A DNA stretch of 42,993 nt, taken from positions 1 through 42,993 of the forward strand of contig CAIYSR010000144.1 in assembly GCA_903928895.1 (NCBI GenBank), in the 5' to 3' direction. The notes below the pieces were generated by a model, which worked only from the letters and a program-made list of their open reading frames with translations, was not told the origin of the DNA and searched no databases. Of this stretch, positions 1-42,993 are shown piece by piece; the stretch's first letter is position 1; each line of letters begins with the position of its first letter. Position numbers and translations under genes: made by a program. The stretch comes from an uncultured Rhodospirillales bacterium (GTDB lineage Bacteria; Pseudomonadota; Alphaproteobacteria; Acetobacterales; Acetobacteraceae).

Positions 1-9
1 GAAAGAGAC

Positions 10-62
10 TCATACCGGCCACCGTTGACCCATGCTTCATGGGTCAACGGTGGCCGGTATGA
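10..62. terminator. Perfect 25-bp inverted repeat, possible terminator
   Basis: Positions 10-34 are the exact reverse complement of 38-62, leaving a 3-nt loop (CTT). It begins 3 nt past the stop codon of the minus-strand Nudix gene, which suits a transcript-end hairpin. No clear T-run follows on either strand, so intrinsic termination is not proven. An mRNA-stabilising hairpin or a protein-binding palindrome is also possible. I saw no second copy in the window. Confidence 0.55.
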
Positions 63-64
63 CC

Positions 65-682
65 CTATTCGAACTCCCACGCGCGTTGGTACAGCACCGG
101 CACCTCGCTCTGCCCCCGCCGCTCCGCCTCGCTCATCGCCAACCACAGCTGCAGCCGGCCCAGCACCAGCCGCTGCGGCCCCGCCAGATCCATCGCCAGC
201 GCCTCCTCGATCCCCCACCAGCGCAAATCGTCGAGCTCGCCCGACCCCGCCAGCACGCCAGACACATGCGCCGCCTCCACCACCAGGAACCGCGCATCGA
301 ACCGCACCGGTGAGGGCGCCGGCGTCACCGCCCGGCACAAATAATCGAGCCCATGCAACGCCGGCGGCCCGCCCAGCGACAGCCCGGTCTCCTCCTCCAG
401 CTCCCGCGCCGCCGCCACCCCCAGCGCATGCGCCAGCTCCGGACTCGCCGCTTTTTCCAGCCGCCTCACCACGTCGCCGCGCAACGGCGACGCCACCGCC
501 GCCCCATGATCCGCCGGGTCCACCGCACCGCCGGGGAACACCAGCCGGTTCGGCATGAATTTGTGCTTCGCCCCCCGCATGCCCATCAGCACCTCCGGTC
601 CACCCCCGCGCAGCACCAGCAGGCTGGCAGCCGGACGCGGGATCACATCGGTCCCAGGGGGACGTGCAGTTGCATCGGTCAT
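65..682 (-). CDS. Nudix hydrolase (NUDT19-like)
   Basis: A 205-residue Nudix-fold pyrophosphohydrolase, expected to cleave a nucleoside diphosphate linked to another group; the substrate (CoA derivatives or NDP-sugars) cannot be told. The second half of the Nudix box, RELEEETGL, is intact. The preceding PGGAVD segment is separated from it by an insertion of about 35 residues, a layout known in NUDT19-like enzymes. I chose the ATG at 682 because GGAAGGAG lies just upstream; the frame stays open for 66 more codons but that extension is Ala/Gly/Arg-rich and unlike the family. The gene stands alone. The 214 bp to the divergent ycjX show no other gene. Confidence 0.88.
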   Translation of the reverse strand: MTDATARPPGTDVIPRPAASLLVLRGGGPEVLMGMRGAKHKFMPNRLVFPGGAVDPADHGAAVASPLRGDVVRRLEKAASPELAHALGVAAARELEEETGLSLGGPPALHGLDYLCRAVTPAPSPVRFDARFLVVEAAHVSGVLAGSGELDDLRWWGIEEALAMDLAGPQRLVLGRLQLWLAMSEAERRGQSEVPVLYQRAWEFE

Positions 683-896
683 CTCGGAACTCCTTCCCCC
701 CAGACTCGCCCCACCACACGCTCCTGGCAAGACCCGCCGGTTTGCCGATCCCTCCCCCGCAAGGCATGCTGCTCGTGCGTCCCAGCCCGGAGCCGCCGCA
801 CCCATGAGCCACCTGCACCCGAGGCCGCGCGCCGCCATCCCCCCCGTCGCAATCGCGGCGGACCCCGGCCGCCGCCGCATCGCACGGGCCTAGCCG

Positions 897-2243
897 ATGC
901 CGATCCTGCCCCGGCTGCGCGACGTCGATCCGCTCCGCACCACCGTGCGGATCGCCGTCTCCGGCCTCGCCCGCGCCGGCAAGACCAGCTTCCTGACCTC
1001 GGTCGCCACCAACCTGCTCGCCGGCAAACTCCTCGACCCGGCGCCCGACCTTATCTCCGAGGCCCCCGCCGGCGCCGCCACCCTGGCGCGCTTCGACGCC
1101 GCCGCCAATGCAAGCGCAATGGCGGCCGATCCCCCCGCCTGGCCCGCACGCACCAGCGACATCTCGCTGCTCGCCCTCGATCTGACCTTCCGCCGCGGCC
1201 GCCTGCGCCCGGATCGCCGCCTGCGCCTCGAATTCCTCGACTACCCCGGCGAATGGCTGCTCGACCTGCCGCTGCTCCATACCTCCTACGCCGACTGGTC
1301 CGAGCAGGTGATGACCCGCCTGGAACCGATCCCCGCGGCGCGCGACTTCCTTGACTTCGTCCAATCCATCGAGCGCGGCAAAGGCGCCGAGGAGGGTCTC
1401 GCCGCCGATGGCAGCCGCCGCTACCGCGCCTTGCTGCGCCATTTGTCCCAGGCCGAGCACCTCTCCATGCTGCAACCCGGCCGCTTCCTGATGCCGCCCC
1501 ACGGCACCGTCCTGCCCGATGGCGGCACCACCCCGCCCGCCAACGAGCCGCCCTACATGAAGTTCTTCCCGTTCGACCGCAGCGGCCCCTTCACCCGCCT
1601 GCTGGCCGAACGCTACGACGCCTATGTCCGCGCCGTCCGCGCCGAGCTGTCGCAACCCTCCTTCGCCCGCATCGACCGCATGGTCGTCCTCGCCGACGTC
1701 CTGGCCGCCCTTCACGCCGGGCAAACCGCCTTCCGCGATGTCCGCGCCGCCCTCGCCACGGTCGCGGAGTCGCTGCGCTGGCGCAACACGCCGGGGATCA
1801 TTCCTGAGCGGATCGCAAACCTGCTGCCGCTCGGCGGCATCCGCCGCGTCGCCTTCGTCGCCAGCAAGGCCGACCATGTCGGCGACGCCCAGCGCCACAA
1901 TCTCAAGGAACTCGTCAGCCGGATGACGCCGACCGGCGGCCAGGCCATCAGCCGCGCCTTCGCCGTCGCCGCGGTGCGCTGCACCGAGGACTGCACCATC
2001 CCTCTCGGCAACGGCAACGCCACCGTCATCGTCTCCGGTGTCCGCGGCCGGGTGAACCGGCAGATGCTCGGCTTCTTCCCCGGCCAGGTGAACCCGGGCC
2101 TCGCCGATGACCGGCCGTGGAACGAAACCTTCCTCGAGGTACCTCAATTCGAGCCCGTCCGCTTCGATGCCTCCGGCGGCAACGGCATCCCCAATATCGG
2201 CCTCAAGGAGCTCTTCGCCTTCCTGCTGGAGGACGTGCTGTGA
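897..2243 (+). CDS. ycjX: YcjX-family P-loop GTPase/ATPase
   Basis: A 448-residue protein of the YcjX family (formerly DUF463), predicted cytoplasmic P-loop NTPases often linked to phage-shock or envelope-stress functions in gammaproteobacteria. The Walker A motif GLARAGKTS sits near residues 22-30, and the family-typical LEFLDYPGEWLLDLP segment follows near residue 115. Length fits the family. The stop codon overlaps the start of the next gene by 4 bp, so the two are translationally coupled and probably work together. The biochemical role of the family is poorly known. Confidence 0.9.
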   Translation: MPILPRLRDVDPLRTTVRIAVSGLARAGKTSFLTSVATNLLAGKLLDPAPDLISEAPAGAATLARFDAAANASAMAADPPAWPARTSDISLLALDLTFRRGRLRPDRRLRLEFLDYPGEWLLDLPLLHTSYADWSEQVMTRLEPIPAARDFLDFVQSIERGKGAEEGLAADGSRRYRALLRHLSQAEHLSMLQPGRFLMPPHGTVLPDGGTTPPANEPPYMKFFPFDRSGPFTRLLAERYDAYVRAVRAELSQPSFARIDRMVVLADVLAALHAGQTAFRDVRAALATVAESLRWRNTPGIIPERIANLLPLGGIRRVAFVASKADHVGDAQRHNLKELVSRMTPTGGQAISRAFAVAAVRCTEDCTIPLGNGNATVIVSGVRGRVNRQMLGFFPGQVNPGLADDRPWNETFLEVPQFEPVRFDASGGNGIPNIGLKELFAFLLEDVL

Positions 2244-3160
2244 GCGAGACCCGTATCGGCCCCGCCATCGTCGTGCTCGAGACCGACGCCGCCCGCCTCG
2301 AAGCCACCGCCGAAACTCTGCCGGTTCCGGTGCTGCCGCCGCTCCACCCGTTCCGGCTGGCCGCGCTCGGCACCGCCATCCTGCTCGGCGGCCTCTTCCT
2401 CCTGCTCCTCGCCGGCCTGGTCATCGACCAGTTCGCCCGCGCGCCGCTGCTCGGTTGGGCCACAATCGCGGTGGCCGCCGCCGGCGTCGGACTGATCGCA
2501 GCGGCACTCTGGCGCGGCCTGCGCAGCCTGCGGCAACTCCGTCACGTCGACCGGCTCCGCGCCGACCTCGCCAACCCCGCAACCACCCGCGCCGCCGCCC
2601 TGTCCTGGCTCAAATCCATCGCCGCCAGCCCGCAGTCCGTCCGCGCAGTGGAAACTGCCGACTCCGCCGACGAGATCCGCCGCATCCTGCGCGCCGGCCC
2701 CCGCGCCACGATCGAGCTTCAGGTCACCGCGCTGGCCAAACGCGCCGCCTGGCAGGTCGCCGGCATGACCGCCGCCATGCCCTCGCCGGCGATCGAGATG
2801 CTCATCGTGCTCTGGCGCAGCTGGCAACTCGTCCTCGACATCGCCGCCCTGCACGGGCTGCGTCCGAGCGGACTCGGCGCCCTCATCCTGCTCCGCCGCA
2901 CCCTGCTCTCCGCCGCCAGCGTCGGCGTCGCCAACGCCGGCGTCACCTCGGCCGTCACCGGCATCCTGCAAGACCCGGACCTGCACCGGGTCGTCGGCAA
3001 CGGCCTCAGCCTGCTGTCCGGCGGCGTCCTCCCCGGGGACCTGCCGGCCTCCCTCATGGCCCGCCTCGCCGGCGACGCCGCCGCCGCATCCGTCGCCGCC
3101 CAACGCATGATCACCCTCGCCCGCGCCGCCGCCACCGCCTGCTCGCCAGTCGACGAATAG
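2240..3160 (+). CDS. ycjF: YcjF-family (TIGR01620/DUF697) membrane protein
   Basis: A 306-residue partner of YcjX. Two hydrophobic segments near residues 35-55 and 65-85 anchor it in the inner membrane. The C-terminal half carries the DUF697-like region (about residues 165-290), including WRSWQLVLDIAALHGLRPSG. I take the GTG at 2240, which overlaps the ycjX TGA as GTGA; the open frame upstream of it lies inside ycjX and is Arg-rich shadow sequence. Function is inferred from the conserved ycjX-ycjF pairing in proteobacteria. Confidence 0.85.
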   Translation: MSETRIGPAIVVLETDAARLEATAETLPVPVLPPLHPFRLAALGTAILLGGLFLLLLAGLVIDQFARAPLLGWATIAVAAAGVGLIAAALWRGLRSLRQLRHVDRLRADLANPATTRAAALSWLKSIAASPQSVRAVETADSADEIRRILRAGPRATIELQVTALAKRAAWQVAGMTAAMPSPAIEMLIVLWRSWQLVLDIAALHGLRPSGLGALILLRRTLLSAASVGVANAGVTSAVTGILQDPDLHRVVGNGLSLLSGGVLPGDLPASLMARLAGDAAAASVAAQRMITLARAAATACSPVDE

Positions 3161-3166
3161 GAGGGC

Positions 3167-3190
3167 AAGCGCTTCTTTTTTGAAAAAAGC
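3167..3190 (+). terminator. Terminator-like AAGCGCTT plus T-tract
   Basis: Seven bases after the ycjF stop come the 8-bp palindrome AAGCGCTT, a C, a run of T's and then G plus six A's. The block lies between convergent ycjF and modA and could end transcription in both directions. The words AGCGCTTCTTTTT recur after the lipase gene near 26332. The stem is short, so confidence is low. Confidence 0.35.
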
Positions 3191-3196
3191 CGCGCG

Positions 3197-3946
3197 CTAC
3201 CGAACCTTGAAGCCCCGTCGCACGAACACCGCGCGCGCGTCGGGCCCCATGATGAACGCCATGAAGGCCCGGGCCTCGGCGGTGTCCCCGGCCCTGGTCA
3301 CGGCGAAGGGGTACGCGATCGGCTCGTGGCTGTCCTCGGGGAACACACCGGCGATCACGACACCCGTGGAGACCGCGGCATCGGTCGCATAGACGATCCC
3401 GGCCGGCGCCTCCCCGCGCTCGACCAGGAGCAGGGCGGCGCGGACGTCCTCGGTGCTGGCCAGCCGCGGCTGCACCATGTCCCACAGCCCCAGCTTGCGC
3501 AGCGCCTGCTCAGCGTAGATCCCGACCGGCACATGCTTGGGATCACCGGTCGCAAGCCGACCGTTCGGCCCCAGCAGTCCGGCAATGTCGAGCGTGGCGT
3601 CCACCCTGACCTGCCGCCCACGGTCCGCCGGCACGATCAGGACGAGATCATTGCCGAGCAGCGACGTGCGCGTATCGGCCGCCAGCAGATTGCGCTGGGC
3701 GAGATAGTCGACCCATTTCTCGTCGGCCGAGGCGAACAGGTTGGCCGGCGCGCCCTGTTCCAGCTGGCGCGCCAATGTCGAGCTGGAACCGAACGACAGG
3801 CGTGGCGGCTGATGACCGGCCTTTACCCATAGCGCCGCGATGTCCTTCAGCGCATCGGTCAGGCTGGCGGCGGCAAACATCGTGAGATTTTGGGCGAGCG
3901 CCGGCAGCGGCGCGATCAACATGACCACAAGCAGCAGAATTCGCAT
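3197..3946 (-). CDS. modA: Molybdate-binding periplasmic protein ModA
   Basis: A 249-residue periplasmic binding protein for molybdate/tungstate ABC uptake. The signal peptide is about residues 1-19 (hydrophobic core then ALA|Q). The mature N-terminus has the family pattern FAAASLTDALKDI, then FGSSSTLARQLEQGAPANLFASAD and the C-terminal PEDSHEPIAYPFAV. Start ATG 3946 has GGAGAGG 5 nt upstream. No modB or modC is adjacent: downstream is convergent ycjF and upstream is a CheB-type gene. The permease and ATPase must therefore be elsewhere, or this is an extra, orphan receptor. Confidence 0.9.
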   Translation of the reverse strand: MRILLLVVMLIAPLPALAQNLTMFAAASLTDALKDIAALWVKAGHQPPRLSFGSSSTLARQLEQGAPANLFASADEKWVDYLAQRNLLAADTRTSLLGNDLVLIVPADRGRQVRVDATLDIAGLLGPNGRLATGDPKHVPVGIYAEQALRKLGLWDMVQPRLASTEDVRAALLLVERGEAPAGIVYATDAAVSTGVVIAGVFPEDSHEPIAYPFAVTRAGDTAEARAFMAFIMGPDARAVFVRRGFKVR

Positions 3947-4142
3947 GGAACCTCTCCTTCGTTCGTCACCCGCCACCGCCTGTCTTGCCGGAATGCCGGA
4001 CAGGCGACACCGCTCAGGGTAAGCGATATATCCCATTGAGCATAGCGTCCGACACAACGAAGGTCGAGGCCAGACCGTGATCGGCCTCGAAAGCCGTGGA
4101 GAGGGGCGAAGGCATCAAAGTTTCCCGATGGTGGGCAAGCAC

Positions 4143-4796
4143 CTAAGCCGGCGGACGCTCCCGCGCCTGTTCGCGGCCGGAACCTTGCTTGCTCTGCGGC
4201 TTGCGCTTCACCGCTGCCACGTCGCGCGCAATGGCCGAGATCTTGGCCGCAATCTGTTCGGGCGAGAGGATGAAATCGATGCAGCCACTCGCAATGGCTG
4301 ATCCCGGCATGTCGGGATGCGCGGCGGTCTCCGGCAGTTGCGCGATGGTGATACCGCCCACGTCGCGGATGCCGCACAGCGCATCCGCCCCATCGCCATC
4401 GTAGCCGGAGACGATGACCGCGATCAGTTGGCCGTGCCAATAGGTGGTGAGCGAGTGCAGGAAGACCGTGATCACATCCGGCCAACCGCGCGGCTTGGAC
4501 GTCGGGCGCAATTCGAACGCCCCGTCGCGCACATGGAGGTCGCGATTGGCCGGGATGATGAACACATGGTTCGGTTCGATGCGCAGGCCCTGGGTGATCA
4601 GTTCGACCGACATCTTCGTGCAGGAGGGAAGGATCTCGTGGAGTTGCGTTGCCACCGTGCGCAGATGATTGACGATGACGACAGCCGCGCCGGTGTCGCT
4701 CGGCAGGTGCTTGAGCAGGCGGACATAGGCATCCAGTCCTCCGGCCGAACCTCCAACGCAGATCACCGGGAAATCTGTTTTGCTGCCGATGTCCAT
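4143..4796 (-). CDS. Stand-alone CheB-type methylesterase domain
   Basis: A 217-residue protein consisting of only the CheB catalytic domain, which hydrolyses glutamyl methyl esters on chemoreceptors. The triad is visible: Ser17 in VGGSAGG, His44 in VNHL and Asp135 in GYDGDGA, where most CheBs have GMGxDGA. There is no receiver domain and no chemotaxis gene nearby. Orphan domains of this kind occur in proteobacteria, sometimes fused to CheR and PAS/kinase modules. The tail from about residue 195 is Lys/Arg/Gln-rich. modA lies 196 bp downstream on the same strand. Confidence 0.85.
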   Translation of the reverse strand: MDIGSKTDFPVICVGGSAGGLDAYVRLLKHLPSDTGAAVVIVNHLRTVATQLHEILPSCTKMSVELITQGLRIEPNHVFIIPANRDLHVRDGAFELRPTSKPRGWPDVITVFLHSLTTYWHGQLIAVIVSGYDGDGADALCGIRDVGGITIAQLPETAAHPDMPGSAIASGCIDFILSPEQIAAKISAIARDVAAVKRKPQSKQGSGREQARERPPA

Positions 4797-4999
4797 TCTT
4801 CCCGCACTCTCTGTTTCAACCGGGCCGGCGCCGGTGTCTAACGGCGGCGCTCAAACCCACGAGCCATCGCCGCTGCCGGCTTCGCCCCGCCTTGGCAGGG
4901 TCACGCTAGGGGCCGTTCGCTGTCGTCGGCCAGGGTCGGAAACTACGCAGTGCCGTGTCGCGCTAAGCAAACCCTCTCAGGTTTGCGCTCTTGCTGAAT

Positions 5000-5070
5000 G
5001 CTAAGCCGGCTTTCGCCTGCAAGATGTTTGCAAATGCATCCGTGGGCTGACCAGCGAAAGCCTGCTTAGC
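5000..5070 (-). terminator. 17-bp inverted repeat across the MFS stop codon
   Basis: Positions 5000-5016 and 5054-5070 are reverse complements with one mismatch (arms GCTAAGCCGGCTTTCGC and GCGAAAGCCTGCTTAGC), separated by 37 nt. The right arm covers the TAA of the MFS gene at 5066-5068. It could fold as the 3' end of the PKS-methyltransferase-MFS transcript. A smaller stem, GCAAACC/GGTTTGC, lies at 4967-4986. The rest of 4797-5065 shows no gene. Confidence 0.4.
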
Positions 5071-6634
5071 CAGGCGGTCCCACCGGCTGTGCCGGCGCGC
5101 GCCGGGCGAACGGCACGCAGATCAGCGCCGCGATCGTCAACGCCGCGATCAGCCCCCAGGCGTCGGCAATGGCCCGGGCCAGCGCGGCGGTCTCGATCAA
5201 CGGCTGCACCAGCGCCTGGGTGACCGGGTCGAGCGGGTCGGCGGCGGCGAACAGGTCGAGCGGGAGGCCGATGTCGCGCGCCGTTTCGGTGTCCCCGGCC
5301 AGCAGGCCGCGCGCAATCTCGGAACCATGCGTCGCCGAGCGGCTGTAGATGACCGTGTCGATCAGCGCGATGCCGATGGCGCCGCCGAGGTTGCGCATCA
5401 GGTTGAACAGCCCGCTCGCGTCGGGCACCCGGCGCGGTTCCAGGTTGCCGAGCGCCAGCCGGGTCGGCGGCAGCAGACAGAACATGATCGCAACGCCACG
5501 GATCACCTGCGGCCAGAACATGCCGGCGAAATCGGTCTGCGGCGTCTGCCAGGCGCTGAGTCCGAGACCGAGGGCGAACAGGGCGAACCCCGCCGCGGTC
5601 AACAGCCGCGCCCCAAGCCGCTGCTCCAGGATGACCGCGACCGGCGCCATCACCAGCTGCGCCGTGCCGGTGACCAGCATGATCGCGCCGATCTCGAGCG
5701 CGTTGTGGTGCCGCACGAAGGCGAGAAAGACCGGCATCAGATAGACCGACCCGAACAGCCCGATCCCCAGCACGAAGCTCAGCACGCAGCCGATCGCGAA
5801 GTTGCGGTGGGCGAAACTGCCGAGATCGACGATCGGGTGACGCGCCCCGCGGGTCCGGCCGACAAATCCGCCGAGGCTCGCCGCGCTGAGCGCCAGCAGC
5901 CCGATCACGAGCCCGGCGGTCCAGCCCCGCGCCGGTGCCTCCTTGAGGGCGATTTCCAAGGCGGCGAGCGCGGTGGCCATCATCACCAGGGACGCGAGGT
6001 CGAGCGTGCGGACCTCCTGCAACCGGAGCGCGGCCTTCGGCAGCAGCAGACTTGCCAGACCAGCGGACAGGAGACCGGGCAGGACATTGACGAGAAACAG
6101 CCAGTGCCATGAATAGGTCTCGGTGATCCAGCCGCCCACCACCGGCCCGACCGTCGGCGCCAGCACCGCCAGGACGCCGGCAAGCATGGTGGCCACACCC
6201 CGGCGCCGGACCGGGAAGAGCAGGAACACCGCCGAAAACACCGCCGGAATGAGGGTCCCGCCGGAAAAACCCTGCACCACCCGCCAGGCCACCAGGCCGG
6301 AGAAACTGCCGCTGGCCGCGCAGCCCAGCGAGGCCAGGGTGAACACCGCGATGGCCACGACAAACAGCCAGCGCATGCTCAGCATCCGCGTGAGCAGCCC
6401 GGTGAGGGGAATCGCGATCACCTCGGCGATGAGATAGGCGGTCTGCACCCAGCTCATCTGGTCCGCCGCGATGCCCAGCGCGCCCTGGATGGTCGGCAGC
6501 GATGTGGCGACGACCTGGATGTCGAGGATCGCCATGAACATGCCGGTGCACATGGCGGCGAAACCGACCCAGGTCCCCGCCGTCAGCGCTCGGGGCGCCG
6601 CCGGCTCAGACGCCGACGGCATGTTGTGCTGCAT
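5066..6634 (-). CDS. DHA2-family MFS drug/metabolite exporter
   Basis: About 522 residues with roughly 14 hydrophobic segments, as in the EmrB/QacA (DHA2) proton-driven exporters. The first helices carry the family signature LDIQVVATSLPTI and later WVQTAYLIAEVIAIPLTG. The start lies inside the upstream methyltransferase gene: ATG 6634 is given, ATG 6622 is equally possible, and neither has a strong ribosome site, which suggests translational coupling. As third gene of the type III PKS operon it most likely exports, or protects against, the polyketide product. That role is inference from position. Confidence 0.88.
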   Translation of the reverse strand: MQHNMPSASEPAAPRALTAGTWVGFAAMCTGMFMAILDIQVVATSLPTIQGALGIAADQMSWVQTAYLIAEVIAIPLTGLLTRMLSMRWLFVVAIAVFTLASLGCAASGSFSGLVAWRVVQGFSGGTLIPAVFSAVFLLFPVRRRGVATMLAGVLAVLAPTVGPVVGGWITETYSWHWLFLVNVLPGLLSAGLASLLLPKAALRLQEVRTLDLASLVMMATALAALEIALKEAPARGWTAGLVIGLLALSAASLGGFVGRTRGARHPIVDLGSFAHRNFAIGCVLSFVLGIGLFGSVYLMPVFLAFVRHHNALEIGAIMLVTGTAQLVMAPVAVILEQRLGARLLTAAGFALFALGLGLSAWQTPQTDFAGMFWPQVIRGVAIMFCLLPPTRLALGNLEPRRVPDASGLFNLMRNLGGAIGIALIDTVIYSRSATHGSEIARGLLAGDTETARDIGLPLDLFAAADPLDPVTQALVQPLIETAALARAIADAWGLIAALTIAALICVPFARRAPAQPVGPPG

Positions 6635-7112
6635 GCAGCGCGGCATTCTCCGCCCGGATCCGGATGAAGAGCACCGCCGCGTTGGCCGCCGAAAAGGCGA
6701 GCGCATACCATGGCAGGCCGAGACACAGCGGCAGCACGGCGATCTCCCCGACGACGACGAGATAATTGGGGTGGGTCGTGAAGCGATACGGTCCCGTCGT
6801 CACCAACGGCGCGCCGGGGAGCACGATGATGCGGGTCGTCCACCGCCGTCCCAGCGTCACCAGAACCCAGACCCGCAGCACCTGGAGGCCGAGAAAGATC
6901 GCCAGCCAGCCCGGATCGAACGCGCCGTTCCGCCCGAAGACCCAAAGCCCGGCCAGCCAGAGCGTGTGCAGCGCGACGATCAGCGGATAATGGCCTGCGG
7001 CGACCTCGTGCGCGCCACCGGCCAGCAGGGCCATCGTGTTGCGCCGCGCCAGCCACAGCTCGCCCAGCCGCTCGGCGGTGACGAACGCCAGCAGGGCCAC
7101 CGAAGGGATCAC
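6606..7112 (-). CDS. Isoprenylcysteine-methyltransferase-like (ICMT) integral membrane protein
   Basis: A 168-residue membrane methyltransferase-like protein with about five hydrophobic segments. The SAM-binding end is recognisable as GPYRFTTHPNYLVV followed by RIRAENAAL. The GTG at 7112 overlaps the PKS stop as GTGA. In known type III PKS operons (Streptomyces srsB, Bacillus bpsB) an ICMT-family enzyme O-methylates the alkylresorcinol or alkylpyrone made by the PKS. By the same logic this gene probably makes a methyl ether of the product. It is not expected to act on prenylated proteins. Confidence 0.85.
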   Translation of the reverse strand: MIPSVALLAFVTAERLGELWLARRNTMALLAGGAHEVAAGHYPLIVALHTLWLAGLWVFGRNGAFDPGWLAIFLGLQVLRVWVLVTLGRRWTTRIIVLPGAPLVTTGPYRFTTHPNYLVVVGEIAVLPLCLGLPWYALAFSAANAAVLFIRIRAENAALHAAQHAVGV

Positions 7113-8158
7113 GCCGCGCGCTGCAACGAGACGCAGCACGAGGTGAAACCCGGGCCCATGGCCGTCAGCAAGGTGCGCGCGGGCAGGCCGGCACCGATGA
7201 CGCGTTCGAGGACAAAGAGCGCGGTGGGCGCCGACATGTTGCCGTATTCCGCCAGGATGGCGCGCTCGTGGTCCAGCGTTCCGTGCTCCAGCGCAAAGGC
7301 GCGCTCCAGCGCGGTGACCACCTTCTTGCCACCGGGATGGAACGCAAGCCGGTCCACGTCGCCAAGCCAGAGCCCGGCGCGGCCCAGAATTTCCGAGACC
7401 GCCGGCGCCATATGCGCCTCGGCGAATGGCGGGATGGCGCGGTCGAAGATCACGCCGAAGCCCTCGGCATCGATCGACCAGCCCATGATGTCCAGCGTCT
7501 CCGGCCACATGTGCTGGCCGCTCATCTCGATCGATGCAATTCCCTCCGCGCCGGAGCGCAGCACGCAGGCAGCCGCGCCGTCGCCGAACAATGCGGTGGC
7601 CACGATGTTCGCCTTGGTGAGGGTGTCGAGCCGGAACGCCAGCGAACACAACTCGACCGTGACCAGCAAAACCACGCTGCCCGGCCGGGACTGGGCCAGC
7701 CGGGAGGCGATCGACAGCCCGCAGACCCCGCCGGCGCAGCCCAGGCCGAACACCGGCACGCGCTCGATATCGGCACGAAATCCGAGCCGCCCGGCCGCCC
7801 GCGCCTCGATGCTCGGGGTGGCGATCCCGGTCGAGGAAACCGTCACCACCGTGTCGACCTCGCTGGCCCGCAGCCCGGCGGCGTCGAGCGCCTTGGTCGC
7901 AACATCGACGAACAGGGCGACGGCGCCCTCATTGTAAGCCGCGCTGCGCTCCGGCCAGCCCAGCGGCTCGAAATACCATTCAAGCGGCCGGACCGCGTAG
8001 CGCTGGACGATCCCGGACGTCTCGAACACCCGCGCCAGCCGGTCAAAATCGCCGAAGCGGGCGCCGAACGCGCGGTGTGCGGCTGCCGCGACGTCGCGCT
8101 GGCCGATGCCGTGCGGCGGTACCGCGGTGGCCAGGGAAACCAATTTCACGGCATGCAA
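7109..8158 (-). CDS. Type III polyketide synthase (chalcone-synthase-like)
   Basis: A 349-residue homodimeric ketosynthase that extends an acyl-CoA starter with malonyl-CoA. The full triad is present: Cys141 (GLGCAGG), His274 (FHPGGKK) and Asn307 (EYGNMSAP). The C-terminal GPGFTS loop is also present. The product class cannot be read from sequence; long-chain alkylpyrones or alkylresorcinols are common for bacterial enzymes paired with an ICMT-like methyltransferase. ATG 8158 has GGAGAG upstream. It is the first gene of a three-gene overlapping operon, 155 bp after the 157-residue gene on the same strand. Confidence 0.92.
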   Translation of the reverse strand: MHAVKLVSLATAVPPHGIGQRDVAAAAHRAFGARFGDFDRLARVFETSGIVQRYAVRPLEWYFEPLGWPERSAAYNEGAVALFVDVATKALDAAGLRASEVDTVVTVSSTGIATPSIEARAAGRLGFRADIERVPVFGLGCAGGVCGLSIASRLAQSRPGSVVLLVTVELCSLAFRLDTLTKANIVATALFGDGAAACVLRSGAEGIASIEMSGQHMWPETLDIMGWSIDAEGFGVIFDRAIPPFAEAHMAPAVSEILGRAGLWLGDVDRLAFHPGGKKVVTALERAFALEHGTLDHERAILAEYGNMSAPTALFVLERVIGAGLPARTLLTAMGPGFTSCCVSLQRAA

Positions 8159-8313
8159 GATCTACTCTCCTACGGGCATCGAATCCCTGCGCGCAGGCGC
8201 TCCCGCCCGAGCAAGCGGCGAGACGACGCTATTCGGCACAACATCGCCCGCGGCAGCCTCGGAATCTACTCAGTCCGGCATCACGGCGCCAGCCGACGCC
8301 GCACAGCCGTCGA

Positions 8314-8787
8314 TCACGGATCGAGCTTCTGCAACTTCTCCTCCAGCTCCCGTTCGGCGGCCGAACCAGGAACCGGTTCGCCACGCAGCGGCGATGCCGC
8401 GGCGGCGTGGGCCGCGCGCAACCCGGCGGGCTGCTGCTCGGCGTGGAGCGCCGCGAGGGCCTTGGCAGCCGCGGCACGGTCCTCGCCCGGTGCAGCGGCC
8501 TTCGCCTTGGCCTCCAGGTCCTTCAGCACGATGCCATAGGCCTGATCGACCGGCGGCAGGGCGAGCGCATCCTTGGCGTCGAGCACCGCGCGTAGCCCGG
8601 TCGGCTCGCCGCCGGTCATGCCCTCCGAGGCAGCCATCGACAATTGGCGGGCGTCCTGTTCGAGCGCATCGAGCACATCGCTCTTCTGACGCTTCGACAG
8701 CACCGGATCGATCACCACCTCCTGCGGCGCGTCGAACGTCGCATGCGGCTTCGCGAGCTTCTCCTGCTTCGTCGCTTTCTCGTTCAT
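8314..8787 (-). CDS. Conserved hypothetical hydrophilic protein
   Basis: A 157-residue soluble protein with no signal peptide, rich in Ala, Glu and Lys. The core reads VLSKRQKSDVLDALEQDARQ and then SEGMTGGEP, a pattern I associate with small alphaproteobacterial proteins of unknown function. The C-terminal third is helical and charged (EREL EEKLQKLD). ATG 8787 has GAGGA about 11 nt upstream. It follows the 51-residue gene by 43 bp and probably shares its transcript. Neighbours (bd oxidase, OsmC, PRC proteins) suggest a stress role, which is inference. Confidence 0.7.
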   Translation of the reverse strand: MNEKATKQEKLAKPHATFDAPQEVVIDPVLSKRQKSDVLDALEQDARQLSMAASEGMTGGEPTGLRAVLDAKDALALPPVDQAYGIVLKDLEAKAKAAAPGEDRAAAAKALAALHAEQQPAGLRAAHAAAASPLRGEPVPGSAAERELEEKLQKLDP

Positions 8788-8830
8788 GTCTTGAGCTTTC
8801 CTCTGAATGAACTGTGACCGCGCGTGCCGG

Positions 8831-8986
8831 TCAGTGCCGGAACAGCGGCGGGCGCCCGCCACGCTCATGCGGCACAGGGTCCGGCGCATCGTCAGGCTCG
8901 GACGCCTCGGGTTGAGCGGGAGGGTCGGTCGCCTCGATCGGCACTGGCGGCTCGTCCCCAGCTGGGGTTGGCTTGATGTCGGCCAT
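8831..8986 (-). CDS. Small acidic proline-rich protein (51 aa)
   Basis: A 51-residue frame starting ATG 8986 with AGGAG six bases upstream and ending TGA at 8831. The product begins MADIKPTPAGDEPP and is Pro/Asp/Glu-rich through the middle, ending HERGGRPPLFRH; it is probably disordered. I recognise no family. Support comes from the good ribosome site, GC-rich third positions and same-strand placement 43 bp before the 157-residue gene. Confidence 0.55.
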   Translation of the reverse strand: MADIKPTPAGDEPPVPIEATDPPAQPEASEPDDAPDPVPHERGGRPPLFRH

Positions 8987-9181
8987 GAAGACTCCTGTTG
9001 CTCAGGTGCGTCGCGGGAACGACTGACCGATCGCGGAACGGATGTATGGGTCTCGAAGTGTTCGAGCATCGAAGGCGCGCGGCCGTCGGGCTCCCAGGGG
9101 AGCCAGCGTCGTCTCCCGTCGAGTGCCCCAATCTATTCCCCGCGCATCACCGCCGGCAGGCTCGGAAAACACCCAGAGCGC

Positions 9182-10180
9182 TCATTCGTAGCCATCGCCG
9201 GCGCTGATTTTCCCGCGGAATGTCCAATAGGAATATCCGGTATAGCCCAGGATCAGCGGCATCAGCGCCCCGACGCCGACGAGCAGGAAGGCCTGGCTGC
9301 TCCGCGGCGCGGCGGCCTGTGCGATGGTCACGGAATGCAATGCGAAATCGGGGTAGAGGCTGATCCCGAGCCCGGCGTAGCACAGCAGGAACAGGCCAAG
9401 CGAGGCCAGGAACGGCGTCGCCTCCCGGCGGAGCGCCAGGCCGCGCCACAGCACCGCGGCGCAGATCACGACGAAGACGGGCATGGGAATGACGAGCAGG
9501 ACCCGCGGCCACGCGGTCCAGCGTTGCCCGTAGCTCGCGTCCAGCAATGGCGTCCACAGGCTGACCAGCAGGATCAACAGGAGTGTCGCCGGCGCCACCA
9601 CGCGCGCCAGGTCGCGCGCCCGCTGCTGCAAGGCGCCCTCGGTCTTCCAGATCAGCCACGTTGCCCCGAGCAGCGCATAGCCGACAACGACGGCGCCGCC
9701 CGTCGCCAGGCTGAAAGGCGTCAGCCAATCCGACCACGCCCCCGAAAACCCGCGCCCCGTCACCGCAATACCCTGGACCAGCGCCCCGAGCACACTGCCC
9801 TGGGCGAAGGCGGCAACGATCGACCCCACTGCGAACGTCCGGTCCCACAGCCCGTGGTGGCCCCGCGTCTTCGCACGGAACTCGAACGCCACGCCGCGCA
9901 GGACCAGGGCGAGCAGCATGACGATCACCGGCACGTAGAGCGCCTGCATGATGATGGCATAGGCCAGCGGAAACAGCGCCAGCAGCCCGCCGCCGCCCAT
10001 CACCAGCCAGGTCTCGTTGCCATCCCACACCGGCGCGATCGCCTTGAGCATGCCGGCGCGATCCCCTCGCGCCGTCACGAACGGGAACAGGATGCCGATG
10101 CCGAGATCGAAGCCATCGAGCGTGACATAAGCAAAGACCGCAAACGCGATCACCCCGGCACCGAGGACGGGAAGGTCCAT
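9182..10180 (-). CDS. cydB: Cytochrome bd-type quinol oxidase subunit II
   Basis: A 332-residue integral membrane subunit of the bd oxidase, which reduces O2 with electrons from quinol without pumping protons. The N-terminal family signature LDGFDLGIGILFP is near residues 21-33, followed by PVWDGNETWLV. About eight to nine helices are visible. The start ATG shares its A with the last base of the cydA TGA (TGATG). No third small subunit gene (cydX type) follows. Length is shorter than E. coli CydB (379), as in cyanide-insensitive CioB proteins. Confidence 0.92.
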   Translation of the reverse strand: MDLPVLGAGVIAFAVFAYVTLDGFDLGIGILFPFVTARGDRAGMLKAIAPVWDGNETWLVMGGGGLLALFPLAYAIIMQALYVPVIVMLLALVLRGVAFEFRAKTRGHHGLWDRTFAVGSIVAAFAQGSVLGALVQGIAVTGRGFSGAWSDWLTPFSLATGGAVVVGYALLGATWLIWKTEGALQQRARDLARVVAPATLLLILLVSLWTPLLDASYGQRWTAWPRVLLVIPMPVFVVICAAVLWRGLALRREATPFLASLGLFLLCYAGLGISLYPDFALHSVTIAQAAAPRSSQAFLLVGVGALMPLILGYTGYSYWTFRGKISAGDGYE

Positions 10181-11547
10181 CAGCCGCGCCCCGCCGCGTC
10201 GGCGCTGCAACCGCCATCGCGCACCGTCGCGCCGTCTGCCTCCGCCACCGGCGCGGTGTTCATCAGCCGCAGGATGTAGAATATCCCCACGCCGAACGCC
10301 GCGAGATAGACGACGATGAAGCCCAGCAGCGATCCGCCGACCACGCTTGCGCCGGCCGGCGAGGCGGCGTGCGCCGTGGTCAGCAGACCATAGACCGCAT
10401 ACGGCTGCCGCCCCACCTCGGTCGTGATCCACCCGGCGAGCACGGCGATGAACCCCGCCGGACCCATCACGACGGCGATGCGCAGAAACCTCCGCGCGTC
10501 ATGCAGCCGCCGCCGATGGCGCAGCCAGAGGCTGGTCATGCCGAGGCCGAACATCGCGAGCCCGATCCCGACCATCACGCGGAAGCTCCAGAAGACGATG
10601 GCGACCGGCGGTCGCAGCTCCGCCGGCCACTCCCGCAGGCCGCGGACAATGCCGTCCCGGCTGTGCGTGAGAATGAGCGAACCCAGCGCCGGAATGGCGA
10701 GGACATGGTCCATCCGCTCCTCGGCCAGGTTGGGAATCCCGAACAGGATCAGCGGCACATCCGATCCGGTGTCGAAATGCCCCTCGATCGCGGCGATCTT
10801 GGCCGGCTGGTACTGCAGGGTATTGAGCCCATGCTGGTCACCGGCGGCGATCTGGAGCGGCGTGACGATGGCTGCCATCCACATCGCCATCGACAGCATC
10901 ACGCAAGCCGCCTCGTTGCCGCGATCGCGCAGCAGGTGCAGCGCGCCGACCGCGCCCACCACGAACGCGGTGGTCAGGTAGGCCGCCAGCACCATGTGGA
11001 CGAGCCGATAGGGGAAGGACGGGTTGAACACGATCGCCCACCAGTCGATCGCGACGAACTGGCCGTTGGCGCCGATGGCGAAGCCCGCCGGGGTCTGCAT
11101 CCAGCTGTTGGCCGCGAGGATCCAGAAAGCCGACATGATCGTGCCAAGGGCCACCATCAGCGTCGCCAGGAAATGCAGCACCTTGCCGACGCGCTGGCGG
11201 CCGAACAGCATGATGCCGAGGAAGCCCGACTCGAGAAAGAAGGCGGACAGCACTTCATATCCCATCAGCGGGCCGATGATCGGCCCGGTCCGGTCGGAAA
11301 AGACGCTCCAGTTCGTGCCGAACTCGTAGCTCATGACGATCCCCGAGACCACGCCCATGGTGAACACCAGCGCGAAGATCTTCCGCCAGAAGCCGAACAG
11401 GACGAGGAAGACACCGCGCCCGGTGATCAGGGAGAGCCCGTTGAGCACCGCCAGGTAGCTGGCGAGGCCGATCGAGAAACTCGGAAAGATGATGTGACAG
11501 CCGATGGTGAACGCGAACTGCATCCGCGCGAGCATCAACGCGGTCAT
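10180..11547 (-). CDS. cydA: Cytochrome bd-type quinol oxidase subunit I (CioA-like)
   Basis: A 455-residue haem-bearing subunit. Expected ligands are visible: His18 (GCHIIFPSFS) for b595, and His184 (RLVHM) and Met325 (FRVMVG) for b558. The conserved GDQHGLNTLQYQPAK segment marks the quinol loop. The insertion that lengthens the Q loop in E. coli CydA is absent, so this belongs to the short-loop group that includes the cyanide-insensitive oxidases. The start ATG 11547 is preceded by a G-rich stretch. The double PRC-barrel gene ends 55 bp upstream on the same strand. Confidence 0.92.
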   Translation of the reverse strand: MTALMLARMQFAFTIGCHIIFPSFSIGLASYLAVLNGLSLITGRGVFLVLFGFWRKIFALVFTMGVVSGIVMSYEFGTNWSVFSDRTGPIIGPLMGYEVLSAFFLESGFLGIMLFGRQRVGKVLHFLATLMVALGTIMSAFWILAANSWMQTPAGFAIGANGQFVAIDWWAIVFNPSFPYRLVHMVLAAYLTTAFVVGAVGALHLLRDRGNEAACVMLSMAMWMAAIVTPLQIAAGDQHGLNTLQYQPAKIAAIEGHFDTGSDVPLILFGIPNLAEERMDHVLAIPALGSLILTHSRDGIVRGLREWPAELRPPVAIVFWSFRVMVGIGLAMFGLGMTSLWLRHRRRLHDARRFLRIAVVMGPAGFIAVLAGWITTEVGRQPYAVYGLLTTAHAASPAGASVVGGSLLGFIVVYLAAFGVGIFYILRLMNTAPVAEADGATVRDGGCSADAAGRG

Positions 11548-11602
11548 CGCCCCACCCCCCGCCCGACGGCGGGCCGGGAGATCGGTCCGTCCGGGGCCCC
11601 GG

Positions 11603-12373
11603 TCAGGCGGCCGTCCACCATATCCCGTAGTAGGTCTGGAATGTCGCTTCGTAGGCGCCATCCACCGTCATCGACGGATCGTAGCGCGGCGCTTCCCGCA
11701 GGGTCCGCCGATCGACGTCGAGGGTGACCAGCCGGTCCGTCCAATCGATCCCGCGTACCGAGCGCGGCGATATCAGGACCGTCTCTCCCGGCCACCAGTT
11801 TCCGGTCTCGACCTTGAGGTAGCGCACGTTCCAGCCGTCGGCATCCACCAGGAGATCCTCGACATGCCCGATCTCGCCGTCAGAGGCCTCGATATCGGAG
11901 CCGGTGACCGCGGCGATGCTGCGAAGATGCGGGTCTTGCGTGGTGTGCGGAACATCCCCGCCCTCCGGATCGGGCGTTTTCATCCTGGAGAGCCGGAGCG
12001 GCGCGACGAACGGCGTCGCCATCGCGTTGCGCAGGGGAATGAAACTGCCGCCCCAGTACGGGTCCCACCCGTAGTGGTCGTAGATCAGCGATTCCGACTG
12101 GCGGGAAACCGGCTGGTCGGTGTCGATATCGGGGCTGTCGCGGACGTCCTCGCGGGTGAGACTGACCGGCAACTGGCGCAGCACCTGATCGGGTTGCCCC
12201 AGGACGGTCGTCGGCAGCAGCACCTTGCGCCCGGGCAGCCAGGTGCCGGTGTCGACCACGAGCCAGCGAATATCCCATCCGACGTCCTCGAACAGCAGGT
12301 CGCTCACCGTCCCGATCCGGCCATCGCTCGCCTCGATGGTGTAACCGTTGATGGCCGAGGCATCCCATAACAT
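11603..12373 (-). CDS. Protein with two PRC-barrel domains
   Basis: A 256-residue soluble protein with two PRC-barrel units. The first (about residues 5-80) has INGYTIEASDGRIGTVSDLLF and the second (about 150-215) has SDIEASDGEIGHVEDLLVD, followed in both by a segment ending in WLPGRKVLL or WWPGETVLI. No signal peptide is seen. PRC barrels act as small interaction modules in stress and photosynthetic complexes; the partner here is unknown. GGGAG precedes ATG 12373. Placement 55 bp before cydA suggests co-transcription with the oxidase. Confidence 0.85.
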   Translation of the reverse strand: MLWDASAINGYTIEASDGRIGTVSDLLFEDVGWDIRWLVVDTGTWLPGRKVLLPTTVLGQPDQVLRQLPVSLTREDVRDSPDIDTDQPVSRQSESLIYDHYGWDPYWGGSFIPLRNAMATPFVAPLRLSRMKTPDPEGGDVPHTTQDPHLRSIAAVTGSDIEASDGEIGHVEDLLVDADGWNVRYLKVETGNWWPGETVLISPRSVRGIDWTDRLVTLDVDRRTLREAPRYDPSMTVDGAYEATFQTYYGIWWTAA

Positions 12374-12441
12374 TGCGCGTTCTCCCGAAGTGCTGTTGCT
12401 GGTGCCCGCCGGCACCCGGTGCGGCGAGGGCCCGGGATGGT

Positions 12442-12696
12442 TCAGGATCGCGGCGTGCGGCCGATGCCGACCGGCACTGCCAAGGCAGGGCGTCCGGCAA
12501 ACCTCACGATGAAGAGCGGCGCGAGAACCCATGACAGGGGGAGCGAAACGATGGTGCTCAGCACGACGACCCACGGCATCAGATGCATCGCGGACGCGGA
12601 CAGGGGCGTCGCCAGAACCAGCACCGCCCCCGTTCCAAAGACCATGGCCTGCGCCATCATGAACACGAATATCGCGACGATGAAACGAATGGACAT
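12442..12696 (-). CDS. Small two-helix membrane protein
   Basis: An 84-residue protein with two clear transmembrane helices (about residues 5-29 and 38-66) and a short basic tail. ATG 12696 has GGGAGGG upstream. I do not recognise a family with certainty. It lies between osmC and the double PRC gene on the same strand, with 68-100 bp gaps, and probably belongs to the same stress or envelope cluster. Confidence 0.65.
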   Translation of the reverse strand: MSIRFIVAIFVFMMAQAMVFGTGAVLVLATPLSASAMHLMPWVVVLSTIVSLPLSWVLAPLFIVRFAGRPALAVPVGIGRTPRS

Positions 12697-12796
12697 TGCA
12701 GCCCTCCCGGCGATGTGCCGCCATTGACGCGTGAAGCCTGCCCGGCCGGTTCCGCCGCGCGGCCGCCCGCGGCAACGGCTGGCGGGCGAGCGCCCG

Positions 12797-13231
12797 CTAC
12801 CGCAGCGTCGCCACGAGGGTGATTTCGCGAACCGTGGCCAGCGCCTTCGACAACGGACAGTCCCGCTTCGCCGTCGCCGCAATCTCCTGGAATTTCGCAT
12901 CGTCGATGCCGGGCACCGTCGCCTGCATCTTCAGTGCGATCAGATCGATCACGAAGCCGTCGCCGTGTTTGGACAGCCGGACGCTGGCGGTGGTGTCGAT
13001 GGCGGTGGTGGCCAGTCCGGCCTTGTCGCAGGCGAACGAGAACGCCATCGTGAAACAGGCCGCGAGGGCCGCACCCAGGATCTCCTCCGGGTTGCTGCCG
13101 TGCCGGTCATCCCCGAAGCGGCTGGCAAAACCATAGGGATAGTCGCGCAACGCGCCGGTTTCGGTGCTGATCTTGCCCTCGCCCTTCACGCCACGTCCCT
13201 CCCAATGCACGCTCGCGGATTTATCGCCCAT
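12797..13231 (-). CDS. osmC: OsmC-family thiol peroxidase
   Basis: A 144-residue OsmC/Ohr-fold protein that reduces organic hydroperoxides with a Cys pair: Cys59 in AACFTMAF and Cys125 in KRDCPLSK. The N-terminal pattern SASVHWEGRGVKGEGKI and the segment NPEEILGAALA fit the OsmC branch rather than Ohr. Start ATG 13231 has AGGAAC upstream. It lies in a run of same-strand envelope and stress genes leading to cydAB. Confidence 0.9.
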   Translation of the reverse strand: MGDKSASVHWEGRGVKGEGKISTETGALRDYPYGFASRFGDDRHGSNPEEILGAALAACFTMAFSFACDKAGLATTAIDTTASVRLSKHGDGFVIDLIALKMQATVPGIDDAKFQEIAATAKRDCPLSKALATVREITLVATLR

Positions 13232-13354
13232 GAATTGGTTCCTGTTTGGGTATGTCCAGCGGGAGGTATGGTTCCCAAACGCCATGCGCGCTCGCCGGCG
13301 CTGCCCGGCGATGCCCGTGGGGACATGCAGGGCAGAGCCGGAGAACGCACCCGT

Positions 13355-14128
13355 TCAGGTGTTGCTGGCGTATTTGTATTCCGGTGCGGCCTTGAGTTCC
13401 GCCGCCGTCGTATTCATCGTGGCGTGCCACTTCTTGTCGGTGCTGTCGAAGCCGATCTTGATCGCCGAGGGCAGGATCGCGACGTAGTGATCGCCCATGC
13501 CGAGGAAGCCGCCGACGCCCACGATATACGCCTTCACGCCCTTGCTGCCGAAGGCGACATCCTTGATGGTGCCGATCTTCTCGTTGCTTGCGTTATGAAT
13601 ATCGAGGCCGATGAGCTTCGAGCTGAGGTCCTCGTTGGCCGGGATCGTGGCGAAAATGCCGGCAGCAGGTGCCTCGGGGCCCTTGGCGCCGTCGGGCGAC
13701 GTCATCGCGTCAGCCGTCGTGAAGACGACCATGTTGCCGCGGTCGAGAAAGATGCTCACCGGGCTGCCCGACTTGTCCGTCGCCTGGATCAGGAACGACT
13801 CCGGCATCACCTTCACGTTGGTGTAGCCGGCGGCCTGCAGTCGAGCCGTCAGCTTCTGTTGGACATCCGGTGTCGCGGCCACGACTGCCGCGCTGGATGC
13901 GGCCGAGGCGGATGCGGTGGGGGCGGATCCAGCCGGGGCGACCGCGGCCGTGCCGGTCGGCTTGTCAGCCGGGGTCACCATCGGCACGGGCGCCGGCGCT
14001 GTCACTGCCGCGGTGGGCGCCGTGACGGCCGCACCGGTGGGGGCGGGAACGGCCGGCGGTGTCTGCGCCAATGCGAGCGGCGAGACGCTCATCAGCAGTG
14101 CGGCGAGGGTAAATTTCGGAATTGCCAT
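13355..14128 (-). CDS. Secreted Ala/Pro-rich protein with PRC-barrel domain
   Basis: A 257-residue exported protein. A signal peptide covers about residues 1-21 (ending LALA|Q). Residues 22-85 are Ala/Pro/Thr-rich and probably disordered. A small alpha-beta segment follows (VQQKLTARLQAAGYTNVKV), reminiscent of PepSY-like repeats, then a PRC barrel (about 160-235) with LIGLDIHNASNEKIGTIKD. AAGGAG precedes the ATG. Likely periplasmic. The serine hydrolase gene ends 139 bp upstream on the same strand. Confidence 0.8.
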   Translation of the reverse strand: MAIPKFTLAALLMSVSPLALAQTPPAVPAPTGAAVTAPTAAVTAPAPVPMVTPADKPTGTAAVAPAGSAPTASASAASSAAVVAATPDVQQKLTARLQAAGYTNVKVMPESFLIQATDKSGSPVSIFLDRGNMVVFTTADAMTSPDGAKGPEAPAAGIFATIPANEDLSSKLIGLDIHNASNEKIGTIKDVAFGSKGVKAYIVGVGGFLGMGDHYVAILPSAIKIGFDSTDKKWHATMNTTAAELKAAPEYKYASNT

Positions 14129-14267
14129 GGGAGGCTCCTTGTGAAGGCCAACGCGTGGCGCGGTGGCTGCTCCTGCCATGATGTGTCCATGCGTGAGGCG
14201 TTTGCCCAGGACTGGAATCTACCCACCCGCCGCTCGGCGCGATCGAGCGGCCGTTGGCATCTGTCCC

Positions 14268-15578
14268 CTAGTTGCCCGCCTGCATGACGAGCCCTCGCCA
14301 CAGCGCACCGAGTTCCGCAGCCATCGGATCGCCGGTCGGCCGGGCACGGACGGCGGTATGCACAAGCACGATTTTTGTTGCGGGATCGACGAACAGCATC
14401 TGTCCATGGATGCCGATCAGCACGAACTGCCGTCGCGTTCCCGGCACCAGCCAGACCTGGTAGCCGTAGCCGTAGTAGCCCGCGCCGGCGCCGGGCTGGA
14501 GGAACGGCGCCGCCGGAGTCGTCGCCTCGATCACCCATGCCTCCGGGATCACCTGCTCGCCCTCCCAGGCGCCATCATGGGCAAGCAACCGGCCGAGCCG
14601 GCCATAGTCGCGCAAGGTGATGTTCAGGCAGCAGAACGCCGGTTCCTGGCCATGCGCGTCAATCGCCCAGGCGGCATCGCGTTCCGGGCCGATCCGCGAC
14701 CAGATGCGGGCGGAGAAATAGCTCGACAGACTCTGCCCGGTCGCCGCCATCAGCACGAGGCCGAGGGTTTCGGTATCGAGGCCCTTGTAGTGCCACTTGG
14801 TATCCGGTGCGGCCTCGCGCTCACCGAACTGCCGCACCGCGGCTTCGGCGCCGGCTCCGTTGCGCTGCCAGATCGCGGCATTCAGCTTCGCCGCGTCGTC
14901 ATGGCCGTCATAGACTTCCCGATAGGCAATGCCGGATGCCATGTGCAGCAGGGCGCTGATCGGCGTCGCGCCGATTTCACTGCCGGCGAGCGATGGCAGG
15001 TAGGTCTCGGCGCGGTCGTCGATGCTGCGGATACTGCCCTCGCCGACCGCGATGCCGACCAGCATGCCCAGCACGGTTTTCGCCATCGACTGGGACATGA
15101 AGCGATCCTGGTCGCCACGCCCGTACTGGTAGTGCTCGGCCAGGATGACGTTGTCCTTCAGGATCAGCAGCCCGGTGGTGGGGTGCCGGGACAGATAGTC
15201 CGGGAGGGTCCGGGCCCGCCCCTGATAGGTATAGCGCAAGGCGATCTCCGCCGGGGCGCGGGCGAAGTCCCACACCGCCGGGCCGCGCGGGACCGCACGG
15301 GTCCGGCTCACCGTGTCGTAGTGGCTGAAGTTGCCCACCAGCGTGCGTTGGGTCTGCGGATATCCCGCGGGATAGCCCTCGGCCGCGCCATAGGCGGTTG
15401 CATCGGGTCCGGATGGATCGAACACCGGCAGCGCCTGGCCGCGGGCGCCGGGGCCTGGGAACAGCAGGGCGAGCATGACCAGGCACAACGGCACATGGCG
15501 CAAGCGGGACCGGCCGGTGCGCATGTCGTCGCGCTGGCCTTGGGGCGCGGCAGGCTGGGGCAAAACGGAAACTGTCAT
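14268..15578 (-). CDS. Serine hydrolase of the class C beta-lactamase fold (NylB-like)
   Basis: About 436 residues, exported: a hydrophobic signal segment (CLVMLALLFPGPG) precedes the mature part. The nucleophile motif is SMAK (SxxK); the second motif is YKG in place of YxN; the third is HGQ, in place of KTG. The region from HYKGLDTETLG to YGYGYQVWL and HGQMLFVDP resembles the NylB (6-aminohexanoate-dimer hydrolase) branch. The start is uncertain: ATG 15578 has GAGAGG at long spacing, and ATG 15524 would place the signal peptide at the very N-terminus. It is divergent from an amidase, which may share its regulation. Confidence 0.82.
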   Translation of the reverse strand: MTVSVLPQPAAPQGQRDDMRTGRSRLRHVPLCLVMLALLFPGPGARGQALPVFDPSGPDATAYGAAEGYPAGYPQTQRTLVGNFSHYDTVSRTRAVPRGPAVWDFARAPAEIALRYTYQGRARTLPDYLSRHPTTGLLILKDNVILAEHYQYGRGDQDRFMSQSMAKTVLGMLVGIAVGEGSIRSIDDRAETYLPSLAGSEIGATPISALLHMASGIAYREVYDGHDDAAKLNAAIWQRNGAGAEAAVRQFGEREAAPDTKWHYKGLDTETLGLVLMAATGQSLSSYFSARIWSRIGPERDAAWAIDAHGQEPAFCCLNITLRDYGRLGRLLAHDGAWEGEQVIPEAWVIEATTPAAPFLQPGAGAGYYGYGYQVWLVPGTRRQFVLIGIHGQMLFVDPATKIVLVHTAVRARPTGDPMAAELGALWRGLVMQAGN

Positions 15579-15692
15579 GGCGATGGCAACCTCTCGCGCG
15601 GAACCTCGCTGGGCCGACGATCGCCGGCGGACCGGGGTTGTCGCCCATGCAAGGGCCATGCTTATCATGAACCCCGCTCAAGGAACCCCATC

Positions 15693-17108
15693 GTGTCGCA
15701 GTCGCTGCCTGAAAACGACCTCTGCGCTGCCACCGCGCATGAGCTCGGCGCACTCTACCGCCGCAAAGCGACCTCGCCGGTCGAGGTCCTCAACGCGACG
15801 CTCAAACGGATCGAAATATCCCGCCCGCTCAACGCCTTTTGCCATATCGAACACGAGGGCGCCCTCGCGGCGGCCCGCGCGGCGGAGGCCCGCATCCTGC
15901 GGGGCATGCCACTCGGACCGCTCGACGGTGTTCCGGTCGGCATCAAGGACCTGATCCTGACGCGCGGCATGCCGACGCGCCGCGGTTCGCTGACGACCAG
16001 CGCCGAGGGCCCGTGGGACGACGATGCGCCGTTGACCGCGCGCCTGCGCGAAGCCGGGGCGGTGCTGATCGGCAAGACCACCACGCCGGAATTCGGCTGG
16101 AAGGGGGTGACCGACTCGCCGCTTACCGGCATCACCCGAAACCCGTGGAACCCGGCCATGACACCGGGCGGCTCCAGCGGCGGCGCGGCGGTCCAGGTTG
16201 CCTGCGGCATGGGGCCGATCGGCATCGGCACCGATGGCGGCGGCTCGATCCGCATTCCGGCCAGCTTCACCGGCGTCTTCGGTTTCAAGCCGAGCTATGG
16301 CCGCGTTCCGGCGTGGCCCGCGAGCCAGGTGGGGACGCTGGCCCATGCCGGCCCGATCACCCGCAGCGTGCTCGACGCCGCGCTGACCATGGCCGTCATC
16401 TCGGGCTGGGATGCGCGGGACTGGACGTCGCTGCCCTATGCCGATCTGGCTTGGGCCGGCGTCGCCACCGCCTCGCTGCGGGGCAAGCGCGTCGCCTACA
16501 GCCCCGATCTCGGCCTCGGCCGCGTCGATCCGGAATGCGCCGCCTTGGTGCGGGCCGCGGTGGCGGCAATGGCGGCGCTCGGCGCGATCGTCGAGGAAGT
16601 CGATCCCGGGATCGGCGATCAGAGCGCGGCGATCGGGGCGCTGTGGCCGGTGGGCTGCGCGCGGGGGCAGAGCGGCATGAGCGAGGCGCAGAAGGCGCTG
16701 CTCGAGCCCGGGCTGCGCGAAGCCGGCGCGCGCGGCGCGCGAACATCGCTGGCCGACTACCTCGCCGCGACCGACGCACGCGCGGCGCTCGGCGCCAAGA
16801 TGCGCGCGTTCCACATGCAATGGGACCTGCTGGTCCTGCCGGTGATGCGGGGAGCGGCTTTTGCCGTCGGCGCCAACGGACCGCTCGATGCCGATGGCAC
16901 GGTTCGCCACGACTGGAGCCCGTTCTGCTACAATTTCAACCTCACCGGCCAGCCGGCGGCGAGCCTGCCCTGCGGCTTCACCGCGGCGGGGCTCCCGGTC
17001 GGCCTGCAGGTCGTCGGCCCCATGCATGACGACATCGGCGTGCTCGCCGCCTGCCACGCTCTCGAAGCGGCGGTTTCGCCGCGCCGCCAGCCGCCCCTCC
17101 CGGTCTAG
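15693..17108 (+). CDS. Amidase-signature-family amidase
   Basis: A 471-residue cytoplasmic hydrolase of amide bonds with the Ser-cisSer-Lys triad: Lys in VGIKDLIL (about residue 88), the Gly/Ser stretch PGGSSGGAAV (about 160) and GTDGGGSIRIPAS (about 180). GTG 15693 is chosen because AAGGAA lies 8 nt upstream and the frame to its left is antisense to the serine hydrolase. The next gene, a peptide-binding protein, starts 9 nt after the stop, so imported amides or peptides are the likely substrates. The exact substrate is unknown; NylA belongs to the same superfamily. Confidence 0.9.
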   Translation: MSQSLPENDLCAATAHELGALYRRKATSPVEVLNATLKRIEISRPLNAFCHIEHEGALAAARAAEARILRGMPLGPLDGVPVGIKDLILTRGMPTRRGSLTTSAEGPWDDDAPLTARLREAGAVLIGKTTTPEFGWKGVTDSPLTGITRNPWNPAMTPGGSSGGAAVQVACGMGPIGIGTDGGGSIRIPASFTGVFGFKPSYGRVPAWPASQVGTLAHAGPITRSVLDAALTMAVISGWDARDWTSLPYADLAWAGVATASLRGKRVAYSPDLGLGRVDPECAALVRAAVAAMAALGAIVEEVDPGIGDQSAAIGALWPVGCARGQSGMSEAQKALLEPGLREAGARGARTSLADYLAATDARAALGAKMRAFHMQWDLLVLPVMRGAAFAVGANGPLDADGTVRHDWSPFCYNFNLTGQPAASLPCGFTAAGLPVGLQVVGPMHDDIGVLAACHALEAAVSPRRQPPLPV

Positions 17109-17117
17109 GAACACGCC

Positions 17118-18767
17118 ATGATGAAATACCTTGCAGCGACCGCCGCCGTCCTGTTGCCCGTGCTGGCCGGCGGGCCCGCGGCCCAGGCCGCCCCGCATGA
17201 CGCCATCAGCATCGGCATCGCCGAGTCGATCGGCGACATGAACCCCTATTTCAGCAACGCCCTGGTCACCATCCATGTGCAGGCCGCGGCGCGGCGGGCG
17301 ATGACCGGCATCACCCGCGACGGGCGCGTCTACTGCCGCTTCTGCACCGAGGTGCCGACACTGGCCAACGGCCGCGCCCGCATCGTCGACCTGCCCGACG
17401 GCAAGAAGGGCATGGACGTGCGCTATACCCTCAAGCCCGATCTCAAATGGGGCGACGGCGCGCCGTTCACCGCTGCCGATTTCGCCTTCGCCTTCAAGGT
17501 CGGTCAGTCGATGGCCCCTTCGCCGACGATCGCCGCGGTCGAGGCGCCGAACCCGTTCGACGTGATCATCCATATCAAGACCACCCGCTACGACTTCGAC
17601 CGCACCGCCCCGGTCGCCGTGCCGGAGCATATCGAGGGGCCGATCTTCGCTGCCGCCGCCAACACCGTCGACTACGGCAACCATTCCGAGTTCAACCGCC
17701 ACCCGGAGAACCCCGGGCTGTGGAACGGCCCCTACGTCATCACCGAGTACCGCCAGGGCGAGTCGATCACCATGGCGCCGAACAAGTACTGGGAAGGCGA
17801 GAAGAAGCCGTATTTCCAGAAGATCACCTGGCGCATGATCGAGAACACCGCCGCCTTGCAGGCCAACCTGCTGTCGGGCGACATCGACATGGCCGGCGAG
17901 ATCGGCCTCACCGTCGATCAGGCGCTGGCCATGCAGAAGACCGCCGCCGGGCGCTTCGACATCGCGATCGTGCCGACGCTCGGCGTGCAACAGCTCTATG
18001 TGAAGATGGACCATCCGCTGCTGACGGATCCGCGGGTGCGCAAGGCGATCGCCATGTCGATTGATCGCAAGACGATCGTGGATCGCCTGTTCGAGGGCAA
18101 GGTGCCGGTGGCGGACAGCTTCATCACCGCCGGCGAATTTGGCTACGATCCGAAACTCGGGTTCTGGCCCTTCGATCCCGCCGGCGCGCGGGCCCTGCTG
18201 GCCGAGGCCGGTTTCAAGCCGGGCGCGGACGGCATCCTGGTTTCGCCTTCCGGCGAGCGCTTCTCGATCGACGTCAGCGCCGCTTCGGGCAACCGGCTGT
18301 ACGATCTGCAGGAGCAGGTGATGCAGAGCCAGCTCAAGGCGGTCGGCATCGAGTTGCAGATCAAGAACCAGCCGTTCCGCGTGCTGCTCGCCGAGGGGCT
18401 GCGGATGCGCAAATACAACGGGCTCGCGCTGCTGTCGTGGACGCCGTTTCCGGACTGGGTGCCGCAGATCCGGTTCGACAGCACCCAGATCCCGACCGAG
18501 GCCAATGGCTGGTTCGGCAACAACGTCTATGGCGTCGCCGACCCGGCGCTCGACAAGGCGCTGCTGGGCGCGCTGACCTCGCTCGATCCGGCACCGCGCA
18601 AGCAATACTGGAACGACATCGTCCGTCTGGTGAAGGAGGACCTGCCGATCATCCCGCTGTACGTGCTGACCTCGCAGATCGTCACGCCGAAATGGATGAC
18701 CGGGATCGCGCCGCCGCCGCTGCCGGGCCTGTCCACCGGCTGGATCGAGGAGTGGGGCGTCAAGTAG
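17118..18767 (+). CDS. Peptide/nickel-type ABC substrate-binding protein (SBP_bac_5)
   Basis: A 549-residue periplasmic receptor of the DppA/OppA family. A signal peptide covers about residues 1-24 (ending AAQA). Family features include YTLKPDLKWGDGAPFTAADFAFAF, VRKAIAMSIDR and the C-terminal DIVRLVKEDLPIIPLY. ATGATG gives two adjacent starts; 17118 is used. It sits in an operon with an amidase and two permeases, so it probably captures peptides or amide compounds that the amidase then cleaves. Confidence 0.9.
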   Translation: MMKYLAATAAVLLPVLAGGPAAQAAPHDAISIGIAESIGDMNPYFSNALVTIHVQAAARRAMTGITRDGRVYCRFCTEVPTLANGRARIVDLPDGKKGMDVRYTLKPDLKWGDGAPFTAADFAFAFKVGQSMAPSPTIAAVEAPNPFDVIIHIKTTRYDFDRTAPVAVPEHIEGPIFAAAANTVDYGNHSEFNRHPENPGLWNGPYVITEYRQGESITMAPNKYWEGEKKPYFQKITWRMIENTAALQANLLSGDIDMAGEIGLTVDQALAMQKTAAGRFDIAIVPTLGVQQLYVKMDHPLLTDPRVRKAIAMSIDRKTIVDRLFEGKVPVADSFITAGEFGYDPKLGFWPFDPAGARALLAEAGFKPGADGILVSPSGERFSIDVSAASGNRLYDLQEQVMQSQLKAVGIELQIKNQPFRVLLAEGLRMRKYNGLALLSWTPFPDWVPQIRFDSTQIPTEANGWFGNNVYGVADPALDKALLGALTSLDPAPRKQYWNDIVRLVKEDLPIIPLYVLTSQIVTPKWMTGIAPPPLPGLSTGWIEEWGVK

Positions 18768-18774
18768 GCCGGGC

Positions 18775-19737
18775 ATGCTGCGCTTCCTGATCGCGCGCGG
18801 CGGCGGCGCGGTGGTCGTGCTGCTGGCCAAATCGTTTGTCATCTTCCTGCTCATCGGGCTGATGCCGGGCGATCCGGTGGACCTTTTGATGAACGCGAAT
18901 CCCGACGCGCGGCCGGAGGATGTCGAGCATCTGCGGGCGATCTACGGCGTCGATCAGCCGGTGATCGAGCGCTATGCGCGTTGGCTCGGCAGCGCGCTGC
19001 ACGGGGATTTCGGGTATTCGCGGGGGCAGCACCGGCCGGTGTTGGAGATCGTTTTGCCGGCGCTGGGCAACACCATCCTGTTGACCGGCACCGCCTTCGT
19101 GCTCAGCACGCTGATCGCGGTGGCGCTGGGCACGGTCGCGGGCATTCGCCGCGGCACGCCGCTCGATCGGGCGATCAATCTGTTTGCCTATGCCGGCATT
19201 TCGCTGCCCAGCTTCTGGCTCGGGCTGCTGCTGATCTATCTGTTCGCGGTCCATCTGGGCTGGCTGCCCGCCGGGGGCATGCCGCGCCCGGGCCAGGCGC
19301 AGCCGGCCTGGGCCTATCTGGTGATGCCGGTGCTGACGCTGGTGATCGTCGAGGTGGGTGGGCTCGCGCGCTACACCCGCAGCGCGGTGCTCGACGTGCT
19401 CGGGCAGGACCATGTCCGCACGGCGCACGCCAAGGGCCTGGCGCCGATGCGGGTGGCGCTGCGGCATGTGCTGCGCAATGCGCTGGTGCCGGTGGTCACG
19501 GTGATCGCGCTCGGCGTCGGCCATCTGTTCTCCGGTGCCTTGCTGGTGGAGGTGGTGTTTGCCTATCGCGGGATGGGGCGGCTGACGCTGGAGGCGATCA
19601 TGGGCAACGACTACAACCTCGCCTTGGTGTGCCTGCTGTTCACCACGATCATGATCGTCATCGGCAGCATGCTGGCGGACATCGCGTATGCCTGGCTCGA
19701 CCCGCGCATCGGTCTTGAAGGACGGACCCGGCGATGA
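18775..19737 (+). CDS. DppB-type ABC permease
   Basis: A 320-residue inner-membrane permease with six helices and the cytoplasmic EAA loop (HAKGLAPMRVALRHVLRNAL) that would contact an ATPase. The N-terminal pattern LIGLMPGDPVDLLM and GLPxxR-type YGVDQPVIERYARWL are typical of DppB/OppB. It starts 7 nt after the receptor gene and overlaps the next permease by 4 bp (ATGA). Confidence 0.92.
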   Translation: MLRFLIARGGGAVVVLLAKSFVIFLLIGLMPGDPVDLLMNANPDARPEDVEHLRAIYGVDQPVIERYARWLGSALHGDFGYSRGQHRPVLEIVLPALGNTILLTGTAFVLSTLIAVALGTVAGIRRGTPLDRAINLFAYAGISLPSFWLGLLLIYLFAVHLGWLPAGGMPRPGQAQPAWAYLVMPVLTLVIVEVGGLARYTRSAVLDVLGQDHVRTAHAKGLAPMRVALRHVLRNALVPVVTVIALGVGHLFSGALLVEVVFAYRGMGRLTLEAIMGNDYNLALVCLLFTTIMIVIGSMLADIAYAWLDPRIGLEGRTRR

Positions 19738-20645
19738 ACATGCCTCCTCCCGCCACGGTGTGGCAATTGCGCTGGCGGCGGCTGCGCGCCGATCGGGCCG
19801 CGATGCTGGGCGCGGCGGCGCTGCTGGTGCTGGGCCTGGGGGCGGCCGGGGCGGGTGTGTTCGAGAGCTGGCTCGGGGTCAGCGGGGTGGAGACCGATCT
19901 GTTCAGCCGGTTCGATCCGCCATCGGCGGCGCATTGGCTGGGCACGGACGATGCCGGCCGCGATGTGGTGGCGCGGCTGTTGCGCGGCGGCGGGGTGTCG
20001 CTGTCGGTTGGGCTGCTCGGCGCGATCAGTGCCAGTGTCATCGGCACGCTGATCGGGGCGACGGCGGGCTATGTGCGCGGCTGGGTCGATGCGATCCTGA
20101 TGCGGTTCACCGATTTCGTGATCGGTCTGCCCTGGCTGCCGATGCTGATCATCCTGGCGGCGCTGGACCTGACCAAGCTCGGCCTGCCCGCGGCGTTCGT
20201 GCGATCGGGCGGGGCCAATTTCTGGCGCATCGTCGCGATTTTCGCGCTGCTCGGCTGGACCGGGGTCGCCCGGCTGGCGCGGGCCGGCACGCTGGCGCTG
20301 GCGGAGCAGGAATTCGTCTATGCGGCCCGCGCGCAGGGGGCTTCGCCGTGGCGGATCCTAAGCGTGCATATCCTGCCCAATGCGATTTCGCCGGTGATCG
20401 TCGCGACGACGCTGGCGATGGGGCGCATCGTGCTGGCGGAATCGGGGCTGAGTTTTCTCGGCGTCGGCATCCAGCCGCCGCAGACGAGCTGGGGCGGGAT
20501 GCTGAACAACGCGCTCGACCTGATCGGGACGGCGCCGGCGCTGGCGATCTATCCGGGGGTGATGATCCTGATCACCGTGGTGGCGATCAACTTCCTCGGC
20601 GACGGGCTGCAATCGGCGTTCGATCCGGGGCACGAGCGGCGCTGA
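19734..20645 (+). CDS. DppC-type ABC permease
   Basis: A 303-residue second permease. It has the DppC hallmark HWLGTDDAGRDVVARLLRG and an EAA loop (AARAQGASPWRILSVHILPN). It closes the operon. No DppD or DppF ATPase follows: the next gene is convergent and unrelated. ATP-binding subunits must be supplied from elsewhere in the genome, which is unusual for this transporter class. Confidence 0.92.
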   Translation: MNMPPPATVWQLRWRRLRADRAAMLGAAALLVLGLGAAGAGVFESWLGVSGVETDLFSRFDPPSAAHWLGTDDAGRDVVARLLRGGGVSLSVGLLGAISASVIGTLIGATAGYVRGWVDAILMRFTDFVIGLPWLPMLIILAALDLTKLGLPAAFVRSGGANFWRIVAIFALLGWTGVARLARAGTLALAEQEFVYAARAQGASPWRILSVHILPNAISPVIVATTLAMGRIVLAESGLSFLGVGIQPPQTSWGGMLNNALDLIGTAPALAIYPGVMILITVVAINFLGDGLQSAFDPGHERR

Positions 20646-20710
20646 GGCGTTGCGGCTGGCCAGTTTTGTTTTGAAATCGGAACAAATAAGACGTGCGAAG
20701 GCTTGGGCGG

Positions 20711-21262
20711 TCAGAGCGATAAAAAGCGGAAGCGGGGTGGCGGCGGGTCGTGCGGGTGTGGCGCGGGGGATGGGCGTGGAACCGGAATGGGGGCGCGGGG
20801 CTGGCGGGGCCGAGGGCGGACGGAGGCGCGGGGGTCATGCAGTCCGGGGGCGGTGACGCCGAGCATGTGGCAGAGCGGGCGGAGGATGCGGGCGGCCTGG
20901 GGGGCGGCGGCGAGGAAGTCGGCGAGGTCGGGGGTGTGGGCGAGGAGGTGTTGGAGCTGGGAGGCGAAGCCGGCGACCTGGTAGCCGCAGGCGACGACGA
21001 GCCAGGTGCGGCCGTTGGGGACGGCTGGCCTGGGTCGGGGCTGGTGGGGCCGGGTTTGGCCGGCGCGGGATTTGCGGGGTTTGGGCAGGGTGTTGGCGCG
21101 GAAGCGGGCGAAGAGGCGCTCGAAGCGGGTGATGGCGCGGCCGATGCGGGTATGGATCAGGGTGAGGAGGGGGATGCTTGCGTGATCGCGGGCCATGACG
21201 ACGCCGAGGGCGGCGCGCAGGCCGGTGAGGATGGCGCGGAAGGAGGTGGGCAGGGTGAACAT
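20711..21262 (-). CDS. Lineage-specific hypothetical protein, basic and Pro/Arg-rich
   Basis: A 183-residue protein with an amphipathic N-terminal helical part (MARDHASIPLLTLIHTRIGR, ITRFERLFARF), a basic Pro-rich linker, a conserved-looking core GYQVAGFASQLQHLL and AAPQAARILRPLCHMLGV, then a long Pro/Arg-rich tail. No signal peptide. I recall similar proteins from Acetobacteraceae genomes but no function. Unlike its neighbours it has an AT-rich, consensus-like promoter placed so close that the mRNA would be almost leaderless. It converges on the permease operon. Confidence 0.65.
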   Translation of the reverse strand: MFTLPTSFRAILTGLRAALGVVMARDHASIPLLTLIHTRIGRAITRFERLFARFRANTLPKPRKSRAGQTRPHQPRPRPAVPNGRTWLVVACGYQVAGFASQLQHLLAHTPDLADFLAAAPQAARILRPLCHMLGVTAPGLHDPRASVRPRPRQPRAPIPVPRPSPAPHPHDPPPPRFRFLSL

Positions 21263-21271
21263 GTTGGTGAT

Positions 21272-21300
21272 GATATATAACTATCATCGATGAATGTCAA
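21272..21300 (-). promoter_or_regulatory. Sigma-70-type promoter, near-leaderless
   Basis: On the minus strand TTGACA (21300-21295) is followed by a 17-bp spacer and TATATC (21277-21272). The expected start of transcription is within about 5 nt of the ATG at 21262, so there is no room for a ribosome site. The spacer contains the perfect palindrome TCATCGATGA (21284-21293), a possible operator. Confidence 0.6.
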
Positions 21301-21319
21301 GGCTGGCGTGGCAAACCAA

Positions 21320-21348
21320 AACAGCCACCCCTGGTCGGGGTGGCTGTT
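21320..21348 (-). terminator. Rho-independent terminator
   Basis: A 12-bp perfect stem (arms AACAGCCACCCC and GGGGTGGCTGTT, 5-nt loop). On the minus strand it is followed by TTTGGTTTGC. It probably ends the transcript of the PEP-CTERM gene and the small frame after it, upstream of the next promoter. Confidence 0.65.
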
Positions 21349-21377
21349 CCGGGTAGGCTGTGGAAAGGGAGAGGGGC

Positions 21378-21518
21378 TCAGGCCTTGCGGCGACGGCGGC
21401 CGACGGCGAGGCCGGTGGCGTCACGGACGTCGATGACGGCGCTGTTGCTGGAGGCGTTCGGGAGAGCGGCGGGGTTTTCGGGGGGAGCGCTGGTCCGCTT
21501 CGTGCCCCAGTCGGGCAC
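21378..21518 (-). CDS. Possible 46-aa basic-tailed small protein
   Basis: A frame that begins at a GTG inside a hairpin and ends with TGA 30 nt before a terminator. The product starts with PDWGTKRTSAPPENP and ends SAVIDVRDATGLAVGRRRRKA. It is not a family I can name. The codons are GC-rich at third positions through the end. It could also be the tail of a decayed gene or chance coding next to the PEP-CTERM gene. Confidence 0.3.
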   Translation of the reverse strand: MPDWGTKRTSAPPENPAALPNASSNSAVIDVRDATGLAVGRRRRKA

Positions 21519-21527
21519 GAAGCGGAC
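21493..21527. repeat. 15-bp perfect hairpin after PEP-CTERM gene 1
   Basis: Arms GTCCGCTTCGTGCCC (21493-21507) and its exact complement (21513-21527) with a 5-nt loop, 8 nt past the stop of the PEP-CTERM gene. No T-run follows on the minus strand. It may protect the mRNA 3' end or partly attenuate transcription into the small frame downstream. Confidence 0.5.
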
Positions 21528-21534
21528 GCCTGGG

Positions 21535-22278
21535 TCAGCGCGCGGCGCGGCGGCGGCGGATCACGCCGAGGCCGGCGAGGCCGGCGCCGAGGAGGAGCAT
21601 GGTGGCCGGCTCGGGGACGGGATCGGGCACGCTGGTGTTATTGATGAAGAGGAGATCGCCGATGTTGCCCTGCTGGGGATTCAGGGCAACGGGCGAGATG
21701 GGGTTGGGCAGGGGGCTGTCGAGCAGGGTGGGCGAATAGTTGCCGGTGCTAAAATTCTGCGGGGCGAACGCAAATCCGGCCGAATTCTTGATGCCGAAGG
21801 CATAGTTGGTTTCGTGGCTGGTGCCCGGATTGGAATCATACAACTGGATATACTGAGCGCTCAGCGCGCCGCTGGCATCGACCGATTTGAAGCCGCCGGT
21901 GGTGAGGTCGGTGACGGTGATGTTGTAGTCGGTGGATTGGAAGGTGGCCGGGTTCGGGTTGTATTGAATGCCGGTGAAGCCGGGAATGGAGCTGGCGACG
22001 AACTTGCTCAGATCGTAGGAGATGGTGAGCTTGAACTGGTCGCCGATCCAGCTGTTGGCGGGGTGGAGGTTGAACTGGTCGGTTTCCGCCGGGCGGAAAA
22101 TCCCGAGCTGGTCGTACTGCGCCAGCCAGTAGCCGTTGGTGATATCGAAGGCGGTGCCGAAGATGGTGGTGGTCACCATGTCGGCGCGGGCGGTGGCAGC
22201 GCCGCCGATCAGAGCGGCTGCCGCCACGGCGAAGGCGAGGCGGGCGGCCCCGCGCAGGGTCGCGTGTGTCTTATTCAT
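21535..22278 (-). CDS. PEP-CTERM sorted exported protein 1
   Basis: A 246-residue secreted protein. An N-terminal signal peptide covers about residues 1-32 (ending TARA|D) and a C-terminal PEP-CTERM signal has VPEPATMLLLGAGLAGLG followed by RRRRAAR. The body is Asn/Thr/Ser-rich with beta-strand-like patterns. Such proteins are processed by an exosortase (EpsH) and usually end up in exopolysaccharide or at the cell surface; no exosortase is in this window. AGGGGA precedes ATG 22278. A sigma-54 promoter lies 74 bp upstream. Confidence 0.88.
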   Translation of the reverse strand: MNKTHATLRGAARLAFAVAAAALIGGAATARADMVTTTIFGTAFDITNGYWLAQYDQLGIFRPAETDQFNLHPANSWIGDQFKLTISYDLSKFVASSIPGFTGIQYNPNPATFQSTDYNITVTDLTTGGFKSVDASGALSAQYIQLYDSNPGTSHETNYAFGIKNSAGFAFAPQNFSTGNYSPTLLDSPLPNPISPVALNPQQGNIGDLLFINNTSVPDPVPEPATMLLLGAGLAGLGVIRRRRAAR

Positions 22279-22340
22279 GTCATAGTTCCCCTTGATTTGA
22301 GCCGGCCTTGTTGGGCTCAATGTTTAACTCACGATAGCTG

Positions 22341-22397
22341 TGTCAAGCATCGCAATTTTCGTGCCACATCTCGATGTCCTTGATTTGTCAAGCATCG
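22341..22397 (-). repeat. 12-bp direct repeats in the PEP-CTERM 1 promoter
   Basis: CGATGCTTGACA (minus strand) occurs at 22386-22397 and again at 22341-22352, 45 bp apart. The second copy directly follows the -12 element and covers the expected transcription start. It could bind a repressor or a second regulator. It is not seen at PEP-CTERM gene 2. Confidence 0.4.
22352..22366 (-). promoter_or_regulatory. Sigma-54 promoter of PEP-CTERM gene 1
   Basis: The minus strand reads TGGCACGAAAATTGC, an exact match to the -24/-12 consensus TGGCACG-N4-TTGC. Transcription would begin near 22340, giving a leader of about 60 nt. Sigma-54 promoters need an ATP-driven activator bound upstream. Confidence 0.85.
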
Positions 22398-22427
22398 TCG
22401 CTGTGATGGCGGGGACGGGGTGGAAGA

Positions 22428-22449
22428 TGTGTAAAGTTTCCTGACTCCT
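22428..22449 (-). promoter_or_regulatory. Putative activator (UAS) site A
   Basis: A 22-bp element (plus strand begins TGTGTAAAG and ends TTTCCTGACTCCT). It matches site B at 23129 in 21 of 22 positions. It lies 61 nt upstream of the -24 box, a usual distance for an enhancer-binding protein site. A PrsR-like activator is the natural candidate because such regulators control PEP-CTERM systems; that assignment is inference. Confidence 0.7.
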
Positions 22450-22504
22450 TCCGGCCCGGCGCGCGATACCAGCCGCCCCAGCGCTGCGGTCGTCGGACGA
22501 AGGA

Positions 22505-23011
22505 TCAGCCGGCGCGGCGGCGGCGCAGCCATCCGAGGCCGGCGAGGCCGATGCCGAGGATCGCCATCGAGGCGGGCTCCGGCACGTCGACGTTGGCCGT
22601 GCCGGTGACGGAGAGGGCACTTTGCTGGTCAGCTGGGGTGCCCAGCAGGGTTTGGTAAAAATTCGATACCGCGAGCGGATCGTCATTCCCAAGGGCAAGG
22701 TTGTTGGCAAAAATGACCTGGAGCAGGTCGGTCGGGGCGTCATAGTCCGCGAAGCCGGCCGGCACACTCAGGTGGAAGCCGTAGGTGAATGTCGCGTTGA
22801 GGAAACTGCCCGAAACCGTGGTGTTGTCTGCGTACAACGCGTCCGTCGTCGCATCCCAGACGAAGCCGCCCGAGAGGGTTTCGGTGGCGCCGCCGGACAA
22901 GGTCATCGCGGCATCGGGCGACCAGACGTAGCTGATCAGGGTGTCCGCCTTGGCCTGGCCGATGGCGAGGGTGGCGAGCAGGGTGCTGACGGCGGCGATT
23001 TTCTTGAGCAT
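22505..23011 (-). CDS. PEP-CTERM sorted exported protein 2
   Basis: A 168-residue secreted protein with a signal peptide (about 1-21, ending QAKA|D) and a C-terminal VPEPASMAILGIGLAGLG followed by RRRRAG, the exosortase recognition and anchoring signal. The middle is a Thr/Ser/Asp-rich beta-type domain of unknown function. ATG 23011 has GGAG six bases upstream. The sequence differs from PEP-CTERM protein 1 except at the tail, so it is not a recent duplicate, yet both share promoter architecture. Confidence 0.88.
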   Translation of the reverse strand: MLKKIAAVSTLLATLAIGQAKADTLISYVWSPDAAMTLSGGATETLSGGFVWDATTDALYADNTTVSGSFLNATFTYGFHLSVPAGFADYDAPTDLLQVIFANNLALGNDDPLAVSNFYQTLLGTPADQQSALSVTGTANVDVPEPASMAILGIGLAGLGWLRRRRAG

Positions 23012-23053
23012 GGGAGGCTCCATGGTCCGGCGTGACGCGTCGTTTACCTTTAA

Positions 23054-23068
23054 GCAATTTTTGTGCCC
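23054..23068 (-). promoter_or_regulatory. Sigma-54 promoter of PEP-CTERM gene 2
   Basis: The minus strand reads GGGCACAAAAATTGC and then T, matching TGGCACG-N4-TTGCW at all invariant positions (GG at -24, GC at -12, correct spacing). Transcription would start near 23042, about 30 nt before the ATG. Confidence 0.8.
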
Positions 23069-23128
23069 CTTCAAAATATGCAATATTCCTAATACGTTGG
23101 TATGGGCTCCTTTGGCATTTCGTGCCCC

Positions 23129-23150
23129 TGTGTAAAATTTCCTGACTCCT
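23129..23150 (-). promoter_or_regulatory. Putative activator (UAS) site B
   Basis: A 22-bp element (plus strand begins TGTGTAAAA and ends TTTCCTGACTCCT), identical to site A except one base. It lies 60 nt upstream of the -24 box of PEP-CTERM gene 2, against 61 nt for site A. Shared sequence and shared spacing argue for one common activator. Confidence 0.7.
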
Positions 23151-23226
23151 GGGATGGGGTGGTGGGGCGCAGACCGGGCCGATTCCTGGTCGGTTGAAAA
23201 GCCTCGGGTGCGCCCGCAAGGCGTGG

Positions 23227-23249
23227 ATGGCCCGGACAAGCCGGGCCAT
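23227..23249. repeat. REP-like hairpin
   Basis: ATGGCCCGG and CCGGGCCAT flank a 5-nt loop (ACAAG), followed by GACGG. This is the layout of the palindromic intergenic repeats common in alphaproteobacterial chromosomes. I see one copy in the window. Confidence 0.5.
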
Positions 23250-23310
23250 GACGGTACTTTCCGATCCACGACGTATGGTTGTTCGTTGATGCAGTTGGGG
23301 GGAAATGGTT

Positions 23311-23364
23311 GCGGGTCTGGGGGCGCCGGCCCCCAGCGGGTGCGGGCGGCGCCCGCTGCTTGCT
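23311..23364. repeat. Double-hairpin dispersed repeat, copy 1
   Basis: GCGGGTCTGGGGGC leads into hairpin GGGGGC/GCCCCC (23319-23334), the shared core CCCCAGCGGGT, then hairpin GCGGGC/GCCCGC (23342-23356). It has the same layout as the copies at 28461 and 33060. It lies between the PEP-CTERM 2 upstream region and the GFA gene. Apart from this repeat, the hairpin at 23227 and the promoter elements, 23012-23469 holds no gene. Confidence 0.6.
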
Positions 23365-23469
23365 TGAGGGGGTGCCGGGGTTTGCGGCGGTGGGGAAGTG
23401 GGTGAGGATGGGCGGGGTGGCGGCGGCGTTTTTCCATGGGGCGTTGGCGCCGGGGTGAGGGAGGCAGGG

Positions 23470-23910
23470 ATGGTTTTGCGGGGCGGGTGCCAGTGCGGGG
23501 CGGTGGTGTTCGAGATCGACGGGCCGTTGATGGGGGTGGGGCACTGCCATTGCGGGGCGTGCCGGCGGGCGCAGGGGGCGGCGTTTCGGACGCGGGCGCG
23601 GGTGAAGCGCAGCGATTTCCGATGGGTGGCGGGGGAGGGGCTGGTGCGGTCGCATCAGACGTCGCCGGGGTTTCATCGGGGGTTTTGCGGGCAGTGCGGG
23701 TCCCCGGTGGTGAATTGGAATACGGGGGAGTCGGAGTATGGGCAGCGCAATCCGGCGAGCCTGGAGACGTATGGGATTGCGGTGGCGAGTCTGGAGGGCG
23801 ATCCCGGGGTGCGGCCGGGGTTTCATTGTTTTGTGGCGTTCAAGGCGCCTTGGTTCGAGATCACGGATGGGTTGCCGCAGTTTGCGGGGTATCCGGAGGA
23901 GGGGCGGTAG
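23470..23910 (+). CDS. GFA-domain (glutathione-dependent formaldehyde-activating-like) protein
   Basis: A 146-residue zinc-binding protein of the GFA/CENP-V family. The cysteines are arranged as CQCG, HCHCGACRRAQG and FCGQCGSP. The family name comes from a proposed S-hydroxymethyl-glutathione synthase, but most members have unknown substrates. ATG 23470 is preceded by GGGAGG; a longer frame upstream is Gly-rich and unlikely. Its last 50 bp overlap the end of the convergent MBL gene. Confidence 0.85.
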   Translation: MVLRGGCQCGAVVFEIDGPLMGVGHCHCGACRRAQGAAFRTRARVKRSDFRWVAGEGLVRSHQTSPGFHRGFCGQCGSPVVNWNTGESEYGQRNPASLETYGIAVASLEGDPGVRPGFHCFVAFKAPWFEITDGLPQFAGYPEEGR

Positions 23911-24733
23911 GGGTGGCGGCCAACTGGCGGGTTGCCAGACGGGTCGCGGACTGCGGATCGTGGGTGGGCAGGTAGATTGTTTGGTGGGTTTGCACGAGGC
24001 GGCGGATGGCGTTGAGGGTGGCGCCGGAGACGGCCTCGTCGGCGCTGACGCCGTCGACCTTGCCGGCGAGCATCAGGTGCTGATTGTAGGAGGTGTCGCC
24101 GGCCAGCATGATCGCGGTGTCGCCGTCCTGGACGATGATTGAGACGTGGTCGGCGGTATGGCCCGGTGTTGCGACGGCGATCACGGTTTCGTCGGCGGTC
24201 AGGCGCTTGCTGGCGGCGAAGGGGCCGAATGGCTCGGGGGCGAGATCGAGCGGTTCAGGATCGAACCAGGTGGGCCAGCGGTTGGGGAGGTAGCCGCGGA
24301 TGCGGCCGGCCCAGCCGCTTGCGGCGTTCAACTCGCCGCGTGCGACGAGAATTCTGCTGTGGGGGAAATGGGCCAGGCCGCCATCGTGATCCATGTGCAG
24401 ATGGGTCAGCACGACCCGTTTGACGTCGCGCGGGGCAATGCCGCGGGCACGGAGTTGCGGTCCGATTTCCTGCTCGGGCGCGATGCGGAAGGCGACTTCC
24501 CAGCGGATATAGGGGTGCAGCGATTTGCCGGATTCGAGCAGATGGGCGCCTTGACCGGTATCGACGACGATGACGCCCTCGGGATGTTCGATGGCCCAGG
24601 CGTAGGTCGGCAGCCAGTCGGTCCAGGTTGGATCGGTGAACATGGCGAGGCGCCGCGCGAGCCCGTGGCCGGCGCCTTCGACCTGTGACGCCTTGATGCG
24701 GACGAAGCCGGTGTGGATGGCGTGAATGTTCAT
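23861..24733 (-). CDS. Metallo-beta-lactamase-fold hydrolase, AHL-lactonase-like
   Basis: A 290-residue MBL-fold enzyme. Metal ligands are visible: HLHMDH (residues 111-116), a further His in PGHTADH, Asp in GDTSYNQ and a C-terminal His in LPTHDP. The spacing and the VDTGQGAHLLESG region match the quorum-quenching lactonase branch (AttM/AiiB-like), though substrates of such proteins vary. The tail from about residue 268 is Pro/Ala/Thr-rich. ATG 24733 lacks a good ribosome site. Its 3' end overlaps the convergent GFA gene by 50 bp. Confidence 0.82.
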   Translation of the reverse strand: MNIHAIHTGFVRIKASQVEGAGHGLARRLAMFTDPTWTDWLPTYAWAIEHPEGVIVVDTGQGAHLLESGKSLHPYIRWEVAFRIAPEQEIGPQLRARGIAPRDVKRVVLTHLHMDHDGGLAHFPHSRILVARGELNAASGWAGRIRGYLPNRWPTWFDPEPLDLAPEPFGPFAASKRLTADETVIAVATPGHTADHVSIIVQDGDTAIMLAGDTSYNQHLMLAGKVDGVSADEAVSGATLNAIRRLVQTHQTIYLPTHDPQSATRLATRQLAATPTAPPPDTPQTAATHP

Positions 24734-25064
24734 GGTGCGGTTTGGTTTGCGCGGGGGGACCTGCGGGCCGACGCTCGGGGTCCTGGAGATAGGGGTGGCG
24801 ATGGGGGCGGGCGATATCAAGGCCGCATGAGCCGGGGGGTGCAAAGCCCGGGCGGTTCCTGGAGGGTTCCGGATGGCGGTGTTTGCGCGGTGTGGAGGGT
24901 GGGGGCGGATGCGGGTCCGGGGCGGCGCGCTGGCCTTCGCGGCGCATGGACGATACGATGGCTGGCCATGTGCGGGAGGATTGGCGGTGCGGGAGGGAGC
25001 GGTTGGCCGCGCGGGTGCGCGCACAACGAACCGGGACATTTGTGCCGTCGGTGCTGCGCGGGCG
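24734..25064. other. 331-bp divergent intergenic region, no gene seen
   Basis: This lies between the divergent lactonase-like and lipase genes. I see no supported small gene, RNA or repeat. The open frames crossing it are GC-driven extensions of the neighbours. It must contain the promoters of both genes, but no consensus-like boxes stand out. Confidence 0.5.
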
Positions 25065-26285
25065 ATGCGCATGGTGTTCGTCGCGGGGTTGGTGCTGGCG
25101 GTTCTGCTCTGGTGTGGCGGGGTTCGGGCGGCGGAGGCGCCGCGGCCGGACCCTTTGCAGGGGGATGGCCGGGTGTCGGGCTTCTACGCCTGGGAGGGGA
25201 CGATCCCTGCCACGCCGGGACGGCTGCTGCGGCAGGAGCGGCTGGAGACGACGCTTGGACTTGCGCATGCGGGGGCGCAGGTGCGGATGCTGTACAGTTC
25301 GACTGACGGCATTGACGGCCATAGCGCCGTTGCGGTGTCGGGCCTGTTTTTCATGCCCAAGGGCGAACCGCCGGAGGGTGGGTGGCCGCTCCTGGCCTGG
25401 GCGCACGAGACCACGGGGATGGCGGACGTCTGCGCGCCCTCGTGGAGCGGGTATTCGCTCGCGGTCGAGACATTCCTGAACACTTGGCTTGCGCGCGGCT
25501 TTGCCGTTGTGGCGACGGACTATCAGGGGCTCGGGACACCTGGCGCGCATCCCTATATGGCGGTGCGCCCTGGCGCCTATGGCGTGTTGGACAGTATTCG
25601 GGCGGTGCAGGGCGCGTTTCCTGGGGTGGGCCGGAAGGTTTTGCTGGTGGGGTATTCGCAGGGCGCCGGCGCGGTGTTCGAGGCTGCGGCCGTGCAGCGA
25701 TCCTATGCGGCGGAGCTCGACATTCGTGGCACGATCGCGACCGGTATTCCGTTTTCGGCCGAGGAGACGGCGGCGGCGCGGCGGGCGATCGGGGGGCTGA
25801 CGGCTTCGAATCTGGTGTATCCGCTTTTGATCGGTTTGGTGGCGCAGCAGGTCGATCCTTCACTGCGGGCTGCGGACATGTTCGCGGAACCGGCCCTGGG
25901 TTTGTTCGAGCTGAACCGACGCGGCTGTGTGTGGCAGCTTGTGCTGGAGGTTCTGGCGGCGCGGGTGACGCGCGGCGAGGGGGTGAGGCCTGGGTACGCG
26001 AAGGCGCTGGACGCCATCGCGCCGCTGCTCGCGTATTCTTCGATGAGGTTGCCGCAGCCGTTGTTTGTCGGGATCGGCGCGGAGGACCGGGACGCGCCGG
26101 CGCGCTTGCAGCTCGCGTTGGTGAAACAGAGCTGCGAGGCGGGAACGACCGTGGAGGCTCATCTCTATGCCGGGATGTCGCATTTCGCGGCGGTGAACAG
26201 GTCGGTGGCTGACGCGATCCGGTTTGCCGATCGGGTGCTTGGCGGCGAGGCGGTCAGCCCGGTGTGCGATCCGACGGCGGAGTGA
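25065..26285 (+). CDS. Secreted alpha/beta-hydrolase, secretory lipase (LIP) type
   Basis: A 406-residue exported hydrolase. A signal peptide covers about residues 1-23 (ending VRAA). The nucleophile elbow is GYSQGAG with Ser198; an Asp in GAEDRDAP and a His in GMSHFA near the C-terminus complete a likely triad. The layout (HETTGMADVCAPS, TDYQGLGTPGAHPY) matches the LIP-type secretory lipases, also found in actinobacteria and fungi. Starts at 25065 and 25071 are both possible; neither has a strong ribosome site. It is divergent from the lactonase-like gene. Confidence 0.83.
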   Translation: MRMVFVAGLVLAVLLWCGGVRAAEAPRPDPLQGDGRVSGFYAWEGTIPATPGRLLRQERLETTLGLAHAGAQVRMLYSSTDGIDGHSAVAVSGLFFMPKGEPPEGGWPLLAWAHETTGMADVCAPSWSGYSLAVETFLNTWLARGFAVVATDYQGLGTPGAHPYMAVRPGAYGVLDSIRAVQGAFPGVGRKVLLVGYSQGAGAVFEAAAVQRSYAAELDIRGTIATGIPFSAEETAAARRAIGGLTASNLVYPLLIGLVAQQVDPSLRAADMFAEPALGLFELNRRGCVWQLVLEVLAARVTRGEGVRPGYAKALDAIAPLLAYSSMRLPQPLFVGIGAEDRDAPARLQLALVKQSCEAGTTVEAHLYAGMSHFAAVNRSVADAIRFADRVLGGEAVSPVCDPTAE

Positions 26286-26331
26286 TACCGGCTTCCGGGA
26301 CGGGGTGGGGCTGGCTTGAGGCGTTGGGGAG

Positions 26332-26345
26332 AGCGCTTCTTTTTG
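26332..26345 (+). terminator. Terminator-like AGCGCTTCTTTTT
   Basis: This is the same 13 bases as seen after ycjF (3168-3180), here 46 nt after the lipase stop. GCGCTT plus a T-tract suggests a weak transcription end. The rest of 26286-26511 carries no convincing gene; it includes a short palindrome CTGGATCTATCCAG at 26453. Confidence 0.3.
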
Positions 26346-26511
26346 GAGAATAGGAGCGCGGCCGTCGTGGAAGAATCTCGGGATGTCGCACGTGACCGGT
26401 CACAATCCATCCGAGACATCGCACTCGGGCCGTTTCTGATGGTTGCGTGCCACTGGATCTATCCAGCGCACCCAAATCCCACCATAGCCAGATTGTTGTA
26501 AGGAAGGGTAT

Positions 26512-27564
26512 ATGCGAACCATCGACGCTGTCGCCCGAGGGCGAGAGAACAACTTCGACTTCATTCGGTTCGTTGCTGCGGCGTCCGTAATCCTGTCGCA
26601 TTCCCATCCGTTGGCCGGCGCCTCCTCTCCGTTCTTCATTTTGCCGAACTATTACTTGGGTGATGCAGCAGTCACGGTGTTTTTTGGCATTTCCGGGCTC
26701 CTGATCACCAAGAGTTATATTCAGACACGGTCTGTCCTTGACTTCGTTATGGCACGCTTCATGCGCGTGGTGCCTGGACTTTTTGTGGTTCTGGTGCTGA
26801 CGGCTTTCGTCCTCGGGCCATTCGTCTCCTCTGTGCCGGTGGCCGACTATTTCACGCAAAAGACGCCTTTTAAATATGTCCTTCGAAATGTGTCGCTCTG
26901 GTCGATGCAGTACGATCTGCCGGGGGTGTTTGAGGATAATCCCTTCAGGGGCGTGAACGGATCCTTATGGACGCTGCCGTTTGAGATACGATGCTATGCC
27001 GCGGTTGTTGCGCTCGGGGTTTGCGGATGTCTCCGAAGCTGGAGAGCCGCGATGTTCCTCGCGGGCTATGCCGTCGCCTACATCGCTTTGCGCGGCGACT
27101 GGTATGGCGCGCCGATGCCCTGGGCGCAACTTTCGCTGCCGTTTGTCGTCGGCGGCGTGTTCTACCTCTACCGCGGCACGATCCCGCTCACTGTGCCGGT
27201 GCTGTGCGTCGCGATTTTTGTGACGTGGCTGGGCTGGGGAACGCCTGTTGCGCGCGAGATGTTCGTCGCGACACTCGTTTACGGGGCGTTTCTCATTGCT
27301 GCCGCGCCGGTTCAGGCACTTCATCGTTTCGGTCGCTATGGGGATTTCTCATATGGCGTGTAGATATACGGCTTCGTGGTCGAGCAGACCGTCGCGCATT
27401 TTTGGCGCGGCGTGACGCCTCTCCCGCTGGCGATGACCACCTTCACGCTGACGCTGCCGCTCGCCGTCGTTTCCTGGAACCTCGTCGAGAAGCCGGCATT
27501 GGATCGGCGGCATGAGCTTGGCCGTTTGGCGGGGGAATTGGTGCAGAAAGTGTTGTCCAGGTGA
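26512..27564 (+). pseudogene. Acyltransferase 3 family protein interrupted by an in-frame TAG
   Basis: A membrane acyltransferase (OafA/NodX type, about 10 helices) that would acetylate or acylate a surface sugar. The N-terminal family signature FDFIRFVAAASVILSHSHP is present. Codon 284 is TAG (27361-27363), just where the family has a Tyr in the SYGVYIYGF motif. The same frame continues another 67 codons to a proper C-terminus (SWNLVEKPALDRR) and TGA at 27562. AAGGAAGG precedes the ATG. Base composition is lower in GC than in neighbours, pointing to horizontal transfer followed by a single nonsense change. A sequencing error cannot be excluded. Confidence 0.82.
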
Positions 27565-27624
27565 AGCGGGCGGGTTGGGGCATGACCATGCCGTGGAGAA
27601 AATCTCGGTGGTGAGGTGGGGCGG

Positions 27625-27919
27625 TCAGAGGGGGATGGCTGCGGCGTAGACCCGTGCGGCGATGTCGGGCTTGAGGGCGGCGGCGGAGACGAGATCGACG
27701 CGTTGAGTCGGTGAGGTCGCTCAGGGTTTGTTCGAGGGCGAGGAAGGAGGAGAGGGAGACGGGGTGTTCGAAGGTGACGAGGACATCGAGGTCGCGGGCG
27801 GGGGTGGCGTCATCGCGGACGCGGGAGCCGGAAAGGGCGAGGGACTGGATGGGCCATTGCGCGCGGAGGCCTGGGAGGGCCTGGCGGAGGATGGCGGTGA
27901 GGGTCGTGGTTTCTGGCAT
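27625..27919 (-). pseudogene. MNT-type nucleotidyltransferase, frameshifted
   Basis: A small nucleotidyltransferase of the kind that acts as antitoxin to HEPN toxins (MntA/HepT). The active-site pattern LSGSRVRDDATPARDLDVLV is intact. Around residue 70 the frame slips: the natural C-terminus (RVDLVSAAALKPDIAARVY) is encoded in another frame and ends at TGA 27625. The span is 295 nt, one more than a multiple of three, consistent with a one-base insertion. No HEPN gene is beside it. It is probably a decaying remnant of a toxin-antitoxin pair. Confidence 0.75.
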
Positions 27920-28093
27920 GGGGGTGGTTGATAGCAGTTTGGGGTGGGGTTGGGGATCGTGGGGGTGGGGTGATTGGGGTGGCGTTGATAGCCCCGGATT
28001 GCGCTTCGCCTCTTCCGGGCTACGGTTGCTGCTTGTTCAATAAATTAAGACTTATGGCACTCTCACTGTTACAGGCCAATAATGGAGACCATG

Positions 28094-28339
28094 ATGGCGA
28101 TATTCTCTACCCTTGTCCGGCTTGGTTCTATTGCGGCGATTTCAACGGCGGCTGGCGGTGTGGTTCTTGCCATATTGCAGATGACGGGACTTCAAGTTCC
28201 GTCCACGCTGGTCGGATGGCTTCCACGTGTTCTTGGCTTGGATGGAGAAAGTGCATATGATACTGGTTACCTTGCCTTTTTCCTAGAATGCAACTGTGTG
28301 GGAATCCTGGCTTACCTCGCATGGAAGCAATTCGGCTGA
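28094..28339 (+). CDS. Small hypothetical membrane protein
   Basis: About 81 residues with two hydrophobic segments (residues 10-28 and 58-76). GGAG lies 6 nt before ATG 28094; ATG 28091 and 28082 are alternatives. Base composition is more AT-rich than the chromosome average. No family recognised. Downstream, GTCCATCCG (28342) and CGGATGGAC (28391) form a loose inverted repeat, and nothing else is visible up to the repeat at 28461. Confidence 0.5.
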   Translation: MAIFSTLVRLGSIAAISTAAGGVVLAILQMTGLQVPSTLVGWLPRVLGLDGESAYDTGYLAFFLECNCVGILAYLAWKQFG

Positions 28340-28460
28340 GAGTCCATCCGGGATCAAATACTGTTCTGACATAGCGTTATGAGCATCATTCGGATGGACG
28401 CCCATCGGAGGAAAGCCAATTGAATCATTTTTTACTCACATTGATCAGTTTTCAACGGAT

Positions 28461-28512
28461 GCGGGTCTGGGGGCTCTGAGCCCCCAGCGGGTCGAGGGCA
28501 GAGCCCTCGCCT
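28461..28512. repeat. Double-hairpin dispersed repeat, copy 2
   Basis: GCGGGTCTGG, hairpin GGGGGCT/AGCCCCC (28469-28485), core CCCCCAGCGGGTC, then hairpin CGAGGGC/GCCCTCG (28493-28509). It ends at the stop codon of the SDR gene, so it may double as that gene's terminator. Confidence 0.65.
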
Positions 28513-29325
28513 TCATTCTTTCTCGGGCTGGGTGGCGAAGGTGCCGCCGTGGTGGGGGTGTTCCCAGGGCGGGGTGGTGGTGTTGATGCCGAGGTTGTGG
28601 AGGTGTTCGAGGTGGTGTTCGGCGTTGTCCAGCGGGGTGTAGCCGATTGTGGGCCAGTTGGGGTCGGAGATTTTGAGGCGGGTGTTGCCGGAGTAGGCTT
28701 GGATGACGAGGGCACCGGGGTTGGGGTGGCGGAGGGAGAGGTCGACGAGTTGGGTGATGTCGCGGGGGCTGAGCCAGGTGGCGAGGCTGCGTTGGTCGAT
28801 GGGCAGGGGGCGGTAGGTGCCGATGCGGAGGCTGACGGAGGCGATGTCGTGGCGGTCGTGGTAGTATTGGAGGAGGGTTTCGCCGAGGACTTTGAAGGCG
28901 CCGTAGAGGCTGTCGGGGCGGGCGGGGTGGGCGGGGGTGACGGGGATTTCGATGGGGTACATGCCGTGGGCGTGGTTGGAGGAGGCGTAGATGATGCGTT
29001 TGATGCCGGCGTGGCGGGCGGCCTCGAAGGTGTCGAACAGGCCGGCGGCGTTGATGCGGAAGAGGGTTTCGATGGTGTGGTCGGCGGGGGCTCCGGTCAT
29101 GTGGATGAGGGCGTCGACGCCGTGCATGAGGCGGGCGAGGGCGGGGCGGTCGGTGATGTCGGCCTGGATGAATTCCTCGTTGGGGGCGAGATCGGTGATG
29201 GGGCGGAGGTCGGTGAGTCGGAGGTGACGGTAGGTGGCCCGCAGGCCGGCGCGGAGCGTGGTGCCGATTTCGCCGGCGGCGCCGGTGAGGAGGACGCGAT
29301 GGGTGGCGGGGTCGATGGCGGGCAT
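28513..29325 (-). CDS. Uronate-dehydrogenase-like NAD-dependent SDR
   Basis: A 270-residue extended short-chain dehydrogenase. The NAD-binding motif GAAGEIG is near residues 15-21 and the active site has [12 protein letters not shown] and YGAFK (Tyr and Lys). The SNHxxGxY pattern is characteristic of uronate dehydrogenases, which oxidise glucuronate or galacturonate to the aldarolactone; other sugar epimerases or dehydrogenases are possible. AGGAGC precedes ATG 29325. It is divergent from lysK. No other uronate-pathway gene is nearby. Confidence 0.78.
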
Positions 29326-29391
29326 GGGGGGCTCCTGGGGTTGGGGCGGAGTGTTCGGGGTGGGGGTGGGGGCGTCAAGGTGGGGTGGGCA

Positions 29392-29419
29392 TCGACAGGG
29401 GCGGGGCATTCTCTATAAG
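29392..29419 (+). promoter_or_regulatory. Predicted sigma-70 promoter of lysK
   Basis: TCGACA (29392-29397), a 16-bp spacer and TATAAG (29414-29419), each 5 of 6 against consensus. Transcription would start near 29426, about 30 nt before the lysK ATG. Confidence 0.55.
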
Positions 29420-29456
29420 ACGGCGCGTTGTTCATCCCCCCTGCGAGCGCGGTTCC

Positions 29457-31034
29457 ATGGCCGAAATTCCTGTTGTGATTCCGAAGTCCTGGCCGTTCGA
29501 GGAGGCGCAGAAGGTGGCGGCGCGGGTGGCGGCTTCGGGCAAGACGGAGGCGTTGTTCGAGACCGGGTATGGGCCGTCGGGGTTGCCGCATATCGGGACG
29601 TTCGGGGAGGTGGCGCGGACGTCGTGGGTGCGGCGCGCGTTCACCGAGTTGACGGGGCGGGCGTCGCGGTTGCTGGCGTTCAGCGACGACATGGATGGGC
29701 TGCGCAAGGTGCCGGACAATGTGCCGAACCGGGAGATGCTGACGGAATTCATCGGCCGGCCGTTGACGCGGATTCCCGATCCGTTCGGGACGCATGACAG
29801 CTTCGGGGCGCACAACAATGCGCGGCTGCGGGCGTTCCTGGATTCGTTCGGATTTGACTACGAGTTTGCCTCCTCGACGGAGTATTATGCAACCGGGCGC
29901 TTCGATGCGGCGTTGACCCGGATGCTGGAGTGTCATGACGAGGTGGTTGCGGTGATTTTGCCGACGTTGGGGGCGGAGCGGCAGGCGACGTATTCGCCGG
30001 TGTTGCCGATCCATCCGCGGACCGGGGTGGTGATGCAGGTCAGGATCGATCGGGTGGATGCCGCGGCGGGGACGGTGTTCTGGCGCGATCCGGAGACCGG
30101 CGAGGGGTTCGAGACGGCGGTGACCCAGGGCCGCGCCAAGATGCAGTGGAAGGCGGACTGGGCGATGCGCTGGCATGCGCTGGGGGTGGACTATGAGATG
30201 TCGGGGAAGGATTTGATCGACAGCGTCCGGTTATCGGGGCGGATTTGCAAGATATTGGGGAGCGAGCCGCCGACCGGGTTCACGTATGAGCTGTTCCTGG
30301 ATGAGGCGGCGCAGAAGATCAGCAAGTCCAAGGGCAACGGGATCGCGGTGGAGGAGTGGCTGAAATATGCGCCGCCGGAGAGTCTTGGCCAGTTCATGTT
30401 CAACCAGCCAACGCGGGCGAAGCGGCTGTATTTCGATGTGATCCCGAAGTCGGTCGATGAATACATCGCCAATGCGCTGAAGGGGCAGGGGCAGACCGAT
30501 CCGGCCAATCCGGCGTGGCATATCCATGGCGGGGTGGTGCCGCAGTCCGCGCATTCGCCGATCAGCTTTGCGATGCTGCTGAACCTGGCGTCGGTGGTGA
30601 ATGCGGAGCAGCCGGAGATTTTGTGGGGGTTCATCCGGCGCTATATTCCGGGGGCGGCGGCGGAGGACATGCCGTTGCTGGCGCGGCTGGTGGAGTATGC
30701 GCTGGCGTATTACCGGGATTTCGTGCGGCCGAAGAAGGCGTATCGGCCGGCGGATGCGCAGGAGCGGGCGGCGCTGGAGGATTTGGCGGCGGGGTTGCGG
30801 GCGATGGAAGCCGACGTCGGGGCGGAGGACATCCAGAACCTGCTGTACGAGATCGGCAAGCGGCATGGGTTCACCGAGCTGCGGGCGTGGTTCGGGTGTT
30901 TGTATCAGGTGCTGCTCGGCCAGAACGAGGGGCCGCGGTTCGGGCAGTTCATCGCGTTGTACGGGGTGGCGGAGACCATCGCGCTGATCGGGCAGGCGCT
31001 GGCGCGGCCGGCCGAGCCGACGGCGGAGGCCTGA
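29457..31034 (+). CDS. lysK: Class I lysyl-tRNA synthetase
   Basis: A 525-residue class I LysRS, charging tRNA-Lys with lysine in the cytoplasm. It has the HIGH-type motif GLPHIGT (residues 42-48) and the KMSKS-type motif KISKSKGN (about 285). Class I LysRS is typical of archaea and many alphaproteobacteria. The ATG at 29457 is used; the frame extends 24 codons upstream but crosses the predicted promoter. mprF follows after 10 nt. That layout is meaningful because MprF proteins consume Lys-tRNA. Confidence 0.95.
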
Positions 31035-31044
31035 GGGGCGCATC

Positions 31045-33054
31045 ATGCCGGCGGTTCTCAAGCGGATCCTGAAGCATGCGCCGGCGGTGCTCGGCGTGCT
31101 GCTGTTCGTGGGCGCGATCTATGTGGTGCAGAAGGAGTTCCGCAGCCTCAAGATCGCCGATATCCAGAAGGCGTTGTCGGATATCCCGACTTCGGCGCTG
31201 GTGATCTCGTTCGGCTGGAACCTGCTGGCCTACTTTATTTTGACGTTCTACGACCGTCTGGCGACGGTGTATGCGGGGCGGCCGGTGGGGTTCGCCAAAG
31301 TCGCGTTCGCGTCGTTCTGCGCGTACACGCTGGCGCATAATCTGGGGGTGGCGGCGGTGTCGGGGGCGGCGGTGCGCTACCGGCTGTATGCGGGGTGGGG
31401 GCTGACGCCGCTGCAGATCGGCAAGGTGGTGGTGTTCTGCTCCTTGACGTTCAGCTTCGGCGGGCTGGTGCTGGGCGGGAGCATCCTGTTTTTCGAGCCG
31501 GATGCGATTCCGTTTTTTGGCGCCCATGTGCCGCACTGGATGATGTATGCGGTGGCCATCGGCATGTGGGTGGTGGTGAGCACCTATGTCGGGCTGTCCC
31601 AGGTGATCAAGACGGTGAAGCTGTTCGGCAACGTGATCGAGTTGCCGAGTTCGCGGATGGCGATTTTCCAGGTGATCCTGGCGACGGTGGATGTGGGGGT
31701 GACGGCGGGGATCATGTATGCTCTGCTGCCGGATGCGCCGGGGCTGACGTATCCGAAGTTTCTGGGGATTTATCTGGCGTCGTATACGGCGGGCTTGATC
31801 GCCAATCTGCCGGGCGGGCTCGGTGTGTTCGACACGGCGATGCTGCTGGGGCTGTCGCCGTATCTGGAGCCGCCGGTGATCGTGGGCGGGATCGTGGTGT
31901 TCCGGCTCTACTACTACATCATTCCGCTGTTCCTGGCGGGCGCCTTGTTCGCGGGCAACGAGGTGCTGCTGCGCAGCGGCGGGGTGATGAAGTTTGCCGC
32001 CGAAAAGCGTTCGGTGCAGGCGATCGGGCGCTGGAGCCAACCGGATTTCGTGGTGGCGGCGGGGGCCGGGGCAGTGGCGCTGTGCGGCGGGTTGCTGATG
32101 GCGATCGGGTTGATCGATGCCGTCCCGGCGGGGCCGGACCTGCCGGACTGGATGGGCTGGCTGATGGACCAGCTCGACGAATATGCGCCGAGCCTGCTGG
32201 GGGCGGCGCTGCTGGTGTTCGCGGCGGGGCTGACGCAACGGGTGAAGCTGGCGTGGCGCGGCAGCCTGATCGCGCTGCTGGCCGGGGCCATCTATGGCGT
32301 GGCCTATGGCGCGCCGCTGTGGGTGGCGGGGATGCTGGTGGTGACGGCGGGGCTGCTGGCGCCGTTTCCGCGGGCGTTCTATCGCAATGCCAGCCTGTTC
32401 ACGGGCAAGCTGCGCGCGGGTACGGCGCTGCCGCTGATGGCGCTGATCCTGTGCGTAGTCGCGCTCGGCAGCTTCGAGCCGCGGCTACGCGTGTTGGAGA
32501 ACAATAGTTTCTGGGAAGCGATCCTCTCGCCCGAGGTGCCACGTGCGATCCGCGCCTCGCTGGCGGCCAGTGTCGGGCTCGGGCTGTTCGCGCTGTGGCG
32601 GCTGCTGCGGCCGGGGCGGACGCTGTTCACGCCGTGGAGCGAGACGCAGGCGAACGAACTGCGCGGGCTCGGCGGCGCGCCGCCGCTGGAGGCCGACGGG
32701 GTGATCTGGGGCGAGGCGGGGCGGGCCGGCTTCGCGTTCCGGCGGATCGATGGCGTGCTGCTGGCGTTCGGCGATCCGGCGGGCGATGCGGCAGACCGGA
32801 TCTCGGCAATCTGGACGCTGCGCGATCTGGCGCGACAGGAGGGGCTGGACCCGGCGATCTGGCGGGCTGGGCGCGAGTTGCTGGCGGTGTATGGCGATAT
32901 CGGGCTGGCGGCGCTGCCGCTGGATGCGGAGGGTATCCCGATCGGCGATGCCGAGGATGCGCCAGGCCCCCATGCCACACGCTTCCTGGTGTGCCAGGCC
33001 GAGCGCGACCTCTCGGCGTTGCTGCCGTTGTTGCCAGGGCTGGCGCGGGGGTAG
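31045..33054 (+). CDS. mprF: MprF-like flippase with shortened C-terminal domain
   Basis: A 669-residue membrane protein. Residues 1-320 form the LPG_synthase_TM flippase domain (with NLPGGLGVFDTA near 254-265) and 335-520 a second helical block. Complete MprF proteins (about 840-880 residues) continue with a DUF2156/GNAT domain that transfers Lys or Ala from tRNA to phosphatidylglycerol. Here only the first part of that domain is seen (about 550-625, GVLLAFGDPAGDAADRISAI to YGDIGLAALPL). It then ends in about 45 unrelated-looking residues; the second GNAT half with the catalytic pocket is missing. GAGG precedes ATG 31045. Coupled to lysK. Confidence 0.85.
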   Translation: MPAVLKRILKHAPAVLGVLLFVGAIYVVQKEFRSLKIADIQKALSDIPTSALVISFGWNLLAYFILTFYDRLATVYAGRPVGFAKVAFASFCAYTLAHNLGVAAVSGAAVRYRLYAGWGLTPLQIGKVVVFCSLTFSFGGLVLGGSILFFEPDAIPFFGAHVPHWMMYAVAIGMWVVVSTYVGLSQVIKTVKLFGNVIELPSSRMAIFQVILATVDVGVTAGIMYALLPDAPGLTYPKFLGIYLASYTAGLIANLPGGLGVFDTAMLLGLSPYLEPPVIVGGIVVFRLYYYIIPLFLAGALFAGNEVLLRSGGVMKFAAEKRSVQAIGRWSQPDFVVAAGAGAVALCGGLLMAIGLIDAVPAGPDLPDWMGWLMDQLDEYAPSLLGAALLVFAAGLTQRVKLAWRGSLIALLAGAIYGVAYGAPLWVAGMLVVTAGLLAPFPRAFYRNASLFTGKLRAGTALPLMALILCVVALGSFEPRLRVLENNSFWEAILSPEVPRAIRASLAASVGLGLFALWRLLRPGRTLFTPWSETQANELRGLGGAPPLEADGVIWGEAGRAGFAFRRIDGVLLAFGDPAGDAADRISAIWTLRDLARQEGLDPAIWRAGRELLAVYGDIGLAALPLDAEGIPIGDAEDAPGPHATRFLVCQAERDLSALLPLLPGLARG

Positions 33055-33059
33055 GACGG

Positions 33060-33110
33060 CCAGGGCTCTGCCCAGGACCCGCTGGGGGCTCAGGGTCCCC
33101 GCCTTGCTTG
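33060..33110. repeat. Double-hairpin dispersed repeat, copy 3 (inverted)
   Basis: Read on the minus strand it gives GGGGACCCTGAGCCCCCAG, core CCCCCAGCGGGTC, then GGGCAGAGCCC, matching copies 1 and 2 in layout with looser stems. It begins 6 nt after the mprF stop. A fragment of the same core recurs at 41660-41672. Confidence 0.55.
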
Positions 33111-33183
33111 CCTTCGCGCCGTCCCGGTTGCGTTTGGCAAATGGCGCAGCCTAAGCTGGGCAATCAAACCGGAGGGAGCTGAC

Positions 33184-34488
33184 ATGACGCGGATGTTGGG
33201 GCGGCGTGGCGCGATGCAGGCTGCGGCGGGGGCTGGGGTGGCCGCGTTGGCGGGCCGGGGGGCTCTCGCGGCGGATGTGACGCTGGCGGTATGGACGGGG
33301 TATCCGGAGCTGGTGCCTTGGTATCAGGCAATGGCCGCCGAGTACGGCAAGGCCAAGGGCACCAAGGTGACTATTTTGAGCACCAGTTTGCGCGAGCATG
33401 AGCAGAAGCTTGCGGCGGCGGTGCCGACGGGGACGGGGCCGGATATTTTCGACGTCGGGCAGATTCTGGGGATCACGTTCATCGAGGCGGGGCTGGTGAA
33501 ACCCAACCCGCCGGCGGTGGAGGCGTTGTTGAAGGGGGGGGCGTATCGGGCTTCGAGCGTGGGGCAGTTCAACACCGACGGCAAGACGTACGGGGTGCCG
33601 ATGCTGTTTTCGACGCCGGCGATGTTCTGGAACAAGGCGTTTTTCAAGGAGGCCGGGATCGACGGGCCGCCGAAGACGTTCCAGGACAAGATGGTGGCGG
33701 CGAAGAAGCTGACCAAGTTCGACGCGACGGGGAAGATGACGCGATCCGGCATGAGCTTGCGCCTGTCGGGACAGGGGAGCGGAATTGCGGAGAAGTTCCG
33801 CTTCATCCTCGAGCCGGCGGGCGGGACGCTGATCGTGCCGAACGGGAAGGGCAAGTTCCATCAGGGGTATGACAACGAGGCCGGGCGCAACGCGTTGAAA
33901 TATTACGTCGATGCGGTGCAGACGGACAAAGTGGACGACCCCAAGGTGCAGCATGATGCCGCCGCCTTCGTGGCCGGCAATACGGCGATGTTGATGCGCG
34001 AGGCGTGGGTGATCGGGGAGATCAAGGAGAAGAACCCGACGCTGGATTACGGGGTGGCGCCAATCCCGGCGTGGGGCACGGGACCGCACAAGACGTTGCT
34101 TCAGCACAATGGATTGTGGGTCAACGCGAAGTCGAAGAACCTCGATGTGGCGTATGATTTCCAGGTTTTCCTGTGCTCGAAGGAGGCCAGTGTGAAGCTG
34201 ACCCAGATGTCGGGCTGGGTGGCGGCGCGGTCGGATGTGGATTGGTCACCGCTGTTGAAGGAGATTCCGCAGTACAAGGAGTTCGTCTCGCCGGACGCGG
34301 GCGTGCAGTTCTATCCGGAGCCGGTGATGGCGGCGTGGAACGAGATCGAGAGCCGGCTGGCGGACAAGCTGCCGGGGGCGTACATCGATCCGAACATGCT
34401 GGATCCGGCGAAGCTGGCCGCGTTCATCAAGGCGGCGGCGGCGCAGACGGACCAGATCCTGAAGCAGAACGACCTCTACGGTTTGTGA
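33184..34488 (+). CDS. CUT1-type sugar ABC substrate-binding protein
   Basis: A 434-residue periplasmic receptor of the UgpB/MalE class. The N-terminus has a twin-Arg-like RRGAMQAAAGAGVAALAG export signal ending about residue 30. The family pattern LREHEQKLAAAVPTGTGPDIF and NTAMLMREAW are visible. The ligand, probably a sugar or polyol, is unknown. GGAGGGAG precedes ATG 33184. It is the first gene of a four-gene run with two permeases and an AEC transporter. Confidence 0.88.
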   Translation: MTRMLGRRGAMQAAAGAGVAALAGRGALAADVTLAVWTGYPELVPWYQAMAAEYGKAKGTKVTILSTSLREHEQKLAAAVPTGTGPDIFDVGQILGITFIEAGLVKPNPPAVEALLKGGAYRASSVGQFNTDGKTYGVPMLFSTPAMFWNKAFFKEAGIDGPPKTFQDKMVAAKKLTKFDATGKMTRSGMSLRLSGQGSGIAEKFRFILEPAGGTLIVPNGKGKFHQGYDNEAGRNALKYYVDAVQTDKVDDPKVQHDAAAFVAGNTAMLMREAWVIGEIKEKNPTLDYGVAPIPAWGTGPHKTLLQHNGLWVNAKSKNLDVAYDFQVFLCSKEASVKLTQMSGWVAARSDVDWSPLLKEIPQYKEFVSPDAGVQFYPEPVMAAWNEIESRLADKLPGAYIDPNMLDPAKLAAFIKAAAAQTDQILKQNDLYGL

Positions 34489-34492
34489 GCGC

Positions 34493-35413
34493 GTGACGGC
34501 GGCAATGGGCGCGCTGCGGCGGTTTTTCCGCCGCAGGCGCATCATGTTGTTTTGCTACGTGGCGTTGCTTCCGGTGGTGGCACTGTTTTTCTACGTGCGG
34601 ATCATCCCGATCGGGTTCAGTTTTCTGCTGAGTTTCTACAAGTGGAATCTGATCAGCCCGCGGCGGCCGTTTGTCGGGTGGGACAATTATCTCGGGCTGA
34701 TGGAGGATGAGAATTTCCTGCTGGCGTTGAAAAATACGACGATCTACTCGTTTTCGACGGTGGCGCTGGCGACGATGATCGCGTTGCCGTTGGCGGTGTT
34801 CTTGAGCCGGAAGTCCCGGTTGTCGGCGTTCTATCAGACCGTGTATTTCTTGCCGGTGATCACGCCGATGGTGCCGGTGGCGATCGCGTGGAAGTGGATC
34901 TACGACTACAATTACGGGATTTTGAATTACGGGTTGTCGCTCGTTGGGTTGCCCTCGGTGCCGTGGCTGACCGATCCCGATATTGCGCTGTGGGCGCTGG
35001 TGATTATGGGGGTGTGGAAGGTGCTGGGCTACAACATGGTGTTGTTCCTGGTGGGCATCCGCAATATCCCGGCGGAATATCTGGAGGCGGCCAGTATCGA
35101 CGGGGCGAGCGACTGGCAGCGGTTCTGGCGGATCAGTTTTCCGCTGCTGCGGCCGATTTTGTTGTACGTGATTGTGACGTCGACCATCAATGCATTCAAT
35201 GTGTTTACCCAGGTGTATGTGATGACGCTGGGTTCGCAGTCCGCCCCGGGGCAGGCGGTGCGGATGCTGGTGTTTGATATCTATACCAATGGGTTCCAGT
35301 TCTTCCGGATGGGGTATGCCTCAGCTGAGGCGGTGATTCTGACATTGATCGTGCTGGGGCTGACGGTGATCCAGTTTTCGCTGGCGCGCGACGATAACGT
35401 GAAGGCGGGCTGA
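34493..35413 (+). CDS. MalF/UgpA-type ABC permease
   Basis: A 306-residue inner-membrane permease with about six helices and the EAA loop EYLEAASIDGASDWQRFWRI. GTG 34493 lies 4 nt after the receptor stop; ATG 34505 is an alternative start. It pairs with the next gene to form the channel of the importer. Confidence 0.9.
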   Translation: MTAAMGALRRFFRRRRIMLFCYVALLPVVALFFYVRIIPIGFSFLLSFYKWNLISPRRPFVGWDNYLGLMEDENFLLALKNTTIYSFSTVALATMIALPLAVFLSRKSRLSAFYQTVYFLPVITPMVPVAIAWKWIYDYNYGILNYGLSLVGLPSVPWLTDPDIALWALVIMGVWKVLGYNMVLFLVGIRNIPAEYLEAASIDGASDWQRFWRISFPLLRPILLYVIVTSTINAFNVFTQVYVMTLGSQSAPGQAVRMLVFDIYTNGFQFFRMGYASAEAVILTLIVLGLTVIQFSLARDDNVKAG

Positions 35414-35414
35414 G

Positions 35415-36257
35415 ATGGGGCATCGGCGCTCGCTCGGCCGCAGGCTGGGACTTTATGCTTGCCATGGCGTGCTGATGCTGGGCGCGCTGGTGATGGTGAT
35501 GCCGATGCTGTGGATGCTGGTGACGGCGTTCAAATCGGCAGCCGAGATCGCGATCTTGCCGCCGGTGTTTCTGCCGAAGGACTGGTCGGTGGCGAATTTC
35601 AGCGGGGCGTTCGAAACGGCACCGTTCGGGCGGTTTTTCCTCAATTCGGCGTTCATCGCGCTGGTGAGCACGGCGTCGGTGATGGCGACGTCGCTGGTGG
35701 CGGGGACGGTGTTCGCGAAGTATCAGTTCCCCGGGCGCAAGTTGTTGTTCGGGCTGGTGCTGGCCACCGCGATTGTGCCGTTCGAGGCCTATATGATCCC
35801 GCTCTATGTGCAGCTGGTGGGGCTGGAATGGGTGAATACGTATCAGGGGATCATCCTGCCGTATCTGTTCATGGCGTTCGGGATATTCCTGATGCGCCAG
35901 CATGTCAGCTCGTCCATCCCGACGGAGCTGATGGAGGCGGGGCGGGTGGATGGCGCGGGGGAGTGGTGGATTCTGGCGCGGGTGATTGCGCCGTTGTCGG
36001 GCAATGCCTTGGCCGCGGTGGGGATTTTCGCGTTCATCCAGGGGTGGGGGATTTTCATCTGGCCGCTGCTGATCGCCAATGACCAGTTGCTGTTCAACAT
36101 GGAGCTGGGGCTGACGCAGTTCCAGTTCGCGTTCAGTGCGGATATCGGCAAGCTGATGGCGGGCTCGGTGGTGAGTGTGGTGCCGATGCTGATCGTGTTC
36201 CTGCTGCTGCGCCGGCGGATCATCGAGAACATGGCGTTGACGGGGCTGAAGGGCTGA
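35415..36257 (+). CDS. MalG/UgpE-type ABC permease
   Basis: A 280-residue permease with the EAA loop ELMEAGRVDGAGEWWILARV. It starts 1 nt after the MalF-type stop. No MalK/UgpC ATPase follows. CUT1 importers in many bacteria share an ATPase encoded elsewhere, so the system can still be functional. Confidence 0.9.
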   Translation: MGHRRSLGRRLGLYACHGVLMLGALVMVMPMLWMLVTAFKSAAEIAILPPVFLPKDWSVANFSGAFETAPFGRFFLNSAFIALVSTASVMATSLVAGTVFAKYQFPGRKLLFGLVLATAIVPFEAYMIPLYVQLVGLEWVNTYQGIILPYLFMAFGIFLMRQHVSSSIPTELMEAGRVDGAGEWWILARVIAPLSGNALAAVGIFAFIQGWGIFIWPLLIANDQLLFNMELGLTQFQFAFSADIGKLMAGSVVSVVPMLIVFLLLRRRIIENMALTGLKG

Positions 36258-36258
36258 C

Positions 36259-37194
36259 GTGCAGGCGATCCTGACGGTCGCGTTTCCGGTTTTCGCGCTG
36301 ATCGGCGTGGGCTTCTGGGCCGGGCGGCGGCGGGTGCTGGGGCCGGGGGGGACGGCGGCGCTGAGCGGGTTCGTGACCTGGTTCGCGCTGCCGGCGATGT
36401 TGTTTGCGGCGCTGGCGCGGGTGGAGATCGCGGCGATCGTCAATCTGCCGTTCGTGGTGGTGTATGGCGGGAGCATGGCGGTCACGTTTGGGGTGGGGAT
36501 GATCGCGGCGCGGGGGATGTCGCGGGCGGGAGTGGCGCACCAGAGCGTGCATGGGCTGTCCGCGGCGTTCGGCAACGTCGGCTACATGGGAATTCCGTTG
36601 TGTGTGAGCGGGTTCGGCGCGGCGGGGGTGTTGCCGGCGACGTTGGCGGTGTGCATTGGCGGCGGCGGGATGATGACCGTGGCGATCGTGCTGATCGAAT
36701 ATGGGCGCAATCGGGGGGGCGGGCGCGGGGTGGGGCGGCGGGTAGGGATGGCGGTGCTGCGCAGCCCGATTTTGCAGGCGGTGGCGGCGGGAATGCTGGT
36801 GGCGGGGCTGGGGGTGACGGTGCCGGGGCCGGTGATGCGGTTTCTCGATTTGCTGGCGGGGGCGGCGGGGCCGTGCGCGTTGTTCGCGATCGGGCATTTC
36901 CTGTCGGAACAGGGGCTGCCGCGGCGGCTGGGGGAGGTGGGGCTGGCGGTGGCGGGGAAGATGCTGTTGCAGCCGCTGGTGGCGTGGGGGTTGCTGGGGC
37001 TGTTTCCTGGCATGGCGCCGATGTGGGCGAAGTCGGCGTTGCTGCTGGCGGCGCTGCCGAGTGCGGCGAATTGTTTCGTGCTGGCGCAGGAATATGACAG
37101 TTTCGTCGAGGGGGCGTCGGCGACGATATTGCTGTCGACGTTGATCTCGGTGGGGAGTGTGAGCGTGCTGGTGGTGGTGCTTGGGATGGGGTGA
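36259..37194 (+). CDS. AEC-family transporter (auxin efflux carrier type)
   Basis: A 311-residue transporter with about ten helices and the AEC marks LSAAFGNVGYMGIPL and PSAANCFVLAQEYD. Bacterial members are thought to move small organic anions. GTG 36259 lies 1 nt after the MalG-type stop, so it is translated with the importer. The pairing suggests it exports or exchanges a metabolite of the imported sugar, which is inference. Confidence 0.88.
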   Translation: MQAILTVAFPVFALIGVGFWAGRRRVLGPGGTAALSGFVTWFALPAMLFAALARVEIAAIVNLPFVVVYGGSMAVTFGVGMIAARGMSRAGVAHQSVHGLSAAFGNVGYMGIPLCVSGFGAAGVLPATLAVCIGGGGMMTVAIVLIEYGRNRGGGRGVGRRVGMAVLRSPILQAVAAGMLVAGLGVTVPGPVMRFLDLLAGAAGPCALFAIGHFLSEQGLPRRLGEVGLAVAGKMLLQPLVAWGLLGLFPGMAPMWAKSALLLAALPSAANCFVLAQEYDSFVEGASATILLSTLISVGSVSVLVVVLGMG

Positions 37195-37291
37195 GGCGCT
37201 GGACCGGGGGTGCGGGGGCGGAATAGACTGGTTGCGTATTCGTGGAGGGGGAAGGGGAGTGGGGCCGAGCGACACGTTCGAGTGCGCGTTG

Positions 37292-37537
37292 GTGACGCGA
37301 CAATGGATCGACATGTTCCGTGGCTGGGATGCGGCAATGGCGCGGCTGATGATGCAGATCGGGCGGATGGTGGAGGCGGGAAGCGCGAAATCGCCCGCGG
37401 TCGAGGCCGAGTCCGCACCGGTCGAGGCGACGCCGGAAGCCCTGCTGAGGTGGTGGCGCCAGTGGCGCCTCCGGCCGCGCCGCACATTGCACCGGACGCT
37501 CCGGGCATGCCTGCGGTCCAAAACAAGGGAGGCGTGA
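37292..37537 (+). CDS. Possible small helical protein upstream of the SLOG gene
   Basis: A frame of about 81 codons ending one base before the GTG of the SLOG-type gene. It contains the amphipathic stretch WIDMFRGWDAAMARLMMQIG and a basic C-terminus. A second frame ending at 37542 also runs here (Ala/Pro-rich end), so the coding frame is not certain. If real, it would be the first gene of a two-gene unit with the SLOG protein. Confidence 0.3.
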   Translation: MTRQWIDMFRGWDAAMARLMMQIGRMVEAGSAKSPAVEAESAPVEATPEALLRWWRQWRLRPRRTLHRTLRACLRSKTREA

Positions 37538-37538
37538 G

Positions 37539-39341
37539 GTGACGGTTGCGATCGGGCATAAGCTGCGCGTGGGGGTCAGTGGGACGCGGGTGTTCGAGGA
37601 CGCCGAGCTGCCGCGGCTGCGGCGTGAGGTCGAGGCGGTGCTGCGTGACATCGCGGCCGCCGCGGGGGGGCAGGTGCGGCTCCAGATTCTCTCTCCCCTT
37701 GCCGAGGGTGCGGATCGGCTGGTGGCGGAGGTGGGACTTGCGCTGGTCTGCCCCCTCCCCTTCCCCGCCGAGGAGTACGCGAAGGATTTCACCGCCGAGT
37801 CCAGCAAGGACGAATTCCGGCGGCTCCTCGCTTGCGCCGAGACGCGGATGCTCGAACTCGACGGCGCTCGTGGCGATGACGAGGGGCGCAGCTATGAGGC
37901 GGTCGGGCGGCTGATTGTGCGCAATTGCGACGTGCTGATCGGGATTTGGGATGGCGGGCCGGGGAAGGGGCGCGGGGGGACGCACGACATCATCCACTAT
38001 GCCGCCCGCTCCGGCCCGCCGGTGATTTGGGTGCACGCGACGGAGCCGCAGGCGCCGCGCTGGATCGAGGAGGCGCTGGATTTGCGGCGGCATGCGACGC
38101 CGCGCGCGGTGAGCCCGGCGCTGGCGATCTACATCGCCCGATTGTTGACGCCGCCGGAACCGCCGCATGGCGGGCCGCACAGTCTGGTGCATCGACGCGC
38201 GCATCACCTCATCGCGGGGTGGCACCGGCTGCGCCGCCGGAAGGTGCCGACGCCGCTCGAGCAGTTCCTGGGCGATGGCGATGCGCTGGTGTGGGGGCCG
38301 TGGCGGCTGCACGCCGTGGTGATGAAATTCCTCGCCCGCGGCAGCAGCGCGCCGTGGAGCGGCCATGCGGTGCCGGAGACCGACGAGGCCCGGGCGTGGT
38401 TCGATCACTTCAAGCCGGCGGACGACTGGGCCGGGCAGCGGGCGAAGATCTATCGGTCAAGCTATGTCTGGACCTTTTTCCTCGGCGCGGTGGCTTTGAT
38501 TTTCGCCGCCCTGGGGCTGGCGGGGCAGGTGTTCCACAGTGTCGAAGCCATTGCCACCTGGGTCGAGTTGATCGCCCTCGGGTTGATCCTGGCGCTGGTG
38601 GCGGGCGATGCCGGGACCGGCTGGCAGCGCAAGTCGATCGAATATCGGCTGCTGGCCGAGCTTTGCCGCAAGCAGCAGGTGCTGGCACCGCTGGCCTGGG
38701 TGGTGCCGCGGGCCGGCGCCTGGGCCGACACCGCGCCGGCGCCGGAGCCGGAGGCGGATTCGCCGGGCGATGACGGGTCGGGCTGGGTGGCGTGGTTGTT
38801 CAGCGCCTGGTTGCGTGAGCAGCCGCTGCCGAGCGGGGGCTTCACCGGGGCGCGGGTCGCGGCCGCCAAGGCGGCGGCGCTGCGCGACCTGATCGATGAA
38901 CAGATCACCTATCACACCACGCGACGCGCCCAGAGCAAGCGCGCCGGGGAGCGGTTGCAGCGTTGGGGCGAACGGGCGTTTTTCGCGGTGCTGATCCTGG
39001 TGGCGATCAAGGCCGCGGTCGTGGGGTTCGGGCCGGAGCATCCGGGACCGGCGCTGGAATGGACGATGGTAGGGTTCGGCTTCCTCGGCGTGGTGCTGGC
39101 GGCATTCTCGGCCGCCTTTGTCGGCATGCGGGCCTATGCCGAGCTCGAAATGCTGGCGGCGCAGTCCGACATGATGCTCAAGGCGATGCGCCGGGCGCGT
39201 GAGCAGATCGAGACCCTCGATCCGGCGAACCCGCTTGCGTCGCAGGACCTCGGCAACGCCGTGGCCGCGGTCGCGGTGCTGATGCTGGAGGACCTGCAGG
39301 GGTGGGCGCGGCTGTTCCGGGCGAAGGTGGTGGAGGGGTGA
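37539..39341 (+). CDS. SLOG-like nucleotide-sensor domain plus four-helix membrane module
   Basis: A 600-residue protein. Residues 8-170 look like a SLOG/DprA-type Rossmann domain: LRVGVSGTRVF, SPLAEGADRL near 52-61, NCDVLIGIWDG and GGTHDIIHYAA near 129-156. Two helix pairs follow (about 308-333 and 340-356; 481-497 and 508-530), with Arg/Lys-rich helices between and after them, resembling SLATT-type membrane effectors. SLOG and SLATT domains are known from nucleotide-signalling conflict systems, where a sensed nucleotide is proposed to trigger a membrane response. AAGGGAGG precedes GTG 37539. Function is inferred; the SLATT match is by layout only. Its stop codon abuts the convergent ccmE stop. 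Confidence 0.65.
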   Translation: MTVAIGHKLRVGVSGTRVFEDAELPRLRREVEAVLRDIAAAAGGQVRLQILSPLAEGADRLVAEVGLALVCPLPFPAEEYAKDFTAESSKDEFRRLLACAETRMLELDGARGDDEGRSYEAVGRLIVRNCDVLIGIWDGGPGKGRGGTHDIIHYAARSGPPVIWVHATEPQAPRWIEEALDLRRHATPRAVSPALAIYIARLLTPPEPPHGGPHSLVHRRAHHLIAGWHRLRRRKVPTPLEQFLGDGDALVWGPWRLHAVVMKFLARGSSAPWSGHAVPETDEARAWFDHFKPADDWAGQRAKIYRSSYVWTFFLGAVALIFAALGLAGQVFHSVEAIATWVELIALGLILALVAGDAGTGWQRKSIEYRLLAELCRKQQVLAPLAWVVPRAGAWADTAPAPEPEADSPGDDGSGWVAWLFSAWLREQPLPSGGFTGARVAAAKAAALRDLIDEQITYHTTRRAQSKRAGERLQRWGERAFFAVLILVAIKAAVVGFGPEHPGPALEWTMVGFGFLGVVLAAFSAAFVGMRAYAELEMLAAQSDMMLKAMRRAREQIETLDPANPLASQDLGNAVAAVAVLMLEDLQGWARLFRAKVVEG

Positions 39342-39827
39342 TCAGCCGCCGGGTTTCGCGGGCTTGCCGTCGGCGGGGTTCCAGGTGCCGTTCTTCTTGA
39401 GGGCCTCGGCGACTTCCTTGGGCATGTAGGTTTCGTCGTGCTTGGCCAGGACCTCGGAGGCGAGGAAGCTGCCGTCGGGGCGCATGGTGCCGAGGGCGAC
39501 GACGCCTTGGCCTTCGCGGAAGAGATCGGGAAGGATGCCGGCGAAGTTGACGTTGACGCCGGCGGTGCCGTCGGTGATGCGGAAGCGGGCGCCGGCCTTG
39601 CCGTCGGACTGGGTTTTGACCACAGAGCCGGTTTCGACCAGGCCGCCCATTCGGAAGCTGCGGCCGGGGGCGGGGGCCTTGGTGGCGATTTCGGAGGGGG
39701 AGACGAAGAAGGTGACGTTGTCGCTGAGGGCGGAGAGCGCGAGACCGACGGCGCCGGCGAGGCAGAGGGTGCAGGCGCCGAGGATCAGGAGACGGCGGTG
39801 TTTGCGGCTCAGGGGTTTGCGGGTCAT
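39342..39827 (-). CDS. ccmE: Cytochrome c maturation haem chaperone CcmE
   Basis: A 161-residue membrane-anchored periplasmic haem chaperone. One N-terminal helix (about residues 12-33), an OB-fold with SFRMGGLVETGS, and the haem-binding His130 and Tyr134 in AKHDETYMP are all present. Its ATG overlaps the ccmD stop (ATGA). It is the last gene of the ccmCDE unit. It ends with no gap against the convergent SLOG gene. Confidence 0.95.
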   Translation of the reverse strand: MTRKPLSRKHRRLLILGACTLCLAGAVGLALSALSDNVTFFVSPSEIATKAPAPGRSFRMGGLVETGSVVKTQSDGKAGARFRITDGTAGVNVNFAGILPDLFREGQGVVALGTMRPDGSFLASEVLAKHDETYMPKEVAEALKKNGTWNPADGKPAKPGG

Positions 39828-39997
39828 CCGCGGTGAGGTCCTTTGGTATCGCGTGCACTGGAGTCGCGGGCGCGGGGATCGATGGCAGCGAGGCGCTTGC
39901 GGGCGCGTTCCATGCGGGCGCGGGCAGAGATGGCGTAGGCCAGGATCATGACCACGGCGAGGGCGTAGGCGGGAATGATATAGGTCAAATGGGTCAT
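39824..39997 (-). CDS. ccmD: Haem exporter accessory protein CcmD
   Basis: A 57-residue small membrane protein beginning MTHLTYIIPAYALAVVMIL and continuing with the basic ARARMERARKRLAAI, the normal CcmD layout of one helix and a cytoplasmic tail. It helps release holo-CcmE from the CcmABC complex. It starts 1 nt after the ccmC stop. Confidence 0.9.
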   Translation of the reverse strand: MTHLTYIIPAYALAVVMILAYAISARARMERARKRLAAIDPRARDSSARDTKGPHRG

Positions 39998-39998
39998 G

Positions 39999-40739
39999 TC
40001 AGGCCGCCTCTTGCGCGCGGGCCATCATCAGTCCGCGGATGCGCCGTTCCATGACCGCGGCGCGGAGGCGGGCGGTGACGATGGCGCCGAAGCCGAAGGA
40101 GAAGCCAGCGACCGAGATCAGCAGGGGCCAGACCATGCCCTGATACATGGTGGGGGCGGAGGTGAACTTGAAGGTGGCGGGCTGGTGCAGGGTGTTCCAC
40201 CAGTCGACCGAGAACTTGATCACCGGCAGGTCGGCCGCGCCGATCAAAGCGAGGATGGCGGCGGCGCGATAGCCGCGCTCGGGGTTGTCGAAGGCGCGGA
40301 TCAGGGCGATGTGGCCGAGATAGAGGAAGAGCAGCACCAGCATCGAAGTCAGGCGGGCGTCCCAGACCCACCAGGCGCCCCACATCGGCTTGCCCCAGAG
40401 GCTGCCGGTGGCGAGGCAGAGCGCGGTGGCGCCGGCGCCAACCGGGCCGATTTCGACGGCGGCGAGGTCAGCCAGCGGGTGGCGCCAGACGAAGGAGAGC
40501 ACGGCGCAGACGGCGAGGCCGAAATAGCCAGCCGAGGCCAGCATGGCGGCGGGGACATGGATGTAGATGATTCGCACCGAGTCACCCTGCTGCCAGTCAG
40601 CCGGGGAGAGGAACAGGCCCCAGCCGAGGCCGACGGCGGTCAGCACGGTTCCACCGATGGCGAGCCAGGGCAGCAGCCAGCCGGACAGGCGGAGGAATTG
40701 TCCGGGATTGGCGAATCGGTGGAGATTGGGCGCGGCCAC
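39999..40739 (-). CDS. ccmC: Haem-handling protein CcmC
   Basis: A 246-residue protein with six helices that loads haem onto CcmE. The tryptophan-rich signature WGAWWVWDARLTS lies near residues 118-130, with YIHVPAAM and WWNTLHQPAT containing the conserved His residues. GTG 40739 is chosen because AGGAG sits just upstream. ccmA and ccmB do not precede it, as they do in many ccm operons; a divergent EVE-domain gene is there instead. Confidence 0.93.
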   Translation of the reverse strand: MAAPNLHRFANPGQFLRLSGWLLPWLAIGGTVLTAVGLGWGLFLSPADWQQGDSVRIIYIHVPAAMLASAGYFGLAVCAVLSFVWRHPLADLAAVEIGPVGAGATALCLATGSLWGKPMWGAWWVWDARLTSMLVLLFLYLGHIALIRAFDNPERGYRAAAILALIGAADLPVIKFSVDWWNTLHQPATFKFTSAPTMYQGMVWPLLISVAGFSFGFGAIVTARLRAAVMERRIRGLMMARAQEAA

Positions 40740-40844
40740 GGGCGGCTCCTGGTCTGTCGGTGCGCGGGACTTTGCGCGGCGCGCCAAGTCCGGAGAGAAT
40801 GGCGCCTTATCCCACGCACGCCCCCTCAATCCAAGGACCGCGCC

Positions 40845-41267
40845 ATGCCCTTCTGGCTCGTCAAATCCGAACCTGACGCATTTTCCTGGGAGCAGCAGGT
40901 GACCCATGGGGTGGAACCCTGGACCGGGGTTCGCAACCACATGGCGAAGAACAACCTCAAGGCGATGGCGGTGGGGGACCACGCATTCTTCTACCACTCC
41001 AACATCGGCAAGGAGGTGGTGGGCGTGGTGGAGGTGGTGCGGGCGGCCTATCCGGACCCGACGATCGAGCCGGGCGAGAAGGGGGATTGGGTCTGCGTGG
41101 ACATGAAGGCGGTGGCGCCGATGCCGGTGCCGGTGACGCTGGCGGCGCTGAAGGCCGATCCGCGGTTCGCGGAGCTCGCCTTGATCCGGCAATCGCGCCT
41201 GTCCGTCATGGCGGTGAGTGCGGAACATTGGGCGCTGATTTGCGCGTTGGGCGGCTATCAGGGATGA
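40845..41267 (+). CDS. EVE-domain protein
   Basis: A 140-residue PUA-like EVE domain filling the whole protein (FWLVKSEPDAFSWEQQ, WTGVRNHMAKNNLKAM, FFYHSNIGKEVVGVVEV). EVE domains bind modified bases in DNA or RNA; single-domain bacterial members are widespread but without a fixed role. AAGGA precedes ATG 40845. The stop overlaps the next start by 4 bp (ATGA). Confidence 0.92.
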   Translation: MPFWLVKSEPDAFSWEQQVTHGVEPWTGVRNHMAKNNLKAMAVGDHAFFYHSNIGKEVVGVVEVVRAAYPDPTIEPGEKGDWVCVDMKAVAPMPVPVTLAALKADPRFAELALIRQSRLSVMAVSAEHWALICALGGYQG

Positions 41268-41608
41268 GACTGCGCGCGCTTGGCCTGGTCAGCGACATCC
41301 CGGACGGCGGCAGCAGGGGCTATGCGCCGGCCGAGGGGGGCTTCACCGGGGTGTTCGCGGTGCGGCGGGGCGATGATGTGCGCGTGTTCGTCAATTCCTG
41401 TCCGCATATCGGCGCGCCGCTCGACTGGACGCCCGGGCGGTTCCTGTCGGCAGATGGGCAGCGGATCATTTGCGCGCTGCACGGGGCGGAATTCGAGATC
41501 GATGACGGGCGGTGCACCAGCGGGCCGTGCGTGGGCGACCGGCTCGACGCGGTGCCGGTCCTGATCGTCGAGGGGGTGCTGCATGTGCCGGAAGACGCAG
41601 GATTGTAG
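41264..41608 (+). CDS. Rieske-type [2Fe-2S] ferredoxin
   Basis: A 114-residue small Rieske protein. Cluster ligands are in CPHIGAPL (about residues 44-51) and CALHGAEFEI (about 69). It resembles the NirD/biphenyl-type soluble ferredoxins, an electron carrier for an unknown partner. Coupled to the EVE gene. After it, 41609-41719 has no gene. Confidence 0.88.
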   Translation: MRLRALGLVSDIPDGGSRGYAPAEGGFTGVFAVRRGDDVRVFVNSCPHIGAPLDWTPGRFLSADGQRIICALHGAEFEIDDGRCTSGPCVGDRLDAVPVLIVEGVLHVPEDAGL

Positions 41609-41719
41609 CGCGCGGGACTTGCGCGGGGCCGGCGGTTGCGCGACATGCTTGCGCCCGCGGGACCCGCTGGGGGGTGGGGCTCGTTCGTGTCACGCGTCCA
41701 GGATGGAAAGATCAGAATA

Positions 41720-42993
<1,274 letters not shown>

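Follow-up and report, generated by a model that had tools for sequence, protein, structure and literature searches.

Two PEP-CTERM promoters of an uncultured Rhodospirillales bacterium as probable sigma-54 promoters of the PrsK-PrsR regulon with helically phased predicted activator sites

Results

Two PEP-CTERM genes are preceded by sigma-54 boxes and a shared upstream element

Two PEP-CTERM genes located in the window, a stretch of 42,993 nucleotides from an uncultured Rhodospirillales bacterium, are very probably transcribed from sigma-54 promoters of the PrsK-PrsR regulon, at which phosphorylated PrsR would act through a DNA loop that would usually be bent by IHF and restricted to one face of the helix. 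The window represents contig C144 of a genome (G000) comprising 5.57 Mb in 191 contigs. Gene 1 (positions 21535..22278, minus strand) encodes a PEP-CTERM protein of 247 amino acids with the tail VPEPATMLLLGAGLAGLGVIRRRR (TIGR02595, 26.9 bits at a cut-off of 16), and gene 2 (22505..23011, minus strand) encodes a PEP-CTERM protein of 168 amino acids with the tail VPEPASMAILGIGLAGLGWLRRRR (25.5 bits, cut-off 16). As claimed in an earlier note on this DNA, all coordinates of which proved correct, both genes are preceded by sigma-54 -24/-12 boxes on the minus strand, TGGCACGAAAATTGC at 22352..22366 for gene 1 and GGGCACAAAAATTGC at 23054..23068 for gene 2. The ends of the -12 elements are separated from the ATG start codons at 22278 and 23011 by 73 and 42 nucleotides, respectively.

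Upstream of these boxes, two 22-mers are found on the minus strand, AGGAGTCAGGAAACTTTACACA at 22428-22449 and AGGAGTCAGGAAATTTTACACA at 23129-23150, which are equal in 21 of 22 positions and lie 61 and 60 nucleotides from the boxes, again as previously described. Searching the window with the 22-mer and up to three mismatches returned just these two places, at a chance expectation of 0.00 in 100 shuffles. The length of the element had to be corrected: genome-wide, the conservation spans only about 17 nucleotides (GTCAGGAAAYTTTACAC; genome-wide form GTCRGVAAAYTTTACAC) and the flanking AGGA is absent from most sites, and a site of 22 nucleotides was therefore rejected. The predicted activator sites, which correspond to motif 1 of the PEP-CTERM box, are GTCAGGAAACTTTACAC at 22429..22445 for gene 1 and GTCAGGAAATTTTACAC at 23130..23146 for gene 2, both on the minus strand and positioned 62 and 61 nucleotides from the respective sigma-54 box.

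Following the PEP-CTERM genes, the window encodes a protein of 183 amino acids (20711-21262, minus strand) without a match in Pfam or NCBIfam. A relative of this protein with 73% identity is encoded behind a paralogue of gene 2 on contig C44 (just after position 63695, minus strand). Both 183-aa-type genes begin right after a stretch that resembles TTGACA/TATAAT by eye, and are possibly almost leaderless. No Rfam match at gathering scores, indicative of a structured RNA, was obtained in the window.

PEP-CTERM boxes in the genome

The earlier note had proposed a genome-wide scan for the site upstream of sigma-54 boxes. With up to three mismatches, the 17-mer occurs at 24 places in the genome versus one for the reversed-pattern control. 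Rather than lying scattered without sigma-54 boxes, 20 of the 24 copies are accompanied by a sigma-54-like box, scoring 10.9 to 24.0 bits, at distances of 48-51 or 60-62 nucleotides that were first read by eye, before matrix scoring. At the other four (C44:53001, C44:63695, C87:12964 and C175:49424) no sigma-54 box above 4.6 bits was found. One of these, C44:63695-63711, is a copy of motif 1 with two mismatches and a best box of -5.1 bits, located directly before the 183-aa-type gene of unknown family; this boxless copy may be a remnant or serve a different purpose.

Nineteen of the 20 boxed sites precede genes with TIGR02595 tails, in agreement with the reading given in the earlier note. Contig C94, which carries the exosortase gene, yielded no box in the matrix search. 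The remaining boxed site (C139:48433) lies in front of a response-regulator gene of the OmpR type (L138:3593-4336). It is a full PrsR-type box (C139:48433-48525; L138:3434 onward) with the sigma-54 box TGGCACAAGAATTGC at 61 nucleotides, and its location before a regulator gene possibly reflects a regulatory cascade.

A box weight matrix was trained on the 20 boxed sites, and its scores consequently flatter these same sites. In the matrix search a box was found in front of 28 of the 62 PEP-CTERM tails of the genome (one of the 62, itself among the 28, is below the TIGR02595 cut-off) and in front of none on the reversed sequence. The reverse-complement control gave one match, which in both scores and spacing equals the genuine box of a neighbouring gene. 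Measured from the 17-mer, the gaps are 48-51 (six boxes) or 60-62 nucleotides (22 boxes), with none between. For 34 of the 62 tails the matrix search of the genome found no box, indicating that other regulation exists. At one locus (L013:1501-1541; C2:22264) two copies of motif 1 are arranged 24 bp apart, approximately two helical turns, with one PEP-CTERM gene downstream.

The activator-site-to-promoter distance steps by helical turns across genomes

Public genomes were searched for motif 1 and a sigma-54 box 47-77 bases apart, which returned at least 118 stretches (loci L139-L256), and a sample of 299 genomes of the window's order yielded 26 positive genomes with 30 loci and zero reversed-pattern matches. 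The resulting 148 loci correspond to 147 distinct sites, of which the first search contributed 117 and the second 30; 141 sites were retained after dropping spacers more than 60% alike. The gaps between the 16-mer GTCNGNNANNTTTACA and the TGG of the sigma-54 box fall into three classes with means of 51.3 (n=29), 62.6 (n=90) and 74.0 (n=22) and standard deviations of about 1.1-1.2 each; gaps of 55-58, 67-70 or 72 do not occur among the 141 sites. The phase coherence of these sites at the best period is 0.82, as compared with a maximum of 0.34 in 2000 uniform random sets, each likewise given its own best period, and of 0.29 in 2000 unimodal sets. From the three main classes a step of 11.36 bp (bootstrap 11.05-11.68) is obtained, near the 11 bp per turn given for looping in supercoiled bacterial DNA in the available text of PMC8501960.

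Gaps outside this range were searched in 62 genomes, namely the 26 positive ones of the window's order plus 36 to which loci of the first search had led. Between 17 and 47 six sites were found, all at 40-42, and between 78 and 108 the gaps were 85, 86, 97, 98 and 105. At the locus with the 105-bp gap (L287) a weaker second copy of the motif is present 62 bp from the promoter and 43 bp from the far copy, and due to this nearer copy the gap of 105 bp was rejected as an exception to the ladder. In an enlarged set of 167 sites (162 non-redundant), which takes in these outlying sites and further pattern matches, among them those of the window's own genome, the distances from the predicted activator site to the promoter in the 162 boxes cluster near 41, 51, 63, 74, 86 and 97 bp with almost nothing between. 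In a phylum-wide sample, three of 398 genomes matched, the own one among them.

Using a regular expression, a PEP-like first frame was detected downstream of 110 of the 167 sites, a rough count given that the choice of frame favours PEP-like frames and that many of the loci are truncated. Among the remaining 57, several carry tails of the VPLP, VPVP or PAP type by eye; some of the 57, without an exported protein, may be chance matches, and the same may hold for a few pattern matches such as L194 (Phascolarctobacterium MAG, gap 71). PrsR-type boxes before genes with PLP, VPLP or VPVP tails were observed at L148, L153, L156, L172, L231 and other loci, and the regulon thus seems to take in variant sorting signals.

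A positioned IHF-like site in the spacer

IHF is a DNA-bending protein that acts between enhancer and promoter, and its published consensus is WATCARXXXXTTR. In the main orientation (YAANNNNTTGATW), this consensus is matched perfectly (9/9) in 21 of the 141 cross-genome spacers, whereas 60 dinucleotide shuffles of these spacers, which keep their AT content, gave 0.6 on average and at most three. At least 8/9 letters are matched in 60 spacers (null 9.5) and at least 7/9 in 111 (null 57). The reverse orientation is less enriched, with seven perfect matches (null 0.5) and 27 at 8/9 (null 8.5). Moreover, the matches are positioned: among the 162 sites, 69 of the 73 main-orientation matches of at least 8/9 begin at one of three positions counted from TGG (-42, -34 to -30 or -22 to -20), the middle one accounting for 59, and 20 of the 31 reverse-orientation matches lie at -20 to -17. 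The IHF consensus is found mostly 31-32 nucleotides ahead of the sigma-54 box and otherwise one turn off. The position at -34 to -30 is the commonest one in the 51, 62 and 74 classes alike, which indicates that the activator site shifts in steps of one turn, with the IHF site mostly at a constant distance from the promoter. In the 41 class, the three good IHF matches are located one turn nearer the promoter.

At the window's own promoters the IHF-like sites, both on the minus strand, are weak. For gene 1 a site, ACGATGCTTGACA at 22386..22398, is found at the phased position (-32 from TGG) with five of nine consensus letters, and for gene 2 the site CAACGTATTAGGA at 23087..23099 is found at -31 from the sigma-54 box with six of nine. 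The promoter of the gene 2 paralogue on C44 contains an 8/9 site at the same place as that of gene 2. Among the 28 boxes of the genome, 16 show a match of at least 7/9 at -30 or -31, and 12 are without a 7/9 match near -31. Judged from these sequences, IHF probably matters less at the two window promoters, or its binding there is weak.

It is conceivable, albeit unlikely, that the middle element is bound by another protein such as HU or Fis instead of IHF, or that it consists of AT-rich DNA with an intrinsic bend. The weak sites of the window would agree with this explanation, as would the 30 of 141 spacers without a 7/9 match in the main orientation. Likewise, the PEP-CTERM gene GSU1943 was raised about 3-fold in Geobacter ihf mutants according to the available text of PMC7962754, which, by analogy, opposes a simple model in which IHF is required. 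However, shuffles that keep the AT content hardly ever reproduce the perfect matches, the matches are largely confined to the positions given above, and the consensus is two-part and specific. In addition, both IHF subunits, alpha and beta, are encoded in the genome (ihfA and ihfB; TIGR00987, 126.0 bits, and TIGR00988, 139.7 bits, both over cut-off). These observations argue for IHF as the protein that would usually bend the spacer.

Common descent as an improbable explanation of the phased spacing

Alternatively, the phased spacing might reflect descent, in that a few ancestral promoters with the same sigma-54 box and PrsR site were inherited in the absence of any looping constraint. We consider this improbable. 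PEP-CTERM genes do multiply by duplication, and the paralogue of gene 2 on C44, which is 75% identical, has its own box and has kept the 61-nucleotide spacing. However, the classes remain when spacers more than 60% alike are removed (147 to 141 sites, and 167 to 162 in the enlarged set), the same classes recur in all three batches of loci, and the two classes coexist inside one genome, as described above. Nine of the 28 boxes in this genome lie outside the training set of the matrix and are likewise found at 49, 51 or 61-62. The spacers of the two window promoters are also unalike, since 22 of 61 positions are equal when they are right-aligned and 14 of 61 when left-aligned (raw position counts), without clear likeness. 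These results favour a loop that would be restricted to one face of the helix over inheritance.

PrsR is the probable activator

The genome encodes PrsR (626 bits, cut-off 502.6), termed the PEP-CTERM-box response regulator in NCBIfam, together with PrsK (525 bits), PrsT (537), an EpsB2 transferase (405) and an exosortase (185), all over cut-off and all on the single contig C94. The score of PrsR above its curated cut-off lends support to the suggestion of a dedicated, PrsR-like activator. At the locus L071:4065-8105, prsK and prsR are not adjacent, since reading frames of the other strand lie between them, and two of these frames (L071:4065-5081 and 5078-6100) look like genes of their own.

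When five candidates were scored per genome (limit 1e-130), PrsR exceeded its cut-off in 53 of the 299 genomes of the window's order. It is present in 23 of the 26 box-positive genomes versus 30 of the 273 others (Fisher p 8e-17, with genomes counted as independent and the own genome included). In 30 of the 53 PrsR-positive genomes the strict box pattern found no exact match, and we conclude that this pattern misses many boxes. The three box-positive genomes without an over-cut-off PrsR, one of which is a single contig, have a best NtrC-like match of 361-402 bits. These three genomes and five further long NtrC-like matches in the window's own genome (317-352 bits) would be compatible with another NtrC-family regulator as the activator. 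We regard this as very unlikely, since PrsR alone passes its cut-off, is encoded on the same contig as the exosortase and co-occurs with the box. Furthermore, the available text of PMC3333781 reports that the five predicted PEP-CTERM targets of DVUA0057, a PrsR orthologue, were enriched in DAP-chip, a study in which no motif was validated.

Finally, the notion that the shared 22 bp are a recent-duplication leftover or a chance repeat can be dismissed with near certainty, because, despite the adjacent genes and related tails, the two proteins (P0001 and P0002) align over the 25-residue sorting tail alone (19 of 25 identical; the sole other match, eight residues at E 13, is meaningless), which together with the unalike spacers leaves no sign of duplication between gene 1 and gene 2, and because the site recurs genome-wide before other genes; for the 22-mer in the window, the chance expectation was 0.00, as given above. 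In both respects, the difference of the proteins outside their tails and the rejection of a duplication, the earlier note was right.

Discussion

The sigma-54 holoenzyme needs the ATPase of an activator. At the promoters described here this activator would be PrsR, a predicted NtrC-type protein with a Fis-type DNA-binding domain, the phosphorylated form of which would bind to GTCRGVAAAYTTTACAC. The 17-mer is located at about -88 to -105 in sigma-54 numbering, and the DNA of the spacer would be bent, usually by IHF near -57 to -45, which would bring PrsR into contact with the sigma-54 holoenzyme at -24/-12 and allow PrsR to open it. Such a short loop would need both the bend and the correct face of the helix; hence, the activator site would be tolerated only at whole helical turns, corresponding to 61-62 nucleotides at the window promoters. 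From the observed sites, the spacing ladder, the IHF-like motif and the presence of the genes we infer binding by PrsR and by IHF as well as an effect of helical phase. Since the outer GT/AC and inner AA/TT of the 17-mer appear symmetric by eye, PrsR presumably binds it as a dimer.

The layout of motif, spacer and sigma-54 box was already described in 2006, and the finding in the window is therefore a correct rediscovery; the earlier note overlooked this publication of the regulon and its motif. In the available text of Haft et al. 2006 (PMC1569441), the PEP-CTERM box consists of motif 1 (17 nucleotides, containing TTTACA), a spacer with a mean of 62.8 nucleotides (SD 10.6, range 32-92) and the sigma-54 motif 2, which has GG at -24 and GC at -12 and lies 23-221 nucleotides before the start codon. 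Of 167 PEP-CTERM genes from proteobacteria, 99 were preceded by the box in that study, and PrsR was predicted to be the activator. The window promoters share TTTACA at the 3' side of motif 1 (compared with the written description of the motif), their spacers of 62 and 61 nucleotides are inside the published range, and so are their GG/GC boxes 73 and 42 nucleotides before the ATG. Likewise, PEP-CTERM tails are encoded downstream, and PrsR, PrsK, PrsT and an exosortase are encoded in the genome. In contrast to the present analysis, the available text of the 2006 study gives the spacing as a mean with SD, and IHF, periodicity, phasing and bending are absent from it, with the word "helical" confined to the title of a reference.

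Related promoters have been studied elsewhere. High expression of pepA in Aquincola tertiaricarbonis needs RpoN1, and its transcription start was mapped, as stated in the accessible text of PMC9850573. Like the window genes, pepA is a PEP-CTERM gene with a -24/-12 promoter, in this case mapped, and a predicted upstream enhancer; unlike here, a single gene is concerned, the enhancer is merely mentioned, and terms for IHF, helical phase or spacer are absent from that portion of the paper. At IHF-assisted sigma-54 promoters, including those of nif and toluene genes, an IHF site likewise lies between the activator site and the promoter and bends the DNA (PMC7962754, available text). These promoters employ another activator and site, whereas at the PrsR boxes the IHF position is preferred and the activator site steps by turns. 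Natural Vibrio qrr sigma-54 enhancers tolerate insertions and deletions of 10-11 bp, while those of 5-6 bp are predicted to matter (PMC4740811, in the text at hand); phasing at sigma-54 enhancers is thus no new principle. That work covers 61 qrr genes of one genus, as far as its available text goes, whereas the present one deals with PrsR boxes from Pseudomonadota and, going by the sequence records, from some other lineages as well. A joint statement of PEP-CTERM regulon, helical phasing and IHF was not found in the literature searched, which leaves most subscription journals outside; in the available text of PMC12325454, PEP-CTERM is present and is not joined with IHF or the helical subject. 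Provisionally, the novelty beyond the known box would therefore lie in the details of phase and IHF, that is, in the spacing ladder and the positioned IHF consensus.

With fair rather than full confidence, we propose that one rule governs these promoters in several phyla. According to this rule, the PrsR site, the IHF bend and the sigma-54 box would have to be on matching faces, so that whole turns of about 11.4 bp would be permitted and half-turns excluded, and selection would have recorded the helical repeat of DNA inside the cell. The promoters should then be reliably recognisable in any genome, even where, as with the response-regulator gene, the target is not a PEP-CTERM gene.

PEP-CTERM proteins have been implicated in the formation of flocs and in surface layers linked to exopolysaccharide, and in the literature searched their regulation has seen few direct tests since the prediction in 2006. 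With the spacing ladder and the position of the IHF site, what had been a loose motif becomes a precise and testable promoter grammar. This provides a sharper rule for finding members of the regulon and has already pointed to one likely cascade, the PrsR box before the gene for an OmpR-type regulator.
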